From: Streptomyces sp. NBC_01591
GTDB taxonomy: Bacteria > Actinomycetota > Actinomycetes > Streptomycetales > Streptomycetaceae
Length of the DNA stretch: 64,000 nucleotides
Direction: 5' to 3'
NCBI RefSeq assembly: GCF_035918155.1
Contig: NZ_CP109328.1
Span: forward strand, 372,001-436,000
A program made the position numbers and the translations under genes. Each line of letters begins with the position of its first letter. The first letter of the stretch is position 1. Positions 1 through 64,000 of this stretch are shown here, piece by piece. The notes beneath the pieces were generated by a model. It worked only from the letters and a program-made list of their open reading frames with translations, did no database searches and had not been told where the DNA came from.

Positions 1-2
1 CG

Positions 3-74
3 GGGATACGGGACTTCTGTCACTACGTCGGCACCGTGGTGATGGACGCCTCGCTCGCGGCGGGCAGCCGGTGA
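3..74 (+). CDS. C-terminal end of an unidentified protein (partial)
   Basis: An open frame enters from the left edge and stops at 72-74, where its TGA overlaps the GTG start of the next gene. The visible tail is about 23 residues, ending DASLAAGSR. It carries no motif I recognise. The overlap shows that it is the upstream member of the 1-5290 operon. A glutamate mutase small (B12-binding) subunit would be the expected partner of the next gene, but this tail does not look like a known one, so the identity is open. Confidence 0.45.
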   Translation, partial: GIRDFCHYVGTVVMDASLAAGSR

Positions 75-1408
75 GCGGCCTGGAGACCGCCACCGGCCCC
101 GCCACCCTTCCGCTCTCCTTCGGCGGTGCCGTGTCCGCGGCGAGCCGGGCGGGCGAACTGGTCGTCCAGCCGAGGATGGGGTTCGGTGCACCGTCCGCCA
201 TGCGGTCCGGCCTCGAAGCCGTCCGTCATGCCCGGGCCCGCACCGTCGGAACCCTCACCGTGGACAGCTACACCCGGGTCGGCGACCTGGCCGCCGCGCG
301 CCGCGCGGTGCGCCGTGGCCAGGAGCTCAACGGCTACCCGATCGTCGCCCACGGGCCGCGGACCACCAGGGAGCTCCGCCAGGGCCTCGGTTCCTTCGCC
401 GTCCAGGTGCGGCACGGCTCGGCGCGTCCGCTCGGGATCGTTTCCGCCCTGCTGGACGCCGGGCTCGACGCCACCGAGGGCGGACCCGTCTCGTACTGCC
501 TGCCGTATGGCCGTACGCCCCTGCGCGAGTCCGTCGAGGCCTGGGCGCGCTCCTGCGAACTGCTGGCCGAGCGCTCGGCGACGGCTCACCTGGAGACCTT
601 CGGCGGCTGCATGCTGGGACAGTTGTGCCCGCCCTCCCTGCTGGTGGCCCTGTCGGTGCTGGAGGGGCTGTTCTTCCGGCAGCACGGGCTGCGGGACATC
701 TCGCTCAGCTACGCGCAGCAGACGGACTTCGCGCAGGACGCCGCGGCCGTCGCCGCCCTGCGCCGGCTCTCGGACGAGTACCTCGGCGACATCCGTCGGC
801 ACATCGTGCTCTACACCTACATGGGGGTCTTCCCGCGCACGGAGCCCGGGGCGCTGGCCCTGCTGCGCGACAGCGCGCGGCTGGCGGTGCGGACCGGGGC
901 CGAGCGGCTGCTCGTCAAGACGACCGCCGAGGCGTACCGGATACCGACGGTGCGGGACAACGTGCGCGCCCTGGAGGAGGCCGCCCGCGCCGCCAGGCAG
1001 GCCCGGGCCGAGGGGCTGCACCTGCTGGGCCCGGCGCCCGATGACGGGGTACTCGACGAAGCCCGGACGCTCGTCGAGGCGGTGCTCGAACTCGACCCCG
1101 ACGTAGGGCGGGCGCTGACCGAGGCGTTCGCGCGCGGCTATCTCGACGTCCCGTACTGCCTGCACGCGGACAACGCCCAGCGCGCCCGCGGCTGTCTCGA
1201 CGCGGACGGCAGGCTGCGCTGGCTCTCCGCCGGTGCCATGCCGGTCCGCCCGTCCGCCGGGGCGGGGCACGGGCGGCTGCACGCCGACGACCTGCTGGGG
1301 ATGCTCTCGCACGTGCAGACCGTGTACGACAGCGAGGCCCTGGACTGGACGCACGTCGGCACGACCGCCCCGGAACTCATCTCATGTGACTCAAGGAGTG
1401 CGCTGTGA
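71..1408 (+). CDS. Methylaspartate (glutamate) mutase epsilon-subunit-like protein
   Basis: 445 aa, GTG start. The family is the large, substrate-binding TIM-barrel subunit of coenzyme B12-dependent glutamate mutase, which interconverts L-glutamate and (2S,3S)-3-methylaspartate together with a small cobalamin-binding subunit. Matching blocks are VVQPRMGFG near residues 31-39, TVDSYTRV near 62, VRHG near 117 and EGGPVSYCLPYG near 136; the last two resemble the RHG and NEGGGISYNVPY blocks of GlmE. It is slightly shorter than the clostridial enzyme (about 480 aa), mainly at the N-terminus. No B12-binding subunit is visible inside the window. It overlaps both neighbours by 4 nt, so it is translationally coupled to the FAD protein. 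It may act on a glutamate-like substrate in a specialised pathway; family confident, substrate not. Confidence 0.8.
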   Translation: MSGLETATGPATLPLSFGGAVSAASRAGELVVQPRMGFGAPSAMRSGLEAVRHARARTVGTLTVDSYTRVGDLAAARRAVRRGQELNGYPIVAHGPRTTRELRQGLGSFAVQVRHGSARPLGIVSALLDAGLDATEGGPVSYCLPYGRTPLRESVEAWARSCELLAERSATAHLETFGGCMLGQLCPPSLLVALSVLEGLFFRQHGLRDISLSYAQQTDFAQDAAAVAALRRLSDEYLGDIRRHIVLYTYMGVFPRTEPGALALLRDSARLAVRTGAERLLVKTTAEAYRIPTVRDNVRALEEAARAARQARAEGLHLLGPAPDDGVLDEARTLVEAVLELDPDVGRALTEAFARGYLDVPYCLHADNAQRARGCLDADGRLRWLSAGAMPVRPSAGAGHGRLHADDLLGMLSHVQTVYDSEALDWTHVGTTAPELISCDSRSAL

Positions 1409-3372
1409 ACACACCTCAGGCACCGTCGCAGGGCCCGTACACCATCGCGGTCGTCGGCACCGGGCCGCGCGGTATCTCGGTCCTGGAGCGGCTGGCCGTG
1501 CGGTTGCGCGAGGCCGCCGAGCACGACCCCCGTCCGGTCACCATCTACGCCGTGGACGCCGTGGAGGTCGGCGCCGGACGCATCTGGCGCACGGACCAGG
1601 ACCCGTGGTTCGCGATGAACACGGTGATCGGCCAGGTCACGATGTTCTCCGGTGCACCGGACGGCGGCCGTCCGCGCCCCGGCGCCGGTCCCTCGCTGGG
1701 CCAGTGGCTGCACGAGTACGCACCGGAGCGGGCCCGGCCCGGCGACGGGCACGACCCGCACGACTTCGCCTCCCGCCTGGAGTACGGCCGCTATCTGCGG
1801 TTCGTCTACCGCGCCGTCACCGACGAACTCCCGCCGCACGTACGGCTGATACCGGTACTCGGCCGGGTCACCTCGGTGCGGCCGGGACAGGACGGCCGCT
1901 ACCGGGTGGCGGTGGGCGAGCAGCGTACGTTCGAGGCCGACAAGGTCGTCCTCACCACCGGGCATCCGGACAACGACCCGGACGACTTCGACCGCGCCAT
2001 GTCCGGCTTCGCCGAGGGCCGTACCGGGGTGCACTACCTCTCGGGCAACTCTGCTGCTGACATGGACCTGGCCGAAAAGATCCTGCCCGGAACGACCGTC
2101 GCCGTACGGGGCATGGGACTGTCCTTCTACGACGTGCTGATGTCGCTTACGGAGGGCCGGGGCGGCCGGTTCGTACGCGACGAGGACGGGCACCTCGGAT
2201 ACGAGCCGAGCGGCAACGAACCGGTGATCGTGGCCGGCTCGCGCAGCGGGCTGCCGATCCCGGCCCGCGGCCGCAGCCAGAAGGCGCCCAACTACGTGCA
2301 CCGCGGCACCTTCCTGACCGACGACGCCGTCGCCCGGGCCAGGGAGCGGCGCAGGCAGGCCGGCGGCAGCGGACAGCTCGACTTCGAGGAGGACCTGCTG
2401 GGCCAGGTGCTCCAGGAGATCCGGCACGTCTACTACACGGGGCACATGCGCACCCGGCACGGCGCGGAGGCGGCGGAGAAATTCGCCGCCCGCTACGCCA
2501 CAGAGGTGCACGCGGGCGGCGACGGCACCGTGGCGGTGGCGGAGGCCGATCTGCTCGATGTGCCGGAGCTGGACCTGCGGCGGCTGGCCAGGCCCTTCGA
2601 CGGCGAGCACTTCGCGGACGCGCGGGAGTGGCGGTGCCGGCTCACCGCCGTGCTGCGGCAGGATCTGCGGGAGGCCGCCCTCGGCACCGTGGACGGACCG
2701 CTGAAAGCGGCCCTGGACACCCTGCGCGACCTGCGGGGCGTGCTGCGCTCGGCGGTGGACTACGGAGGGCTGCTGCCCGGCTCGTACGATGCCGACTTCC
2801 GCCGCGGCTACGTGCCCGTCAACGCGCTGCTCTCGGCGGGGCCGCCCATGGTCCGCACGGAGCAGCTGATGGCCCTGATGGACCGGGGGATCGTCGAAGT
2901 GATGGGGCCCCGGGCCGTGTTCGGCACGGACGAAGAAACCGGGACGTTCACGGTGCACTCGCCCCACGTCGAGGGTTCCCGACGGAGCGCCGAGGTGCTC
3001 GTCGACGCCCGGATCCCGGTGCCGGATCTGCGACGGGACCGCTCGCCGCTCATGCGGCAGCTGCTCTCCGAGGGGCTGGTGGGCGAGTTCGTCAACAGGG
3101 ACCCGGCCACCGGCGAGGAGTTCGCCACCGGAGGGCTGGACGTCGAGCGCGGCTCCTTCCGGGTCGTCGGTGCGGACGGGACGGCGCGTAGCGGCCTGTA
3201 CGCCCTGGGAATCCCCACCGAGCACGTGCGCTGGTTCACCCAGATCGGCAACGGGCGGCCGGGGCTGAACACGGAATTCCGCAAGGTGGCCGACGTGGTG
3301 GCGGCCGAACTGCTGCCGACGTCGGTCAGGGGAGATGCGTACGCGCACGAGCGCGTCGCCACGCACGCATGA
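1405..3372 (+). CDS. FAD/NAD(P)-binding oxidoreductase (PF13454-type)
   Basis: 655 aa, GTG start overlapping the previous stop. The N-terminus has a Rossmann dinucleotide signature, VVGTGPRG at residues 16-23, followed by the VYAVD/GAGRIWR stretch typical of the large FAD/NAD(P)-binding family often annotated only as an FAD/NAD(P)-binding protein. Near the C-terminus, WFTQIGNGRPG is the usual second flavin-contact loop. The reaction is unknown. In this operon the nearby [2Fe-2S] BFD-type protein is a plausible electron partner. Length fits the family and no frameshift is seen. Confidence 0.75.
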   Translation: MNTPQAPSQGPYTIAVVGTGPRGISVLERLAVRLREAAEHDPRPVTIYAVDAVEVGAGRIWRTDQDPWFAMNTVIGQVTMFSGAPDGGRPRPGAGPSLGQWLHEYAPERARPGDGHDPHDFASRLEYGRYLRFVYRAVTDELPPHVRLIPVLGRVTSVRPGQDGRYRVAVGEQRTFEADKVVLTTGHPDNDPDDFDRAMSGFAEGRTGVHYLSGNSAADMDLAEKILPGTTVAVRGMGLSFYDVLMSLTEGRGGRFVRDEDGHLGYEPSGNEPVIVAGSRSGLPIPARGRSQKAPNYVHRGTFLTDDAVARARERRRQAGGSGQLDFEEDLLGQVLQEIRHVYYTGHMRTRHGAEAAEKFAARYATEVHAGGDGTVAVAEADLLDVPELDLRRLARPFDGEHFADAREWRCRLTAVLRQDLREAALGTVDGPLKAALDTLRDLRGVLRSAVDYGGLLPGSYDADFRRGYVPVNALLSAGPPMVRTEQLMALMDRGIVEVMGPRAVFGTDEETGTFTVHSPHVEGSRRSAEVLVDARIPVPDLRRDRSPLMRQLLSEGLVGEFVNRDPATGEEFATGGLDVERGSFRVVGADGTARSGLYALGIPTEHVRWFTQIGNGRPGLNTEFRKVADVVAAELLPTSVRGDAYAHERVATHA

Positions 3373-3386
3373 GAGGACCGAGGAAC

Positions 3387-5096
3387 ATGACCCGAGACGA
3401 GACCGCGGCGACCCGCGCCTTCCGTGCAGCGCGCGACGTACTGCTGGAGCACCGCGAGGACCTGGAATCCGCCCGCCGGGCCTTCGTCTGGCCCCGCCCG
3501 GAGTACTTCAACTGGGCCCTGGAATGGTTCGACGTGATAGCCGTCGACAACGTTGCCCCGGCGCTGCGCATCCTGGGCCGGGAGGCCGACGGCTCGGCTG
3601 ACGTGGAGGTATCCTACCAGGACATGTCACGCCGCTCCGACCAGGTGGCCGGGTGGCTGCGTGGGCTCGGGGTGCGCCGGGGCGACCACGTGCTGGTGGT
3701 GCTGAACAACCGCGTGGAGCTGTGGGAGACCCTGCTGGCCGCCATGAAGCTCGGCGCCGTCGTCGTCCCCACGTACACCACGACCACCGCCCCCGAACTC
3801 GCCGACCGCATCGAGCGCGCGGAGATCCGGCATGTGATCGCCGAGGCGGACACGGTGCCGAGGTTCGCGGGCATCGGCGGCTCCTGGACCCGTGTCGTGG
3901 CCGGCGGCCGGGCCGAGGGCTGGCTGCCGTTCGAGGAATCCTCGCGGGCCGACGGCGAGTTCGTCCCGGACGGCCCGACGCGGGCGGCGGACCCGCTCTT
4001 CCGCTACTTCACCTCCGGCACCACCTCCCGCCCGAAGATGGTGGCGCACACCCACCTCAGCTACCCGGTGGGCCATCTCTCCGGCATGTACTGGAACGGC
4101 GTACGGCCGGGCGACCGGCACTTCAACGTCTCCGCGCCGGGCTGGGCCAAACACGCCTGGAGCTCCTTCTTCGTCCCGTGGAACGCCGAGGCCACCGCGG
4201 TGGCATTGGCAGCCCCACGGCCGACCCCGGGGGACGTACTGACCGCCCTGCGCACGCGCGAGATCACCACGATGTGCGCACCGCCCACCGTGTGGCGCGG
4301 CATGGTCCAGGAGGGCCTGGGCGGGCGCCCACGAGGGCTGCGGGAGGCGACCGCGGTCGGGGAGTCCCTCGAACCCGCTCTCTTCCACGCCGTGTACGAC
4401 GCATGGGGCCTCCCGGTGCGGGACGGCTTCGGACAGACCGAGACCACCGCGCAGATCGGCAACACCCCGGGCCGCACCGTCGTACCCGGCCGGATGGGCT
4501 GGGCGCTGCCCGGCTACGAACTGCGGCTCCTCGACCGGGAGTCCGGCACGGAGGCGCCGGCCGGAACGCCCGGTGAGCTGTGCGTACGGCTGTCGCCCGC
4601 GCCGGCCGGCATGATGACCGGTTACGCGGGCGACGAGGCCCGGACCGCGCAGGCCTTCCAGGACGGCTACTACCACACCGGGGATCTGGTGGTGCGGCAC
4701 GAGGACGACTCGTACGCCTATGTGGGGCGCACGGACGACATGTTCAAGTCCTTCGACCACCGCCTCTCCCCGCTGGAGCTGGAACGCGCCCTGCTGCGCA
4801 GCGACGCGGTCGGGCACGCCGCGGTCGTGCCGGTGCCGCACCCGGTCGGCCTGTGGCAGCCGAAGGCGTACGTCGTCCCGGCCCGAGGCCACCGCCCCGG
4901 AGCGGAGACGGCCCGGGCGGTCTTCGCCGACATGACGCGACAGTTGCCGAGGGAGAAGTGGGTGCGGCTGCTGGAGTTCACCACGGAACTGCCGCTCACC
5001 GCCTCGGGGAAGATCCGCCGGGCGGAGCTGCGGACCCGCACGGAGAGCACGGGCCCGGTCCATGAGCTGTCCGGGGCGGAGGGGACGGAGCGGTGA
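3387..5096 (+). CDS. AMP-forming acyl-CoA synthetase/ligase
   Basis: 569 aa from ATG 3387, preferred over ATG 3369 because GAGGA lies just upstream of 3387. It belongs to the ANL adenylating family, activating a carboxylic acid as acyl-AMP and then usually the CoA thioester. Visible motifs are YFTSGTTSRPKMV near residue 206 (P-loop), GQTETT near 349, YYHTGDLV near 427 and TASGKIRR near 539 with the catalytic lysine. Overall layout resembles medium-chain or aromatic acyl-CoA ligases rather than NRPS A domains. Together with a mutase and a flavoprotein it suggests activation of an unusual acid; the substrate cannot be assigned. Confidence 0.85.
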   Translation: MTRDETAATRAFRAARDVLLEHREDLESARRAFVWPRPEYFNWALEWFDVIAVDNVAPALRILGREADGSADVEVSYQDMSRRSDQVAGWLRGLGVRRGDHVLVVLNNRVELWETLLAAMKLGAVVVPTYTTTTAPELADRIERAEIRHVIAEADTVPRFAGIGGSWTRVVAGGRAEGWLPFEESSRADGEFVPDGPTRAADPLFRYFTSGTTSRPKMVAHTHLSYPVGHLSGMYWNGVRPGDRHFNVSAPGWAKHAWSSFFVPWNAEATAVALAAPRPTPGDVLTALRTREITTMCAPPTVWRGMVQEGLGGRPRGLREATAVGESLEPALFHAVYDAWGLPVRDGFGQTETTAQIGNTPGRTVVPGRMGWALPGYELRLLDRESGTEAPAGTPGELCVRLSPAPAGMMTGYAGDEARTAQAFQDGYYHTGDLVVRHEDDSYAYVGRTDDMFKSFDHRLSPLELERALLRSDAVGHAAVVPVPHPVGLWQPKAYVVPARGHRPGAETARAVFADMTRQLPREKWVRLLEFTTELPLTASGKIRRAELRTRTESTGPVHELSGAEGTER

Positions 5097-5290
5097 GCGG
5101 GCCGGAAACACTGCTCTGCATGTGCGCGCACGTCCCCGAATCCGACGTGGTGGCCGCCGTGGCGGCGGGGGCCGCGGATGTCGAGGCGGTGGGCGCCGCG
5201 ACGGACGCGGGCACCGGCTGCGGTGACTGCGTCGTCGACATCGAGGACATCCTCGCCGAGGAGGCCCCCCGGACCGGCCTCGCGGCCTGA
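5093..5290 (+). CDS. BFD-like [2Fe-2S]-binding protein
   Basis: 65 aa, GTG start overlapping the ligase stop (GTGA). Four cysteines are arranged C-x-C-x31-C-x2-C (CMC near residue 9, CGDC near 43), the signature of the bacterioferritin-associated ferredoxin-like [2Fe-2S] domain. Such small proteins or domains pass electrons to or from flavoproteins and ferritins. No ferritin is nearby, so the FAD/NAD(P)-binding protein two genes upstream is the likely partner. Last gene of the operon. Confidence 0.8.
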   Translation: MSGPETLLCMCAHVPESDVVAAVAAGAADVEAVGAATDAGTGCGDCVVDIEDILAEEAPRTGLAA

Positions 5291-5300
5291 GCGAAACCCC

Positions 5301-5378
5301 CACGGCCTTCGTACTGGTCATGTGCCTCTTCGGTCGGAGCACCGGAGCACCGGAGCACAGGACCAGGCGAAGGCCGTG
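5301..5378 (+). terminator. Long stem-loop ending the 1-5290 operon
   Basis: An 11-bp perfect arm (CACGGCCTTCG at 5301-5311 with CGAAGGCCGTG at 5368-5378) is extended inward by CTGGTC (5314-5319) with GACCAG (5361-5366). The loop holds three tandem copies of an 8-bp unit, GGAGCACC, at 5336-5359. It starts 10 nt after the last stop codon, so a rho-independent or processing-type terminator without a U tract is the simplest reading. Confidence 0.6.
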
Positions 5379-5394
5379 TTCGCGTGCCCGCGGC

Positions 5395-5457
5395 AATACT
5401 GTGCAACTTGTTGCGAAGTTACGTGGGTGGTAACTTTGCAACAAGTTGCACAGTATT
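5395..5457. repeat. 63-bp inverted repeat upstream of the Tap/Tpg-like module
   Basis: Two 28-nt arms (5395-5422 and 5430-5457) match at 27 of 28 positions around a 7-nt centre, GTGGGTG. Each arm contains its own near-palindrome of the form TGCAAC-NN-GTTGCA (5402-5415 and 5437-5450). The element is clearly more AT-rich than its surroundings and lies about 30 bp before the start of the 110-aa gene. It could be a double operator for the helix-turn-helix proteins of the module, an attenuator hairpin, or a recognition site for telomere-type proteins. The structure is certain; the function is not. Confidence 0.85.
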
Positions 5458-5487
5458 CCCTCGGAATTCCCCCGGAGAGGCGGACGG

Positions 5488-5820
5488 GTGCTGCAGATCC
5501 AGATCGGCGCCGAGCGTGTGGCGGCCCCGGGCGACCGTCTGATGCGGACCACCCTCGGGTGGCGCCGGGGCATGAGCGAGGACGAGGCATGGGAAGCCGG
5601 CCGCGGCATCTGGAAGTTCAACGCCGACCGGGCCCTGTCGCAGGACGAGGTGCAGATCATCAACACCGAAGGCACGGTCCTCGCGGTCGCGAGGATCATC
5701 GGCATCTCCAAGCACGGTGACCGTTACGCTCTCGAGGGCGAGCTCCTGCGTGACGACCTCCGCGTCGGCCGCCCCACCAGGAGCCCGCATCTGTCCCGTA
5801 ACCCCGTCACCTACATCTGA
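5488..5820 (+). CDS. Small conserved-type protein, first gene of the Tap/Tpg-like module
   Basis: 110 aa from GTG 5488, chosen because GGAGAGG lies 8 nt upstream and because the inverted repeat would otherwise overlap the reading frame. The sequence is soluble and predicted mostly beta, with GIWKF near residue 34, two strands around GTVLAVARIIGI, and the end SRNPVTYI. A closing NPV-Y motif after a small barrel recalls PUA/EVE-like nucleic-acid or modified-base binding folds, but I cannot confirm that. The gene is followed after 31 nt by the Tap-like gene with its own RBS. Real gene likely; function unknown. Confidence 0.6.
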   Translation: MLQIQIGAERVAAPGDRLMRTTLGWRRGMSEDEAWEAGRGIWKFNADRALSQDEVQIINTEGTVLAVARIIGISKHGDRYALEGELLRDDLRVGRPTRSPHLSRNPVTYI

Positions 5821-5851
5821 CGGCCCCCATGACACCGAAGGGAGCGCTCCG

Positions 5852-7429
5852 GTGAGTGAATTCGACGCGATCGACGCGCTGATCGAGGCCGTCGGTCCAC
5901 AGGTCGAACTCCCGCCGCCGGACGTGCGGAGGGAGCTGCGGGAGCAGGCCCGGCTCTCGCAGGCACAGGTGGCCCGAGCGCTCGGCGTGGGCCCCAGCAC
6001 GGTCGGCGGGTGGGAGAACGGCCGCGACCCGGCGGACGAGATCCGCGCCAAGTACGCGTATCTGCTGGACGGGCTGGCCGCCAAGTTCGCCACGTTCACC
6101 GAGGAGCCGTCCGCGGCGCCGGAAGCCCCGGTGACGCCGGACGCCCCGGCGCCGACCGACACCACCTCCACCTCACCTTCACCCTCCACCTACACCTCTT
6201 CCGAGGCCGGGGACGAGGTGGAGTCGGTGGAGTCCCTCGCCACCCCCGAGCCGTGTGTGCTGTGTGGATCACCGGCCGGGCAGCGGGTGGCGGGCTTCGC
6301 CCAGCACCTGGACCCGGCCGACTGCGGGCCCGCCGCCGGCGCTTCGGACGAGTCGGGGACGCCGGCGGCCGAGCCGGCCCCGAAGCCGCTGCCGCGCACC
6401 CGGGCCACGGCCCGCCCCGCTCAGCGCTCCGCGGGCCCGGCCAAGCGCGCGTTCCAGGAGCAGTCCGGGCCCGGGGACCTGATCGGCCGGACGGTCCGGG
6501 CGGCGCTCGCCGAGCACCAGGGCGACGTCGACGCGGCCCTCGCGGCGCTGCTGAAGCGGGCGATCCCGGACGCGATGCGGCTGCTGGACGAGACCCGCAA
6601 GGGCGCGCGGTACGACATCGTCGCGCACCCGTGGATCCCGGACATCCTGCGCAAGCAGACCTCCAAGGGCGCGGACCGGATCTGGGAGGCGCGGCCCAAG
6701 TGGACCCGTCACGAACTGCCGCCCGGCCGCCACGAGGTGACCGCGCTCGACATCAACGGCGCCTACCTCTCCGCCCTGAAGACCCACCTCCCGCTCGGCC
6801 AGCTGGAACACACCACCGGCTTCGACCACGACCGCCGCCGCGCCGGTGTCCACCTCATCACCCCGCCCGAGTGGGAGCACGAGGCGGTGCTGCCCAACCC
6901 GATCGGCAACAGGGACGAGCCCGGCCCGCTGTGGGTCACCGAACCGACCCTGCGCCTCCTGCTGCGCCTCTCCGGCCCGAAGCACGCACTGTGCGCACCC
7001 CCGGAGATCCACGAGTCCTACACGTCCGGTGCGACGGAGAACCTGCTGGAGAAGTTCCGCGTCGCCCTCAAGGACGCCCGGGACACGGCGATCGCCGACG
7101 GCGACGAGGTGACGCTGGAGTACGTGAAGGCGATGTACTCGAAGTTCGTCTCCACGATGGGGGAGTCGAACTACAACCGGGAGCTCTACCGCCCGGACTG
7201 GATGCACATCATCCGCAGCCAGGCGTTCGCCAACCTCTGGATGAAGGCACTCAAGGCCCACGACGAGGGCCTCACCGTCGTACGCGCGATGGGCACCGAC
7301 GAGCTCCACGTCATCGGCGACTGGCACCGCGTCTTTCCCGAGGGCCGCGGCGTGACCGAGGTCAAGATGAAGGACACCTACACCGCGGGCAGCAGTGACA
7401 CCGAGGACATGGCGGGGGAGGAGGAGTAG
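5852..7429 (+). CDS. Tap-like protein: XRE helix-turn-helix plus polymerase-palm-like domain
   Basis: 525 aa, GTG start behind GAAGGGAG. Residues about 28-73 form an XRE-type helix-turn-helix (LSQAQVARALGVGPSTVGGWENGR). A Pro/Ser/Thr-rich linker follows (about 88-130), then a small Cys/His cluster, CVLCG...H...C (about 133-160), that could bind zinc. The C-terminal half holds three spaced blocks resembling family B polymerase motifs: ALDINGAYLSA near 297 (motif A-like), YVKAMYSKF near 423 (motif B-like) and MGTDELHV near 479 (motif C-like). Streptomyces Tap, the telomere-associated protein reported to prime synthesis on terminal protein, has the same order: N-terminal HTH, then a D-x-N-x-A block. 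This one is shorter than Tap (about 740 aa). It directly abuts a Tpg-like gene, as tap-tpg pairs do. Often such genes are labelled only as XRE regulators. Confidence 0.6.
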   Translation: MSEFDAIDALIEAVGPQVELPPPDVRRELREQARLSQAQVARALGVGPSTVGGWENGRDPADEIRAKYAYLLDGLAAKFATFTEEPSAAPEAPVTPDAPAPTDTTSTSPSPSTYTSSEAGDEVESVESLATPEPCVLCGSPAGQRVAGFAQHLDPADCGPAAGASDESGTPAAEPAPKPLPRTRATARPAQRSAGPAKRAFQEQSGPGDLIGRTVRAALAEHQGDVDAALAALLKRAIPDAMRLLDETRKGARYDIVAHPWIPDILRKQTSKGADRIWEARPKWTRHELPPGRHEVTALDINGAYLSALKTHLPLGQLEHTTGFDHDRRRAGVHLITPPEWEHEAVLPNPIGNRDEPGPLWVTEPTLRLLLRLSGPKHALCAPPEIHESYTSGATENLLEKFRVALKDARDTAIADGDEVTLEYVKAMYSKFVSTMGESNYNRELYRPDWMHIIRSQAFANLWMKALKAHDEGLTVVRAMGTDELHVIGDWHRVFPEGRGVTEVKMKDTYTAGSSDTEDMAGEEE

Positions 7430-7999
7430 ATGCCCGAGAGGACCATCGACTTCGGGAAGTTCGGCGCCCGGGGCATCAAGGGCAGCGACGCCGTCGCACG
7501 CAAACTCGACGAGCTGGCAGACGGCATCGTCACTCCGGTTACCGTGAAGCGCGGTCTGATGGCGCGCCTGCACTACCTGACCAGGACGGACCACAGCCGC
7601 AGGGCGGCCAGGGACGCCGGGCTGACGGTGACCGACCGCACGCTGAAGGCGTGGCTGGACGAACGACGCCGGCCGTCGAAGGCCAACCTGGAACGCATCG
7701 ACGCCGCCTACCGCCAGGTCCGCCGCCACAACGTCGCCCGGCACCTCCTGCGACGCCTGAACGCCGACGGCGGGACGCGGGTGGAGATCCATCCGCTGAA
7801 CCAGTCACAGGTGCCGCGGCCGCTCCAGCGGATGGTGGAGTACCGCACGATGAACGTCCGCCGCTGGGACCGCATCGTCGACGCCTGGGCAGCCGGCGAC
7901 CACCAGGGCCTGGACGACGCCTGGGAGGACGTCATCGTCGACCTGGGATCGCAGTGGGGGCAGTACGAGTACGTCACCAACATCGGCTTTGCCGCGTAG
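7430..7999 (+). CDS. Tpg-like (terminal-protein-like) helix-turn-helix protein
   Basis: 189 aa; its ATG follows the Tap-like stop codon with no gap. Residues about 40-90 form a helix-turn-helix with a basic tail (SRRAARDAGLTVTDRTLKAW, then DERRRPSK). A block follows, RVEIHPLNQSQ, and a C-terminal half ends in GQYEYVTNIGFAA. Size, N-terminal basic HTH, a central R-V-E-block and an acidic-aromatic end all parallel Streptomyces Tpg (about 184 aa), the protein covalently attached to linear replicon 5-prime ends. Sequence identity to canonical Tpg appears low, so this is a divergent relative or a regulator of the same shape. It might serve an integrated linear plasmid, an ICE or a chromosome-arm telomere system. 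Confidence 0.55.
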   Translation: MPERTIDFGKFGARGIKGSDAVARKLDELADGIVTPVTVKRGLMARLHYLTRTDHSRRAARDAGLTVTDRTLKAWLDERRRPSKANLERIDAAYRQVRRHNVARHLLRRLNADGGTRVEIHPLNQSQVPRPLQRMVEYRTMNVRRWDRIVDAWAAGDHQGLDDAWEDVIVDLGSQWGQYEYVTNIGFAA

Positions 8000-8029
8000 A
8001 CGGTCGGGCCGCCGCCGTCGCCGCACGGC

Positions 8030-8060
8030 TTGCACCTCCTGCAACAGGAGGTCCTACGTT
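8030..8060 (+). promoter_or_regulatory. MerR-type promoter of the DUF2268 gene
   Basis: A perfect palindrome ACCTCCTG-CAA-CAGGAGGT (8035-8053) lies between a -35-like TTGCAC (8030-8035) and a -10-like TACGTT (8055-8060). The spacer is 19 bp, the overlong spacing typical of MerR-family activated promoters. The ATG at 8069 is only 8 nt beyond the -10, so the transcript would be leaderless or nearly so. No merR gene is adjacent. Confidence 0.6.
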
Positions 8061-8068
8061 CCCTTGCC

Positions 8069-8632
8069 ATGAAGATTGTTGTTCATGACACGGCGTCCGC
8101 CATGGCCGAACTCTTCCGGCGCCCGTTGGAGGAACAGCCCGATGCCCTGCGGGAAATGCTCGGCCCGCTGCAGAACGTGATGTCCACGGTGGGCGATCTG
8201 GACACGTACCGGATGCACACGATGGGCAATGGCTTCCGGATCGACCGTGAGGACCCGCGCTACCCGACAGCCCTGCGGCAGCTGCGCAACGCGGGAGTGC
8301 GGGACCGGATCGAGGACTGCCTCGGCGCCGCGTGGGAGCGGCTGAGCGGTGCGGTGCCCGGGACCAGGAGCGCCGGGACCGTGCACGTCGTCCTGGTGCT
8401 CGGCAACCCCGACGACGACCTCCTGACTGTCCGCAACGCCGGGTACCTCGGCATGGGCGGAATCCCGGGGGCGATCCAGCTGACGATATGGCCCACCGGG
8501 ACCAGCCTGGCCAAGACCGGCTACGCCGCCGCGCACGAGCTCGGAGTCCGCGAGGTGGGAGTGATCGCGTTTCCGTCCTCGGGCCGACAGGTGCCCGGAG
8601 CCGTTCAGTCCACGGGAACCAGCGTGAGGTAG
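8069..8632 (+). pseudogene. Truncated DUF2268 putative zinc protease
   Basis: 187 codons from ATG 8069. The N-terminal two thirds follow the DUF2268 pattern, ending in the block IQLTIWPTGTSLAKTGYAAAHEL. Intact family members continue from this HE into the HEXXH-type zinc site and about 80-100 further residues. Here the reading frame instead runs GVREVGVIAFPSS into unrelated sequence and stops at 8630-8632. The second metal ligand and the rest of the domain are missing, so the protein should be inactive as a protease. The 3-prime end overlaps the methyltransferase gene on the other strand (8605-8632), which marks the recombination joint. The intact upstream MerR-type promoter suggests the truncation is recent. 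Confidence 0.7.
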
Positions 8633-9369
8633 GCCATCCCGAGCACTCCCCGGTAGCCACGCAGCCAGCTCGACCGGTGCCGGTCGACGCGCTCGCGCGT
8701 CTCCTGCGCCAGCGGGTGGTCCGGGTGAGCGGCCAGCCACTCCTCCACGTCCGACTGATAGCCGGACTCGAAGTCCTCCCACTCGTCCTCGCCGGCCGTC
8801 TCGATCCAGACGGGCCGGAACCCGGCGGACACCGCGAGGTCGACCAGTCCGGCCAGATCGTGGTACTCGTCGGCACGGGCGTCCGGCCACATCGCGGCCA
8901 GTTCGGCGGAGGTGGGGGAGCGCTGCCAGAAGCCCTCGGAGAGAAGGACCCGCCCTCCGGGCGCGACGAGCCGCCGCAGCGCACGCAGTGCGTCGGCGCT
9001 GTGTCCGGGCGGTTCCGCGTCACTGAGGGCGTGACTGGCCCCGAGACACAGGACGAGATCGGCGGGCCCGTGCGACGTTCCCCCGGCGGCCCCCTCGACG
9101 AACTCCACGCGTCCGGCCAGCGCACGGGCCTCGGCATTCGCGCGTCCCCTGGCGAGGTCCTCGCCGTTGAGGTCGATGCCGATCCCGGTCGCCTGCGGCA
9201 CCGCGTCGAGGACGCGGAGCATCAACTCCCCCCAGCCACAACCGATGTCCAGCACCCGCGCGGGGGCGGCCCGGCCGAGTCTGTCGACGATCCGCGCGGC
9301 GCGCGCCTCGGAGAGCGGACCGAGAAAAGTGAGTCGGGTCAGGCGCGGCGGAAGATCGGTTTCAGTCAT
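8605..9369 (-). CDS. Class I SAM-dependent methyltransferase
   Basis: 254 aa from the ATG at 9369 (MTETDLPP); the longer upstream frame is not used because it lacks family similarity. Motif I is VLDIGCGWGE near residue 44, and the acidic residue after it, GIDLNGED, holds the ribose of SAM. LVLCLGASHAL near 114 and VAPGGRVLLSEGFW are the motif IV and post-IV blocks. The C-terminal part has an acidic, aromatic region as in small-molecule methyltransferases. Substrate unknown. Tail-to-tail overlap with the truncated DUF2268 gene. Confidence 0.8.
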   Translation of the reverse strand: MTETDLPPRLTRLTFLGPLSEARAARIVDRLGRAAPARVLDIGCGWGELMLRVLDAVPQATGIGIDLNGEDLARGRANAEARALAGRVEFVEGAAGGTSHGPADLVLCLGASHALSDAEPPGHSADALRALRRLVAPGGRVLLSEGFWQRSPTSAELAAMWPDARADEYHDLAGLVDLAVSAGFRPVWIETAGEDEWEDFESGYQSDVEEWLAAHPDHPLAQETRERVDRHRSSWLRGYRGVLGMAYLTLVPVD

Positions 9370-9437
9370 GTGGCGCACGCTAACGCCGACGGGCCCGCCA
9401 CGGACACCGAGTTTCGCTCCTGCCGCGCCGGATCCGG

Positions 9438-9836
9438 TCACAGCCGACAGGGCCACACACCGACGCTCCCCCGTCCGACACGGACCTCGACCCACGTCGC
9501 GTCGGCACCGTCCGGCGGTGGAGGAACAGCGAGTTCGAACAGGAGCGGCGCACCGCCCACATCCAGCAGCGCCATGCCGTCCCCGGTGAGGATCAGCCGC
9601 CCCCGGAAGACGACGCGGTCGCCGTCCTCCCGGAGCCCGGGCGTGGCAGAAGCGGCCGGCCAGGTGTTCTCCGCCCAGGCGATGTCCTCGTCGACGGTCC
9701 ACTCGACATGGTGCTCGCGGCCCACTTCCTCGGGGGTGCCGTGCCAGAGCACCACAGCGGTGCCCACCGCGGAGCGCACCCGGACCGTTGCGGGCCCCGA
9801 CGGGACCTGCCCCACCGCCTCTGTCCGGACCAACAT
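9438..9836 (-). CDS. Small hypothetical protein
   Basis: 132 aa from the ATG at 9836 (MLVRTEAVGQV). The composition is soluble and beta-rich (RVVFRGRLILTGDGMALLDVGG). I recognise no domain. Coding is supported by a regular GC-rich third position, a sensible start and no overlap with other genes. It sits between the methyltransferase and a zone of gene fragments. Confidence 0.5.
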   Translation of the reverse strand: MLVRTEAVGQVPSGPATVRVRSAVGTAVVLWHGTPEEVGREHHVEWTVDEDIAWAENTWPAASATPGLREDGDRVVFRGRLILTGDGMALLDVGGAPLLFELAVPPPPDGADATWVEVRVGRGSVGVWPCRL

Positions 9837-9887
9837 CCCGCCATCATCCGCGACTTCACTGCGCAACCGGACACCGACCTCGGCCCA

Positions 9888-9977
9888 TTACGCCGGATCG
9901 TCGCGCACGAGCCGATTCAGGACCCTGTCGAGCCGGGCCTTCCGGGTCTCGGGGGTGAGCGCGGAACTGTCCCGGAG
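9888..9977 (-). pseudogene. Fragment of an unidentified gene (C-terminal end)
   Basis: Thirty codons in one frame (…LTPETRKARLDRVLNRLVRDDPA, stop at 9888-9890) read like the helical C-terminus of a protein but have no start or upstream body. The match stops where the HxlR fragment begins on the other strand, suggesting two broken genes joined head to head. Parent family not identified. Confidence 0.3.
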
Positions 9978-9981
9978 GCTG

Positions 9982-10203
9982 GTGAGCGTCAGCCAGAAGA
10001 TGCTCACCCAGAGCCTGCGCAATCTCGAACGGGACGGTCTCCTCACCCGGACCGTCACGCCGTCGGTGCCGGTCCGGGTCGACTACGCCCTCACCCCCCT
10101 CGGGGATAGCCTGGTGCCGGTGATGCAGGCGATCAAGGCGTGGGCGGAAGAGAACATGGACGAGGTCCTGGCCGCCCGGTCCGGCTACGACGCGACGGCC
10201 TGA
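9982..10203 (+). pseudogene. Truncated HxlR-family transcriptional regulator
   Basis: 73 codons with the C-terminal half of an HxlR winged-helix: VSQKMLTQSLRNLERDGLLTR (recognition helix region), VPVRVDYALTPLG (wing) and the final helix AIKAWAEENMDEVLAAR. A full HxlR protein has about 110-130 aa, and the first two helices with the conserved N-terminal Cys are missing. No start with a convincing RBS is present. A non-functional remnant. Confidence 0.7.
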
Positions 10204-10211
10204 CGGGGCCA

Positions 10212-10245
10212 GGGCCTGTCCGGCCCTGATCCGCCGGACAGGCCC
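10212..10245. terminator. Hairpin element, convergent terminator (copy 1 of a dispersed element)
   Basis: Perfect 12-bp stem GGGCCTGTCCGG / CCGGACAGGCCC with a 10-nt loop, 8 nt after the HxlR fragment stop and between convergent genes. Nearly the same hairpin, including the loop core CCTGATCC, recurs at 55314-55353, with a half copy at 22280-22292. Confidence 0.65.
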
Positions 10246-10272
10246 CGGCGACGTGGACCGTTGTCTGTCCCG

Positions 10273-11046
10273 TCAGGCGTCCCGTCGGCGCAGGACCAGG
10301 TAGCCGCCGATCAGGGCGGCGGCCGTCCAGGCCAGCAGGATGGCGAGAGCCGCCCCCGATCCGTAACCGGGTCCGTAGCGCCCGTCGCTGGACGGCCCGG
10401 CGATGTGCATCAGTTCCAGGCCGGCCTGGTCGGGCAGGTACTGCAGGACGGGCTTCAGGGCGGGGATATTGCCGAGCCCCTGGGAGCCGAGGAACAGCAG
10501 CGGGAGCAGGATGCCCATCGAGATCGCCGAACTGCGCACGACGGTCGTGATCCCCATGGAGAAGGCGCAGATCAGGGTCAGGTAGACGACGGCCCCGGCG
10601 AGCGCGGCCGGGACTCCGTCCGCGGTGAGATCGGTGCCGTACGGGCCGAGCGCCGCCTGTGCCGCGACGAACGTGACGAGGACGATCACCGCCGAGGCGG
10701 CGAGGGCGGTCAGGGTGCCGGCCAGCACCTTGCCGCTGTAGAGCAGACCGCGTCCCGGCACCGCGGTCAGCGAGGTCCGGATCGAACCGGACGAGTACTC
10801 GGCACCGACGAGCAGGGCGCCGAGCACGACGAGGGCGAGCTGCCCGAGGGTCACGCTGTACAGGGCGGCGACCAGCGGATCGAAGTTGACGACGTGCTCG
10901 ATGTTGTTGCGCCAGTTGAACGCGACGAGCGTGCCGATGCCGGTGCTGAGCACGAAGGCCAGCAGCAGGGTGAAACCGGTCGAGCGCACGGTCCACACCT
11001 TGGTCCATTCGGCGGCGAGAACCGCCCGGGGCGAGTTGCTGGTCAT
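10273..11046 (-). CDS. ABC transporter permease (ABC-2 type)
   Basis: 257 aa from ATG 11046. Six hydrophobic segments are visible, starting with VRSTGFTLLLAFVLSTGIGTLVAF and including LGQLALVVLGALLVGAEYSSGSIRTSLTAVPGRG, the loop typical of NatB/BcrB-like ABC-2 permeases. It ends VLRRRDA. It forms an exporter with the ATPase upstream, whose stop overlaps its start by 4 nt. The two-component system diverging at 12143 suggests regulation in response to an antibiotic or envelope stress. Confidence 0.85.
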   Translation of the reverse strand: MTSNSPRAVLAAEWTKVWTVRSTGFTLLLAFVLSTGIGTLVAFNWRNNIEHVVNFDPLVAALYSVTLGQLALVVLGALLVGAEYSSGSIRTSLTAVPGRGLLYSGKVLAGTLTALAASAVIVLVTFVAAQAALGPYGTDLTADGVPAALAGAVVYLTLICAFSMGITTVVRSSAISMGILLPLLFLGSQGLGNIPALKPVLQYLPDQAGLELMHIAGPSSDGRYGPGYGSGAALAILLAWTAAALIGGYLVLRRRDA

Positions 11047-11963
11047 CGCTGTGCTTCCCCCGGCTGTTCCGCCCGGTACTCGACCGCGTCGGCGGTCAGC
11101 CGCATGAACGCCTCTTCCAGCGACGCGTGGCTCCGTGTCACCTCGTGCACCGGCACCGCGTGGGCCGCGACGAGTTCGCCGATCCGCTCGGGGCCGGCGG
11201 CCGCACTCAGGCTCCCGTCCGCGCAGTCGGTGACCTCGATCCCCGCGCCGGCCAGCACGTCGCGCAGCCGCTGCGGTTCCGGTGTGCGCACCCGCACCCC
11301 CGCTTCCGTGTGCTTGTCGATGAACGCGGTCATGCCGGTGTCCGCGAGGAGCCGGCCGCGGCCGATCACGACCAGGTGATCGACGGTGAGCGCCGCCTCG
11401 CTCATCAGGTGACTGGAGATCAGGACGGTGCGCCCCTCGGCCGCCAGGTCCCGCAGGAGGCGCCGGATCCACAGGACGCCCTCCGGATCGAGCCCGTTGA
11501 CCGGCTCGTCGAGCACCAGGACGGCCGGTTCGCCGAGCAACGCCGCGGCGATTCCCAGCCGTTGGCCCATGCCCAGCGAGAACGTCCCCGTCCGCCGGCG
11601 CGCGGCGCCCGCCAGCCCGGCCAGCTCGATCACCTCATGCACGCGGCGTGCCGGGATCCGGTTGCTCCGGGCCAGGCACCGCAGATGGTTCAGCGCGGTC
11701 CGGCCGGGGTGCACGGCCCCGGCGTCGAGCAGAGCGCCCACCGTACGCAGCGGATCGCGCAGTTGTCGGTACGGTGCGCCGTTGATCCGCACCTCGCCGG
11801 CGGTCGGCCGGTCCAGGCCCAGCATCATGCGCATCGTGGTGGACTTTCCGGCGCCGTTGGGGCCCAGGAACCCGGTCACCAGGCCGGGCCGTACCCGGAA
11901 GCTGAGCCCGTCCACCGCCGTGGTGTTCCCGTAACGCTTGGTCAGGTCGGTCACTTCGATCAT
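11043..11963 (-). CDS. ABC transporter ATP-binding protein
   Basis: 306 aa from ATG 11963. Walker A GPNGAGKST near residue 40, signature FSLGMGQRL near 135, Walker B VLVLDEPVNGLD near 157 and the H-loop ISSHL near 190. The roughly 85-residue C-terminal extension is typical of BcrA/NatA-type drug or bacitracin exporters. Couples ATP hydrolysis to transport with the permease encoded immediately downstream. Confidence 0.9.
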   Translation of the reverse strand: MIEVTDLTKRYGNTTAVDGLSFRVRPGLVTGFLGPNGAGKSTTMRMMLGLDRPTAGEVRINGAPYRQLRDPLRTVGALLDAGAVHPGRTALNHLRCLARSNRIPARRVHEVIELAGLAGAARRRTGTFSLGMGQRLGIAAALLGEPAVLVLDEPVNGLDPEGVLWIRRLLRDLAAEGRTVLISSHLMSEAALTVDHLVVIGRGRLLADTGMTAFIDKHTEAGVRVRTPEPQRLRDVLAGAGIEVTDCADGSLSAAAGPERIGELVAAHAVPVHEVTRSHASLEEAFMRLTADAVEYRAEQPGEAQR

Positions 11964-12142
11964 GTCGGCGATGGTCCGGGACGAGAGGCCCCCGCCGCAT
12001 CCGGCCCGGGGCCGACCGCCGTTCCTCCACCCACGGGTGGAGGCGGGCCGGCACAGGAGCCCGTGCCTCCGACCCCGGGGGGAGCGCAAGGTTCAACTCC
12101 CGGACGGAGGTGGCGCGCCGTACGCCTGGATAGGGTCGAGCG

Positions 12143-13351
12143 GTGCGAGCAGGTACTACTGAGGTGGACCCGGACGACCATCCGATCCTGGCCCGGCGGC
12201 TGAGCCGACGCCAACACATCGCCCTGGACTGCGCGTTCGTGTTCGTTTACGCGGCCGCGCTGTTGCTGACCGGCTCGACAGCCGACGCGCCGTCGTCCAC
12301 GGCACCCTCCCCGGCGCCGGTGCCGTGGGAGCGGCTCGTGCTCATCGCCGCGGCCACCGTGCCCGTCGCCGTACGGCGGATCTGGCCGTTGCCCGTGTTC
12401 GTGGCCGTGCTGGCGGTGACCGTCGTCGCCGTCGTACGGGACGCCACCTGGGACCCGTTCCTGGCGGCGGCGTTCGCCATGTACACCGTCGCCCTCACGG
12501 TGCCGTCGCACCGTTGGTGGCAGCGATGGCTGCCCGGACTGGCGCTGGCGGCCCTGGCCCTGGCCGGTGCCGCCGGAGCGACGCACGCGGGCGATGCGTA
12601 CTGGTGGCGTGGTGGTCCGGGGCTGCTGCTGCTCGGCTTCACCGCGCTGCTCGGCGCCTGGCAGCTGGGGCGGGCCGCGCGGCAGCGGCGCGCGTTCGCC
12701 ATCCGGGCGGCGGAGCAGATCGCGCAGCGAGCCGTCACGGAGGAACGCCTGCGGGTCGCCCGCGAACTGCACGACGTCGTCACCCACAGCATGGGCCTGA
12801 TCGCGGTCAAGGCCGGTGTCGCCAACCACGTGCTGCACGTCAGACCGCAGGAGGCGCACGACGCGTTGCAGGTCATCGAACGCACGAGCCGCACCGCGCT
12901 GAACGACATGCGCCGGATGCTCGGTGTGCTGCGCACCCCCGAGGGCGAGCGGCAGCCGGCCTCCCTCGGCCCGGTTCCCGGTGCCGTCGCACTTCCCGAA
13001 CTCGTCGGGCAGGCCGGTGCGCAGCTGACGATGCGCGGAGTCGAGAACCTGCCCGACGGAGTCGCGCTGGCCGTCTACCGGATAGTCCAGGAGGCGCTCA
13101 CCAACGTCGCCAAGCACGCCGGCCCGGACTCCCGTTGCCGGGTGGAGGTCGCCGCGAACGGCCGCGACGTCCGGATCGACATCACCGACGACGGCGGCGG
13201 CCGGGCGCCCCTGACGAAGACGACCGGCGGCCATGGCATCGTCGGCATGCGCGAACGCGTCGCCATGTACGGCGGCACCCTCACCACCGGACCGCGTCCG
13301 GAGGGCGGCTTCGCGGTGCACGCGTCCCTGCCCTACGAGGAGAGCACATGA
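12143..13351 (+). CDS. Sensor histidine kinase (NarL/HisKA_3 type)
   Basis: 402 aa, GTG start. The N-terminal half carries about five membrane segments and no large extracellular domain, so the stimulus is probably sensed within the membrane or through the ABC transporter. The phospho-acceptor block RVARELHDVVTHSMG contains the histidine near residue 212. The ATPase has ALTNVAKHA (N box) and ITDDGGG (G box). It overlaps the response regulator by 4 nt and diverges from the ABC exporter at 11963, a common regulatory arrangement. Confidence 0.88.
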   Translation: MRAGTTEVDPDDHPILARRLSRRQHIALDCAFVFVYAAALLLTGSTADAPSSTAPSPAPVPWERLVLIAAATVPVAVRRIWPLPVFVAVLAVTVVAVVRDATWDPFLAAAFAMYTVALTVPSHRWWQRWLPGLALAALALAGAAGATHAGDAYWWRGGPGLLLLGFTALLGAWQLGRAARQRRAFAIRAAEQIAQRAVTEERLRVARELHDVVTHSMGLIAVKAGVANHVLHVRPQEAHDALQVIERTSRTALNDMRRMLGVLRTPEGERQPASLGPVPGAVALPELVGQAGAQLTMRGVENLPDGVALAVYRIVQEALTNVAKHAGPDSRCRVEVAANGRDVRIDITDDGGGRAPLTKTTGGHGIVGMRERVAMYGGTLTTGPRPEGGFAVHASLPYEEST

Positions 13352-14067
13352 CCCGGCCCGCCGACCCGCCCGCCGATCCGTCAGGCGATCCCGTCCGGGT
13401 CCTGATCGCGGACGACCAGGCGCTGCTGCGCGGCAGCCTCCGGGTGCTCGTCGATGCCGAACCCGGCCTGGTGACCACGTCGGAGGCGGCGAACGGGGCG
13501 GAGGCGGTGCGCTGCGCCCGGCAGGATCCGCCGGACGTGGTCCTGATGGACGTACGGATGCCCGGGATGGACGGCATCGAGGCGACCCGGCAGATCTGCG
13601 GTTCTCCCGGTACCGCGCACGTCAAGGTGCTGATGCTGACGATGTTCGACCTGGACGAGTACGTCTACGCCGCGCTGCGGGCCGGCGCCAGCGGCTTCCT
13701 GCTCAAGGACACGCCGCCCGGCGAACTGATCGCGGCGATACGGGTCGTCGCCGGAGGCGATGCGCTGCTGGCACCGGCCGTGACGCGGCGCCTGATCGCG
13801 GAGTTCGCCCATCGCCCACAGCCCTCGCAACCACTGCCACACAGCCTGGACGGTGTGACCGAGCGCGAGCGCGAGGTCCTCACCCTCATCGCCCGCGGCC
13901 TGTCCAACACCGAGATCGCCGAACGGCTGTACCTCGGCATCGCCACCGTGAAGACCCACGTCGGCCATCTGCTCACCAAGCTCGACTGCCGCGACCGCGC
14001 CCAGTTGGTGATCGTCGCGTACGAGAGCGGCCTGGTCACGGCGGTACGGCCCCCGATCGGTCCCTGA
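13348..14067 (+). CDS. LuxR-type response regulator
   Basis: 239 aa, ATG overlapping the kinase stop. The receiver domain begins VRVLIADDQALLR and has the phosphorylated aspartate in VLMDVRMPGMDG near residue 67. A threonine/lysine signalling pair follows (LMLTMF, LLKDTP). The C-terminal LuxR/FixJ HTH is LTEREREVLTLIARGLSNTEIAERL. It should control the neighbouring ABC exporter promoter in the 11964-12142 interval. Confidence 0.92.
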   Translation: MTRPADPPADPSGDPVRVLIADDQALLRGSLRVLVDAEPGLVTTSEAANGAEAVRCARQDPPDVVLMDVRMPGMDGIEATRQICGSPGTAHVKVLMLTMFDLDEYVYAALRAGASGFLLKDTPPGELIAAIRVVAGGDALLAPAVTRRLIAEFAHRPQPSQPLPHSLDGVTEREREVLTLIARGLSNTEIAERLYLGIATVKTHVGHLLTKLDCRDRAQLVIVAYESGLVTAVRPPIGP

Positions 14068-14084
14068 AGACCGCCTTCCGGCAC

Positions 14085-14315
14085 CGTGGCCGGAGGCCTC
14101 ACCCCGTCGCGGGGCGCAGTTCGTGTAGATGCCGTGGGCATGGACCTGGTCGAACTAGCGGGCAGCCAGCCCTGCCGGACGATCACCATGTGCCCGCTCC
14201 CGGCGCTCCAGCTCCGGCAGGGGACAACGCACCCCGACGAGGACGACGTCCCGAGGGGGAAACAGGGCCAGGCAGTCCTGGAGGCGCCACGGCTCGACAG
14301 TAGGGCCCGGGAATG
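14085..14315 (-). pseudogene. Remnant of a chloramphenicol-phosphotransferase-like gene
   Basis: One minus-strand frame reads VEPWRLQDCLALF, then VVLVGVRCPLPELERRE, GDRPAGLAAR, stop, FDQVHAHGIYT. This is the conserved C-terminal half of the CPT-like P-loop phosphotransferase family (V-G-V-R-C-P-L-x-E-L-x-R-R-E and VHAHG-Y). An in-frame TAG (complement of 14155-14157) interrupts it, and the N-terminal kinase domain with the P-loop is absent. The joint falls next to the GntR-TetR regulator gene. Confidence 0.65.
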
Positions 14316-14317
14316 AT

Positions 14318-15319
14318 CTACGGGGCGGCCTTCCGGCCCTCGATGATGGGTGTCAGGCCGTCGAGGAGCGCCTTGAGGCCGAGCTCGAAGAGGGCGTCGA
14401 GCCGCAGGTCGTAGCCGTCGCCGAAGGATCCGACGATTTTGGCGAAGGCGGGGAAGCGGCCGGATTCCGCCAGCCCCTGGAGGGTCGGGGCGCGGCTGTC
14501 CATCCACTGGTCGTCCGACTGGCCCGTGGCGGCTTCGGCCTGCGCCTCACGTTCCAGGTGCACCGCCAGGCCGTGGGTGTGGCTGTAGATCAGTACGTGG
14601 ATGTCGAACAGCGTGGTGGGGGCGAGGCCGTGGCCGTCGAGGGCGCTCAGCACCCATTCGCCGTGGACCATGAGGTTGGGTACGAGCAACGGGCGGGTGA
14701 CTGGCCCGAGTTGGGCCAGCCACGGGTGCCTGCGGTACAGGGTCCAGAGGGTCCGGACCCCCAGCTCGACGCGGGGGCGCCACCCTTCGGGTGCGTCGGC
14801 GGGGTAGGACTCCTCGCCGAACGCGGTATCGGCCATGAGCAGGACGAGGTCGTCCTTGCTGGGGACGTACCGGTAGGGCGACATGGCGGCGACACCGAGG
14901 CGGGCCGCGATGCCGCGCATGGAGAGTGCCGGCAGCCCTTCGGTATCGGCGATGGCCATTCCCGTGCGGACGATCCGGTCGAGGCTCAGCTCCCGCTCGG
15001 GGGCGGAGGGAGCGGAGGCGGAGGTCGGACCCCGGTCCGGAACCCGGTCCGGTGACGGGCTTCTGCGGGGTGCTGTGACGGGAGCGGTTCCGGCGACGAC
15101 GGTGCCTGTCCGGGGGCGGGTCTCGATGAGTCCCTCAAGGCGCAGAGTGGTCAGGGCCTTGGTGGCGGTGGCGAGCGCGACGCCCCACTCCCTGGCGATC
15201 TGACGGGTCGAGGGAACCCGGTCCCCGGCGGCGAGTTCACCGTCGGCGATGCGGCGGCGGATTCCGGCGGCGATGCGCAGATAGGGCGGCTCGGCGGGTG
15301 TCGCTGTGGGCTTCGTCAC
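14318..15319 (-). CDS. GntR-TetR hybrid transcriptional regulator
   Basis: 333 aa from ATG 15319. Residues about 12-80 form a GntR winged helix (RIADGELAAGDRVPSTRQIAREWGVALATATKALTTL), and a Pro/Ser-rich linker follows. Residues from about 115 form a second, TetR-type HTH (ALSMRGIAARLGVAAMSPYRYVPSKDDL) with a TetR_C ligand-binding domain behind it. Such two-headed repressors usually control a divergent oxygenase or efflux gene. Here the divergent gene is the monooxygenase at 15479, and two matching palindromes lie between them. Confidence 0.88.
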   Translation of the reverse strand: MTKPTATPAEPPYLRIAAGIRRRIADGELAAGDRVPSTRQIAREWGVALATATKALTTLRLEGLIETRPRTGTVVAGTAPVTAPRRSPSPDRVPDRGPTSASAPSAPERELSLDRIVRTGMAIADTEGLPALSMRGIAARLGVAAMSPYRYVPSKDDLVLLMADTAFGEESYPADAPEGWRPRVELGVRTLWTLYRRHPWLAQLGPVTRPLLVPNLMVHGEWVLSALDGHGLAPTTLFDIHVLIYSHTHGLAVHLEREAQAEAATGQSDDQWMDSRAPTLQGLAESGRFPAFAKIVGSFGDGYDLRLDALFELGLKALLDGLTPIIEGRKAAP

Positions 15320-15338
15320 GTCCTGCGGCCTTCCTGTT

Positions 15339-15399
15339 CTGTACTAGTGCAGAGGGTAGCAGCGAGAACGTTGGCTGGACGTCAACTGTTCTAGTACAG
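15339..15399. promoter_or_regulatory. Paired operator sites between the hybrid regulator and the monooxygenase
   Basis: Two 14-bp palindrome-like sites, CTGTACTAGTGCAG (15339-15352) and CTGTTCTAGTACAG (15386-15399), share the form CTGT-N-CTAG-NN-CAG. Their outer halves make a perfect 9-bp inverted repeat (CTGTACTAG / CTAGTACAG). Position between divergent starts makes them the likely binding sites of the GntR-TetR regulator. Confidence 0.65.
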
Positions 15400-15478
15400 C
15401 GGGGCTGTTATGCCAGTTGAAGAGGGTGCGCGTACGCCGTACGTTCAGATTGCGTACAGCGTACCGAAGGAGCCTTCC

Positions 15479-16594
15479 ATGCAGACCGTTCTCATCTCCG
15501 GCGGCGGAATCGCCGGGCCCGTGCTCGCCCACTGGCTGCACCGCCACGGCTTCGCGCCCACCGTCGTCGAACGCGCCCCAGGGCTGCGCCCCGGAGGCCA
15601 GGCCGTGGACATACGCGGGGTCGCCCTCGACGTCGTCGAGCGGATGGGCCTGCTGGAGCAGGCACGGAGCGTACGTACCCGGATGCGCGGCATGTCGGTC
15701 CTCGACCCCGAGGGTCACGAGATCGACCGCTCCACCGAGTCGACCTTCAGCAGCGGCCGGCTCGACAGCGACGACATCGAGCTGCTCCGCGAGGATCTGG
15801 TGCGGATGGTGCAGGAGCGCACGCACGCGGATGCCGAGTACCTCTTCGGCGACAGCATCGCAGCGCTCCAGGAGGACGAGGGCGAGGCCGGCGTGCGCGT
15901 CGACTTCGTCCACGGGGCGTCCCGCACCTTCGACCTCGTGATCGGGGCCGACGGCCTGCACTCGACCGTACGGCGTCTGGCGTTCGGCCCCGAGGAGCGG
16001 TTCGCCCATCACCTGGGCAGTTACCTCTCGGTGTTCAGCGCGGACAACTTCCTCGGGCTCGACGACTGGCAGGTGTGGCTGCGGGACGGGGAGGTGGGCT
16101 TCGGCATCATGCCGGTACGCGACAACACGGAGCTCAGGATCGCCTTCGGCTTCGAGTCCGGACCCCTCGCCCGCGAGCTGCGCGACAGCGGTGCCCTGCA
16201 GCAACTCGTCGTCGACAAGCTGGCGGCCCTGAGCTGGGAGGGGCCCCGTCTGGCCAAGGCCGCCGGGGACGCGCCCGACTTCTACTGCGACGCCATGGCC
16301 CAGATCCGGATGGACCACTGGTCGCGCGGCAGGGTGGCCCTGCTCGGAGACGCTGGCTACTGCCCCTCACCGCTCTCGGGTCAGGGCACCGGTCTGGCCC
16401 TCGTGGGCGCCCACGTGCTGGCCGACAGTCTGGCCCGGACGCCCGGCGACCACCGTGCCGCGTTCTCCCGCTACGAGCAGCGGATGCGCCCCTTTGTCAC
16501 CCTCAACCAGGCCCTGGCCGCCGAGAATTCCGGTGGGCCCGCCACCGAGTCATCCGTCGAACAAGCCAAGAACGCACTCTCACTGGACGACTGA
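15479..16594 (+). CDS. FAD-dependent monooxygenase (TetX/PHBH-like)
   Basis: 371 aa from ATG 15479, behind GAAGGAG. FAD-binding GGGIAGPVLAHWL near residue 8, the DG motif VIGADGLHSTVRR near 160, and the second FAD motif LLGDAGYCPSPLSGQGTGLAL near 285. The overall pattern matches class A flavoprotein hydroxylases of the TetX-like group, which hydroxylate aromatic or polyketide drugs using NAD(P)H and oxygen. Its regulator and operators suggest a ligand-inducible detoxification unit. Substrate unknown. Confidence 0.88.
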   Translation: MQTVLISGGGIAGPVLAHWLHRHGFAPTVVERAPGLRPGGQAVDIRGVALDVVERMGLLEQARSVRTRMRGMSVLDPEGHEIDRSTESTFSSGRLDSDDIELLREDLVRMVQERTHADAEYLFGDSIAALQEDEGEAGVRVDFVHGASRTFDLVIGADGLHSTVRRLAFGPEERFAHHLGSYLSVFSADNFLGLDDWQVWLRDGEVGFGIMPVRDNTELRIAFGFESGPLARELRDSGALQQLVVDKLAALSWEGPRLAKAAGDAPDFYCDAMAQIRMDHWSRGRVALLGDAGYCPSPLSGQGTGLALVGAHVLADSLARTPGDHRAAFSRYEQRMRPFVTLNQALAAENSGGPATESSVEQAKNALSLDD

Positions 16595-16609
16595 TTCGTA
16601 TACCAATGC

Positions 16610-16837
16610 ATGGGATGCAAGAAATCACCGGGGGTGACGCACATGTGCGTGACCTTCACCGCGGAGGGCGCGTTCCTGCGCGGAAACCGCCCCACGGTGG
16701 TTGCCGACGCCTGTGCGACGCGCCCTCTGCGGTCGGTGGGCACCGAACTGAGCGCCGACCAGATCCACCACAGCGCGCTCGCCACGATCGCCGACCTCTA
16801 CGGGGTCGTCGTCGAGTCCGGGAAGTCCCTGACCTGA
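16610..16837 (+). pseudogene. Truncated isochorismatase-family hydrolase
   Basis: 75 codons carry only the end of the cysteine hydrolase fold: GVTHMCVTFTAEGAFLRGNRPTVVADACA, then HHSALATIADLYGVVVES. These are the nucleophile-cysteine strand and the last helices of isochorismatase-like enzymes. The N-terminal Asp and Lys of the triad are absent. A short protein from ATG 16643 could be made but would lack two catalytic residues. Confidence 0.65.
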
Positions 16838-16886
16838 GCGCCGGGGCCTTGCGCACCGGTCGATCGGCTTGGGGGACACTGTGCGG

Positions 16887-17783
16887 ATGAGCTCCGAAGT
16901 TTCCCGGACACCGCAGGCAAGGGCCCTTCGTCACGTTGCGGAGCTTGCGTCGGGCCCTCCGGTGGACCCGGCGCTGCGGGTGACCCTCAACTTCCACCCG
17001 GACCGCCTGTTGCACGGCAAGCCGATTCTTGAGGCCCTGGCGGGAGACGGCGTCTACCGTTCCCAGTTCGTCACGGGGACCAGCAACGGCGGACTGACCG
17101 CGTATCCCGGCGGAGACCGGTGGCGCTGGGAGAGCCGGATCTTCAACGGAGCGTACGACGCGGCGTCCGCTCATGAGCGGCCCGTCTACGGGGCGTTGAA
17201 CTTCCGCCGGAAGCCGGTCGGAGGGGCGCCGCGGTTCGGCTCCGCCCACTTCCGGCTGGCCGCCCGGACACTGGCGCGGACCACGTTCTGCTACCCGGAC
17301 AGCTTCCTCGAGCCCTCGGAGTTCGGTGTCGCGGCCCGCATGGGGCTCATCGAGCTCGCCCTGGCCGACAGCCAGGACGACCTCGACGACTACATCGAGG
17401 CCCAGGTGCACGGCCCGGTCCGACTGAGCCGTCATGTGGAGGCGCTGGTCCTGGACCCGTGCTACCGAGGCACGGCTGTCGAGGCCGCGGCCCGGTGTCT
17501 CGGCTGCCCCGTCGAGTGGCACCCGGGTTTTCGTCTCGGCGTCGAGACGCTTCGCCTTCACCCCGGCTACCGGGGGCAGGAGTACGTCGACCTGGGCGCG
17601 CGGATCGCCGGCGGCGGCGTACTCGATCCTCGCGTCGTCGGAGCAGCGGCACGTGACGGCGACCATGACCCCCAGGCGGTCAAGAAGGTGTGGCACTACT
17701 TGGCGCGTTTCGGGGCGCCTGAGGAGGCCGCTGACGAATCGGTGTGCGCTGTTCGAGCCGACCGACGCGATGCCGTGCGCTGA
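16887..17783 (+). CDS. DUF3626-family protein
   Basis: 298 aa from ATG 16887, preferred over GTG 16881 and TTG 16869 because GGGGGAC is spaced about 9 nt from it. The text LRVTLNFHPDRL, GTSNGGLTAYPGGDRWRWESRIF and PVYGALNF are typical of DUF3626, a family of soluble actinobacterial and proteobacterial proteins of unknown function. The conserved His, Arg and Asp residues may form an active site. It stands alone, with no operon partner. Confidence 0.75.
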   Translation: MSSEVSRTPQARALRHVAELASGPPVDPALRVTLNFHPDRLLHGKPILEALAGDGVYRSQFVTGTSNGGLTAYPGGDRWRWESRIFNGAYDAASAHERPVYGALNFRRKPVGGAPRFGSAHFRLAARTLARTTFCYPDSFLEPSEFGVAARMGLIELALADSQDDLDDYIEAQVHGPVRLSRHVEALVLDPCYRGTAVEAAARCLGCPVEWHPGFRLGVETLRLHPGYRGQEYVDLGARIAGGGVLDPRVVGAAARDGDHDPQAVKKVWHYLARFGAPEEAADESVCAVRADRRDAVR

Positions 17784-17888
17784 ACTCCGGGGGCCGGGGC
17801 CGGGGCGGCGTGATGGGTGGGGCCGCACACGCGAGAGCCCCCACCGGTGCGCGGTGCGGGGTTCTCGGTCCGGGAAGTGTCACGGTCG

Positions 17889-18122
17889 CTACGAGTCCGT
17901 GGTGTCCGGGGAGTCGAGGGCGATGGCTCCGGCGGGGCAGAGGCCGACGGCCATCCGGGCGGCGGCCCGGTGCCCGGGGGCCGGCGTGGGGTGCAGGAGC
18001 ACCACCAGGCCTTCCTCGTCGTCCTGGTCGAAGAGCTCGGGAGCTGTCAGGGCGCACATGCCGGCGCCGGCGCAGCGATCACGGTCGGCGCTGAGACGCA
18101 GCGGCTCGCGGGGGTCGCTCAT
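17889..18122 (-). CDS. [3Fe-4S] ferredoxin for cytochrome P450
   Basis: 77 aa from ATG 18122, behind AAGGAGTAG. The cluster ligands are C-x5-C in RCAGAGMC and a later C-P (GLCPAGAI), the three-cysteine pattern of small actinobacterial ferredoxins that pass electrons to P450s. The start is 4 nt from the P450 stop, so the pair is co-translated. A reductase is not encoded nearby. Confidence 0.88.
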   Translation of the reverse strand: MSDPREPLRLSADRDRCAGAGMCALTAPELFDQDDEEGLVVLLHPTPAPGHRAAARMAVGLCPAGAIALDSPDTTDS

Positions 18123-18126
18123 GGGG

Positions 18127-19368
18127 CTACTCCTTGTCCCAGGTGACGGGCAGGCTGATCACGCCGTAGATGTTGGAACGGTCGCGCAGCGGCACCTCCT
18201 GCGGCGGCACCGCGAGGCGCAGGGTGGGGAAGCGGGCGAAGAGCGCCGGGAACGCGACGGTCATCTCGACGCGGGCGAGCTGCTGGCCCAGGCACTGGTG
18301 GGCGCCGTGTCCGAAGGCCAGGTGTCCGGTGGCCCTGCGGTGGATGTCGAGCCGGTCGGGGTCGGGGAACTTGTGCGGGTCGCGGTTGGTGGCCTGCACG
18401 GAAACGGTCACCGTCTCGCCCGCCCTGATGAGTCGGCCCTCCACCTCGACGTCCTCGGTCGCCGACCGCAGCAGCGGGTCGGCCACGCTGAGGTAGCGCA
18501 GCAGCTCCTCCACGGTCTGCTCGGCGAGTGCGGGGTCGGCGCGCAGGGCCTCCAGCTGGTCGGGGTTGCTCAGCAGGGCGAAGGTGCCGAGGCCGAGCAT
18601 GTTCGCGGTGGTGTCGAGCCCGGCGGCGAGCAGCAGCCCGCCGATTCCGGCCAGCTCCTCGTCGGTGAGGTCGGAGGTGGTCAGATCGCTGAGCAGGTCG
18701 TCGGTGGGTTCGGCGCGCTTGGCGAGGACCAGTTCGTTCAGGTACTGGAGCAGTGCCGTGTAGGCCTCGCCCTTCGCCTCCGCATCCGCCGTCTGGTCGA
18801 AGATGGTCGCCACCTGGCCCTGGAAGCGCTCCCGGTCGGCGTACGGCACGCCGAGCAGCTCGCAGATCATGAGCGCGGGCACGGGCTGCGCAAACGCCTC
18901 CACCAGATCGGCCGTGGGCCCGGCCTGCTCCATGGCGTCCAGGCACTCGGTGGTCAACTGCTCGACTCGCTCGGTGAGTTGACGCATGCGGCGGACGGTG
19001 AACCTACCGGTGAGCAGACGTCGGTAGCGGGTGTGCTCGGGGGCGTCGAGGCCGGTGATGTCGCCGACCGGTGCCGGCGGCAGCTCCGGTGGCATCCCTG
19101 CGACCGGTACCGGCAGGTGCAGGAGTTCGTAGCGTGAGCTGAAGCGCGGGTCGGCCAGGATCGCGCGGGCCGCGGCGTGTCCGGTGGCCAGCCAGCCCAG
19201 GTGTCCGTCGGCGTAGCGCATGCGGCGCAGTGGCTGGTCGCGCGGCGCGGTGAGTTCGGCGGGCGGGTCGAAGGGGCAGCCGGTGCGTCGGTCGGTGGGC
19301 AGGGCGGGCGGCTCTTCGGTGGTGTGGTCGGCGGCGGTGGTGTCGTCGGCCGTAGGGTCGTACGGCAT
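18127..19368 (-). CDS. Cytochrome P450 (CYP107-like)
   Basis: 413 aa from ATG 19368. The I-helix oxygen-binding motif is AGLDTTAN, the ExxR motif is EELLR, and the heme loop is [15 protein letters not shown] with the cysteine ligand near residue 359. Length and spacing are those of soluble actinobacterial P450s. The paired ferredoxin is just downstream. Co-location with an ABC drug exporter suggests a compound modified and exported together, but the substrate is unknown. A 72-nt gap separates it from the ABC permease, so read-through from the upstream operon is possible. Confidence 0.92.
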
Positions 19369-19440
19369 GGGGTCCTCCTGCGATCGTCGAACGGGGTGTG
19401 GATGGTGTGAATCGGTGAAGTGGCTTGAGGGGAGCGGCCG

Positions 19441-20232
19441 TTACCGCTTGACGCCGGCCTTGAAGGTGCGGCGCGCCCACACGTAACCGACCAGCGAGAG
19501 CGCTGCGCACCAGGCGAGGCCGATGACCGCGCTGGAGCCGATCCCGGTGCCGAGCCACAGACCGCGCAGGGTCTCGATGATCGGAGTGAACGGCTGGTAC
19601 TCGGCGAACCAGCGCAGGCCGGTGGGCATGGAATCGGTCGGCACGATGGCGCTGCCGACGAACGGCAGGAACGTCAGCGGCATCGGGATGTTGCTGGCGG
19701 TCTCCACGTTCTTGGCGACCAGGCCGATGCCCGCGGAGAGCCAGGTGAGCGCGAGCGTGAGCATGGCGAGCAGGCCGATGGCGGCGACCCACTCGACGGG
19801 CGTCGCGTTGGGGCGGAAGCCCATCAGGAGGGCGACGCCGATGACGAGGGCGATGCTGGTCATCGTCTGGATCACACTGCCGACGACATGGCCGGTCAGG
19901 AACGAGGCCCGGGAGATCGGCATCGTACGGAAGCGATTGACGATGCCCTCGGTCTTGTCGACGCACACGCTGATCGCGGTGGTCAGGGCGCCGGAGGTGG
20001 CGGCCATCAGGATGATGCCGGGCGCCAGGTAGTCGATGTAGTCGCCGCTGCCGGTGGGCAGGCCGCTGATGCCGGTGCCCAGGGCGCTGCCGAACACGTA
20101 GTTGAACAGCAGCAGCATCACGATGGGCATGATGACGACGGTGAGAGTCAGGGACGGGTAGCGCAGGGCCTTCTTGAGATTGCGCCGCAGCATCGTCCTG
20201 GAGTCCTTGGCGGCGTAGGACATGGTGGCCAT
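19441..20232 (-). CDS. ABC transporter permease (daunorubicin-resistance DrrB-like)
   Basis: 263 aa from ATG 20232. Six membrane segments; LTLTVVIMPIVMLLLFNYVFGSALG near residue 30 and the GIVNRFRTMPISRASFLTGHV loop near 115 are the ABC-2 / DrrB signatures. It ends with the basic tail RRTFKAGVKR. Forms an exporter with the DrrA-like ATPase, whose stop overlaps its start. Confidence 0.9.
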   Translation of the reverse strand: MATMSYAAKDSRTMLRRNLKKALRYPSLTLTVVIMPIVMLLLFNYVFGSALGTGISGLPTGSGDYIDYLAPGIILMAATSGALTTAISVCVDKTEGIVNRFRTMPISRASFLTGHVVGSVIQTMTSIALVIGVALLMGFRPNATPVEWVAAIGLLAMLTLALTWLSAGIGLVAKNVETASNIPMPLTFLPFVGSAIVPTDSMPTGLRWFAEYQPFTPIIETLRGLWLGTGIGSSAVIGLAWCAALSLVGYVWARRTFKAGVKR

Positions 20233-21248
20233 CAGACGTTCTCCTTGGGCGATGCGACGGGCGATGCGACGGTGTCGGCGGGGCGGGGCTGACCGGTGAG
20301 GGTCAGGAAGACGTCGTCGAGGTCGGGGGTGTGCACGGTGAGCGACTCGGCCCGGACGGTGGTGGACTCCAGGGCGTCGAGGACGGCCCGCAGGTTGGGG
20401 ATGGAGCCGTCGCTGGGGATCTGCAGGGTGAGGGATTCCACGTCGCGCGTGGCGATGCCGAAGATGCCCGCGGCGGTGTCCAGGCCCTGGGCGTCGGCGA
20501 ACCGCACCCGGATGTGGCCGCCGGGGATGCGCTGCTTCAGCTCGTCGGCGGTGCCCTCGGCGATCAGCCTGCCGTGGTCCAACACGGCGATGCGGTCGGC
20601 GAGTTGGTCGGCCTCTTCGAGGTACTGGGTGGTCAGGAAGATGGTCACGCCGTCGTCGGCGACGAGGCCCCGGATGATCTCCCACATGGTGCGTCGGCTG
20701 CGCGGGTCGAGTCCCGTGGTGGGCTCGTCGAGGAAGATGATCCGCGGATCGCCGACCAGGGTCATCGCCAGGTCCAGCTTGCGCCGCATACCGCCGGAGA
20801 AGGTGACGGCGGTCTTGCCCGCCACCTCGGACAGGTCGAAGCGGCGCAGCAGGTCCTTGGCCCGCCGCTTGCCTTCATGCCGGTCGAGGTGGTGCAGATC
20901 CGCCATGAGGAGCAGATTCTCCTCGGCGGTCAGCAGATTGTCGACGGCCGAGAACTGGCCGGTGACGCCGATTGCGCAGCGCACCGCGTCGACCTCCCGG
21001 TTCAGATGACGGCCCGCGACCCAGGCCTCGCCGCCGTCGGCGTCGATGAGGGTGGAGAGGATCTCCACGGTGGTGGTCTTACCGGCACCGTTGGGGCCGA
21101 GCAGGGCGAAGACGGTGCCTTCGGCGATGGTCAGGTCGATGCCGTCGAGCACGAGCTTGTCGCCGTACGACTTGCGCAGTCCGGTGGCGGTGATTGCCGG
21201 AGCCGTCGCGTTCGCGGGGATCGGCGCGGATGTATGGGTGGCAGTCAT
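20232..21248 (-). CDS. ABC transporter ATP-binding protein (DrrA-like)
   Basis: 338 aa from ATG 21248. Walker A GPNGAGKTT, signature TFSGGMRRKLDLAM, Walker B IIFLDEPTTGLDPRSRR, and the DrrA-family C-terminal part with IPGGHIRVRFAD and a closing segment LDDVFLTLTG. The family exports amphipathic drugs such as anthracyclines. Third gene of a minus-strand operon starting with the ribbon-helix-helix protein at 22819. Confidence 0.92.
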   Translation of the reverse strand: MTATHTSAPIPANATAPAITATGLRKSYGDKLVLDGIDLTIAEGTVFALLGPNGAGKTTTVEILSTLIDADGGEAWVAGRHLNREVDAVRCAIGVTGQFSAVDNLLTAEENLLLMADLHHLDRHEGKRRAKDLLRRFDLSEVAGKTAVTFSGGMRRKLDLAMTLVGDPRIIFLDEPTTGLDPRSRRTMWEIIRGLVADDGVTIFLTTQYLEEADQLADRIAVLDHGRLIAEGTADELKQRIPGGHIRVRFADAQGLDTAAGIFGIATRDVESLTLQIPSDGSIPNLRAVLDALESTTVRAESLTVHTPDLDDVFLTLTGQPRPADTVASPVASPKENV

Positions 21249-21290
21249 GCCGCTTTCCTTCGGTGGGTGGGGAGTTGGGGGTACGCGGGG

Positions 21291-22181
21291 TCAGGCGCGG
21301 CGGATGATGACGTCGCCGGCCGCGGTCCGGGCGTGCACCTCGGCGGTCTCGTCGGATTCCGCCGGGCCGGCGGAGGAGCCGAGCGAATTGCGTACCGTGC
21401 CGTACTTGGCGTTCAGGTCGAGCCAGGCGGCGGTGCCCTCGTGGATGCCCACTTCGAGGTCGCCGACGGAGGTGCGCAGGTCGATCCGGCCGCGGGTGGC
21501 GTCGCTGACGCGGATGCGGCCGTTGGAGGACATCGCGTCGACCCCTGCGTGGGCGACGCCGATCTCGATCCGGCCGTTGGCGGCCTTGGCGCTGACGATG
21601 CTGTGCGCGATGCCGACGGAGATGTCGCCGTTGGCCGTGTCGGTCTTCAGGCCGCCGGTGACCTCGCCGACCTCGGTCGTGCCGTTGCTGTTCTTCACGG
21701 TCGCCGTGCCGGCGACCGTGCCGATCTCGATCCGGCCCGAGCCGATGACTTCGACGTCCCCGGTCGAGCGGGCCAGGCGGATGTCGCCGTGGCCGGTCCT
21801 GAGACCGGCGTCGGCCGCCTCGTCGACCTGGAGGTCGCCGAGCGAGGTCTTGAGCGTGACCTCCCCGAAGCGGCCTTCGCAGAAGAAGCCGCCCATGGCC
21901 GAGGTGGCCCGGACCTCCGATCCCGCGGGCAGTTCGACGCTCACCTCGATGGCGCCCGGCTTGCCGAACAGGGACCGCTTCTTGGGTGTCGTGACCGTGA
22001 GGCGGCCGCCCGAGCAGGTGACCTGGGTCTGCTGCGCGGCACGTACGTCGTTGTCGTCGGATCCGTTGCACGGCAGCACCTCCACGACCGTCTCGGTGCG
22101 CTTGCCCGCGATGATGCGGGCGGTGCCGGCCTCCAACTCAAGGGTGGCGGAGATCGGTTCGGGGGTCTCGAAAGAAGGCAT
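21291..22181 (-). CDS. DUF4097-family beta-strand repeat protein
   Basis: 296 aa from ATG 22181. No signal peptide or membrane segment. The chain is made of short repeats with G-D or N-G turns (SLGDLQVDEA, GHGDIRLARS, GSGRIEIGTV, ANGDISVGIA, SNGRIRVSD), the regular beta-solenoid pattern of DUF4097. Function unknown; the family is commonly placed before DrrAB-like exporters in Streptomyces, where a scaffold or sensor role has been guessed. Cytosolic as read here. Confidence 0.85.
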   Translation of the reverse strand: MPSFETPEPISATLELEAGTARIIAGKRTETVVEVLPCNGSDDNDVRAAQQTQVTCSGGRLTVTTPKKRSLFGKPGAIEVSVELPAGSEVRATSAMGGFFCEGRFGEVTLKTSLGDLQVDEAADAGLRTGHGDIRLARSTGDVEVIGSGRIEIGTVAGTATVKNSNGTTEVGEVTGGLKTDTANGDISVGIAHSIVSAKAANGRIEIGVAHAGVDAMSSNGRIRVSDATRGRIDLRTSVGDLEVGIHEGTAAWLDLNAKYGTVRNSLGSSAGPAESDETAEVHARTAAGDVIIRRA

Positions 22182-22288
22182 GGCTGTTCCGTCCTTTTGG
22201 CTTGGGTGGTTGATCCCGCCGGTGAGGCGGGCGATGAGTGACGTCGGCGGGATCGACGATCCGCCGGTGAGAATGGGGTGGACAGGCC

Positions 22289-22819
22289 CTAGCGGACCCA
22301 GCCGGTGAAACCCCGCCCGCCCGAGTCCTTGCCGGGGCCCGGCGAGCTTGCGCGCTCCCTGGCGTCGAGGGCGGTGGAAACGGCCCGCACCAGCCAGGCG
22401 TTGACCGACAGGCCGTCCGCCGCCGCGGCGTCCTCCGCGCGGGTCTTGAGGTGGGCGGGGAGGCGGAAGTTTATGCGCGCCGTGGCGCCGTCGTCGGCGT
22501 CCGCGGGCGGCAGCGGCGGCGCGGGCGCGGCGGGGGCCGCGACCGGTCCCTGCGCCTCCCGGAACGGCTCGGGGGCGGGCGCCGCCGCCACCACGAACTC
22601 CGGGTCGAGTCCGCGCAGTCGTACGTCGACCGAGCCCGGCGCCAGCTCCCGCGTGACCTCGCCCATGGCGGCGGACAGTGCGTCGAGGAGGGTCAGGCGG
22701 GCGGCGGACTCCAGGGGGGCGGTGAGCCGTTCGGCGAGGGCACGGGCGTCGTCGCCGCCGGCGTTCGCGGCGACGGCCAGTTCCTGCCGGAGGTTGTCGA
22801 CGTAGGGCGTGAGGTCCAT
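22289..22819 (-). CDS. HicB-like ribbon-helix-helix protein, probable operon regulator
   Basis: 176 aa from ATG 22819 (MDLTPYVDNL). The N-terminal half is helical (LRQELAVAANAGGDDARALAERL), then comes an Ala/Pro-rich linker and a C-terminal ribbon-helix-helix, ARINFRLPAHLKTRAEDAAAADGLSVNAWLVRAVSTAL (residues about 120-157). Although annotated as HicB-type antitoxins, no HicA toxin is present. It more likely represses its own operon (DUF4097 and the exporter) through the palindromes at 22839-22878. The stop codon lies inside a half copy of the dispersed hairpin element. Confidence 0.8.
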   Translation of the reverse strand: MDLTPYVDNLRQELAVAANAGGDDARALAERLTAPLESAARLTLLDALSAAMGEVTRELAPGSVDVRLRGLDPEFVVAAAPAPEPFREAQGPVAAPAAPAPPLPPADADDGATARINFRLPAHLKTRAEDAAAADGLSVNAWLVRAVSTALDARERASSPGPGKDSGGRGFTGWVR

Positions 22820-22838
22820 GACGTCATCATGGCACATG

Positions 22839-22878
22839 AATGGCGCCATTGCGAGCCAAGTTGGCCCCATGTTGGCTC
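22839..22878. promoter_or_regulatory. Palindromic operator region of the HicB-DUF4097-ABC operon
   Basis: A perfect 12-bp palindrome AATGGCGCCATT (22839-22850) is followed by GCCAA-G-TTGGC (22855-22865) and a 7-bp inverted repeat GAGCCAA/TTGGCTC (22853-22859, 22872-22878). Repeated TTGGC/GCCAA half-sites 20-60 bp upstream of the RHH gene start are what an autoregulatory ribbon-helix-helix protein would bind. Confidence 0.55.
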
Positions 22879-22879
22879 A

Positions 22880-23140
22880 TGCGGGTCTGACCTGGTGTTT
22901 CTTCCTTGAATTGATGCGTTGTGGCGCCGTTCTGGCGGTGAGATGGCTTGCGGCAGTGCCGCCGGTGACGCCATCGTGGCATCACTCGCGACGGGTCTGG
23001 CGTCTCCGCGCCGCGCATATGGACCGGTCGACCGGTGTCAGCCTCCGGTCGCACGGGCGACAGCGGAGTCAGCGCGCCCCGGGGAAGACGGCGCGCAGAG
23101 CGGATCCGCTGTGGCTAGGACACGAACGCCTGAAGGTGCG
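22880..23140. other. Gene-poor interval with possible recombinase remnant
   Basis: The 261 bases between the operator and the next minus-strand gene hold no convincing complete gene. One plus-strand frame around 23098-23140 reads DPLWLGHERLKVRHMRQ, reminiscent of the tyrosine-recombinase box (LGH-x-x-x-x-T). It is short, lacks the catalytic tyrosine context and may be chance. A palindrome, ACCGGTCGACCGGT, lies near 23021-23034. Confidence 0.25.
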
Positions 23141-23809
23141 TCACATGCGCCAGGTGTCGCAGTACTGGATGTGCAAGCGGGCGGGTACGTTCCGACGGGT
23201 CCGCGCCCGCGACCACGGGCCGGGGCTCAGCTCGACGCAGAAGTGCCCGGCGTCCGGGTAGCGGTGCCGGTACGACGGGGCCTCGTCGACGAGGCCCCGT
23301 AGCGCGGCGCCGTGCTCGCGGAACGCGGTGGAACTGCCCACGACGAACAGAGTGTGCGCGGCGATGTCGAAACCGAGGTGGTCACGGTATGCCCGGTACT
23401 CGCGCCGCCGATGGTCGATGGCGGTCTCGTCGGGGAAGTCCTGGTCCGGGGTGGCCGTGGTGTGGGGTTCGCCGGGGCCGAGTCGTGCCCGGACCTGCTT
23501 CCACGACGCGGTCGGAAACTGCAGGCTGTGGTGGACGAGGACCAGGTCCAGCGAGACCGGTTCGCCGTCGCTGACGACGCCGTCGGGGGCCGGGTTGGCC
23601 CGGATCGGCAGGTGGACGAGCGACCGGGCGGACCGGGCGGCCAGTGCCCACACGGCGGCGAGCTGGACGGCGCCGTCGCGGTCGGCGTACATCGACAGCC
23701 AATGATGGTCGTCGCGCAGAGCCAACCGTGCCGCAGCCGGGGCAGGCCGGACCACCCGGACCTCGCTGCCGCCCAGTCGCACCTTGTGTATGCGCACCCG
23801 CTGTTCCAC
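23141..23809 (-). CDS. Conserved hypothetical protein
   Basis: 222 aa from GTG 23809 (or 218 aa from GTG 23797). The protein is soluble, with WLSMYADRDGAVQLAAVWALAARSARSLVHLPIRANP and DLVLVHHSLQFPTASWKQVRARL as the most regular parts and HLGFDIAAHTLFVVGSSTAFREHG near the end. I know no named domain. The frame continues open upstream into an unrelated degenerate gene, so the start is chosen by the GGGGAAG just before 23809. Function unknown. Confidence 0.55.
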   Translation of the reverse strand: MEQRVRIHKVRLGGSEVRVVRPAPAAARLALRDDHHWLSMYADRDGAVQLAAVWALAARSARSLVHLPIRANPAPDGVVSDGEPVSLDLVLVHHSLQFPTASWKQVRARLGPGEPHTTATPDQDFPDETAIDHRRREYRAYRDHLGFDIAAHTLFVVGSSTAFREHGAALRGLVDEAPSYRHRYPDAGHFCVELSPGPWSRARTRRNVPARLHIQYCDTWRM

Positions 23810-23929
23810 ACGCTTCCCCAGACCTGTTGCCCTCCGCACCCTAGCCCGGCCCTTCGGCCCTGGCTCTTCGGCCCTTGGACGATGCGGTGGCGCAGGCCGG
23901 AATCCGAGGGCCGGCCGCGTGCGGCGGCT

Positions 23930-24400
23930 ACGTGACACTCCAGGATCAGCGGCAGATCCTCCAGCCACTCCTGGAGACGGGCCCGCCTGCGAGCGGCGAG
24001 CAGGCACTGATGGGTGGGTGGTGCCGTCGTGGAGGCGGACGGTGACCCTGAGGTGCTTGGGGCCCTCGGCCGCGTACTCGACGGCGCTGATCCCGTCCCA
24101 GGCGAAATGCAGATCCCCGGACTCCGAGCCGAGCACGACGCCGCCGGCGTCGATCAGGAGGGAACTCTCCGGGGCAACCGCCACGAAGGCGAGGTCGGTG
24201 TCGGTGTCGGCCGACGCGTCGCCCACGGGGGCGGCTTCGGTCGGGGCCTGGTGCAGCGGGACGGCGCTGGACGGTGCGTAGGAAGGCGGCGGGGGCAGCG
24301 CCACCGTGGGGGATGCGCTGTATGCCTCCCCTGTGTTCGGCGCCCAGCATGACCCAGGCGTCCTGCCTCGCCCGGCACCGGTCCGGGCGCGCCGATCCGG
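23930..24400 (-). pseudogene. Frameshifted remnant of a Streptomyces hypothetical gene
   Basis: The minus strand reads PESSLLIDAGGVVLGSESGD, then AWDGISAVEYAAEGPKHLRV and LHDGTTH in one frame. The expected continuation QCLLAARRRARLQEWLEDL lies in the next frame, the switch being near 24014. The two halves together resemble small proteins with a WDAVR...HLWVTV...ARRRARLQEWL pattern. A single-base change explains the break, so it is either a real pseudogene or a sequencing error. No firm start or stop could be placed. Confidence 0.45.
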
Positions 24401-24597
24401 TCCTGGATGCCCCGGAGGCCGGGGCACGCTCCGGGTGCGGCACGGCAGATGCTTGCGTGAGACGCGACGGTTGCCCTGTGACGGGACCTTCACGGCCATG
24501 TCCCGACTGTGTGCCATCCGGCGGTCGTCCGAAAATCGACGGTTAGCCTGGCGGCGCTCAGGGTGTCCCTGGGGGACGTCGGAAAAGTTGGACGGAA

Positions 24598-25839
24598 GTG
24601 GGAACAGACGTGAGCAGTCGTGACGGGCACGTGGTGCCGCGCAGGCAGATACTCCGGCTGGCCGGGGCAGGGCTGGGGCTGGCCGTGTTCGGGGCCGGGG
24701 TTGTGGGGTGCGGTCCCGAGGAGGAAGCGGACGTGCCGGGCGGCAGTTCGAAGCCGGGCGGGGGCAAGAACGGCGACAGTTTCACCACCCCGCCGCCGGG
24801 CCAGGCGCCCAAGCCGCTGTGGCAGACGAATGCCGCGAACAGCAATCTGGCGGGCAACGACGCGCTCGCGGTGATCGGGGACGTGGCCCTGGTGTCGGGC
24901 GACCCGCTGGTGGGACGGGACATGGCCACTGGCAAGGAGAAGTGGTCGCGCAAGGGCGTCACCACGCCCGGTGCCAAACTCATCGTAGGCGGCGGCACGC
25001 TCTACCTCGCCAGCGCCGAGTACGACGGTGACGTGGTGGGTCTGGATCCGGCCACGGGCAAGGAGACCTGGCGCAGCCGCCTGGGCAAGCAGTACGAGCA
25101 GCCGCGCCCGATGGCGGCCGACGACCGCCATGTGTATGTCCTCGCCGGCATCCTGGAGAAGGACTTCACGACGCCGAACAACGTGATCGCCGCGATCGAC
25201 ACCACCACCGGCAAGATCGCCTGGCGTGAGCAGCGCGACGCGGGGACCGAGGAGTTCGGCATCACCGCCGCGGCCGTCGGCGGGCGCCTGGTCTACACGG
25301 ACTACCGGGAGAACGTGACCGTCCGTGACACGGCGACCGGCCGGCAGCTGTGGACGAAGAAGATCAGCCGGTCCAACAACCGCCGCTTCGCCGTGCACGA
25401 GGATCTGGTGATCGTGGCGGACGGCCAACGGCTGCGGGCGTTCGAACTGGCCGGGGGCAAGGAACGCTGGTCGCTCCGGACGGAGGAGTTCAGCGCGTTC
25501 AACGACCCGCATGTCCTGGACGGGGTGCTCTACGCGGCCGACAGCGCGCGCGCCATGTGGGCGGTGAACCCCGCTACGGGCAAACAGATCTGGCACAACG
25601 AGGATCTGCGGGAGTCGGCGACGCAGGCATGGCAGTTCGCCAAGGTGAAGGGCACCCTGTACGGCGCGACCGAGTTCGACAAGGACGGCGGCGTGCACGC
25701 CTTCGACGCGGCGACCGGGAAGCTGCGCTGGACCTACAACGACAAGACCGGCGACATCCAGCAGTGGTACGTGGTGGCGGCGGGCAACCGGCTGGCCGTG
25801 ATGCACGGGAAGCGGCTCTACGGGCTCCCCGCCGTGTGA
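24598..25839 (+). CDS. PQQ-like beta-propeller lipoprotein (probable Tat export)
   Basis: 413 aa, GTG start 24598 (24610 also possible). The N-terminus has twin arginines (PRRQILRLAG), a hydrophobic stretch and a lipobox VVGC near residue 38, so it is probably a Tat-exported lipoprotein anchored outside the membrane. The body has repeated W/G motifs of the PQQ-like eight-bladed propeller: DMATGKEKWSR, DPATGKETWRS, DTTTGKIAWRE, DTATGRQLWTK, NPATGKQIWHN, DAATGKLRWTY. These resemble the extracellular part of some Streptomyces Ser/Thr kinases. A quinoprotein catalytic site is not evident, so a ligand-binding or scaffolding role is more likely. Confidence 0.85.
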   Translation: MGTDVSSRDGHVVPRRQILRLAGAGLGLAVFGAGVVGCGPEEEADVPGGSSKPGGGKNGDSFTTPPPGQAPKPLWQTNAANSNLAGNDALAVIGDVALVSGDPLVGRDMATGKEKWSRKGVTTPGAKLIVGGGTLYLASAEYDGDVVGLDPATGKETWRSRLGKQYEQPRPMAADDRHVYVLAGILEKDFTTPNNVIAAIDTTTGKIAWREQRDAGTEEFGITAAAVGGRLVYTDYRENVTVRDTATGRQLWTKKISRSNNRRFAVHEDLVIVADGQRLRAFELAGGKERWSLRTEEFSAFNDPHVLDGVLYAADSARAMWAVNPATGKQIWHNEDLRESATQAWQFAKVKGTLYGATEFDKDGGVHAFDAATGKLRWTYNDKTGDIQQWYVVAAGNRLAVMHGKRLYGLPAV

Positions 25840-25937
25840 TCCGCACACTCGGTCGCGCGATGGGACCTCGATCGGCGACCGGGTGCCGCAGCTCCTCGAG
25901 ATGCCCATGTGGGCCCGCGAGACTCGAACCGGCCCGG

Positions 25938-25977
25938 CCGTCCCGTCCCGTCCCGCCCCGGGCCGGGCCGGGCCAGG
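25938..25977. repeat. GC microsatellite
   Basis: Three CGTCC-type units followed by three GGGCC units form a short low-complexity tract between convergent genes. It can fold on itself and may help termination. Confidence 0.5.
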
Positions 25978-25983
25978 GAGTGC

Positions 25984-26973
25984 CTACTCGTCTTCCCAGG
26001 CCAACGAGCTCATCCTCCAGCCGGTGGCCGTCCGTACGAACTGGGTGGTCTTGCGGCCAAATCCCTCGAACCGCTCGCCGTCGCGGATGCCGGACTTCCG
26101 GTATTCGCTGAACCGGTGCGCGATGGACCCGAAGACTTCGGTCCGTTCGGCGACCTCCCATTCGGAGAACTCGGTCAGCGTCCCATCGGTGAGCATTTTC
26201 TCCCGGGGCTCGATGAACGAGTCGAGGTCGTGGACCAGGGGTTCGTCCCCGATGTTCGCGATGATCGTCCCTTGCGGAATGAACACCTCACGGATGACGT
26301 CGAGATTCGGCCGGCCGCCGCCGGTGTTGGTGAACGCACCGAGGAATGCGTGCATCAGCCGGTCGAGCTCGGCCTTGACATCGGAAACGGACACTTCTCC
26401 GGCGGGCGCTTCTCCGACAGGCGTTTCTCCCACGGGCGACCACTCCTCGGCGAGGACCGACCAGACCTCGATGTCGCGCCGTACGCCCCGGTACTCGGTG
26501 TGCTTCCGCAGCACGCCGTCACGGGTCATCCCGAGCCGGCGCGCGACATCGATGCTGCGGGTGTTGCCCGCCGCGGCCCACCATTCGACCCGGCTCATCC
26601 CGCGCTCCGCGAAAGCCCAGTCGATCAACGCCCGGCACGCCCGGGTCACCAGCCCGCGGCCTTCCCCGGCGGCCTCCAGCCAGCAGCCGACCTCGCACAC
26701 TCCGGAGGCGCTGTCGAAACGCGTGAACATGACGCCGCCGACCAGTGTGCCGTCCAGCCAGATCCCGTAGATCCGGGCGGTGTCCACGGCCTGTTTGTCG
26801 GCGTAACGCTGGAGGACGGCCGTGGCGGAAGCGAGATCGGTGCTGAACGTCGCCCAGGGTATCCAAGGGTCCACGTAGGGCCGTGCGCGGTCGATATGGG
26901 TGAGGAACTCCTGCGCGTGCCAGGGTTCCAGAGGGCGGAGCTGAGCGGTTTCGCCGAGCGGAAGTGTGAACAC
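25984..26973 (-). CDS. GNAT acetyltransferase fused to an NTF2-like domain
   Basis: 329 aa from GTG 26973, preferred because GACGAGG lies 5 nt upstream. Residues 1-170 are a RimJ/RimL-type N-acetyltransferase: LRPLEPWHAQEFLTHID, the acetyl-CoA block CWLEAAGEGRGLVTRACRALIDWAF, and WWAAAGNTRSIDVARRLGM. A short linker with repeated VGE-P steps follows (about 178-200). The C-terminal 130 residues resemble SnoaL/DUF4440 NTF2-like folds (LMHAFLGAFTN, EVFIPQGTII, EWEVAERTEVFGSIAHRFSEY). The combination is uncommon. Divergent TetR gene at 27026. Confidence 0.75.
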   Translation of the reverse strand: MFTLPLGETAQLRPLEPWHAQEFLTHIDRARPYVDPWIPWATFSTDLASATAVLQRYADKQAVDTARIYGIWLDGTLVGGVMFTRFDSASGVCEVGCWLEAAGEGRGLVTRACRALIDWAFAERGMSRVEWWAAAGNTRSIDVARRLGMTRDGVLRKHTEYRGVRRDIEVWSVLAEEWSPVGETPVGEAPAGEVSVSDVKAELDRLMHAFLGAFTNTGGGRPNLDVIREVFIPQGTIIANIGDEPLVHDLDSFIEPREKMLTDGTLTEFSEWEVAERTEVFGSIAHRFSEYRKSGIRDGERFEGFGRKTTQFVRTATGWRMSSLAWEDE

Positions 26974-26989
26974 GGATACCTCGTCCCTG

Positions 26990-27016
26990 GGTACGTAACA
27001 AGCGTTCGGTACGTAA
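26990..27016. promoter_or_regulatory. Direct-repeat operator between the GNAT fusion and tetR
   Basis: GGTACGTAA occurs at 26990-26998 and 27008-27016, 18 bp apart, each with a TACGTA palindrome core. The 52-bp divergent interval contains little else, so these are the probable TetR-regulator sites covering both promoters. Confidence 0.5.
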
Positions 27017-27025
27017 GGTAGCAGC

Positions 27026-27625
27026 ATGCCGCCCGCACCTGGAGACCGTGAAGCCCGCCGCGACGACGTGTCCCGGGCGGTGTGGCACGTACTCGCCGAC
27101 AAGGGATTCGGTGGGCTGACCCTGCGTACCGTCGCGGCCGCGATGGGCGTCTCGACCGGGATGCTCATGCACTACTTCCCGGCCAAGCGGGCCTTGATCG
27201 AGCATGCCCTGGATCTGCTGGAGAAGCGCACCGCGGAACGTCCCCGCCGCGACCGCCCCACCGAGGGCCTCGCCACCGTGCGAGCCATGCTGCTGGACAT
27301 CCTGCCGCTGACCGCGGGCGACACCGCCCGCAACCGCATCTGGGTCAGTTCCTGGGATCTGGCCCTCGCCGACGACGGGCTGGCCGCGGACCAGGCCGAC
27401 CGCTACACCCGGATGCGCTCGGCGATCCGCCCGCACTTCGAAGCCGCGCGCGGCCTGGGCGAGCTTCCGCCGGCCACCGACCCGGAGCAACTCGCCGCCA
27501 CCGCGGTCGCGTTCACCCATGGGCTCGTCGTCCAGGCCCTCTTCGACCCCGGCCGGTTCCCCGAGGCCGTACAGATCGCCATGCTCGACGACTTCCTCGC
27601 CTCTATCGCACTGCCCCGGCCATGA
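27026..27625 (+). CDS. TetR-family transcriptional regulator
   Basis: 199 aa, ATG 27026. The N-terminal HTH is GFGGLTLRTVAAAMGVSTGMLMHYFPAKRALIEHAL (residues about 28-63). The C-terminal domain is helical with LPLTAGDTARNRIWVSSWDLALAD, as in BetI/TetR_C_6-type regulators. No additional domain. Likely controls the divergent GNAT-NTF2 gene and itself through the TACGTA repeats. Confidence 0.9.
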   Translation: MPPAPGDREARRDDVSRAVWHVLADKGFGGLTLRTVAAAMGVSTGMLMHYFPAKRALIEHALDLLEKRTAERPRRDRPTEGLATVRAMLLDILPLTAGDTARNRIWVSSWDLALADDGLAADQADRYTRMRSAIRPHFEAARGLGELPPATDPEQLAATAVAFTHGLVVQALFDPGRFPEAVQIAMLDDFLASIALPRP

Positions 27626-27653
27626 AGGGTACGTACGCGAATCTTCACCGCGC

Positions 27654-28313
27654 TCATGGCGCGAACGGTCCGTCCAGGGCGGCCCATTGGAGCAGCATGA
27701 TCGTCTTGGCGTCGGCGATCGTGCCGTTGCGGATCCGGTCGAGTGCCTCGGTGAAGGGCAGCTCCACGGTGGTGATGTCTTCGCCTTCGGCGGCGATCCC
27801 GCCGCCGGTGCCGGCGGGGATGTCGGCCGTGTCGTAGGGGGCAGCGAAGAAGTGCAGGCGCTCGGTGACCGAGCCGGGGCTCATATAGACGTCGAAGACG
27901 TGCTCGACGGTGCCGACAGCGTGTCCGGTCTCTTCGGCGGCCTCCCGGCGGATCGCTTCTTCCGGGCTGTCGCCGTCCAGCAGCCCGGCAGCGGTTTCGA
28001 GCAGCATCCCGTCGGGATGTTCGTTGACATAGGCGGGGAGGCGGAACTGACGGGTCAGCAGCACGGTGCGCCGGTCGGTGTTGTGGAGCAGGATGGTTGC
28101 CCCGTCACCACGGTCGTAGGTCTCGCGCTGCTCGCGGCTCCAGTGCCCGTCACCGTGCTGGTAGTCGAAGGTGGTCTTCCGCAGGACGTACCAGTCGCTG
28201 GAGAGCAGCTCCACCTCGCGGATCCGCACGTGCGGGTTGCCGGTGAGGTCGCGGCCGTGCTGGTCCAGGCCGGTGCGACCGCGCCGGTCGGGGGTGTCGA
28301 CGCCGGCGGTCAT
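27654..28313 (-). CDS. NUDIX hydrolase (ADP-ribose/GDP-mannose pyrophosphatase-like)
   Basis: 219 aa from ATG 28313. The Nudix box is [22 protein letters not shown] near residues 115-136. The flanking pattern ([45 protein letters not shown]) is close to NudK-type enzymes that split nucleoside-diphosphate sugars. It overlaps the DUF4406 gene by 4 nt, so the two are translated together. Confidence 0.88.
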
Positions 28314-28687
28314 CGGGCGTCGGGAACGGCGGCGAGGCCGGTGTAGACGTCCTTGCCCTGCGCAAGGGCCTGGGCGACCATCCGGTCCGCCCCCTCGGAG
28401 GGGCCGCCGATCCGCAGGACCGCGTCACAGCGGGAGAGCAGCCGCTCGGCGACGGGGTGGAAGATCTCCTGGAAGAGCGCGTCGTGAGGGCCGGTGCTGC
28501 CGGCTGTCTCCAGGAGCGGCAGGGCGAGGGCTTCGCCGGTGACGGGCAGGTGCCCGGCGCGGAACAGGACGAGAGCGGCTTCGTTCATAGCCCGCACGTT
28601 GGCTTCGAGTTTGCGGGGGTCGTCGTCGGTGCCTGAACGGTAGGGGCCCGCGACGAGAATCATCAGTGCGCGTGGAACGTCGGTCAT
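28310..28687 (-). CDS. DUF4406 (nucleoside 2-deoxyribosyltransferase-like) protein
   Basis: 125 aa from ATG 28687, behind GGAGTGATG. It begins with [11 protein letters not shown] and has [18 protein letters not shown], followed by [31 protein letters not shown]. This is the DUF4406 / deoxyribosyltransferase-like Rossmann fold. The GPY and GPS-GAD loops would bind a nucleotide. Adjacent Nudix and DeoR genes suggest a role in nucleotide or nucleotide-sugar turnover. Activity not assignable. Confidence 0.75.
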
Positions 28688-28718
28688 GGGCGTTCATCAC
28701 TCCTTGGGGACGGTGGAT

Positions 28719-29504
28719 TCAGACCAGGAGGCTGTCGACGCCTGCGTCCCGCAGGGCCTCCAGGGTCTCCGGGCCACTGGGGTGGGTGGCGGCGTCCTCG
28801 GCCGCCTTGTCGGTGACGAAGCGGTGCACCGCGTCGAGGGGTGCGACCCGGCTGAACGCGCGCACTCCCAGCTTGGTCGCGTCCGCCACCGCGATCGTGC
28901 GGGTGGCCCGGGTGAGTCCGACCTGCTTGACGGCCGCGTCGTCCAGTGAGAACTCCGACCAGCCGTGTTCGGCGTGCACACCGCCGATGGACATCACGAA
29001 GCAGTCGAAGGCCAGGGACTCCAGGGTGCGCAGCGCCAGCGGTCCGACGAGGGAGCGTTCGGCGGGACGGGAGCGGCCCCCCACGACCAGCAGGTCGATG
29101 CCGGGCCGGTCGGCCAGGCTCAGTGCCGCCTGCAGGCTGAGCACAGCGACCGTCAGCGGGGCCCGGGCGGCCAGGTGCTCGGCGACGTGCACGGTCGTGG
29201 TCCCCGCGTCGAGCAGCACCCGCGATCCCGGCTCCACGAGCGCGGCCACGGCCGCACCCAGGCGGTCCTTGGTGGCCGCCTGCCACGGCTCCCGCGCGGA
29301 GAATCCCGCGTCCTCCTCACGCGGACGGGTGGCGACAGCACCACCATGCACCCTTCGCACCAGGCCCTGACGCTCCAGCGTGTCAAGGTCCCTGCGCACA
29401 GTCATCTCCGAGACGCCCAGGCGATGGGAGAGCTCCGACACGGAAACCCGGTCGGAGCCCTGCACCAATCGCAGGGTCAGGTCCAAACGATTGGCGACAC
29501 CCAT
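28719..29504 (-). CDS. DeoR-family transcriptional regulator
   Basis: 261 aa from ATG 29504. N-terminal HTH VSVSELSHRLGVSEMTVRRDLDTLERQGLVRRVHGGAV (residues about 20-57) and a sugar-phosphate sensor domain with LLDAGTTTVHVAEHL and SIGGVHAEHGWSEFSLDDAAVKQ. DeoR repressors normally sense a phosphorylated sugar. It leads the operon with DUF4406 and the Nudix gene (31-nt gap), and a palindrome GAATG-AA-CATTC (29532-29543) upstream of its start is a candidate operator. Confidence 0.9.
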   Translation of the reverse strand: MGVANRLDLTLRLVQGSDRVSVSELSHRLGVSEMTVRRDLDTLERQGLVRRVHGGAVATRPREEDAGFSAREPWQAATKDRLGAAVAALVEPGSRVLLDAGTTTVHVAEHLAARAPLTVAVLSLQAALSLADRPGIDLLVVGGRSRPAERSLVGPLALRTLESLAFDCFVMSIGGVHAEHGWSEFSLDDAAVKQVGLTRATRTIAVADATKLGVRAFSRVAPLDAVHRFVTDKAAEDAATHPSGPETLEALRDAGVDSLLV

Positions 29505-29720
29505 GCCTCAATTTCTACCATGTGTAGGTTTGAATGAACATTCTTGTGTGAGAAATGTTGATCGCGGGACGGCTTCGCTCACAGCCCCCCGCTGCCTCGG
29601 GGCGGGAGACCTGCACCAAACCCGCCATGGGCGAACGGCTCCGCGTGTTCCAGGCTGTTCGGGGGAACGACCTGTGTCGTGCGGGGAGGTGCGGGAAGCG
29701 CGGCTCCTACGGTCGCCGGT

Positions 29721-31133
29721 ATGACTCACGTATCGCAGGAGGCATCCCGGTTGAGCCGGCGCACCGCGCTCACCGGGATCGTCGGTGGGGCCGGGGTCGC
29801 GCTCGCTGCCGGTTGCACGCCCGTGAACAGAGCCTCCTCCGCGCAAGGGCCCTCGCCCAGGCCCACGGCGTCGGCCACCGGCTCGTCGGCGGGTGCCGCG
29901 CCCGGGGTGATGACGCTCTTCCACGACCCGGCGTTCAACTTCAATGGCCTGTGGGCCCTCGGCGGGGCAGGGTTCGGCGGCAGCGAGGTGGGCGAGGTGC
30001 TCACCGCCGTGAACGCGATCAACAAGGCCGGCCTCACCGCGCAGACGTACGTCGAGACCTTCAAGAAGCTCGGCGACCAGCTGATGAGGGCGCCCGAAGG
30101 CAGCGAGCCCGACCGGCAGACCAGGCGCTTTCGCGCGTTGCGGGCCGCGCAGTACTACGCCCAGGCGCTGTTCTTCGTCCTCGGCTCCGACGCCCCCGCC
30201 GACGAGGAGCAGCTGTACAAGGCCGGGCGCGGCGCCTGGGACACGTTCTGTGAGCTGAGCGACCCGGTGCCGGTGACGTCGGACGTCCCGTACGGGAGGA
30301 CCCCGCTGCCGGTGTGGTTCTTCCGCCCCGACGACTCCGGCAAGCAGCGGCCCACCGTGATCCTCACGAACGGCAGCGACGGGCAGAACGTCGACATGTG
30401 GGCCTACGGCGTCTCGGCCGCCCTGGAGCGTGACTGGAACGCCCTCGTGTACGACGGGCCGGGCCAGGGGCAGTTGCTCTTCGTGAACCGCGTGGTCTTC
30501 ACGCCGCGTTGGGAAACGGTGGTCACGGCGCTCGTCGACTGGCTGGTCGCCCGTTCCGACGTGGACGCCGACCGGATCGCCCTGACCGGGCTGAGCATGG
30601 CGGGCAACCTGGCTCCCCGCGCCGCGGCCTTCGAGAAGCGGATCGCCGCGCTGGTGGCGATGCCCGGATGCCTGGAACCCTGGCTGGGCTTCCCGCCGGA
30701 GATCCGGAAGATCCTCACCCCGAGCAGGACGGAGACCAACGACATCTGGAACAAGGAAGTCGTCCCCGAGCTGCCCGCGGCCGATGCCGCGACGATGAAG
30801 AAGCGCTTCGAACCCTTCTCCGTCCCGGCGATGCTCGCCGCCCGCGAGGGCAAGGTCTTCACCGACTTCTACACCCCCGCCAAACGCATCGAGTCACTGA
30901 CGCTCACGAGCGTCGTGGACCGCATCACGATGCCCACCCTGGTCCTCGACTACGAGTACGAGCAGTTCTATCCCGGACAGCCGCGCCGGATGTTCGACAG
31001 GCTGACGTCCCCCAAGGACTACGTGAAACTCACCGCGGCCACCGGAGCGCAGTTGCACTGCTCCCCGATGGCCCCGCAGCAGCACTGCGATGTCGTCTTC
31101 GACTGGTTGCAGGAGAAGTTGCCGGGGCGCTGA
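29721..31133 (+). CDS. Tat lipoprotein alpha/beta hydrolase
   Basis: 470 aa from ATG 29721 (MTHVSQEAS). The N-terminus SRRTALTGIVGGAGVALAAGC has twin arginines and a lipobox (LAAGC), so the enzyme is probably exported folded and lipid-anchored. The hydrolase domain has the oxyanion region PTVILTNGSDGQ, a nucleophile elbow GLSMAGN near residue 292, a late acidic block LDYEYEQFYPG, and a final His region AQLHCSPM or QQHCDVV. It resembles FrsA/dipeptidyl-peptidase-like hydrolases. Substrate unknown. Confidence 0.8.
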   Translation: MTHVSQEASRLSRRTALTGIVGGAGVALAAGCTPVNRASSAQGPSPRPTASATGSSAGAAPGVMTLFHDPAFNFNGLWALGGAGFGGSEVGEVLTAVNAINKAGLTAQTYVETFKKLGDQLMRAPEGSEPDRQTRRFRALRAAQYYAQALFFVLGSDAPADEEQLYKAGRGAWDTFCELSDPVPVTSDVPYGRTPLPVWFFRPDDSGKQRPTVILTNGSDGQNVDMWAYGVSAALERDWNALVYDGPGQGQLLFVNRVVFTPRWETVVTALVDWLVARSDVDADRIALTGLSMAGNLAPRAAAFEKRIAALVAMPGCLEPWLGFPPEIRKILTPSRTETNDIWNKEVVPELPAADAATMKKRFEPFSVPAMLAAREGKVFTDFYTPAKRIESLTLTSVVDRITMPTLVLDYEYEQFYPGQPRRMFDRLTSPKDYVKLTAATGAQLHCSPMAPQQHCDVVFDWLQEKLPGR

Positions 31134-31137
31134 CAGC

Positions 31138-31177
31138 AGCGGGTGTGTCCGGGCCCGCGGGCCCGGACACACCCGCT
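31138..31177. terminator. Bidirectional terminator (40-bp perfect palindrome)
   Basis: Every base pairs across the centre at 31157/31158, giving a 20-bp arm on each side. It lies 4 nt after the hydrolase stop and 7 nt before the convergent L,D-transpeptidase stop, so it can terminate both transcripts. Confidence 0.85.
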
Positions 31178-31184
31178 CCCGATG

Positions 31185-31787
31185 TCAGACGACGACGAGA
31201 CGGTTGGGGGCCGCGCCCCGGCCGAGGTTGCGGAAGAGCTTCTTGATGTCCTCCGGGGCGAGCTTGATACAGCCCGCGGACTTGTAGTCGCCCACACCGT
31301 CCCAGCGCCGGCTCTCGGTGCTGCCCTGCCCTCCGGTACGGGTCATCTCGCTGTGGATGAAGAGTTCCGTACGTGTGGTCCGGCCGTTCTTGCACGTCTT
31401 GTTGCTCAGAGGGATGGCGTAGCCCTTGATGAAGTTGCCGTTGTAGCGGGTCTGACGGGCGCCGACGGTGTACGTGCCGACGGGCAGCCATCCCTTGGCC
31501 GAGGCGCATTCGTCACGCCCCTTGGCGTGGTTGCGGCCGAGTCCGGAGCCGGCGCGGAAGACGGCCTGCGTCTTGTTGTCGCGTACCACCAGCAGACGCG
31601 AGTTCTGAGGGTCAGCGGTGTTCCGTACGAACTTCAAGGTGGTGACGGCGGCGGCAACAGCCGGCCGGCCGCCGGCCGCGGGGGCGGCCTGACCGCTCGG
31701 GGCGGTGGCGGCGGCAACGGTCATCAGGGCCATGGCACTCAGACCGATGGCGGCGGCACGGACACGCAGGGGAGAGGTTGCGGACAT
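31185..31787 (-). CDS. Secreted L,D-transpeptidase (YkuD-like)
   Basis: 200 aa from ATG 31787. A Sec signal peptide covers about the first 35 residues (RVRAAAIGLSAMALMTVAAATAPSGQA). The catalytic motif is split as ELFIHSEM (His) and GDYKSAGCIKL (Cys), the HxxM...GC pattern of YkuD/ErfK domains. No LysM or Ig domain, so it is a short form. Probably cross-links peptidoglycan or attaches proteins to it outside the cell. Confidence 0.85.
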   Translation of the reverse strand: MSATSPLRVRAAAIGLSAMALMTVAAATAPSGQAAPAAGGRPAVAAAVTTLKFVRNTADPQNSRLLVVRDNKTQAVFRAGSGLGRNHAKGRDECASAKGWLPVGTYTVGARQTRYNGNFIKGYAIPLSNKTCKNGRTTRTELFIHSEMTRTGGQGSTESRRWDGVGDYKSAGCIKLAPEDIKKLFRNLGRGAAPNRLVVV

Positions 31788-32024
31788 GGGTGATTACTCC
31801 TTCGAGGGGGATGGAGCGGCAAGCCCCGGAGGTCCGGGGTGCCGTGGACCAACCATGGGCCCTCGGGGAGGCGGTACGGAACGCCCGGCGGCGATGCGCC
31901 GATGGGCGGTCATGTATGCCCACATGCGCGCCCCATGCACCGCTCCGGCCTGCGCTTATGCACGCCGGATGAAGTCCGGTCGCCGGAACGGCCCGGTTCC
32001 GCGCACGAGCGCTCGGACGGGCTC

Positions 32025-32417
32025 TCAGCCGACCCGTACTTCGGTGTTCTGGCCGACGTGCAGCAGCCAGGTCCCGTCACCCTGCTTCGTCATGACGTAC
32101 AGCGGGGTGCCCTCCGAGTCGCCCTCTGCCGAGCGGTAGAGCTGCCGGACCTTGACGGCCGCCACATCGGGCCGCAGGAACTCCGTGTGCACTGCCTCGT
32201 ACGTCACCTCGCCGTCCCAGTTCGAATTGGGAAGGATGACGCGGGTGAACTCGGCGATCGCGTCGAGGCCGATGAGGACCTTGCCATGGGCGGTCGTCCA
32301 GACGGCATCGGGATGGAAGAGCGCGAGGAACCCCTCGACGTCCTTGGCCCGCTGAGCGTGTTCGACGGTGGCCACGATGTGTTCGATGGCTTTGATGTCT
32401 GCGGTTTCGGTGTTCAT
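32025..32417 (-). CDS. SgcJ/EcaC-type NTF2-like protein
   Basis: 130 aa from ATG 32417. Pattern IKAIEHIVATVEHAQRAKDVEGFLALFHPDAVWTTAHGKVLIGLDAIAEF and a closing GTWLLHVGQNTEV is the SgcJ/EcaC subgroup of NTF2-like proteins, annotated as oxidoreductases though the reaction is usually unproven. The promoter has a MerR/SoxR-type box and the transcript appears leaderless, so it is probably an inducible stress or drug-response gene. Confidence 0.8.
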   Translation of the reverse strand: MNTETADIKAIEHIVATVEHAQRAKDVEGFLALFHPDAVWTTAHGKVLIGLDAIAEFTRVILPNSNWDGEVTYEAVHTEFLRPDVAAVKVRQLYRSAEGDSEGTPLYVMTKQGDGTWLLHVGQNTEVRVG

Positions 32418-32424
32418 GGGGAGC

Positions 32425-32455
32425 ACTCTGATACCTCAAGTTCAGTTGAGGTCAA
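32425..32455 (-). promoter_or_regulatory. MerR/SoxR-type promoter of the SgcJ-like gene
   Basis: Read on the minus strand, TTGACC (-35, complement of 32450-32455) is followed by the palindrome CCTCAA-CTGAAC-TTGAGG (32434-32451). Counting the 19-bp MerR spacing places the -10 at CAGAGT (25-30), 8 nt before the ATG. The box is close to the SoxR-family CCTCAAG...CTTGAGG form. No merR/soxR gene lies beside it. Confidence 0.6.
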
Positions 32456-32520
32456 GTGCTGTGGTCGCCGAGCGGGATTCGCGAAGTGCGATTCACGGAG
32501 CCGCGCCTACCCTGATCGTT

Positions 32521-32931
32521 ATGGACATCTCCATTCACACGAGCTTCCTCCCGCACGACGACCCGGACGCGTCCCTGGTCTTCTACCGTGACGTCCTCGG
32601 CTTCGAGGTACGCAGCGACGTCGGACAGGGCAAGATGCGCTGGATCACGGTCGGTCCCGTCGGACAGCCCAGTACGTCCATCCTCCTGGCACCGCCGGCC
32701 GCCGACCCCGGGATCACCGAGGACGAGCGCCGCACCATTGCCGAGATGATGGCCAAGGGCACCTACGGCTGGATCCTGCTGGCCACCCGGGACCTCGACG
32801 GGACCTTCGAGAAGGTGCAGGCCGCCGACGCCGAGGTCGTCCAGGAGCCGACCGAGCAGCCGTACGGCATCCGCGACTGCGCCTTGCGCGACCCCGCGGG
32901 CAACCTGGTCCGCATCCAGGAACTCCGCTGA
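32521..32931 (+). CDS. VOC-family (glyoxalase-like) protein
   Basis: 136 aa from ATG 32521. One VOC module pair: IHTSFLPHDDPDASLVFYRDVLGFEVRSDVGQGKMRWITVG and TYGWILLATRDLDGTFEKVQAADAEVVQEPTEQPYGIRDCALRDPAGNLVRIQEL. Metal ligands typical of the fold (His near the start, Glu at the end) are present. Could be a resistance protein or an isomerase/dioxygenase. A -10-like TACCCT 7 nt before the ATG suggests a leaderless transcript. Confidence 0.85.
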   Translation: MDISIHTSFLPHDDPDASLVFYRDVLGFEVRSDVGQGKMRWITVGPVGQPSTSILLAPPAADPGITEDERRTIAEMMAKGTYGWILLATRDLDGTFEKVQAADAEVVQEPTEQPYGIRDCALRDPAGNLVRIQELR

Positions 32932-33010
32932 GCCATCCTGCGGCAGCCCGGACCGAACCGATCAGGAATCGAGAAGCACCGGTCGCCGGGCCGTAACTAG
33001 CGTGAGGGAC

Positions 33011-33637
33011 ATGGCAACCATCGAAACCGTGACCCTTGAGGTGGCCGACCCCACGGCCGCCAACCGCTTCTACACCACCGCCTTCGGTCTGGACACCCAG
33101 ATCCGCCTGCGGGCCTCGGAGGTACCCACAACCGGCTTCCGCGGGTTCACGCTCTCGCTCACGGTGTCCCAGCCGGCCAACGTGGACAGCCTCATCGACG
33201 CCGCACTCGACGCGGGCGCCACGCCGCTGAAGCCTGCCGCGAAGTCGCTCTGGGGCTACGGCGGCGTCGTGCAGGCCCCGGACGGGACGATCTGGAAGGT
33301 CGCGACCTCGGCGAAGAAGGACACCGGCCCCGCCACCCGGCAGATCGACGAGATCGTGCTCCTGCTGGGCGTCGCGGACGTGGTCGCGAGCAAGCGGTTC
33401 TACGTCGACCAGGGCCTTGTCGTGGCGAAGAGCTTCAGCCGCATGTACGTCGAGTTCGCTGCCGGGGCGAGTCCCGTCAAGCCGGCGCTGTACAGGCGCC
33501 GTGCCCTGGCCAAGGACGTCGGCGTCTCTCCCGACGGCACCGGATCGCACGGCCTCCTGATCGGCAGCGATGCCGGCCCCTTCACCGACCCGGACGGGTT
33601 CGCATGGGAGGCCGCAGCGACGGCGACCACGCCTTGA
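33011..33637 (+). CDS. Two-module VOC-family protein
   Basis: 208 aa from ATG 33011. The N-terminal module ETVTLEVADPTAANRFYTTAFGLD and the second module DEIVLLLGVADVVASKRFYVDQGL are both VOC repeats, so one chain supplies the whole pseudo-dimer. It ends GPFTDPDGFAWEAA. Enzymatic role not evident; probably glyoxalase- or dioxygenase-like. Confidence 0.8.
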   Translation: MATIETVTLEVADPTAANRFYTTAFGLDTQIRLRASEVPTTGFRGFTLSLTVSQPANVDSLIDAALDAGATPLKPAAKSLWGYGGVVQAPDGTIWKVATSAKKDTGPATRQIDEIVLLLGVADVVASKRFYVDQGLVVAKSFSRMYVEFAAGASPVKPALYRRRALAKDVGVSPDGTGSHGLLIGSDAGPFTDPDGFAWEAAATATTP

Positions 33638-33761
33638 TGCGCCACTGCTGCCCGTCAGTCCTCCCCGACCTGCCCGCCGGGGAGCCGGTAGGCTCCGGGC
33701 CACCGCACCGCGATCCCCTTCCTCTAGGGGAGGGGCTCGCCACGAAGCAACTGGAGGAAGC

Positions 33762-34217
33762 ATGACGGGCGCGCCGCCGCGTGGACTTGAGGAAAGGCTG
33801 CGGGACACTCGCGCGAGGCTGGAGAGCGACGTCGATCTCTGGATCGCGACATCGGGCTCCCCGGGCGGCCCCTACCTCATCCCGCTCTCGTACCTCTGGG
33901 ACGGGACCGCGTTCCTCATCTCGACGCCACGCGCCTCGATCACCGGCCGCAACCTCCTCGCGGACGGCCGGGCGCGACTCAGCCTCGGGCCCACCCGCGA
34001 CGTCGTCATCGTCGACGGCACCGCCGAACCGGTGGACGTCGCCGGCCTCGGCCCGGAGGCGGGCGACGCGTTCGCCGCCAGGACCGGGTTCGACCCGCGC
34101 GAGCTCGACCAGCCCTACCAGTACTTCCTGATCCGGCCGCGGCGCATCCATGCCTGGCGGGAGGCGAACGAACTGCAGGGGCGCGACCTCATGCGCGACG
34201 GCCACTGGCTCGGCTGA
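33762..34217 (+). CDS. PPOX-class F420/FMN-binding split-barrel protein
   Basis: 151 aa from ATG 33762, behind GGAGGAAG. The split-barrel pattern LWIATSGSPGGPYLIPLSYLWDGTAFLISTP, TGRNLLADGRARLSLGPTRDVVIVDGTAEPV and a C-terminal FLIRPRRIHAWRE are typical of PPOX-class proteins that use FMN or F420. Likely a deazaflavin- or flavin-dependent reductase or a heme/flavin-binding protein. Confidence 0.82.
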   Translation: MTGAPPRGLEERLRDTRARLESDVDLWIATSGSPGGPYLIPLSYLWDGTAFLISTPRASITGRNLLADGRARLSLGPTRDVVIVDGTAEPVDVAGLGPEAGDAFAARTGFDPRELDQPYQYFLIRPRRIHAWREANELQGRDLMRDGHWLG

Positions 34218-34270
34218 CCGCCGCCGGCAGCGGCACGCTCGTCGAGGCATCGCAGCCACGTGCTCGCCGC

Positions 34271-34310
34271 GTGCCCGCGTGCCCGCGTGCCCGCGTGCCC
34301 GCGTGCCCGC
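34271..34310. repeat. Five tandem copies of an 8-bp unit
   Basis: GTGCCCGC repeats exactly five times without gaps, 54 nt after the preceding stop codon. Such a tract is prone to copy-number change by slippage. No coding or known regulatory role is visible. Confidence 0.9.
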
Positions 34311-34363
34311 TTCCGGGCCGGGCGCTCCGCGCGGCGTTCGCCCGCGTGGAAGGATGAGCCCCC

Positions 34364-35392
34364 ATGCGGTCGCGAATGCGGTTCGGGGACGAGTTACGGG
34401 CAGAGTTGGGCACTCCCAGGCGCTCTCGGCGTCTGGACAGCAGCCCGCGCTCACATGTGTGGCGCGTGGAGCTGGCCGGGGGACCGGCGGTGGTGAAGCA
34501 GTTCGTCGACGGTCCCGACGCCGAGGAGCGGTACGCCCGCGAGGTCGCCGCATTGCGGCTCGCCGCCCGGGCCGACGAGCCCGTGGTGCCGGCGCTGCTG
34601 GGCACCGATCCCGGTGAGCGGATGCTGGTCCTGGAGTATCTGGACCACCGACGCCCGCCCGGCGACTGGATCGTCGACTACGCGGCGGCGCTGGCCCGGC
34701 TGCACGCCGCTGCCCGGCCGGAGGACGCCGGAGTGCTTCCCCGCTGGCTGGGTCCGGGCGAGGCCGATGTCGAATCCTTCCTCGGGCTGGCCCAGGCTCT
34801 TGACGCCCCCGTCGCGCCCGGCGTGTCCGGCGAGCTCGAAGACCTCGTGCACCGGCTCGGCCAGGAATCGGGGCACGCCCTTCTCCACGGGGATCCGTGT
34901 CCCGGGAATGACCTGCACACCGCCGACGGGATCAGGTTCATCGACTTCGAACAGGCTTCGTTGGGCAGCGGACTGATGGAGCTCGCCTATCTGCGCATCG
35001 GCTTCCCGACGTGCTGGTGTGTCACCGCGGCATCAGCTCCGCTGCTGGACCGGGCGGAGGCCGCCTACCGCACGGCATGGCACACCGCGACCGGCACCGA
35101 ACTCCACGACGACCTCGCCGACGCGTGCGCCGGCTGGCTGCTACGAGGCGACGCGCTGGTCCAGAAGGCTCATCGCGGAACCACCGACCACCTGGCCCGG
35201 ATCCCGGACCGGGACTGGAAGTGGGGCACCGCGACCGCCCGGCAACGGCTCGTCCACCGGCTCGGAGTCGTCGGCCGGACGACTGCCGACCGCGCCGACC
35301 TGAGCGGCCTGAGCAGGCTCAGCACGGACATGCGTCAACGCATGCTCGCCCGCTGGCCCAAGCTCCCACCGGTCCCGTCGCAGCGCCCGTAG
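34364..35392 (+). CDS. Aminoglycoside-phosphotransferase-family protein (APH fold)
   Basis: 342 aa from ATG 34364. Kinase-like landmarks: PAVVKQFVDG (ATP-lysine region) near residue 44, LLHGDPCPGNDLHT (catalytic loop) near 179 and IRFIDFEQASLG (metal-binding DFE) near 192. The family includes antibiotic kinases and small-molecule kinases; the substrate cannot be inferred. Possible translational link to nothing: the gene is isolated. Confidence 0.85.
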   Translation: MRSRMRFGDELRAELGTPRRSRRLDSSPRSHVWRVELAGGPAVVKQFVDGPDAEERYAREVAALRLAARADEPVVPALLGTDPGERMLVLEYLDHRRPPGDWIVDYAAALARLHAAARPEDAGVLPRWLGPGEADVESFLGLAQALDAPVAPGVSGELEDLVHRLGQESGHALLHGDPCPGNDLHTADGIRFIDFEQASLGSGLMELAYLRIGFPTCWCVTAASAPLLDRAEAAYRTAWHTATGTELHDDLADACAGWLLRGDALVQKAHRGTTDHLARIPDRDWKWGTATARQRLVHRLGVVGRTTADRADLSGLSRLSTDMRQRMLARWPKLPPVPSQRP

Positions 35393-35434
35393 CCATGGCG
35401 GGTCCGGACGGTCGGGGCCACCTGGGCGCCACCG

Positions 35435-35449
35435 GCATACTGAGTATGC
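35435..35449. promoter_or_regulatory. Palindromic operator overlapping a probable leaderless promoter
   Basis: GCATAC-TGA-GTATGC is a 15-bp palindrome. Its right half overlaps a -10-like TATGCT (35445-35450), 6 nt before ATG 35457. A repressor here would block transcription directly; its gene is not adjacent. Confidence 0.45.
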
Positions 35450-35456
35450 TCATGGA

Positions 35457-36089
35457 ATGAAGATCATGATGCTCGGCCTTGCGACAGGGGCCGGGTTCGG
35501 TGCGGCCACCTCGCTCGCCAACGCGCTCTCCTCGCCGTACACAACTCTCGGCGCCCCACTGGCGGGTACGGTCTGGGCCGGCGCCGCCAAGGTGCTCAGT
35601 CTGCTCGTGGGTCTCGGCTGGGCGTGGGCAGCGCTCGCCGTGGTGATGGGGTGGCTGGCCAGGACGTGGACGCGAGGTGCTCCGGCGGCGGCGCTCGCGC
35701 TGGTCGCGGCCACAGCGGCGTACTACCTGATGGACGCGCTGGTCCGGGACGAACCGATCGGCTGGTACTGGCCGGAGATGCTCATGTGGTGGGCGGCGAG
35801 CGTGCTGTTCGGATCCGTTCTGGGTGTCGTGGGTGCGGCCATCGAGCGTCCCGGCGTGACCGGCTTGCTCGCCGGGCTGACGGTGCCCGTGGGTGGCGCA
35901 GTGCAGATGATCGTGCTGCCGCCCCGGCCGGGCGTCGCTTTCGCGCGGGAAACCGTGCTGGCCGAGGTTGTCATCTGGGCGGTCCTGGCAATCGGTGCGG
36001 GTCGGGCCGTTCACCGCTTCCGGGCCGCGAGGCGTGCGAGGACCGCCGCCCCTGCTCTTTCCTCTTCGGCTGTGCGCACCGGGGGGTAG
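35457..36089 (+). CDS. Integral membrane protein, unknown function
   Basis: 210 aa from ATG 35457. About five to six membrane segments (KVLSLLVGLGWAWAALAVVMGWL, AAALALVAATAAYYLMDAL, LMWWAASVLFGSVLGVVGAA, TGLLAGLTVPVGGAVQMIVLP, VIWAVLAIGAGRAVH) and a basic C-terminal tail. No recognisable family. A palindromic operator sits at the promoter, so the gene is probably inducible. Confidence 0.7.
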   Translation: MKIMMLGLATGAGFGAATSLANALSSPYTTLGAPLAGTVWAGAAKVLSLLVGLGWAWAALAVVMGWLARTWTRGAPAAALALVAATAAYYLMDALVRDEPIGWYWPEMLMWWAASVLFGSVLGVVGAAIERPGVTGLLAGLTVPVGGAVQMIVLPPRPGVAFARETVLAEVVIWAVLAIGAGRAVHRFRAARRARTAAPALSSSAVRTGG

Positions 36090-36196
36090 CCCTACCTGAG
36101 CCGGGCGGTCAGCAGGATCGCCCCGGGCGGTCGCATCCGGAAATGTTGGGCCCGGCGCACAGCGCCGGTTTCCCGAGTTTCCGTAGGAGTTGGCAC

Positions 36197-37375
36197 GTGC
36201 GTGAGCAGGCATGGCAGAGGTTCCGTTCTTCCGAGCGGCGGCGGGGCGGTCGGCGCGGAGCCGTGGCGGCCGCGGCCGCGGTGGTCGTGGGCGTCATGAC
36301 GATGGGCGTCCTGGCGCCGCCCGCGGCGTCCGCCGCCGGGCCGGAAAACGTCCAACGGGGTCTGAACGCGCTGGTGCGATCCGACGGCCTGCCCGCCGCG
36401 CTGGCCGGCGTCAAGGACCGTGCGGGCCACAGCCGTACCTACACCGCGGGGGTGGGCGATCTGGCCACCGGCTCGAAGGTGCCCAGGGACGGGCAGGTGC
36501 GGATCGGCAGCAACACCAAGACGTTCACCGCGGTGGTCGTGCTGCAACTGGTCGGTGAGGGGAAGATCGACCTCGATGCCACGGTCGACACCTACCTGCG
36601 GGGCCTCGTACGCGGGGAGGGGATCGACGGACGCCGCATCACCGTCCGCCAGCTCCTCCAGCACACGAGCGGACTTCCCAACTACACCGACTACCTCGGC
36701 GACGACGTCCGGTACTACGACCCCCACGAGCTTCTCGGCATCGCGCTCCAGCACAAGGCCGACTTCGACCCCGGGAAGGACTGGAAGTACAGCAACACGA
36801 ACTACGTGCTGGCCGGACTGATCGTCGAGAAGGTCACCGGCCGCCCCCTCGCCAAGGAGATGGACCGGCGCGTCATCAAGCGCATCGGGCTGCGCCACAC
36901 CTACTTCCCCGCGCCCGGTGACGCGACCATCCGGGAACGCCATCCCAAGGGCTACTACCAGGATTCGGCAGGCGCGCCTCTGCAGGACATCACGGAGATG
37001 GACCCCTCCTGGGCGTGGGCGGCCGGTCAGCTGATCTCCACCGACTCCGATCTCAACCGGTTCTTCGGCGCGCTCCTGTCCGGCCGCCTCCTCCCGGCGG
37101 CCCAGCTCGCCGAGATGCGTAACGCCACCGTCCCCGCCGAAGAAACCTTCGGCCCCGGCGCCCGCTACGGGCTGGGGCTCGTGAGCAAGCCACTGCCCTT
37201 GTCCTGCGGCGGCGGCCTCTACTGGGGCCACGGCGGCAGTTTCCCGGGATACGAGACCCGGGGCGGCGCCACCGACGACGGCCGCGCCGCCAACGTCGCG
37301 GTGACCATGCAGCTGACCGACGAGGCAGCCAGGGAGCGTGTCGACAGGGTCGTGGAAACGGCCCTGTGCCGCTGA
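36197..37375 (+). CDS. Secreted serine hydrolase (class C beta-lactamase/DD-peptidase fold)
   Basis: 392 aa from GTG 36197, behind TAGGAG. A basic N-terminus and hydrophobic stretch ending APPAASAAG form a long signal peptide. Active-site motifs are SNTK (S105, K108), YSN (near 197) and HGG (near 344), the S-x-x-K / Y-x-N / H-x-G set of the Streptomyces R61 DD-peptidase and esterase group. Could be a D-alanyl-D-alanine carboxypeptidase or a D-aminopeptidase/esterase. Confidence 0.88.
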   Translation: MREQAWQRFRSSERRRGGRRGAVAAAAAVVVGVMTMGVLAPPAASAAGPENVQRGLNALVRSDGLPAALAGVKDRAGHSRTYTAGVGDLATGSKVPRDGQVRIGSNTKTFTAVVVLQLVGEGKIDLDATVDTYLRGLVRGEGIDGRRITVRQLLQHTSGLPNYTDYLGDDVRYYDPHELLGIALQHKADFDPGKDWKYSNTNYVLAGLIVEKVTGRPLAKEMDRRVIKRIGLRHTYFPAPGDATIRERHPKGYYQDSAGAPLQDITEMDPSWAWAAGQLISTDSDLNRFFGALLSGRLLPAAQLAEMRNATVPAEETFGPGARYGLGLVSKPLPLSCGGGLYWGHGGSFPGYETRGGATDDGRAANVAVTMQLTDEAARERVDRVVETALCR

Positions 37376-37472
37376 ACCGCGCCTCCTGGGCGCTCCAACC
37401 GCAGGACGTGATGGCCTCCCCGGCATAGGAGCCGCGTAGCCCCTCGCAAGGAATCCGTCGTCCCCTGAAGGG

Positions 37473-37502
37473 CCGGGGAGTTCTCCGTCGTGAACTCCCC
37501 GG
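37473..37502. terminator. Hairpin between the serine hydrolase and accE
   Basis: Perfect 11-bp arms CCGGGGAGTTC / GAACTCCCCGG around an 8-nt loop. It covers the alternative GTG 37490 of the next gene, so that start is unlikely and the hairpin acts as a terminator or leader structure before ATG 37520. Confidence 0.6.
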
Positions 37503-37519
37503 AGGCGAAGGAGGGTGAG

Positions 37520-37717
37520 ATGGGCAGTTCGGACAGCTCCGAGATCGCGCTGAGTGTCGAACGGGGGCAGGCCACCGACGAGGAACTGGCCGCGCTCACC
37601 GTCGTGTTGCTCGCGTTGCAGGCCGAACGGGCGGAACCGCCCGAGGAACTGGCCGTCGCCGGGTCGCGGTGGTGGCGGTACGCGGATCGCTACAACGCTC
37701 CGCTCAGCTGGCAGTGA
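37520..37717 (+). CDS. Acyl-CoA carboxylase epsilon subunit
   Basis: 65 aa from ATG 37520, behind GAAGGAGGGTGAG. The pattern VERGQATDEELAALTVVLLAL near the N-terminus and the closing RWWRYADRYNAPLSWQ are typical of actinobacterial AccE/PccE subunits, small proteins that stabilise and stimulate the carboxyltransferase complex. It lies immediately before its beta subunit; in many Streptomyces loci the order is reversed. Confidence 0.82.
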   Translation: MGSSDSSEIALSVERGQATDEELAALTVVLLALQAERAEPPEELAVAGSRWWRYADRYNAPLSWQ

Positions 37718-37728
37718 AGGGACCCGCC

Positions 37729-39345
37729 ATGACGACGACGATCGACCCCTCCGCCTCCGTGAGCACCACGGAGCCCGCCGCCCCGCCTGCCCCGGCCGAT
37801 GTCCGGGGGCGCGTAATGGAACTGCACGCCCTGCGTGAACTGGCCCGCAGCGGGCCGAGCGAGAAGGCGACCGAGGCGCAGCACGCCAAGGGCAAGCTGA
37901 CCGCGCGCGAGCGCCTGACGCTCCTCTTCGACGAGGGCACCTTCTGCGAGGTCGAGCAGCTGCGCCGGCACCGGGCGACGGGGTTCGGTCTGGAGGAGAA
38001 GAAGCCGTACACGGACGGTGTGGTCACCGGCTGGGGCACGGTCGACGGCCGGACCGTCTTCGCCTTCGCGCATGATTTCCGGATCTTCGGGGGTGCGCTG
38101 GGCGAGGCCCATGCCACGAAGATCCACAAGATCATGGACATGGCCATCTCGGCGGGTGCGCCGCTGGTGTCGCTGAACGACGGCGCGGGCGCCCGTATCC
38201 AGGAGGGCGTGAGCGCGCTCGCGGGGTACGGCGGGATCTTCCAGCGCAACACCCGGGCCTCGGGTGTGATCCCGCAGATCAGTGTGATGCTCGGCCCGTG
38301 CGCGGGCGGGGCGGCCTACAGCCCGGCGCTGACCGACTTCGTGTTCATGGTGCGTGAGACCTCGCAGATGTTCATCACCGGTCCGGACGTCGTGAAGGCG
38401 GTCACGGGTGAGGAGATCACCCAGAACGGGCTGGGCGGCGCGGACGTGCACGCGGAGACCTCGGGCGTCGCGCACTTCGCGTACGACGACGAGGAGACCT
38501 GCATCGCCGAGGTCCGCTACCTGATCGGGATGCTGCCCTCCAACAACCGGCAGAACCCGCCCGTCCAGCCCACGCGTGACCCCGCCGACCGCCGCAATGA
38601 CGGCCTTCTCGACCTCGTTCCCCTCGACGGCAACCGGCCGTACGACATGCACAAGGTCATCGAGGAACTCGTCGACGACGGCGACTACCTGGAGATCCAC
38701 GAGCGCTGGGCCCGCAACATCGTCTGCGCGATGGCGCGGCTCGACGGTCAGGTCGTCGGCATCGTGGCCAACCAGCCGCAGTCCCTGGCCGGGGTGCTGG
38801 ACATCGGCGCGTCCGAGAAGGCCGCCCGCTTCGTGCAGATGTGCGACGCCTTCAACATCCCCGTCATCACGCTCCTGGACGTCCCCGGCTTCCTGCCGGG
38901 CGTCGACCAGGAGCACGGCGGGATCATCCGCCACGGCGCCAAACTGCTGTACGCGTACTGCAACGCGACCGTGCCCCGGATCTCCGTCGTTCTGCGCAAG
39001 GCGTACGGCGGCGCCTACATCGTCATGGACTCCCAGTCGATCGGCGCCGACCTGACGTTCGCCTGGCCCACCAACGAGATCGCCGTCATGGGCGCCGAAG
39101 GTGCGGCGAATGTGATCTTCCGGCGGCAGATCGCCCGGGCCGAGGACCCGGAGGCGATGCGGACCCGCATGGTCGCGGAGTACAAGGCCGAACTCATGCA
39201 CCCGTACTACGCCGCCGAGCGAGGACTCGTGGACAACGTCATCGACCCGGCCGAAACCCGGGAGGTTCTCGTCAAATCCCTGGCGATGCTCCGCAACAAG
39301 CATGCCGAGCTACCGTCCCGCAAACACGGAAACCCCCCGCAGTAA
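37729..39345 (+). CDS. Acyl-CoA carboxylase beta subunit (carboxyltransferase, AccB/PccB)
   Basis: 538 aa from ATG 37729. Carboxyltransferase blocks: GKLTARERLTLLFDEGTFCEV, PLVSLNDGAGARIQEGV (acyl-CoA site), QISVMLGPCAGGAAYSPALTDF, ITLLDVPGFLPGVDQEHGGIIRHGAKLLYAY and AYGGAYIVMDSQSIGADLTFAWP. With the epsilon subunit and a biotinylated alpha subunit encoded elsewhere it makes malonyl-CoA or methylmalonyl-CoA. Its place next to the biosynthetic cluster suggests extender supply for the KS/CLF system, although it could also be a general duplicate. Residue choice at the acetyl/propionyl position was not checked. Confidence 0.92.
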   Translation: MTTTIDPSASVSTTEPAAPPAPADVRGRVMELHALRELARSGPSEKATEAQHAKGKLTARERLTLLFDEGTFCEVEQLRRHRATGFGLEEKKPYTDGVVTGWGTVDGRTVFAFAHDFRIFGGALGEAHATKIHKIMDMAISAGAPLVSLNDGAGARIQEGVSALAGYGGIFQRNTRASGVIPQISVMLGPCAGGAAYSPALTDFVFMVRETSQMFITGPDVVKAVTGEEITQNGLGGADVHAETSGVAHFAYDDEETCIAEVRYLIGMLPSNNRQNPPVQPTRDPADRRNDGLLDLVPLDGNRPYDMHKVIEELVDDGDYLEIHERWARNIVCAMARLDGQVVGIVANQPQSLAGVLDIGASEKAARFVQMCDAFNIPVITLLDVPGFLPGVDQEHGGIIRHGAKLLYAYCNATVPRISVVLRKAYGGAYIVMDSQSIGADLTFAWPTNEIAVMGAEGAANVIFRRQIARAEDPEAMRTRMVAEYKAELMHPYYAAERGLVDNVIDPAETREVLVKSLAMLRNKHAELPSRKHGNPPQ

Positions 39346-39363
39346 AAGGAAGCGCAGGGGTAC

Positions 39364-39453
39364 GGGGCACGGGAGCCTGCCGTGCCCCGTTCGGCCGTGG
39401 TCCCGTCCGGGGCACGGGAGCCTGCCGTGCCCCGTTCGGCCGTGGTCCCGTCC
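39364..39453. repeat. Exact 45-bp tandem duplication of a terminator hairpin
   Basis: Copies 39364-39408 and 39409-39453 are identical. Each contains a hairpin with a 9-bp stem, GGGGCACGG / CCGTGCCCC, and a 7-nt loop GAGCCTG. They begin about 18 nt after the accB stop, so transcription from the carboxylase genes meets two terminators in tandem before the SARP gene. Confidence 0.88.
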
Positions 39454-39638
39454 GTGGCGGAGCCGGTCGGACGCGTGCGGATGTGACTGCATATGACAGG
39501 CAACCGCTCCGGAGAGGCGCGTCCGCGCCCGGAGCCGGAAACCGGCCACCGAGAGTTCGCCGCCGATCACCCGTGTCGAACTCCTGGACGGGTACTGTGA
39601 TCCCGGAATTCCTCGGGGTGGGGGAAACGGGAGGCCCG

Positions 39639-42629
39639 GTGGGGGAACGGTTCTTGTTCAAAATCCTTGGCCCACTCATGGTGACGTCGGGCGAGCGAAA
39701 GGTGGTCATCGGCGGGGCACGTCAACGGACCACGCTTGCTCTGCTGTTGCTCAATCCCGGTCGAACCGTGCCGGTGGACACGCTGGTGCACGAAGTGTGG
39801 AACGGGAACCCTCCCGCCACCGCCCGTACCCAGATCGCCATCGTCATCGCCGCGCTCCGCAAGACGTTCAAGGCGCAGGGCGCGACCGACGACACCATCG
39901 TGACCACGCATCCGGGATACCTCCTCGATGCCGAGAGCCACTACATCGACTCGGTGGAGTTCGCCGAGCTCATCGCCCAGGCGGAGGCCGACACGCGGGA
40001 GCAACGTCTCGACGATGCGGCGCGCCGGTACCGGCGCGCCCTCGACCTGTGGCGCGGGCCCGCGCTCGCCGGGGTGTCCGGGCTGCTCGTCGAGGAGGAG
40101 GCCAACCGTCTCGGCGAGTACCGGCTCAACGCCTACGACGACGCCACCGCCGTCCAGCTGACGCTGGGGCGCCACTACGAGCTGCTGCCCGAACTGAGTG
40201 GTGTCGTACAGGAGAACCCGCTGCGCGAGCGGACCCGGTACCACCAGATGCTCGCCCAGTACCGGGCGGGCCGGCGCGCGGAGGCCATGGAGTCCTACCG
40301 GGAGGCGCGCGAGCAGTTCATCGAGGAGCTGGGTCTCGAACCGGGACCGGACCTTCAGGAGCTGCACGACCTGATCCTGCGCGACGACCCTTCGCTGGCC
40401 CCGGCCGACGGACCGGTATCCGTCGTGACCGGGTCCGCGCAGCCCGAGGTCGTCGTGGTCCCCTCCGAACTTCCCCCGGACGTACCGGGGTTCACCGGCC
40501 GTGAGACCGAACTCGCGGCCCTGGACGCGCTGCTGATCGCGTCCGATGCCGCGCTCCAGACGCCCACCGTCGGCCTGATCACCGGTGTCGCCGGGGTCGG
40601 CAAGTCCGGCCTCGCCCTGCGCTGGGCACACCGGGTCGCCGACGACTTCCCCGACGGGCGGCTCTTCGCCGACCTGCGCGGCTACGACGAGCAGCACGAG
40701 CCCGCATCCGTCGCCGACGTCCTCGGCCGCTTCCTGCGCTCGCTCGGCGTGCCGGGGCAGCAGATCCCCGAGGCGCTGGAGGAGCGGATCGCGCTCTACC
40801 GCAGCCTGCTCACCGACCGCCGCGCGCTGATCGTCCTGGACAATGTGCGCACCCATGCCCAGGTGGCCCCGCTGCTGCCGGGCAGTGGTGCCAGCTGTGT
40901 GGTCGTCACCAGCCGCGACCAGCTGGAACAGCTGGTGACCTGGCCGCAGGAGGCCCGCGTCCACCTGGGCGTCCTGCCGCCCGACGCGGCCATCGAACTC
41001 GTCGCCAAGATCACCGGCGAGGAGCGGGTCGCCGCCGCCCGCGCGGACGCCGCCCGGCTGGTCGAGCTCTGCGACCGGTTGCCGCTCGCCCTGCGCATCG
41101 GGGCCGCCCGCCTCGCGTCCAAACCGCACTGGTCGGTGCGGCACATGGTGGTGCGGCTCAGCGACGAGCGACGCAGGCTCGACGAGTTGAGCCAGGGCGA
41201 TTCCCGTGTACGGGCCGGATTCGAGCTCAGCTACCGCTACCTCTCCGCCGACGCGGCTCGCCTCTACCGGCGGCTCGGCCTCGCCGACGTACCGGACTTC
41301 ACGTCCTGGGTGGCCGCGGCGCTGCTCGACGTGGACGTGATCGACGCGGAGCTGCTCCTGGAGGACCTGGTGGACACCCAGTTCCTGGAGGTCGTGGGCG
41401 TCGACGCGACCGGCCGGCTGCGGTACCGCTTCCAGAACCTGCTGCGTCTGTACGCGGGCGAGCGCGCCCGGGACGAGGAGTCGGACGAGGCCTGGCAGGA
41501 CGCCTGCCGTCGCGTCTTCCGCACCGCCCTGACCATCGCGCGCGAGGCCCACCGACGGGAGAGCGGCGGGGAGTTCGGCATCGTGCACAGCGGCACCGAG
41601 CCGGGCGCCATCGACACGGAGCTGCTGGAGGAGCTGCTCGCGGACCCCCTGGCCTGGTTCGAGGCGGAGCGGCTCTGCCTGGTGGGCATGGTCGAGCAGG
41701 CGGCCCGGATGGGCATGGCCGACCTCGCCTGGGACCTCACGGGCTCCGCCTCGGTGCTCTTCGAGACGCGCAGCTACGTGGAGAACTGGCGGAGCTGCGC
41801 CGAACACGCGCTGGACGCGGCCCGGACCGCCGAAGACCGCCTGGGTCAGGCGGTCATGCTGCACCACATCGGGGCCGCCGCGCTGATGCGGCAGAGCATG
41901 GACGAGGCGAAGGCGTGCTCCGAGGAGGCGCTGGAGCTGTACCGCGACATGGACGAGGGGCTGGGCCGGGCCCTGGTCCTGCGGAACCTCGCGGTCGTCC
42001 ACCGCCTCCAGGGCGACCCCGACGCGGCCGCGGACCGGCTGCGCGAGGCCCTGCCCATCTTCCGCGAGGCCGGGGACCTGTCGTCGGAGTCGTCCGTCCT
42101 GCAGAACATGGCCCAACTGGAGCTGGACCGGGGCAACTACGAGGCCAGCCTCGGCCACGCCGGGGACGCGGTACGGGTCGCGGAGTCCATGGACCCCGGC
42201 GCCTCGCGCAGCCTCGCCCAGTGCCTGTACCGGCTGGGCAGCGCGCAGCTCCTGTCCGGGCGGGCGGAGGAGGCCGAGGCGTCGTACCTGCGCGTGGAGG
42301 AGCTGTCCCGGGCGAAGGCCGACACCCACGGTCTCGCGCACGCCCTGTACGGTCTCGGCCAGGCCCGCGTGGCGCTCGGCGCGCTCGAATCGGCCGAGGC
42401 CGCGTACGTCCAGGGGCGCAAGGTCGCCCGCAGGCTCGGCAGTCCCGTGGTCGAGGGATCGATCCGGCTGAAGCTCGGTGTACTTCTTCGGGAGCTGGGC
42501 CGGGACGGGGAGGCCCGGACCGAACTCCTGGGTGCGGAGGAGCTGTTCACCCGCAGGGGGGCCACGCACTGGCAGGAGGAGGTCGCGCGGGAGCTCAGTG
42601 ACTTCCCGGAGGTGGGTTCCGGCGATTAA
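39639..42629 (+). CDS. SARP-family regulator with NB-ARC and TPR domains (AfsR-like)
   Basis: 996 aa from GTG 39639, behind GGGAGG; GTG 39573 would add 22 residues. Domains: OmpR-like winged helix (FKILGPLMV to DTIVTTHPGYLL, residues about 5-95), bacterial transcriptional activation domain (BTAD, about 103-250), NB-ARC ATPase (P-loop GVAGVGKSGLA near 316, ALIVLDNV near 400, GSGASCVVVTSRD, LPLALRI) and C-terminal TPRs (about 700-990). Large SARPs such as AfsR are typical pathway activators of Streptomyces antibiotic clusters. Its position just before sbnB, trpE and the rest makes it the likely cluster activator. Confidence 0.92.
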   Translation: MGERFLFKILGPLMVTSGERKVVIGGARQRTTLALLLLNPGRTVPVDTLVHEVWNGNPPATARTQIAIVIAALRKTFKAQGATDDTIVTTHPGYLLDAESHYIDSVEFAELIAQAEADTREQRLDDAARRYRRALDLWRGPALAGVSGLLVEEEANRLGEYRLNAYDDATAVQLTLGRHYELLPELSGVVQENPLRERTRYHQMLAQYRAGRRAEAMESYREAREQFIEELGLEPGPDLQELHDLILRDDPSLAPADGPVSVVTGSAQPEVVVVPSELPPDVPGFTGRETELAALDALLIASDAALQTPTVGLITGVAGVGKSGLALRWAHRVADDFPDGRLFADLRGYDEQHEPASVADVLGRFLRSLGVPGQQIPEALEERIALYRSLLTDRRALIVLDNVRTHAQVAPLLPGSGASCVVVTSRDQLEQLVTWPQEARVHLGVLPPDAAIELVAKITGEERVAAARADAARLVELCDRLPLALRIGAARLASKPHWSVRHMVVRLSDERRRLDELSQGDSRVRAGFELSYRYLSADAARLYRRLGLADVPDFTSWVAAALLDVDVIDAELLLEDLVDTQFLEVVGVDATGRLRYRFQNLLRLYAGERARDEESDEAWQDACRRVFRTALTIAREAHRRESGGEFGIVHSGTEPGAIDTELLEELLADPLAWFEAERLCLVGMVEQAARMGMADLAWDLTGSASVLFETRSYVENWRSCAEHALDAARTAEDRLGQAVMLHHIGAAALMRQSMDEAKACSEEALELYRDMDEGLGRALVLRNLAVVHRLQGDPDAAADRLREALPIFREAGDLSSESSVLQNMAQLELDRGNYEASLGHAGDAVRVAESMDPGASRSLAQCLYRLGSAQLLSGRAEEAEASYLRVEELSRAKADTHGLAHALYGLGQARVALGALESAEAAYVQGRKVARRLGSPVVEGSIRLKLGVLLRELGRDGEARTELLGAEELFTRRGATHWQEEVARELSDFPEVGSGD

Positions 42630-42707
42630 TCCGGCAATATCACGCCGATAAGGCGGATGCCTAGCGTCATCACAGAGATTCAGTTTCCGAGAACTGTGGA
42701 GTCTGTG

Positions 42708-43742
42708 ATGCCGCCTACCCCCGGGGTGCCCTCCTTCGCCGTGATCCCCGGCGCGCAAGTGCACCGAGTCCTCGACGGCCGGCACGAGGAAGTGGTCCGG
42801 TTGATCGAGTCGGCCTACCGCGTGCATGGTGCCGGTGACACGGTCAACCCGCCGTCCTACTTCCTGCGTTTCCCCGACCGCCCCGCCTCACGCATCATCG
42901 CCCTGCCCGCTTCCCTCGGCGGGGGCGCCCCCGTCGACGGCATCAAATGGATCTCCAGCTTTCCCGAGAACGTGGCGGCCGGGATACCCCGGGCCTCCGC
43001 GGTGCTCATCCTCAACGATCCGGAGACCGGCTATCCGCTGGCCTGTCTGGAGAGCTCCATCATCAGCGCGGCCCGCACCGCCGCCTCGGCGGCACTGGCC
43101 GCGGCCAGGCTCACCGAAGGGCGCGAGCGGCCGCGCCGCATCGGCTTCTTCGGGACCGGTCTGATCGCCCGGTTCATCCACCAGTACCTCGTGGGCACCG
43201 GCTGGAGCTTCGAGGAGACCGGGGTGTACGACCTGTCGGCCGAGCACGCCAAGGGCTTCGCCACGCACCTGGAACGCGAGGGCGACAACGGCACGGTGAC
43301 CCTGCACACCGACCCCGAACAGCTGATCCGCTCCAGCGACGTCATCGTCTTCGCGACCGTCGCCGGAACCCCGCACGTCACCGACCCGGCGTGGTTCGGC
43401 CACAGCCCGCTGGTGCTGCACGTGTCGTTGCGCGACCTGTCGCCCGAGGTGATCCTCTCGGCCGTCAACGTCGTCGACGACATCGACCACTGCCTGAAGG
43501 CCGAGACGTCCCCGCACCTCGCCGAACGGCTCAGCGGCAACCGGGAGTTCATCGACGGAACCCTGTACGACGTGCTCACCGGCGATCTGAAGATCCCCGA
43601 CGACCGGACCGTCGTCTTCTCGCCCTTCGGGCTCGGCGTCCTGGATCTCGCGGTCGGCAGACACATCTACGACACCCTGCGCGCCGACGGCGAACTCGCC
43701 GTGGTGGACGACTTCTTCCACGAGATGCGCCGATACGGCTGA
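42708..43742 (+). CDS. sbnB: SbnB-like 2,3-diaminopropionate biosynthesis dehydrogenase
   Basis: 344 aa from ATG 42708 (GGAG 7 nt upstream). Ornithine cyclodeaminase/mu-crystallin fold with NPPSYFLRFPDRPASRIIALPASLGG near residue 40, GIKWISSFPENV near 84, and the Rossmann block IGFFGTGLIARFI near 144. The pattern matches SbnB, which oxidatively cleaves N-(1-amino-1-carboxy-2-ethyl)-L-glutamate to L-2,3-diaminopropionate and 2-oxoglutarate. Its partner SbnA is at 51475. Spacing of 14 nt to trpE indicates one transcript. Confidence 0.88.
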   Translation: MPPTPGVPSFAVIPGAQVHRVLDGRHEEVVRLIESAYRVHGAGDTVNPPSYFLRFPDRPASRIIALPASLGGGAPVDGIKWISSFPENVAAGIPRASAVLILNDPETGYPLACLESSIISAARTAASAALAAARLTEGRERPRRIGFFGTGLIARFIHQYLVGTGWSFEETGVYDLSAEHAKGFATHLEREGDNGTVTLHTDPEQLIRSSDVIVFATVAGTPHVTDPAWFGHSPLVLHVSLRDLSPEVILSAVNVVDDIDHCLKAETSPHLAERLSGNREFIDGTLYDVLTGDLKIPDDRTVVFSPFGLGVLDLAVGRHIYDTLRADGELAVVDDFFHEMRRYG

Positions 43743-43756
43743 GGAATGAGACGACA

Positions 43757-45292
43757 GTGACCACTCTGCTCGACAGCCCGCCCCGGCCCGCAGGGCCCGG
43801 CCGGGGCCCCATCGCCGTACGCGTGGAGGAGACCACCCTCGCCCCGCACGAACCGCTCGACCTGTATGCCGCGCTGCGTGAGCGGTCGGCGCACGACGTC
43901 TTCCTGCTGGAGAGCCGCGAAGGCCCCGGGCAGTCCCCCGGGGCCACCGTCGTCGGCCACGGACTGCTCGCCGAGATCCGGGTCTACGCCGACCGGATCC
44001 GTGCCGACGGTGCCGAAGCCGTCGTGGCCGCGGTCCTCACGGCGGCCGACGGGCTCGGCCTCACCCCGCGGCCCGGCAACGAACGCGGTCTGCTCCACGG
44101 CGACCAGGTCTGGCAGGTGCTGCGTGCCGTCCAGGCCCTGTTCACAGTGGAGACGAGCCGGCCCCACGACAGCTACGCCTTCGGATTCCTCGCCACCTTT
44201 GGCTACGGCTCCGCCTGGCACATGGAAACACTGCCCGACCGGGGCGACCGGGACGACGCCGAACCCGACATCGTGCTCGGCCTGTTCCGCGAGACCATCT
44301 GGTACGGCCCGGAACCGGACGCCGTGCGCAGGCTCACCGCGCACAGCGACGCCTTTCCCGACCCGGCGCCCTTCGACCTGGCCGAGGAGACCGTCGCGGC
44401 GGTCGCCGCGGTCGGCCGGATCCCCGAGGTCCTGCCCGAGGCGCCCCGGCCGCACTCCGTACGGGACACCTGCGACGAGGAGACGTTCCTCGCGCGGGTC
44501 GACCGCTGCCTGGAGCACATCGGCGTCGGCGACATCTACCAGATCCAGATCGGCCACCGCATCGACGTCGAGTCCGACCTCGAACCCTTCGAGGTCTACC
44601 GGCGGCTGCGCGGCCGCAACCCGTCCCCGTACATGTACCTCGTCCCGCGCGACGGGCGCACCGTTGTCGGCGCCAGCCCCGAAGTGCTCTTCCGGACCGG
44701 GGGCGGCACGGTCGTGATGCGGCCCATCGCCGGGACCGCGCCGCGCAGTGGGGACCCCGTCGTGGACGAGGCCCGGGTCGCCCGGCTCGTCGCCGACGAG
44801 AAGGAGCGTGCCGAGCACGTCATGCTCGTCGACCTGTGCCGCAACGACATCGGCCGGGTCTGCCTGCCCGGCACGCTGGAGGCCCGGGGGCTGATGACGG
44901 TCGAGACGTACTCGCACGTCTTCCATCTCGTCTCCACCGTCGAGGGCACCCTCGCCCCCGAGGACGACACCTGGTCCGTGCTGCGCGCGACCTTCCCGGC
45001 GGGCACCGTCACCGGCGCCCCCAAGATCCGTGCCATGGAGATCATCGAGGAGCTGGAGAGCGAGCCGCGCGGCATGTACGCGGGCGCCGTCGGCCTCGTC
45101 GACCTGCGCGGCTGGAGCCAACTCGCCCTGTGCATCCGGACCATCGTGCACGACGGCCGCAGCGGCACCTACTCCACCCAGAGCTGCGCGGGCATCGTCG
45201 CCGACTCGTCCCCCGGGGCCGAGTGGCGGGAGACCCTGCACAAGATGGGAGCCGCCTACTGGGCGCTGACCGGTGAGGAGCTGCTGCCGTGA
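43757..45292 (+). CDS. trpE: Anthranilate synthase component I
   Basis: 511 aa from GTG 43757. Chorismate-binding core: GDIYQIQIGHRIDVE near residue 258, NPSPYMYLVPRDGRTVVGASPEVLF, RPIAGTAPRSGD, MLVDLCRNDIGRV, FPAGTVTGAPKIRAMEIIEELE and STQSCAGIVADS. It uses ammonia from TrpG to turn chorismate into anthranilate. A cluster-encoded copy in an NRPS locus with a tryptophan halogenase and trpD points to dedicated tryptophan supply. The N-terminal regulatory domain is diverged from primary TrpE, which might relax feedback inhibition (inference). Confidence 0.9.
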   Translation: MTTLLDSPPRPAGPGRGPIAVRVEETTLAPHEPLDLYAALRERSAHDVFLLESREGPGQSPGATVVGHGLLAEIRVYADRIRADGAEAVVAAVLTAADGLGLTPRPGNERGLLHGDQVWQVLRAVQALFTVETSRPHDSYAFGFLATFGYGSAWHMETLPDRGDRDDAEPDIVLGLFRETIWYGPEPDAVRRLTAHSDAFPDPAPFDLAEETVAAVAAVGRIPEVLPEAPRPHSVRDTCDEETFLARVDRCLEHIGVGDIYQIQIGHRIDVESDLEPFEVYRRLRGRNPSPYMYLVPRDGRTVVGASPEVLFRTGGGTVVMRPIAGTAPRSGDPVVDEARVARLVADEKERAEHVMLVDLCRNDIGRVCLPGTLEARGLMTVETYSHVFHLVSTVEGTLAPEDDTWSVLRATFPAGTVTGAPKIRAMEIIEELESEPRGMYAGAVGLVDLRGWSQLALCIRTIVHDGRSGTYSTQSCAGIVADSSPGAEWRETLHKMGAAYWALTGEELLP

Positions 45293-45927
45293 AGGTCCTG
45301 CTCGTCGACGCGTACGACAGCTTCACCCACATCATCGACCAGTACCTGCGCACCCTCGGCGCCGACACCGACGTCGTCCGGTCGCGCACCCGCACCCCGC
45401 AGCAGCTCGCCGGCCTGCGGCCCGACGCGGTCGTCCTCGGCCCGGGGCCCGGGCACGCGGCCGACTCGGGACACGTGGAGCTGGTGCACACCTTCGCCGG
45501 GTCCGTGCCGCTGCTCGGCATCTGCCTGGGCCACCAGGCGATCTGTCTGGCGTACGGAGGCCGGGTCACGGTCGCCGAGCGGCTCAAGCACGGCAAGACC
45601 AGCCTCGTGAGCCACGACGGCGCCGGGGTGTTCGAGGGACTGGAGCCGGTCATGACCGCCACGCGCTATCACTCGCTGATCGCCGACGAACCGTTGCCGC
45701 CCCCGCTGATCGCCACCGCGCACGCCCAGGACGACGGCTATGTGATGGGGCTGCGGCACCGCACGCTCGCCGTGGAAGGGGTGCAGTTCCACCCCGAGTC
45801 CATCACCACCGTCGGCGGGCTGCGGCTCCTGGACAACTTCCTGACGGCCGCCCGCCGGGCCGGCCCCGCACGGGAGACCGATATGCGGAACTCACGGTCC
45901 GGGTCGACCGGACGTTTAATTCTATGA
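45289..45927 (+). CDS. trpG: Anthranilate synthase component II (glutamine amidotransferase)
   Basis: 212 aa, GTG overlapping the trpE stop by 4 nt. Class I amidotransferase: VVLGPGPGHAADSG, nucleophile Cys in LLGICLGHQAICLAYGG near residue 83, and GVQFHPESITT near 162 with His/Glu. Delivers ammonia from glutamine to TrpE. The last 20 residues are a diverged tail. Confidence 0.92.
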   Translation: MKVLLVDAYDSFTHIIDQYLRTLGADTDVVRSRTRTPQQLAGLRPDAVVLGPGPGHAADSGHVELVHTFAGSVPLLGICLGHQAICLAYGGRVTVAERLKHGKTSLVSHDGAGVFEGLEPVMTATRYHSLIADEPLPPPLIATAHAQDDGYVMGLRHRTLAVEGVQFHPESITTVGGLRLLDNFLTAARRAGPARETDMRNSRSGSTGRLIL

Positions 45928-46061
45928 GGATCGGCGGAGTGGGTGAATCCGTTCAATATGCCGTCGGTCTATTTATGCGATCCGCCCCTCGCAGATCGCA
46001 TGTGATCCCTTCGGCCCCGCCTTCCCGGTGGCAGGAATGTTCCGGTCCGGATTGGGGTTGA
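45924..46061 (+). CDS. Possible small ORF coupled to trpG
   Basis: The trpG stop overlaps an ATG (ATGA at 45924-45927) opening a 45-codon frame with two tryptophan codons near its end (RWQE...DWG). No ribosome-binding site is visible apart from coupling. It could be a leader-like peptide or chance. An 8-bp hairpin, ATGCGATC / GATCGCAT (45975-45982, 45994-46001), lies inside it. Confidence 0.2.
45975..46001 (+). promoter_or_regulatory. Hairpin in the trpG to repeat-protein interval
   Basis: Stem ATGCGATC / GATCGCAT with an 11-nt loop, 48 nt after trpG. The 46062-46192 segment following it is AT-rich (for example TTATATCAATTTTATTG near 46069) and probably holds the promoter of the repeat-protein gene. 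The hairpin may end the trpEG transcript or act as an attenuator. Confidence 0.4.
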
Positions 46062-46192
46062 ACAGCGGTTATATCAATTTTATTGTCGGGTCGTAGGGTG
46101 GGAAGTCCTGGCGATAATGCATCGAAACCGGCCCTTCCTAATGTTCTGGTTGTCGGAACGAACCGCAGCAGTTCATATGGGGGGAAGAAATC

Positions 46193-46483
46193 ATGAAGCT
46201 CGACGCGATCACCGGAAAGATCCAGAAGACCGTTGTCGTGACGCTCGCCGGTGCGGCGATATTCGCCACCGTGCAGACCGTCGGAGACAACGGCCCGGGG
46301 GACCACGGCACTTCCTACTCCGTCACCGCTGCCACCCTGCTGGACGACCCGTGGCACCCCAGCACCGAGTCCGCTCCGGCGTCGACGCTGGACGACCCGT
46401 GGCACCCCAGCACCAAGCCCGCCCCGGCGTCGATGCTGGACGACCCGTGGCACCCGGCGCCGACCCCGACGCCGAGCGACTGA
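46193..46483 (+). CDS. 96-aa protein with three LDDPWHP repeats
   Basis: ATG 46193 follows a strong RBS, GGGGGGAAG. Residues 1-12 are basic, and 13-30 are hydrophobic ([18 protein letters not shown]), like a signal peptide or single membrane anchor. Residues 49-96 are exactly three 16-residue repeats: [48 protein letters not shown]; the DNA repeats with the same 48-bp period. Every repeat carries one Trp and one His. The gene is 20 nt upstream of trpD and so co-transcribed with it. I do not recognise the family. It could be a multi-core precursor peptide, an exported structural or metal-binding peptide, or a tryptophan-sensing leader. Placement inside a chlorotryptophan cluster makes it notable. 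Confidence 0.75.
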
Positions 46484-46503
46484 CCCGAAGAAGGAGAAGA
46501 CCA

Positions 46504-47607
46504 GTGAGCGCCACGACACCCGAACAGGACCGCTGCTGGCCCCCGTTGCTGGGGCAGGTGCTCGACGGCCGGGATCTGACCGCCGCCGACACCACCTGGG
46601 TGATGGACCAGGTGATGCGGGGCCGGGCGACCGACGCGCAGATCGCCGGCTTCCTGGTGGCCCTGCGGGCCAAGGGCGAGACCGTGGGCGAGCTCGAAGG
46701 GCTCGTACACGGCATGCTGGCCCATGCCGTACACATCGACGTGCCGGGGAGGACCGTCGACGTGGTGGGCACCGGGGGCGACGGCGCACACACGGTCAAC
46801 ATCTCCACGATGTCCGCGATCGTCGCGGCGGGAGCGGGGGCACGGGTCGTCAAGCACGGCAACCGTGCGGCGAGTTCGGCCTCCGGCTCCGCCGACGTCC
46901 TGGAGGCACTGGGCGTCACCCTGCGGCTGCCGCCCGAGCGGATCGCCGCCGTGGTCGACGAGGCGGGCATCACCTTCTGCTTCGCGCCGGACTTCCACCC
47001 GGCGATGCGCCACGCGGCGGGGCCGCGCAAGCAGCTCGGCATCCCGACCGTCTTCAACGCGCTGGGCCCGCTGACCAATCCGGCGGCGCCCACCGCGCAG
47101 GCGGTCGGGGTCGCCGACGCCCGGCTGCTGCCGCTGATCGCGGGGGCGCTGTCCCGGGCCGGCGGCCGGGGCCTGGTCTTCCGGGGCGACGACGGGCTCG
47201 ATGAACTCACCGTCACCACCACGTCGACCGTGCTGACCGTGGACGACGGGGACATCAGGCGGGAGCGCTTCGACCCGCGCGACGTGGGGATCGCGCTCGC
47301 GCCGCTGGAGGCACTGCGGGGGGCGGACGCCGCGTACAACGCGACCGTCGCCCGGCGCGTCCTCGACGGCGAGCGCGGCCCGGTCCGGGACGCGGTCCTG
47401 CTCTCCGCGGGCGCCGCGCTCGTGGCGGGCGAACCCACCGGGGGCCGTACCGTCACCGAACGCCTCGGCTGGGCGGTGGAAGCGGCGGGCCGGGCGATCG
47501 ACTCCGGCGCCGCGGCCGACACCCTCGAGCGGTGGGTGCGGGCCACCGCGGCCCCGCACCCCCCGGCCGTCGAAGCCCCGGTCACCCGGGTCGCGACGGC
47601 GGCGTGA
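46504..47607 (+). CDS. trpD: Anthranilate phosphoribosyltransferase
   Basis: 367 aa from GTG 46504, behind GAAGGAGAAG. Motifs [53 protein letters not shown] (PRPP and anthranilate binding) near residue 80, then [35 protein letters not shown]. Transfers phosphoribose to anthranilate. Cluster copies of trpE, trpG and trpD supply the early tryptophan steps; trpC, trpF, trpA and trpB are not in the window and may come from primary metabolism. Confidence 0.92.
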
Positions 47608-47635
47608 CCCGCCACTCGGGACGGATGCGGATCGT

Positions 47636-47692
47636 GGACGGCGCCATGGCGGTACTTCCCGGGAGACCGGTGGGTACGGCCATGGCGCGTCC
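47636..47692. terminator. Convergent terminator hairpin after trpD
   Basis: Near-perfect arms (47636-47650 and 47679-47692: GGAC, one unpaired base, then GCGCCATGGC, against GCCATGGCGC-GTCC) enclose about 28 nt. It lies between the plus-strand trpD and the minus-strand antiporter genes. Confidence 0.5.
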
Positions 47693-47698
47693 GCGCGG

Positions 47699-49039
47699 TC
47701 ACCGGGCAGCGGTGGGTTCGAGGGCCTGGTCCCGCTCCAGGTCCGCTCCGCCGGCCGTCGCCGGCTCCGCGTCGTCCCGGGCCGGCGGCCCGGACTCCGT
47801 CCGTTCGGAACCGCGGAACTTCTCGCGCCGGATCCAGGAGAGGGCCGGCGACGTGAGGCCCGTGGTGATCAGCGCCATCAGTACCAGCATGGTGAACAGA
47901 TCGGGCCCGATCACACCGAGTTCGAGCCCCAGGTTCAGCACCACCAGCTCGGTCAGTCCCCGGCAGTTCATCAGTGCCCCGATCGCCAGGGAGTCGCGCC
48001 AGGACTGACCCGCCAGCCGGGCCCCGCCCGTGCTCCCGCCCCACTTGCCGATCATCGCGACGGCGAGCACGGCCAGCGCCCACAGCCACTGGACCGGGTC
48101 GCCGGCCAGCAGTGAGACATCGGTGCGCAGCCCGGTGGCGACGAAGAACAGCGGCAGCAGCACGGGAACCGAGAACGCGCGCAGCCGAGCCGTGCAGCGT
48201 TCGATGCCCCTGGATCCCCGAGGAGTGACCAGACCGAAGACGAAGGCGCCGAACAGCGCGTGCACACCGATCTTGTCGGTGGCCAGTGCGGAGAGGCACA
48301 GGCCGCTGAAGAGGACGACGAGGACCACACCGTCCACCATCCGCTCGGCCCGCTTCGCCCAGAGGGCGAGCAGCGGACGCAGCGCGTAGATCATGACGGC
48401 GAGGAAGACCGCGGCGAGCGCCGCCGTCGTCAGCGCCTCGGCCGGCGAACCGCTCGTCGACACCGCGACCACCGCCGCCAGCAGGCACCAGGCGGTCACG
48501 TCGTCGACCGCCGCGCACGCCATGGCCAGCGAGCCGATCCGGGTACCGATCAGGCCCCGGTCGGTGAGGACCCGGGCGAGGACGGGGAACGCGGTGATGC
48601 TCATCGACACGGCGATGAACAGCACGAACGGCAACCGGCCCACGCCGGGCGGCGCGAACGAGCCGAACATCGCGAGGGCCAGCAACGAGCCCAGGACCAG
48701 CGGCAGGACGATGCTCGCCTGACTGACCGCGACCGCGGTCCCGCGATGGCCGCGCAATGTGCCGAGATCCAGTTCGAGGCCGACCAGGAACATGAAGGCC
48801 AGCAGGCCGATGTTGCCGAAGGCGCTGATGAATGGCATCACGGACTCGGGGAACAGCCAGGCCTGTGCCGCGGGCGAGACCCAGCCCAGCAGCGACGGCC
48901 CCAGCATGATGCCGAGGGTGATCTCACCGATGACCGGCGGCTGGCCGAACCTGCGGAACAGCTGGGCGCCCGCCTGGCACACCAGGATGACCACCGGGAT
49001 GGCGATCAGGAGATCGGGCAGGGGGTCACGTGCCGACAC
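47699..49039 (-). CDS. Cation/proton antiporter (CPA2 family)
   Basis: 446 aa from GTG 49039. About 12 membrane segments. GQPPVIGEITLGIMLGPSLLG near residue 32 and FLVGLELDLGTLR near 84 are CPA2 hallmarks; ACAAVDDVTAWCLLA carries the DD/ND ion-binding pair. A hydrophilic acidic tail of about 40 residues follows. It overlaps the flavin reductase gene by 14 nt. Similar antiporters occur in antibiotic clusters and may drive export or self-protection; the link is inferred from position. Confidence 0.85.
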   Translation of the reverse strand: MSARDPLPDLLIAIPVVILVCQAGAQLFRRFGQPPVIGEITLGIMLGPSLLGWVSPAAQAWLFPESVMPFISAFGNIGLLAFMFLVGLELDLGTLRGHRGTAVAVSQASIVLPLVLGSLLALAMFGSFAPPGVGRLPFVLFIAVSMSITAFPVLARVLTDRGLIGTRIGSLAMACAAVDDVTAWCLLAAVVAVSTSGSPAEALTTAALAAVFLAVMIYALRPLLALWAKRAERMVDGVVLVVLFSGLCLSALATDKIGVHALFGAFVFGLVTPRGSRGIERCTARLRAFSVPVLLPLFFVATGLRTDVSLLAGDPVQWLWALAVLAVAMIGKWGGSTGGARLAGQSWRDSLAIGALMNCRGLTELVVLNLGLELGVIGPDLFTMLVLMALITTGLTSPALSWIRREKFRGSERTESGPPARDDAEPATAGGADLERDQALEPTAAR

Positions 49040-49562
49040 GGCCGGCTCCTTCCTTGGCGGCCGCCGTGGCGTCCGACCAGCGTGCGTAGCGGCGCCGCCC
49101 GTACAACAGCGGCTGGGCGGACTCGTCGGCGGTGAACCGCCGTACCTGGGCGAAGACGGTGGTGTGGTCCCCGACCTCCCGCGTACCGACCACCACGCAG
49201 TCGGCGATGGCGTGCGCGGCCTCCGTCAGGTGCGGGCCGCCCGCGCCCAGCGGCAGCCGCCACTCGCTCAGCGCGAACCGGTCGGGGTTGCCCGAGGCGA
49301 ACAGGTTGGACGTGTCGTGGGCCTCCTCGTGCAGCAGGTTGAGGGCCAACTGCCCACTGGACAGCACGGATTCGGTGGTGGGGCTCGCCGTGCGCAGGCA
49401 GATCACGAGTGTCGGCGGGGAGAGCGCCACGCTCGCCAGTGAACTGCAGGTCATCCCGCGGGGCGTGCCGTCGGCGTCGAGCGTCGTCACCACGGAGACG
49501 CCGGAGGGGAAACTGCCCATCAGCGGGCGTATGTCGGCTTCCGGAACGGGCCGGTCGGTCAT
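49026..49562 (-). CDS. NAD(P)H:flavin oxidoreductase, halogenase partner
   Basis: 178 aa from ATG 49562 (MTDRPVPEADIR). Flavin reductase-like domain: LMGSFPSGVSVVTTLDADGTPRGMTCSSLASVALSPPTLVICL, NLLHEEA, FALSEWRL. Such two-component reductases release FADH2 for tryptophan halogenases and monooxygenases. It starts 87 nt downstream of the halogenase stop on the same strand, fitting that role. Confidence 0.88.
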   Translation of the reverse strand: MTDRPVPEADIRPLMGSFPSGVSVVTTLDADGTPRGMTCSSLASVALSPPTLVICLRTASPTTESVLSSGQLALNLLHEEAHDTSNLFASGNPDRFALSEWRLPLGAGGPHLTEAAHAIADCVVVGTREVGDHTTVFAQVRRFTADESAQPLLYGRRRYARWSDATAAAKEGAGRVGT

Positions 49563-49648
49563 GGTTTCTCCTGTCGAAGACGTGTGCCGCGCGCCCGGCA
49601 GCCGGCCGGAGAGGAGCCCCGGCTGCCGGGCGACGCGGTGCGGCACGA

Positions 49649-51262
49649 CTACTTGCCGTGCAGCTGGCGGAGCGCCTCGTGGGTGCTCGGCAGAGAGTTG
49701 AGGAGCTCCTTCTGCTCCTTCTTGACCTGGGCGAACATGGCCTGCGCGGCGGCCACGGACTCCGGCTTGTGGTAGAGGATCGGCAGCGGTGCGTCCGGCT
49801 CCAGACCGAGGCCGGCGAAGATGCAGTAATAGCGCTCGTTGGTCCAGAAGTTACGGAATTCCGCCTCGAAATTCCCGTAGTACGTCGTGTCGTCGGTGGC
49901 CGCGGGATTGACCGGAAGACCCGCCTTGTACGCGTCGATCTTCTCGCGAATGCTCGCGGGGAGTTTCAGTTCCTTGTTGGCGCGCCAGAAGGGCGAGTCG
50001 GTACGCGGCGCGAAGTAGAAGTGCGTCTGGATGAAATCGCGGGTGTCGTCGAACATCACCTCGATTTCCTTGTTGAAGTTGTCGACCAGGGCCTGGTTGA
50101 ACGTCTTGTCCGGGAAGTGCTTGGCCAGCTGGTAGGCCGCGGCGGTGATGAAGTAGATGCCGGTGGACTCCAGGGGCTCCAGGAAGGCGCTGGAAAGGCC
50201 GATGCCGATGACGTTCTTCACCCAGGCACGGCGGTTTCGGCCGACCCGGAACTTCACGTGGTTGAACTCGGTGGTCTCGGGGTCCAGGCCCCACAGTTCG
50301 CAGAACTCGGCGGTGGCCTCCTCCTGCGTGGTGAAGCGGCTGGAGTAGACGTAACCGGTGCCGAAGCGGCCCGGCATCGGTATCTTCCAGGTCCACCCGG
50401 AGGACATGGCGATCGCCGAGGTGTACGGCTCCACTCCGTTGGCCTCGTCGTCGTGCGGCACGGCCGTGGCGACCGCGCGGTCGCACAGCAGCTGGTCGCT
50501 CATGTCGACGAAGGGCTCCTCCATCGCCTGGTTCATCAGCAGGCTGCGGAAGCCGGAGCAGTCCACGAACAGGTCCGCGTCCAGGACCCGGCCCTCCTTG
50601 GTGTGCAGGGCCTTGACGAAGCCCCGCTCGTCCTTCTCGACGCGCGTCATCTCGTCCTGGATGTGGTCCACGCCCTGCTTCTCGGTGGCGAACCGGCGCA
50701 GGAAGTCCGCGACGAGCGCCGCGTCGAAGTGCCACGCGTACCTGGTGGGGGAGGTGCCGTCCAGGTGCCGCGGCGCCTTCTTGGCGTCCATCAGTGGCGC
50801 CTCGCGGAAGCAGGCGTAGTCGTACGGCTCGTCCGTCTTGCCCTCGTACTTGTTCTTGAACCAGTAGTGCGACATCGGGATGTTGTTGTGTTCCGGGCTG
50901 ATGCCGAACGGGTGGTAGAAGTGGTCCGGACCGCCCTTGTCGAGCTCACGCGGACCGCTCTGGCCCTTGCCCGGAGTACGCCAGTTGATGAAGCGGACCG
51001 CCATCTTGTAACTGGCGTTGCACTCGCGCATCCACTCCTCCTCCTCGATTCCGAGAAAGTCGAAGAGAACACGGTGCAGATTGGGCACGGTGGCCTCGCC
51101 CACACCGATGCGCGGAATGCTCGGCGCCTCCAGGACCGTGACGTCGACCGTGCTCTGGAGGGCCTTGCCGAGATAGGCGGCGGTCATCCAGCCGGCGGTC
51201 CCGCCGCCGAGGATCACGACCTTCTTGATGGCGTTGTCTGTTGCGGTGGAGGTGCGCGTCAT
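49649..51262 (-). CDS. FADH2-dependent tryptophan halogenase
   Basis: 537 aa from ATG 51262. FAD-binding GGGTAGWM at residues 19-26; the catalytic lysine lies in [14 protein letters not shown] (K86); the halogenase signature WTWKIP is in [10 protein letters not shown] near 287; the substrate-positioning glutamate is in FLEPLESTG. The text tracks RebH/PrnA (for example [49 protein letters not shown]), so it belongs to the Trp-7/Trp-6 group rather than the PyrH-type Trp-5 group. It should form HOCl at the flavin and chlorinate free tryptophan. Regiochemistry cannot be read from the sequence alone. Confidence 0.93.
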
Positions 51263-51387
51263 ATCGAATTCCCTCTTCTCACCGAAGTGGTGGTGTCGGA
51301 ACTGTGGAGATGGCCAGAGTCGGCAGCGTCCCTACGGCACTTCTATAAACCGGCGGAAAAGGCTGAATGAGATCGTTGGGCGTCGGC

Positions 51388-51402
51388 ACGTATGGAGTAC
51401 GT
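51388..51402. promoter_or_regulatory. Palindrome in the halogenase/sbnA divergent promoter region
   Basis: ACGTA-TGGAG-TACGT lies in the 212-bp interval between halogenase and sbnA starts. The interval is comparatively AT-rich and should hold both promoters; no SARP heptamer repeats were obvious. Confidence 0.35.
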
Positions 51403-51474
51403 ATAGCGCGCGGGATCAGTCTGGGACCTGTTGATTCCGCACTCGTAACTCCCAGCAGAGGATGGCTGCATCAC

Positions 51475-52524
51475 ATGCCGTGCACAGAACGGGAGCCGGA
51501 GACGGGGCTGAAAGGCATCCTTTCCACTGTGGGAGGAACCCCGCTCGTAGAGCTCGAACGGTTGATACCGGGGTTCACCTCGCGTGTGTTCGCCAAGGTG
51601 GAGCGTTTCAACCCCGGCGGCAGTGTCAAGGACCGCTCCGCGCTGAACATGGTGGCCACGAAGATCCGGTCGGGAGAACTCGTCCCGGGCCGTTCGACGG
51701 TCATCGAGTCCAGCTCGGGAAACCTCGCGATCGGGCTCGCGCAGATCTGCGGCTACTACGGCCTGCGGCTCGTCTGTGTGGTGGACACCCGCACCACCCG
51801 GCAGAACATCGGGATCCTGCGGGCCTACGGGGCCGAGGTCGAGATCGTCACCGAGCCCGACCCGGCCACCGGGGAACTGCTGCCCGCCCGGCTGCACAGG
51901 GTCGCCGAGCTCGTGGCGACCACCCCCGACGCGTACTGGCCCGACCAGTACGCCAACCCGCTCAACCGGCGGGCCCACGAGACCACGATGCGGGAGATCG
52001 CCGAAGCCCTCGACGGCAAGGTCGACCAGCTCGTCGTGGCCGCGGGCACCAGCGGCACGCTCGGCGGCTGCGCCGAGTACATCCGCCGGCATCGCCTCGG
52101 CACGGCCGTCAACGCGGTCGACGCCCTCGGCAGCGTGCTGTTCGACTCACCCGTCGACTGCGCCCGCCTGGTGCCCGGCCACGGCGCGTCCGTCGCGCCC
52201 AAACTGCTGCGGCGCGACGACGCCGACCGGGTGGTGCACGTCGGCGACCTGGACTGCGTGGTGGGCTGCCGCACCCTGGTGCGCCGCGAGGCGATCCTCG
52301 CCGGCGGCTCCTCGGGCGCGGTCGTCGCGGCCCTGGCCCGGCTCGCCCCCGGCATACCACCCGGCTCCAACGTCGTGATCGTGCTGCCCGACGGCGGCGA
52401 CCGCTACCTCGACACGATCTACGACGACACCTGGGTGCACCGGCACTTCGGGGACGTCTCCCACCTGTGGGAAGAGCCGCCGGTCGGGGGGCTCTTGGGC
52501 CAACTGGCCGATATAGCCCAGTAA
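51475..52524 (+). CDS. sbnA: SbnA-like 2,3-diaminopropionate biosynthesis synthase
   Basis: 349 aa from ATG 51475. PLP fold type II (cysteine synthase-like): GGTPLVELERL, the PLP lysine in RFNPGGSVKDRSALNM (K near 51), ESSSGNLAIGLAQI (substrate loop) and AAGTSGTLGG. SbnA condenses O-phospho-L-serine with L-glutamate to give ACEGA, which SbnB then cleaves to L-2,3-diaminopropionate. Presence of both genes in one cluster strongly suggests this amino acid is a building block. Weak RBS, so the exact start is less sure. Confidence 0.88.
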   Translation: MPCTEREPETGLKGILSTVGGTPLVELERLIPGFTSRVFAKVERFNPGGSVKDRSALNMVATKIRSGELVPGRSTVIESSSGNLAIGLAQICGYYGLRLVCVVDTRTTRQNIGILRAYGAEVEIVTEPDPATGELLPARLHRVAELVATTPDAYWPDQYANPLNRRAHETTMREIAEALDGKVDQLVVAAGTSGTLGGCAEYIRRHRLGTAVNAVDALGSVLFDSPVDCARLVPGHGASVAPKLLRRDDADRVVHVGDLDCVVGCRTLVRREAILAGGSSGAVVAALARLAPGIPPGSNVVIVLPDGGDRYLDTIYDDTWVHRHFGDVSHLWEEPPVGGLLGQLADIAQ

Positions 52525-52558
52525 TAGCGCGTCGCCGCAGGGTTGTTCCACGACCGAT

Positions 52559-52615
52559 CAGAACCAGAAGAACCAGAAAAACAAGAAGAACAAGAAGAAC
52601 CAGCGAAACCCGAAC
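52559..52615 (+). repeat. Purine/A-rich low-complexity leader before the ACP
   Basis: A run of near-repeats of GAA, CAA and CCA triplets (AACCAGAAGAACC-like) stands out from the 72% GC background. It lies in the intergenic leader between sbnA and the ACP and has no stop-free coding role I can assign. It may keep the RBS unstructured. Confidence 0.6.
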
Positions 52616-52634
52616 CGAGACCCGGAGGCACCAC

Positions 52635-52898
52635 ATGACCACCCAGATCGCCGACCTCGGCACCGAGCGCAAGGCCGAGATCAAGGAAATCGTCTGCGAC
52701 ATTCTTGAACTGGAGCTCGACGAGGTCACCGAGACCAGCCTCTTCAAGGAGGAGCACGACGCCGACTCCCTGCGCACCATAGAGATCCTCGCCTCCATGG
52801 AGCGCAACTTCGGTCTCGTCCTGGAGCAGGCCGAGCTCAGCCGCATGGTCAACCTGGCGGGTGTGTACGCCGTGGTCGCGGAGGCCGAGGGAAAGTGA
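52635..52898 (+). CDS. Acyl carrier protein
   Basis: 87 aa from ATG 52635, behind GGAGG. Serine for phosphopantetheine in EEHDADSLRTIEILASME (near residue 43). Stand-alone type II ACP that should carry the growing acyl chain for the KS/CLF next door. Four-nt overlap with the KS gene. Confidence 0.9.
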   Translation: MTTQIADLGTERKAEIKEIVCDILELELDEVTETSLFKEEHDADSLRTIEILASMERNFGLVLEQAELSRMVNLAGVYAVVAEAEGK

Positions 52899-54187
52899 GC
52901 GGGGCGACGGGCGGCACGGCGCCGCGCACGACCCCCCGGCACCGGGTGGTGATCACCGGGCTCGGCGTGGTGACCAGCATCGGTACCGGGGTGGATGCCT
53001 TCGCCGACGGCCTGCGGGCCGGACGCAGCGGCGCCAAGCCGATCGGCGCCTTCGACACCACCGGTTTCGCGTACTCCAACGCCTGCGAGATCACCGACTT
53101 CGACCCCGACACGTGGCTGCGCGAACTGGCGGCCGACGAGCTCGGCCGGGCCGCGCAGTTCGCGGTGGCCGGCAGCCGGATGGCGGTCGCGGACGCGGGG
53201 CTCACCGAGGACGACGTACGGGCCAGGCGCACCCTGGTCTCGGTCGGCACCACCGACGGTGAGTCCCGCGACCTGGACCATCTGATCGGCTTGCAGGTCA
53301 CCGAGGGCGAGGACCGGCTCGACGCCACCGTCGCCCGCCGGGTGTGGCCCGGCCGGCTCTCCGCGGGCATCGTCCGCGAACTCGGCCTGGAGGACGTGGA
53401 GACGGTCACCGTCCCTACCGCCTGCGCGGCCGGTAATTACGCGGTCGGCTCCGGTTACGACGCGATCAGCTCCGGCGACGTCGAGATGGCGTTGTGCGGC
53501 GGGGCGGACGCCCTGTGCCGCAAGACGTTCACCGGCTTCTACCGGCTCGGCACCATCGCCCCCGACGTGTGCCGTCCCTTCGACGCCGACCGGCAGGGCA
53601 TCCTGACCGGCGAGGGTGCCGGGATACTCCTGATGGAGTCCCTGGAGTCCGCGCTGGCCCGCGGCGCCCGCATCTACGCGGAGGTCCTGGGCTACGGGCT
53701 GTCCTGCGACGCGAGCCACCCGGTCGCGCCCGACCGGGACTCCATCGCGCGCTGCATCACCGCCGCCCACCGCAACGCGGGCATCGAGGCGTCCGACGTG
53801 GACTTCATCTCGGCGCACGGCACCGGCACCAGGGCCAACGACGTCACCGAGGTCGGCGCGATCCGGCAGGTCTTCGGCGACGAACTGCCGCGCACCGTGT
53901 CGATCAAGTCGATGATCGGCCACACCATGGGCGCCGCGAGCGCGCTGGCCGCCGCGGCCTGCTCCCTGGCGCTCCGGGAGGGCTTCATCCCGCCCACCGT
54001 CAACCACCGCACGACCGACCCCGAGTGCGCGGTCGACTGCGTACCCAACGAGGCGGTCGAGGCCCGGCTGCGGGTCGTGCAGAACAACGGCCTCGCCTTC
54101 GGCGGGAACAACGCGGTCCTGATGCTCGGCCACTGGGACGAGAACGCGGCCGAAACCCTGCCCGCCGACGCGACAGCGGCGGCCTGA
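52895..54187 (+). CDS. Beta-ketoacyl-ACP synthase (KS, type II PKS)
   Basis: 430 aa, GTG start overlapping the ACP stop. Catalytic triad: Cys in VPTACAAGNYAVG (near 177), His in ISAHGTGT (near 308) and His in IGHTMGA (near 343). TGLGVVTSIG opens the thiolase fold. Together with the next gene it forms a KS/CLF heterodimer. Such pairs with a ketoreductase but without aromatase/cyclase are found in clusters making reduced or polyene acyl chains. Confidence 0.93.
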   Translation: MSGATGGTAPRTTPRHRVVITGLGVVTSIGTGVDAFADGLRAGRSGAKPIGAFDTTGFAYSNACEITDFDPDTWLRELAADELGRAAQFAVAGSRMAVADAGLTEDDVRARRTLVSVGTTDGESRDLDHLIGLQVTEGEDRLDATVARRVWPGRLSAGIVRELGLEDVETVTVPTACAAGNYAVGSGYDAISSGDVEMALCGGADALCRKTFTGFYRLGTIAPDVCRPFDADRQGILTGEGAGILLMESLESALARGARIYAEVLGYGLSCDASHPVAPDRDSIARCITAAHRNAGIEASDVDFISAHGTGTRANDVTEVGAIRQVFGDELPRTVSIKSMIGHTMGAASALAAAACSLALREGFIPPTVNHRTTDPECAVDCVPNEAVEARLRVVQNNGLAFGGNNAVLMLGHWDENAAETLPADATAAA

Positions 54188-54222
54188 ACCGGCCCGACGC
54201 GGCCTGAGAGGAGTTGGACGGA

Positions 54223-55317
54223 ATGTCAGCCGACGCGGTCACCACCGCGCAGGACCTGGTTGTTTCGGGCTGGGCGGTGTCCTCCCCGTACGGGCTGGGC
54301 CGGGACGGGTTCATGGCCGGACTGCGCGAGCAACGGCGCGCGGTCGCCGCCCTGGACGGCGATCAGTGGCCGGTGCCCTACGAGGAGGCCGGACTCATTC
54401 CCGGCTTCGACATCAAGGCCGTCCTCGGCCGCAAGGGCACCCGTTCCATGGACCGGGTCACCGCCATCGCCGCCACCACCGTGGGCATGCTCCTGGAGGA
54501 GTACGGGACGGGCCTGGCCGCGGACCCCGAGGGCACGGGTCTGGTGCTCGGCACCTCCGGCAGCGTCCAGTCGATCATGGACTTCACCCGGGACGCGCTC
54601 ACTGGCAAGGCGCCCTACCTGGTCGACCCCGCCAGGTTCCCCAACACGGTGATGAACTGCCCCAGCGGGCAGAGCGCCATCCGGCATGCGCTCAAGGGCC
54701 CCAACGTCACCGTCTCCGGCGGCGCCGCCACCGGTCTGCTCGCCCTCAACTACGCTTCCCGGCTGCTGCGGGGCGGCCACGCCACCGCTCTCCTCGCGGG
54801 CGCCGCCGAGGAGTTCTCGGTACAGCGCGCCCGACTGGAGCAGGTCGCCGACCACGGCGGCAGCGCCGCCGAACCCCTCGCCGAAGGCGCGGCGCTCTTC
54901 CTCCTGGAGAGCGGCGCGGCGGCCCGCGACAGCGGCCGTACCGTCCTCGCCACGGTCCTCGGCTGCCGTTTCCGGGCCTTCCGGACCACGGACCGCGCCT
55001 CCGCCGTGCTGAAGAGCTGCGTCGACGACGTCCTGGCCGCCGCCGGGGCCGTCCCCGACGACATCGCGCTCATCGCCCCCGGCAACCCGCCCGGTGCCTT
55101 CGGCAAGGAGGAGGAGGCGGCCCTGGCCGGCCTCGCCGCGCCGCGCCTCGCGGTCCGTTCCCTCCTCGGCGACACCACCGCGGCCACCGCGGCCTTCCAG
55201 GTCGCCGCCGTCCTCGCCGAGTCGTCCGCTCGCCCGGAGCTGGCGGACCGGCTCGCCCTGGTCACCGCCATCGACCGGGACGGCACCGTCGGCGCGGCCC
55301 TGCTCCGCCTCGGCTAG
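54223..55317 (+). CDS. Chain-length-factor-like KS homologue
   Basis: 364 aa from ATG 54223, behind GAGAGGAG. It keeps the KS fold (VVSGWAVSSPYGLGRDGF, VLGTSGSVQSIMDF) and aligns Cys146 in VMNCPSGQSA with the KS nucleophile. But the HGTGT and GH loops are replaced by IAPGNPPGAFG and LGDTTAAT, so both catalytic histidines are lost. It should act as CLF, shaping chain length. The stop codon lies inside the hairpin element at 55314-55353. Confidence 0.85.
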   Translation: MSADAVTTAQDLVVSGWAVSSPYGLGRDGFMAGLREQRRAVAALDGDQWPVPYEEAGLIPGFDIKAVLGRKGTRSMDRVTAIAATTVGMLLEEYGTGLAADPEGTGLVLGTSGSVQSIMDFTRDALTGKAPYLVDPARFPNTVMNCPSGQSAIRHALKGPNVTVSGGAATGLLALNYASRLLRGGHATALLAGAAEEFSVQRARLEQVADHGGSAAEPLAEGAALFLLESGAAARDSGRTVLATVLGCRFRAFRTTDRASAVLKSCVDDVLAAAGAVPDDIALIAPGNPPGAFGKEEEAALAGLAAPRLAVRSLLGDTTAATAAFQVAAVLAESSARPELADRLALVTAIDRDGTVGAALLRLG

Positions 55318-55353
55318 GGCCTGTCCGACCCTGATCCACCGGACAGGCCCTAG
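55314..55353. terminator. Hairpin element overlapping the CLF stop (copy 2)
   Basis: Perfect 14-bp stem CTAGGGCCTGTCCG / CGGACAGGCCCTAG with a 12-nt loop, containing the CLF TAG in its left arm. Nearly the same as the element at 10212-10245. The next gene starts 110 nt later, so partial termination within the operon is likely. Confidence 0.75.
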
Positions 55354-55462
55354 GTCCTGTCCGAGGCGCCGACGCGCCGAGCCGCACACCGCACGCACCG
55401 CACCGTCTCCGTTCCGTACGCCCCCATCCTCCCGCGCAGCACTCGCAGAAAGGGCACGCACC

Positions 55463-56206
55463 ATGTCCGACACTCCCAGGCCGGTCGCCCTCGTCACCGG
55501 CGGATCGCGCGGCATCGGGCGGTCCGTCGTGGAGGTCCTGGCCCGCGACGGGTACGACGTGGCCCTGTGCTACCACTCCCGGGCGGAGGCGGCCCAGCTC
55601 GCCGAGAAGGCGGCCGGGGAGCACGGGGCCCGGACGCTGGCCCGTCGCGTCGACGTCACCGACCGGGACCAGGCGCGCGCCTTCGTCGCCGAGACCGAGG
55701 ACACGCTCGGTCCGGTCGACACCCTGGTCACCGCGGCCGGCATCGTCCGGGACAGCAACCTGGCCACGCTCGGCGACGACGACTGGGACGCCGTGGTGCG
55801 CACCAATCTCGACGGCACGTACAACTTCGCGAGGGCGCTCGTCTTCCCGATGATGAAGCGCCGCCGGGGCACCGTGATCACGCTCTCCTCGGTCGCGGCC
55901 CAGGGGCAGGCCGGCCAGACCAACTACTCGGCCTCCAAGGCCGGGATCATCGGCTTCACCAAGGCCCTCGCCAAGGAGGGCGGCCGGGCCGGGCTGCGCG
56001 CCAACACCGTGGCCCCCGGCTTCATCCGTACCGACATGACCGGCGGGCTCTCCGAGAAGTACGCCAAGGAAATGACCAGGCAGATCCCGCTCGGCCGGTT
56101 CGGGGAGCCCGAGGAGGTCGCCGAGCTGGTGGCGTTCCTCGCCTCCGACCGGGCCGCCTACATCACCGGACAGGTCTTCTCCATCGACGGCGGCCTGGTC
56201 GTCTGA
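55463..56206 (+). CDS. 3-oxoacyl-ACP reductase (FabG-like ketoreductase)
   Basis: 247 aa from ATG 55463. Short-chain dehydrogenase: cofactor site TGGSRGIGRS (12-21), NNAG-like VTAAGIV near 91, Ser in ITLSSVAAQ, Tyr/Lys in NYSASKAG (Y about 155, K about 159). NADPH-dependent reduction of the beta-keto group on the ACP. A dehydratase for polyene formation is not visible in the window and may lie beyond the right edge or be shared with primary metabolism. Confidence 0.9.
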   Translation: MSDTPRPVALVTGGSRGIGRSVVEVLARDGYDVALCYHSRAEAAQLAEKAAGEHGARTLARRVDVTDRDQARAFVAETEDTLGPVDTLVTAAGIVRDSNLATLGDDDWDAVVRTNLDGTYNFARALVFPMMKRRRGTVITLSSVAAQGQAGQTNYSASKAGIIGFTKALAKEGGRAGLRANTVAPGFIRTDMTGGLSEKYAKEMTRQIPLGRFGEPEEVAELVAFLASDRAAYITGQVFSIDGGLVV

Positions 56207-56241
56207 CACCCCGGTCCTCCCGTGATCCCAAGGAGTTCGCC

Positions 56242-56958
56242 ATGACCGCCCGCGCCGCCAAGCCGCCCCGGTTCTACTTCAACCTGCGCAGCCCCTACAA
56301 CTTCTTCGCCCTCGCCGACCTGGAGCGCGACCACCCGGAGCTGCTCGACAGCGTCGAATGGCGCCCGTTCTGGGAGCCGGACCCGACCAGTGAGAAGCTC
56401 CTCGCCGAAGCCGCACCCGGCGTCGAGTTCCCGTTCCACCCGATGTCCCGCGCCAAGCAGTTCTACATCCTGCGCGACGTGCGCAGGCTCGGTGCCGCAC
56501 GCGGCCTGGCGCTGACCTGGCCGGTGGACCGCAAGCCCTGGTGGGAGCCGGCCCACCTGACCTGGTTCATCGCCGAGCGCGAGGGACTCGGCCGCGCGTG
56601 GGTCGAGCGCGCCGGGCGGGCCCGCTGGCTGGAGGGGCGCGACATCTGCGACCCGGACGTGGTGCGCGAACTGGCCGAGGAGATCGGCCTGGACGGCACG
56701 GAGGTCGCCCAGGCCCCCCACCACCCGCTCGTGCGCGAGCAGGGCGTGCGGGCGCTGCTCGACGTGCACCGCGACGGCGTCTTCGGCGTCCCGTACTTCA
56801 TCCACGGGAGCGAGCCGTACTGGGGCCTGGACCGCGTCGCCGACTTCGCCGCGTCCTTCGGGCCCACCCCTGCCCCCGCGAACACCGCCCCCGAGCCGCC
56901 CGCGGTGACCGCCGCCGGCCGGACCACCGACATGAGCCACGCGGGAGGCTGCGGATGA
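56242..56958 (+). CDS. HCCA-isomerase/DsbA-fold protein, probable double-bond isomerase
   Basis: 238 aa from ATG 56242. Thioredoxin-like fold of the 2-hydroxychromene-2-carboxylate isomerase type: N-terminal FYFNLRSPYNFFALADLE with Ser17 in place of CxxC, and the C-terminal FGVPYFIHGSEPYWGLDRV cis-Pro region. The missing CxxC argues against disulfide oxidoreductase activity. A similar E/Z isomerase role has been proposed for such proteins in polyene and cinnamoyl lipid pathways; here it would act on the KS/CLF product. A 25-residue tail ends in AGGCG. Confidence 0.8.
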   Translation: MTARAAKPPRFYFNLRSPYNFFALADLERDHPELLDSVEWRPFWEPDPTSEKLLAEAAPGVEFPFHPMSRAKQFYILRDVRRLGAARGLALTWPVDRKPWWEPAHLTWFIAEREGLGRAWVERAGRARWLEGRDICDPDVVRELAEEIGLDGTEVAQAPHHPLVREQGVRALLDVHRDGVFGVPYFIHGSEPYWGLDRVADFAASFGPTPAPANTAPEPPAVTAAGRTTDMSHAGGCG

Positions 56959-58418
56959 GTACCGTGACCGGAACCGACCAGCGCGCCACGGCCGAGGGAA
57001 CCCTGCCGCTGACCGCCATCCAGGAAGCGATGTGGACCGCGTACCGCGTCGCACCGGAGAGCGCCGCCTACAACATCGTGATGCCCCTGCTGCTGCGCGG
57101 GCCCGTCGACCCGGACGCCATGGACGCGGCGGTCACCGCCGTCGGCGACCGGCAGGAGCTGCTGCGCTCCGTCTTCACCGAGCAGGACGGCACACCGGTG
57201 CGCACCGCCGCCGAACGGGCCCTGGTCGGCATGGAGTTCAGGGACCTGGACGGCATCGACGAGGACGGTCTGCGACGGGCCGTGGAGGAGGCGGGCGCCC
57301 GCCCCTTCCGGCTGGAGTCCGGCGCCTTCCGGGTCGTGCTGCTGCGTCGCTCCGACGACGAGTGGGCGCTCGTGACCGCCGCCCACCACATCGTCAGCGA
57401 CTTCACCTCGCGCTGGCTGCTCGTCCGCGACCTGCTCGACGCGTACACCGGCATCTCCGCCGGCGAAGCGCCGGCCTGGCGGCCCATTCCCGGCTCGTAC
57501 GCCGACCACGCCGCCGAGGAACTGCGCCACACCTCGTCCGAGGCGGGACGGCGCGGCGCGGCCCTGTGGCGCGATTCGGTCGCCGGGGCGCCCGCCGCCG
57601 AACTCCCCCTGGACCGGCCGCGGCCCGCCGTGCGCTCCCTCAAGGGCGGCACCGTGGTACGCGTGCTCGCCCCGGCCACCGCCCAGGGGCTCGACGCGGC
57701 AGCCGACGACGCGGGGGTCACCCCGTTCGCGTATCTGCTCGGCGTCTTCCAGGCACTCACCCACCGCTGGACCGGCCAGGAGGAATTCGTCCTCGGGGTG
57801 CCCGCGACCAGCCGGATGGGCAAGGCGCAGCGGGACGTGATCGGCTGCTTCCTCAACACCATGCCGGTACGGGCCGAGTTCGACGCCGCCAGCACCTTCC
57901 GGGGGACCGCCGCGCTGGCAGGCGAACGGGTGATGCGGGGCATGGTCAACGTCCGCTACCCGTGCGCCCTGGCCTTCCCGCAGGCCACCGTCTTCCGCAC
58001 CGCGCTGTTCCTGGTCCAGATGGACCGGATGGACCCGCCGGTGCCCAACGTCCCGCCGGGGCAGGTCATCGGCCCGTTCCTCGCGTACAAGGGGCTGGAC
58101 ATCGCCCTCATCGACGTCCCGCAGCAGGAGGGCCAGCTGGACCTGCTGCTGCGTATCGAGCAGACCCCCGACGGCATCACCGCAGTCTTCTCGTACGACA
58201 CCGACCTGCTCGACCGTGCCACGGTCGAGCGGTTCGCGGACGGCTACGAGCGGATGCTCGCCGCGGGCGTCGCCGACCCGGGCACCCGGATCGCCGACGT
58301 GGAACTGGCCGGACAGGACGAGACGGCCGCGCTGCTCGCCCTCGGCTCCACCTCCTTCGACGACTTCGCCGGCTCCGGCGACTTCGACTCCTTCGAGAAC
58401 TCCTGGGACTACCGATGA
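56955..58418 (+). CDS. Stand-alone condensation (C) domain protein
   Basis: 487 aa, ATG overlapping the isomerase stop by 4 nt. Starts with LPLTAIQEAMWTAYRV (C1 motif). The active-site HHxxxD is AAHHIVSDFTS near residues 143-153, with GVPATSRMGKAQRDVIGCFLNTMPVR (C5) near 280. It has no A or PCP domain. The C-terminal tail is acidic and aromatic (FDDFAGSGDFDSFENSWDYR), possibly a docking segment. Most likely it acylates the first aminoacyl-PCP of the NRPS using the chain carried by the ACP. Confidence 0.88.
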   Translation: MSTVTGTDQRATAEGTLPLTAIQEAMWTAYRVAPESAAYNIVMPLLLRGPVDPDAMDAAVTAVGDRQELLRSVFTEQDGTPVRTAAERALVGMEFRDLDGIDEDGLRRAVEEAGARPFRLESGAFRVVLLRRSDDEWALVTAAHHIVSDFTSRWLLVRDLLDAYTGISAGEAPAWRPIPGSYADHAAEELRHTSSEAGRRGAALWRDSVAGAPAAELPLDRPRPAVRSLKGGTVVRVLAPATAQGLDAAADDAGVTPFAYLLGVFQALTHRWTGQEEFVLGVPATSRMGKAQRDVIGCFLNTMPVRAEFDAASTFRGTAALAGERVMRGMVNVRYPCALAFPQATVFRTALFLVQMDRMDPPVPNVPPGQVIGPFLAYKGLDIALIDVPQQEGQLDLLLRIEQTPDGITAVFSYDTDLLDRATVERFADGYERMLAAGVADPGTRIADVELAGQDETAALLALGSTSFDDFAGSGDFDSFENSWDYR

Positions 58419-59593
58419 CCATGCGCATCGCGATCGTGGGTGCGGGCCTCGGCGGGCTGACGGCCGCCGCAGCACTGCACCACCGGGGCCTGGACGTCCA
58501 GGTCTACGAACGAGGGGAGGAGCTGCGCGAGCAGGGCGTCGGGATGCACCTCGGCCCCAACGGCACCAGACTGCTCCAACGCCTCGGCCTCGGACCGGAG
58601 TTGGAACGGTGCGCGGTGCGCCCCGAGGCCCTGGAGGTGCGGGCCTTCCACAACGGTGCCACGGTGGCCCGCCAGGAGATGGGCGAGGCGTGGCAGGAGA
58701 GGTTCCGCGCCCCGTACTACACCGTGCACCGCGGTGACCTGCACCGGATGCTGTCCTCGTGCGTCCCCGCCGAGCGGCTGCACACCGGCAAGGAGCTCGT
58801 CCGGTACGAGGAGACCGTGTACGGGGTCGTCCTGCACTTCGCGGACGGCACCGACGCGCACGCCGACGTGCTGATCGGCGCGGACGGCGTGCACTCGGCG
58901 GTCCGCCGCGCGGTCGCGGGCGCCGACGCCCCGGTCTACTCCGGCAACAGCGCCCTGCGCGGTGTGGTCGACGCCGTCGACCTGCCGGACCTGGACCCCG
59001 CCCTGATGTACATGTACGCGGGCCCCACCGCGCGGGTCCTGCTCTACCCGGTCACCGGGGGCCGGCAGTTCACCTACGTCGTGGTGACCCCGGCCGCCGA
59101 AGGTGCCGCCGAGTCGTGGACCAGCGCGGGTGACCGTACCGACCTCGACGCAGTGCTGGCGGGCTGGGACCCGGCCGTGCGCGCGCTCGCCGACGCGGCG
59201 GGCGAGGTGCGCCGCTGGGCGCTGTACGACCGCGAGCCGCTGGAGCGGTGGAGCACCTCCCGCACGACGCTGCTCGGCGACGCGGCCCACCCGATGCTCC
59301 CGCACCACGGGCAGGGCGCCAACCAGGCCGTGGAGGACGCCGTGGCGCTCGCGGTCTGCCTCGAAGAGGCGGCTCCCGGAGCGGACGGCATCGCCGCCGC
59401 ACTGCGCCGCTACGAGGAGGCGCGCAGGCCGCACACCACCCGGGTGCAACTCGGCTCCCGGACCGGGCAGCAGCCCCCGAAGGACGCGTCCGCGCACCGC
59501 CGCATCGACGCCGAGAGCGTCGACTGGGTCCTCGACCACGACGTCGAGGCGGCCCTCGGTGGGGCGGAAAGCGTGCTGCACCAGGCGGCCTGA
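58415..59593 (+). CDS. FAD-dependent monooxygenase (PHBH-like)
   Basis: 392 aa, ATG overlapping the C-domain stop by 4 nt. FAD motifs IAIVGAGLGGLTAAAALHHRG (5-25), VLIGADGVHSAVRR near 156 and TTLLGDAAHPMLPHHGQGANQAVED near 285. Class A flavin hydroxylase, plausible for hydroxylating or epoxidising the acyl chain or an aromatic residue. Likely tailoring enzyme of the cluster. Confidence 0.9.
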   Translation: MTMRIAIVGAGLGGLTAAAALHHRGLDVQVYERGEELREQGVGMHLGPNGTRLLQRLGLGPELERCAVRPEALEVRAFHNGATVARQEMGEAWQERFRAPYYTVHRGDLHRMLSSCVPAERLHTGKELVRYEETVYGVVLHFADGTDAHADVLIGADGVHSAVRRAVAGADAPVYSGNSALRGVVDAVDLPDLDPALMYMYAGPTARVLLYPVTGGRQFTYVVVTPAAEGAAESWTSAGDRTDLDAVLAGWDPAVRALADAAGEVRRWALYDREPLERWSTSRTTLLGDAAHPMLPHHGQGANQAVEDAVALAVCLEEAAPGADGIAAALRRYEEARRPHTTRVQLGSRTGQQPPKDASAHRRIDAESVDWVLDHDVEAALGGAESVLHQAA

Positions 59594-59622
59594 CAAAAAA
59601 AGTCAGGACGCGTACGACCAGG

Positions 59623-59653
59623 GGTCCCTGGCGCTCTCCCCGCGCCAGGGGCC
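59623..59653. terminator. Strong hairpin after the monooxygenase
   Basis: Stem GGTCCCTGGCGC / GCGCCAGGGGCC (59623-59634, 59642-59653; one G-T wobble) with a 7-nt loop. It lies about 30 nt after the stop, so the mbtH-NRPS genes probably have their own promoter in the AT-richer 59654-59755 stretch. Confidence 0.65.
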
Positions 59654-59755
59654 TCGTTGTGTCTCCGGGACGGCAAATACATGGCCGACATAGGGCCCGG
59701 ATAGCTCTCCGTCCAACCATGGCCATAGCAGATCACATGAAGGGATACCGAACTG

Positions 59756-59971
59756 ATGAGCGATCAGCAGACCGAAGAGACCGTGTACCGCGTCGTTCTC
59801 AACGACGAGGAGCAGTACTCGATCTGGTGGGCCGAGCGCGCCCTGCCGGCCGGCTGGCACACCGAGGGCACCGAAGGCACCCGCGAGGAATGCCTCGCAC
59901 GCATCACCGAGATCTGGACCGACCTGCGCCCGCTGAGCCTGCGCCGCCGCATGGACGCCACCGCCGCCTGA
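59756..59971 (+). CDS. MbtH-family NRPS accessory protein
   Basis: 71 aa from ATG 59756. Conserved YRVVLNDEEQYSIWWAERALPAGWHTEG and TEIWTDLRPLSLRRRM match the MbtH family, which binds and activates A domains. It lies directly upstream of the NRPS gene. Confidence 0.95.
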   Translation: MSDQQTEETVYRVVLNDEEQYSIWWAERALPAGWHTEGTEGTREECLARITEIWTDLRPLSLRRRMDATAA

Positions 59972-60039
59972 CCCGTACCGGCCGCCGGATCCGAGGCCCG
60001 TCCCCCGCCGCGCCGCCCGATCCCGATGGAGGAGAGACT

Positions 60040-63000
60040 GTGAACGACCACACGCTGTCGGGTTCGAACACCGGCGCAACCGCTGCCCGGACCACGACCG
60101 CACCCCTGCTGCCCGAGCTGTTCGCCGCGCAGCGCGCCCGCACGCCCGGTGCGCCCGCCGTGATCGACGCCGGAGGAAGGGTGGTCACGTACGCCGAACT
60201 CGGCGCACGTGCGGCCCTGTTCGCCGCCCGGCTGCATGCCCTGGGTGTGCGCCCCGGCGACTTCGTGGGCGTGTGCCTGCGCCGCGGCCCCGACCTGGTC
60301 GCCGGACTCCTCGGGGTCTGGCTGGCGGGCGGCGCGTACGTGCCGCTCGACCCGAACCACCCGGAGAGCCGGATCGCCCTCGTCCTCGACGACGCGCGGG
60401 CGCCGGTGGCCCTCGCCGAGCGGGCCACCGCCGGCAAGCTGCCCGCGGCCACCCGGCTGCTGCTCGCCGAGGACGTCACCGACGGGCCGGTGGATTCCAC
60501 CGACGAGCAGCCTCTGGACGAAGCAGGTGAACGGCCCCCGGGCGCACCGGAGTTCGTGGCCGAGCCGGCCCGGCCCGCCTACGTCCTGCACACCTCGGGA
60601 TCCACCGGTCGCCCCAAGGGTGTCGTCGTCCCGCACGCGGGCATCGCCAACCGGGTGCGCTGGCTCGCCCACCGCCACCGGCTCGGCCCCGCCGACCGCG
60701 TCCTGCTCAAGACGACCGTCGGCTTCGACGCCGCCGGGCTGGAACTGTTCTCCCCGCTCGTCAGCGGCGCCGCCCTCGTGCTCGCCCCCGACGGCGCCGA
60801 GCGCGACCCCGCGACCCTGCTCGCCGCCGTCGCCGACCATGGCGTCACCGTCCTGCAGGGCGTCCCCTCCGTCTACCGGCGCCTTGTCGAGGAGCCCGGC
60901 TGGGAGCGCGCCACCGCCCTGCGCCTGGTGTTCAGCGCCGGCGAACCCCTCCACGCCGACCTGTGCCGCCGGATCCTCGAACGCGTGCCCGGCGTACGGA
61001 TCTGGAACACGTACGGGCCCACCGAGGCGTCCGTCGACATCACCGAGCACCTGTGGGACCCGGCCAAGGACACCGGAGCCGTCCCCATCGGACGCCCCAT
61101 CGGCAACATGCGCGTGGTCGTCCTCGACCCGGCGGGACGGCCCGTGCCCGTCGGCGTCCCGGGCGAACTCCACGCGGGCGGCATCGGGCTCGCCCTCGGC
61201 TACCTCGGCCGCCCCGACCTGACCGCCGAACGCTTCGTGCCCGACCCGCACAACGGAGGACAGCGGCTCTACCGCACCGGCGACAAGGTGCGCTGGCGTG
61301 CCGACGGGGTCCTCGAATACCTCGGCCGCCTCGACCAGCAGGTCAAGGTCAACGGCGTACGCATCGAGCCCGGCGAGGTCGAGGCCGCGCTCGCCGCCCA
61401 CCCCTGGGTGCGCGCCGCCGTCGCCGCCGCCGTGCCCGACACCGCCGCCGGGGGCCACCGCCTCGCCGCCTGGGTCCAGCCGCGCGGCGAGGCACCCCGC
61501 CCCGACGAGCTGCGCGCCTTCCTGCGCCGCACCCTGCCCGACGTCCTGGTCCCCTCCGTGTTCGTGACCGTCGACGAGTGGCCGCTCACCGCCAGCGGGA
61601 AGATCGACCGGGGCGCGCTGCCCGACCCGGCCGAGAGCCGCACCGAGACCGCGCACGTCCCGGTGCGCGACGCCGCCGAGCGGGCCGTCGCCGAGATCTG
61701 GGCGCACCTGATCGGCATCCCCGCGGGGGAGATCGGCGCCACCCACGACTTCTTCCAGCTCGGCGGCTCCTCGCTGATGCTGACCCGGCTCTCCGAGCTG
61801 CTGTCCGCGTCGGCGGGCACCCGCATCCCGCTGCGCGCCCTGTTCACCGCGACCACCGTCGAGACGCAGGCCGCGCTCGTCGGCCGCCGGGCCGACCCGG
61901 CGGGCGACCACGTTGCTGAAACGGTCCTTCCCGTACCGCGCAAGCCCGAGGGCCTGCCGCTCTCGCCCGGCCAGCAAGGCATGTGGCTCCTCGACCGACT
62001 GCGCCCCGGCAGCTCCGAGTGGAACGCCCCCGTCTTCCTCACCCTGCCCGCCGAGTACAGCGACGCCACCGTCGCCACCGCCCTCGGCGCACTCGCCGAC
62101 CGGCACGAGATCCTGCGCACCCGGTACGTCCTGCACGGCACCGAGCCCGTCCAGATCGCCGACGCGCCCGGCACCCGGCCGCCGCGGCTGCGCACCGCCC
62201 TCGCCGCGACCGCCGACGAGCTGAACGCGCTGGTGCAGGAGGAGTTCGCCTGCCCCTTCGACCTGGAGAACGGCCCCGTCTGGCGCGCCCTGACCGTACG
62301 CCGGGGGACCGAACACCTGCACATGATCCTCTCGCTGCACCACATCGCCTGCGACGGCTGGTCCTCCGTCGTCCTGGAACGCGACCTCAAGGCGCTCGCC
62401 GAGGCCGCACACACCGGCACCGACGCCCGCCTGCCCGAGCTGCCGGTGCAGTACGCCGACCACGCCGCCCACCGGCGCGCCCGGCTCACCGACACGTTCG
62501 TCTCGCGCGAACTCGACCACTGGAAGCGGGTGCTGGACGGCATCGCCCCGCTCGACCTGCCCACCGACCGGCCCCGGCCCCCGGTGCGCGACGCGCACGG
62601 CGCCGTCCACCTCTTCACCGTCCCGGCCGCGCTCACCGAGCGCGTCGCGGCCCTCGGCCGCAGTTGCGGGGCGACCCTCCAGCAGACCCTGCTCACCGCG
62701 TTCTCCGCGCTCGTCGCCCGGCTCACCGGCCGCTGGGACGTCCCTGTCGGCATCCCCGTGGCCGGCCGCGAGCGGCCCGAGGTCGCCGAGGTCGCCGGAT
62801 TCTTCCTCAACACCCTCGTCCTGCGCTGCGACGCCGACGCCGACGACACCTTCCACGACGCCGTCGTCCGGGTCCGCGACACGGCCCGCGAGGCCTTCGC
62901 CCACCAGGAGCTGCCGTTCGACCGGCTCGTCGCCGAGCTCGACGAGAGCCGCGACGCCGCCCGCACCCCGCTCTACCAGGTCATGTTCGACCTGCACGAG

Positions 63001-64000
63001 GAGGGCCGCACCGGCACCGCCACCTCGTCCGGCGACCTCGACGCCTTCCGGGGCGCCTGGCAGGCCGCCCGCACCGACCTCACGTTCGTCGTGCAGCGCC
63101 AGGACGACGGCTCCCTGCTCGGGATGGCCGAGTACGCCACCGCCCTGTTCGACCCGGCCACCGTCGAGCGGTTCTCCGCCTGCTGGACCCGGCTGCTGGA
63201 GGCGGTCGCCGACGACCCGTGGGTACGCCTGGGCACCGCCGACATCCTGCCCGCCCCGCTGCGGGCCGAACTCGTCGCCCACGGCCCCGGCCCCGCGGAC
63301 CCGGGAGACATCCACACCGACGCCTCGGACGGCGGCGTGCACACCGTGATCGCGGAGGTGGCGCGGCGCTCCCCCGAGGACACGGCCGTCGTGTGCGGCG
63401 ACGAGACCTGGACGTACGAACGCCTCGTGCGCCGCGCCGAATCCCTCGGCCACCGGCTGCGCGGCCTCGGCGCCGGTCCGGAGACCACCGTCGCCGTGCT
63501 GCTCGGCCGCACCCCCGACCTGCTCGCCACGGTCCTCGGCATCTGGCACTCGGGCGCCGCCCATGTGCCCCTCGACCCGGGCGTGCCCGACGACCGGCTC
63601 GCCCATGTGCTCGCCGACTCGCGGGCGGGCGTCCTCGTCACCGACACGGCGGGCGCCGCACGCCTGGCCGGGATCCACCGCGGCGCCGTCCTCGCCCTGG
63701 ACACCGAAGCCGACACCGACATGGAACCGGCGGCCGGACTCGCCGCCGACGCCGAGCCGTTCCCGGCCGGCGACGGCGGGCGCCTCGCCTACCTGATGTA
63801 CACCTCCGGCTCCACCGGCCGCCCCAAGGGGGTCGCCGTCGAGCACCGCGCCCTGCTGCGGACCCTGCGCGCCTTCCAGGCCCACCTGGACTTCGGGCAG
63901 GGCCCCGACGACGCCTACCTCGCCCTGGCACAGCCCACGTTCGACATCTCCTGGACCGAGCTCGTCATGCCACTCGTCGCGGGCGGCCGGGTCGTCCTCG
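60040..64000 (+). CDS. Non-ribosomal peptide synthetase, A-PCP-C-A... (right end open)
   Basis: At least 1320 aa from GTG 60040, behind GGAGGAGAG; the gene runs off the window. Domains: A1 (about 22-540; VLHTSGSTGRPKGVVV near 182), PCP (DFFQLGGSSLM, Ser near 577), C (LPLSPGQQGMWLLD near 640, HHIACDGWS near 766, LCL-like) and the start of A2 (from about 1097; YMYTSGSTGRPKGVAV near 1248). There is no N-terminal C domain, fitting acylation by the free C protein upstream. Reading A1 residues at the ten usual positions gives roughly D-A-L-Q-F-A-T-V-D-K, nearest in pattern to some Gln/Glu codes, but weak. A2 starts D-I-S-W-T and is cut before the rest of the code. Confidence 0.93.
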   Translation, partial: MNDHTLSGSNTGATAARTTTAPLLPELFAAQRARTPGAPAVIDAGGRVVTYAELGARAALFAARLHALGVRPGDFVGVCLRRGPDLVAGLLGVWLAGGAYVPLDPNHPESRIALVLDDARAPVALAERATAGKLPAATRLLLAEDVTDGPVDSTDEQPLDEAGERPPGAPEFVAEPARPAYVLHTSGSTGRPKGVVVPHAGIANRVRWLAHRHRLGPADRVLLKTTVGFDAAGLELFSPLVSGAALVLAPDGAERDPATLLAAVADHGVTVLQGVPSVYRRLVEEPGWERATALRLVFSAGEPLHADLCRRILERVPGVRIWNTYGPTEASVDITEHLWDPAKDTGAVPIGRPIGNMRVVVLDPAGRPVPVGVPGELHAGGIGLALGYLGRPDLTAERFVPDPHNGGQRLYRTGDKVRWRADGVLEYLGRLDQQVKVNGVRIEPGEVEAALAAHPWVRAAVAAAVPDTAAGGHRLAAWVQPRGEAPRPDELRAFLRRTLPDVLVPSVFVTVDEWPLTASGKIDRGALPDPAESRTETAHVPVRDAAERAVAEIWAHLIGIPAGEIGATHDFFQLGGSSLMLTRLSELLSASAGTRIPLRALFTATTVETQAALVGRRADPAGDHVAETVLPVPRKPEGLPLSPGQQGMWLLDRLRPGSSEWNAPVFLTLPAEYSDATVATALGALADRHEILRTRYVLHGTEPVQIADAPGTRPPRLRTALAATADELNALVQEEFACPFDLENGPVWRALTVRRGTEHLHMILSLHHIACDGWSSVVLERDLKALAEAAHTGTDARLPELPVQYADHAAHRRARLTDTFVSRELDHWKRVLDGIAPLDLPTDRPRPPVRDAHGAVHLFTVPAALTERVAALGRSCGATLQQTLLTAFSALVARLTGRWDVPVGIPVAGRERPEVAEVAGFFLNTLVLRCDADADDTFHDAVVRVRDTAREAFAHQELPFDRLVAELDESRDAARTPLYQVMFDLHEEGRTGTATSSGDLDAFRGAWQAARTDLTFVVQRQDDGSLLGMAEYATALFDPATVERFSACWTRLLEAVADDPWVRLGTADILPAPLRAELVAHGPGPADPGDIHTDASDGGVHTVIAEVARRSPEDTAVVCGDETWTYERLVRRAESLGHRLRGLGAGPETTVAVLLGRTPDLLATVLGIWHSGAAHVPLDPGVPDDRLAHVLADSRAGVLVTDTAGAARLAGIHRGAVLALDTEADTDMEPAAGLAADAEPFPAGDGGRLAYLMYTSGSTGRPKGVAVEHRALLRTLRAFQAHLDFGQGPDDAYLALAQPTFDISWTELVMPLVAGGRVVL

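Follow-up and report, generated by a model that had tools for sequence, protein, structure and literature searches.

A reading frame of 96 codons, a large part of it devoted to Trp-containing repeats, lies between two tryptophan biosynthesis genes and near a tryptophan halogenase gene, raising the question of what a small repetitive peptide does in such a place. The window analysed here, the whole 64,000-nucleotide stretch, comes from contig C2 (1.27 Mb) of a three-contig assembly totalling 10.25 Mb. The features on which the argument draws are as follows.

45289..45927, + strand: trpG, glutamine amidotransferase, anthranilate synthase component II (Pfam scan; annotation of orthologues)
45897..45913, + strand: terminator-like hairpin in the last codons of trpG (shuffled sequences give 0.4 ± 0.8 such sites)
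46110..46192, + strand: 5′ block followed by the ribosome-binding site, partly conserved in diverged clusters
46193..46483, + strand: small ORF, 96 aa, with a signal-peptide-like N-terminus and three DDPWHP motifs; member of a new family
46193..46285, + strand: signal-peptide-like region, residues 1–31 (in-house anatomy rule)
46339..46455, + strand: tandem array with a 48-bp period (Tandem Repeats Finder)
46504..47607, + strand: trpD, anthranilate phosphoribosyltransferase, the next gene downstream of the small ORF
49649..51262, − strand: Trp halogenase, closest to Trp 6-halogenases (Thal type), then RebH

The small ORF, its repeats and its cluster

The small ORF is a real gene. It runs from an ATG at 46193 to a stop at 46481–46483, in agreement with the coordinates and 96-residue length given by the first-pass annotation, with a GGGGGG sequence (46179–46184) 8 nt 5′ of the start and codon-position GC contents (0.62/0.58/0.91) that fit the genes of the window. 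The distance from its stop to the trpD GTG at 46504 is 20 nt, likewise as first described. Between the window and a close relative (L003), dN/dS was 0.17/0.26 for the small ORF, 0.025/0.176 for trpG and 0.021/0.105 for trpD; the small ORF evolves faster than either flanking gene. The trpD frame itself stays open through the small ORF and past its start (46117–47607), so a gene caller could mis-start trpD.

Tandem Repeats Finder reported a single array, at 46339–46455, with a period of 48, 2.4 copies, 94% matches and a score of 206. In the protein, DDPWHP occurs at residues 51–56, 67–72 and 83–88, at 16-residue spacing. The earlier description of three exact 16-residue repeats therefore stands for the number and spacing of the units and not for their exactness: LDDPWHP is the one part that all three share, the two complete spacers are not identical to each other, and the third spacer reads PAPTPTPSD. 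The array is no sequencing artefact, because it recurs, with three, four or six copies, in homologues from 18 plasmid records and two other genomes. As a control, we scanned 392 Streptomyces genomes for pairs of DPWH-coding motifs 27–57 nt apart and obtained matches in seven, two of which are family members (the window's genome and G075). Those in G380, G209 and G267 fall in PWHR-rich low-complexity frames, and that in G169 has its two motifs in different frames. In G008 (L077, G008:C39, locus position 1501–1554), two in-frame DPWH motifs lie 14 residues apart in a 304-residue open stretch; this is a candidate frame only and looks unrelated to the small-ORF family.

No known family had been suggested for the peptide at first, and the profile searches agree: it had no Pfam match at 1e-3, and its best NCBIfam match reached E 0.27 and 11.3 bits, against a cut-off of 204. 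No PDB sequence matched at E 1. Neither the string DPWHP nor combined terms for secreted repeat peptides gave a match in the open-licence PMC literature, and annotated plasmid records label the peptide 'hypothetical protein'.

Its proposed setting in a trp/halogenase cluster is borne out by the flanking trpG and trpD genes and the Trp halogenase at 49649..51262. The neighbouring genes encode SbnB, TrpE (named from annotated orthologues), TrpG, the small ORF, TrpD, an antiporter, a flavin reductase, the Trp halogenase and SbnA, together with a phosphopantetheine-site protein, two ketosynthase-type proteins, a DsbA-like protein, a condensation-domain protein and an FAD-binding protein. The best PDB matches of the halogenase are Trp 6-halogenase entries at 894 bits, followed by RebH at 855 bits; Trp 6-halogenases act on free Trp. 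One orthologous plasmid (L035) has an MbtH protein and two NRPS genes adjoining the cluster. An ornithine carbamoyltransferase gene adjoins the NRPS genes there. We recognised no description of the chemistry of this cluster in the portions of the open-licence PMC literature available to us, PMC10100901 among them.

TrpM (SCO2038), a small protein of the S. coelicolor trpCXBA locus (PMC5036795), is likewise encoded by a small ORF among Streptomyces tryptophan genes and belongs to no known family; it differs in sitting between trpC and trpB, the comparison being one of locus and not of sequence. In the trpC–trpB gap of the window's own genome, the three ORFs of at least 40 aa had no signal-like N-terminus and no DPW array.

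Relatives of the peptide in the same slot

Close homologues were sought by tblastn of the peptide in 72,556 plasmid records and by a scan of genome contigs. The plasmid search matched 18 records, all from Streptomyces and all linear (0.34–1.26 Mb), and outside the plasmid set the peptide was found in S. gelaticus and Streptomyces sp. ADI95-17. These loci share a cluster type with a Trp-6-halogenase-like enzyme, SbnA/SbnB and a ketosynthase pair, in which the small ORF lies between trpG and trpD. Fifteen of the 18 plasmid records carry annotation, with trpG before and trpD after the small ORF; in the three that do not, a TrpD search placed trpD 19 nt after the small-ORF stop. The homologues found occur only in the trp/halogenase cluster, none of them in an unrelated context. 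Repeat number varies among them, as the first-pass annotation had asked: six plasmids have three DDPWHP copies, like the window, 11 have four (one copy being GDPWHP in two of these) and one has six, and both other genomes have four. Searching the plasmids with TrpD returned 25 records, the same 18 at 96–97% identity and seven more distant; an ORF scan around three of these seven revealed no such peptide.

Ten distinct close variants supply 38 motif copies, in which D, P, W, H and P are invariant and the first Asp is kept in 37, while the Pro codons vary (CCG/CCT/CCC; CCG/CCC) and the spacers take 16 different forms. Recent duplication produced some of the copies, and the clade-A clusters are closely related to one another, which keeps the copies from counting as independent evidence. 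With the window peptide and its close variants as queries, eight of 392 and four of 394 genomes matched at E 1e-3 or better, two in each set being true members (the window's own genome counted in each), and these counts underestimate the family because peptide queries miss diverged forms. Fourteen weak matches in other genomes, read on both strands, hold no DPWH; L011, where a larger frame contains one DDPWRP, and L010, with a single LDDDWHP, were taken as chance matches.

Diverged forms were reached through neighbouring genes only and not by sequence search with the close forms. A halogenase search of 392 Streptomyces genomes gave 30 genomes with a match at 1e-150 or better, the window's own included, and longer stretches were taken for 22 of the 28 genomes other than the window's and G075. 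A ketosynthase search of 394 Streptomycetaceae genomes gave 30 genomes with a match at 1e-190 or better, again including the window's own, and added stretches from 11 further genomes. Coverage took in all five non-own matches of 86–89% identity (G555, G586, G173, G647 and G312) and G608 (96%); 15 weaker matches (69–75%) were left out. A signal-like small ORF lies directly before trpD in all eight genomes with a trpD at least 75% identical on the stretch (L091, L093, L096/L153, L098/L152, L141, L142, L143 and L144, the last judged from its peptide to be S. gelaticus again). At L092/L154 and L094 the contig ends before trpD, making them uninformative. In L091, L093, L141 and L142, what we take to be a class II DAHP synthase-like protein is encoded between trpG and the small ORF; it has 448 aa in L091 and L093, and only its end was seen in L141 and L142.

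The small ORFs of the seven diverged orthologous clusters share little with the window peptide beyond a C-terminal Trp motif. Single-copy forms end in GEWH (L091, L093), DPWS (L096), QPW (L098), DEWG (L141) or DEWS (L142), and L143 has five DPWS copies, repeated with a 12-residue unit, the last forming its C-terminal end. The Trp stands 0 or 1 residue from the C-terminus in all six single-copy forms and in the last copy of L143. A midpoint-rooted tree of seven concatenated proteins from 14 clusters has three groups: the window clade with three, four or six DDPWHP; L091/L093/L141/L142 with one motif each; and L096/L098/L143 with one, one and five. Support is 1.000 for the window-clade split and for each other group, and 0.356 within L096/L098/L143, whose internal order it does not settle. 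The tree, together with repeat units of unequal length (16 and 12 residues), makes a separate amplification the simplest reading of the fivefold L143 array; a multi-copy ancestor with later loss of copies could also have produced the pattern.

We also examined 260 candidate ORFs in 986,120 bp, some loci overlapping, in a scan for small ORFs that combine a signal-like start with either a terminal acidic-x-Trp motif or at least two DPW. On stretches of up to 20 kb the scan found no such peptide beside more distant trpD genes (L148, 64%; L088, 66%) or in 14 halogenase loci with no trpD seen on the stretch (L095, L097, L099–L110), and since it overlooked L098/L152, whose QPW ends were found by reading the gap, its misses are no proof of absence. 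Four non-family ORFs from the scan, one each in L091, L093, L145 and L146, were taken as chance.

The peptide is tied less closely to the halogenase than to trpD, since some loci in which no peptide was found still group the halogenase gene with those for the flavin reductase and the antiporter. A part in Trp supply would also agree with the constant pairing with trpD, which cannot be told apart from pairing with the cluster as a whole, as every complete cluster seen unites the genes concerned. Genes related to those of the antiporter, flavin reductase and halogenase (47699–51262) occur side by side in halogenase loci with no trpD seen (e.g. L097, L099–L105), which suggests that they form a functional trio.

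A probably exported Trp-motif peptide

The first-pass annotation had described the N-terminus as signal- or membrane-like, and a home-made rule (n-region, h-region, small residues at −3 and −1), used in place of SignalP, supports this. The window peptide has a net charge of +3, counting the amino terminus, before a hydrophobic core at residues 13–27 (mean Kyte–Doolittle 2.17), and a candidate cleavage site at TVG|DN. All 12 representatives of the family show the same anatomy, with an n-region charge of +3 to +5 (amino terminus counted), a 15-residue core of mean hydropathy 1.94–2.98, a charge of 0 or below after the core and at least one candidate cleavage site; none contains Cys. Candidate sites in some diverged forms are AEA|Q, AHA|A and VQA|A, and those of the window clade are the weaker-looking TVG|D, TVS|E and SEA|G. 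From this n-, h- and c-region anatomy, the peptide is probably exported by the general secretion route; alternatively, the N-terminal segment could be an uncleaved membrane anchor. An AlphaFold model built with three sequences has one low-confidence N-terminal helix (residues 3–32), a mean pLDDT of 50.7, no residue at 70 or above and no confident structure past residue 32, and the tail after the N-terminus is accordingly modelled as disordered.

Our best guess, to which we assign a probability of roughly 35%, is that the small ORF encodes a multivalent exported binding peptide serving the product of the cluster. After export by the general route, the chain would remain unstructured outside the membrane, and its working element would be a short motif around Trp that in most forms directly follows an acidic residue: DDPWHP in the window, and DPWS, GEWH, DEWG, DEWS or DDTQPW elsewhere. 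Motif copies would be added by tandem duplication, which makes binding through repeated weak contacts the most likely mode. The partner would probably be the chlorotryptophan-containing product of the cluster itself, or else an exported protein dealing with that product. Retention of the motif in diverged clusters, together with its apparently separate amplification, points to selection acting on an exported Trp motif with, in most cases, an acidic residue ahead of it; that the motif is kept while much of the rest of the chain changes, and seems to have been amplified in two lineages, is a good indication that its function is under selection. Against this reading, the window-clade cleavage sites look weaker than the AEA, AHA and VQA of the diverged forms.

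Two known systems illustrate parts of such a mechanism. Epsin-type arrays hold several short DPW motifs in a disordered chain and bind by avidity; they are cytosolic and eukaryotic, unlike the small ORF product, and show only how such arrays can work. The chromoprotein apoproteins of enediyne clusters are small exported proteins that are encoded in a product cluster and handle its product, but they are folded, whereas the mature part of the small-ORF product is predicted to be disordered. With this family, the idea of an exported short-motif peptide attached to a biosynthetic cluster can be put to a direct test.

Precursor and regulatory alternatives

The main rival, possible though doubtful, is a precursor of extracellular peptides that would be exported and cut to release one active peptide per DPW unit, or a C-terminal Trp peptide in the single-copy forms. 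The signal-like N-terminus, the one to six near-identical units, with their apparently separate amplification, and the near-terminal Trp of the six single-copy forms and the last L143 copy are all as such a precursor would have them. The spacers, however, vary and lack a dibasic pair, the processing site looked for; no conserved processing site emerged, and no dedicated receptor or protease was recognised among the genes read. Yeast alpha-factor-type precursors combine a signal sequence with a variable number of near-identical short units containing Trp, and by description the small-ORF product resembles them, differing in being bacterial and in having no dibasic processing sites. That it is a bacterial counterpart of multi-copy pheromone precursors, whose released peptides would report synthesis of the chlorotryptophan product to neighbouring cells, we consider unlikely.

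Less likely again is a regulatory ORF, in which ribosome slowing at the Trp codons, or the nascent chain, would set trpD expression and the conserved 5′ block could add control. The small ORF is always directly upstream of trpD, its stop overlaps a candidate trpD ATG in L091 and L093 (TGATG), and a Trp codon stands beside the stop in single-copy forms. The 5′ block is partly conserved, 12 sequences agreeing throughout in GATA, TTCT, CGG and further columns, and is recognisable even where the cluster proteins are about 79% identical; it is a candidate promoter, operator or RNA leader, with no second copy of note in the window or its genome. If the hairpin at the end of trpG is real, it would point weakly to a separate transcription unit of the small ORF and trpD.

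Other observations count against regulation of trpD. The residues around the Trp are kept while Pro codons change, and the distance from stop to trpD ranges from overlap to about 50 nt. In a Trp attenuator, the regulated gene is preceded by a short ORF whose Trp codons are adjacent and by a terminator/antiterminator; here single Trp codons lie 16 codons apart and no terminator-like site occurs on the + strand between 46193 and 46560, so that the Trp-responsive leader suggested at first finds no support. SecM/TnaC-like arrest leaders have a C-terminal arrest sequence that is conserved and fixed in position relative to the downstream start, whereas the C-terminal ends here share the Trp motif only. 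RNA folding is inconsistent: across the 12 sequences, from three clades, z-scores span +0.62 to −2.71, and a single 5-bp hairpin survives in alifold; one of its pairs changes from G-C to U-A in L098, but L096 and L143 break it. A conserved RNA switch in the 5′ leader, which pairing with the ribosome-binding site in close relatives had made promising, was set aside on these folds; the close relatives are too similar to test that pairing (third-position identity 0.87–0.94 in trpG and trpD). An upstream ORF with a Trp codon (ATG 46117) was rejected as its end is not conserved, and the one sub-threshold Rfam match in region 42500–53000 was taken as chance. The trp genes of S. coelicolor, moreover, are not under negative control by Trp, according to PMC5036795.

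A RiPP-like precursor, its Trp halogenated or otherwise modified by cluster enzymes, is very unlikely. The repeated Trp core and the halogenase in the cluster invite this reading, and a halogenase substrate had been among the roles first suggested. The enzyme is nevertheless closest to the Trp 6-halogenases, with their free substrate, halogenases 75–78% identical lie in loci from which the scan returned no such peptide, and halogenation would have to precede export. No RiPP-type modifying enzyme was recognised among the annotated or Pfam-scanned cluster genes read. ComX is likewise a short chain with a functional Trp near its C-terminus; in its case the Trp is prenylated by ComQ and the precursor has no Sec signal. 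Of the metal binding also raised at first, a His-based form is unlikely from the sequences, as the DPWS, QPW, DEWG and DEWS forms have no His.

Near the orthologous cluster in L035 (NZ_CP109116.1 220000-264000) we noted an ebo-type operon (EboA, EboE and a prenyltransferase), in which the annotated prenyltransferase gene lies about 33 kb from the cluster.
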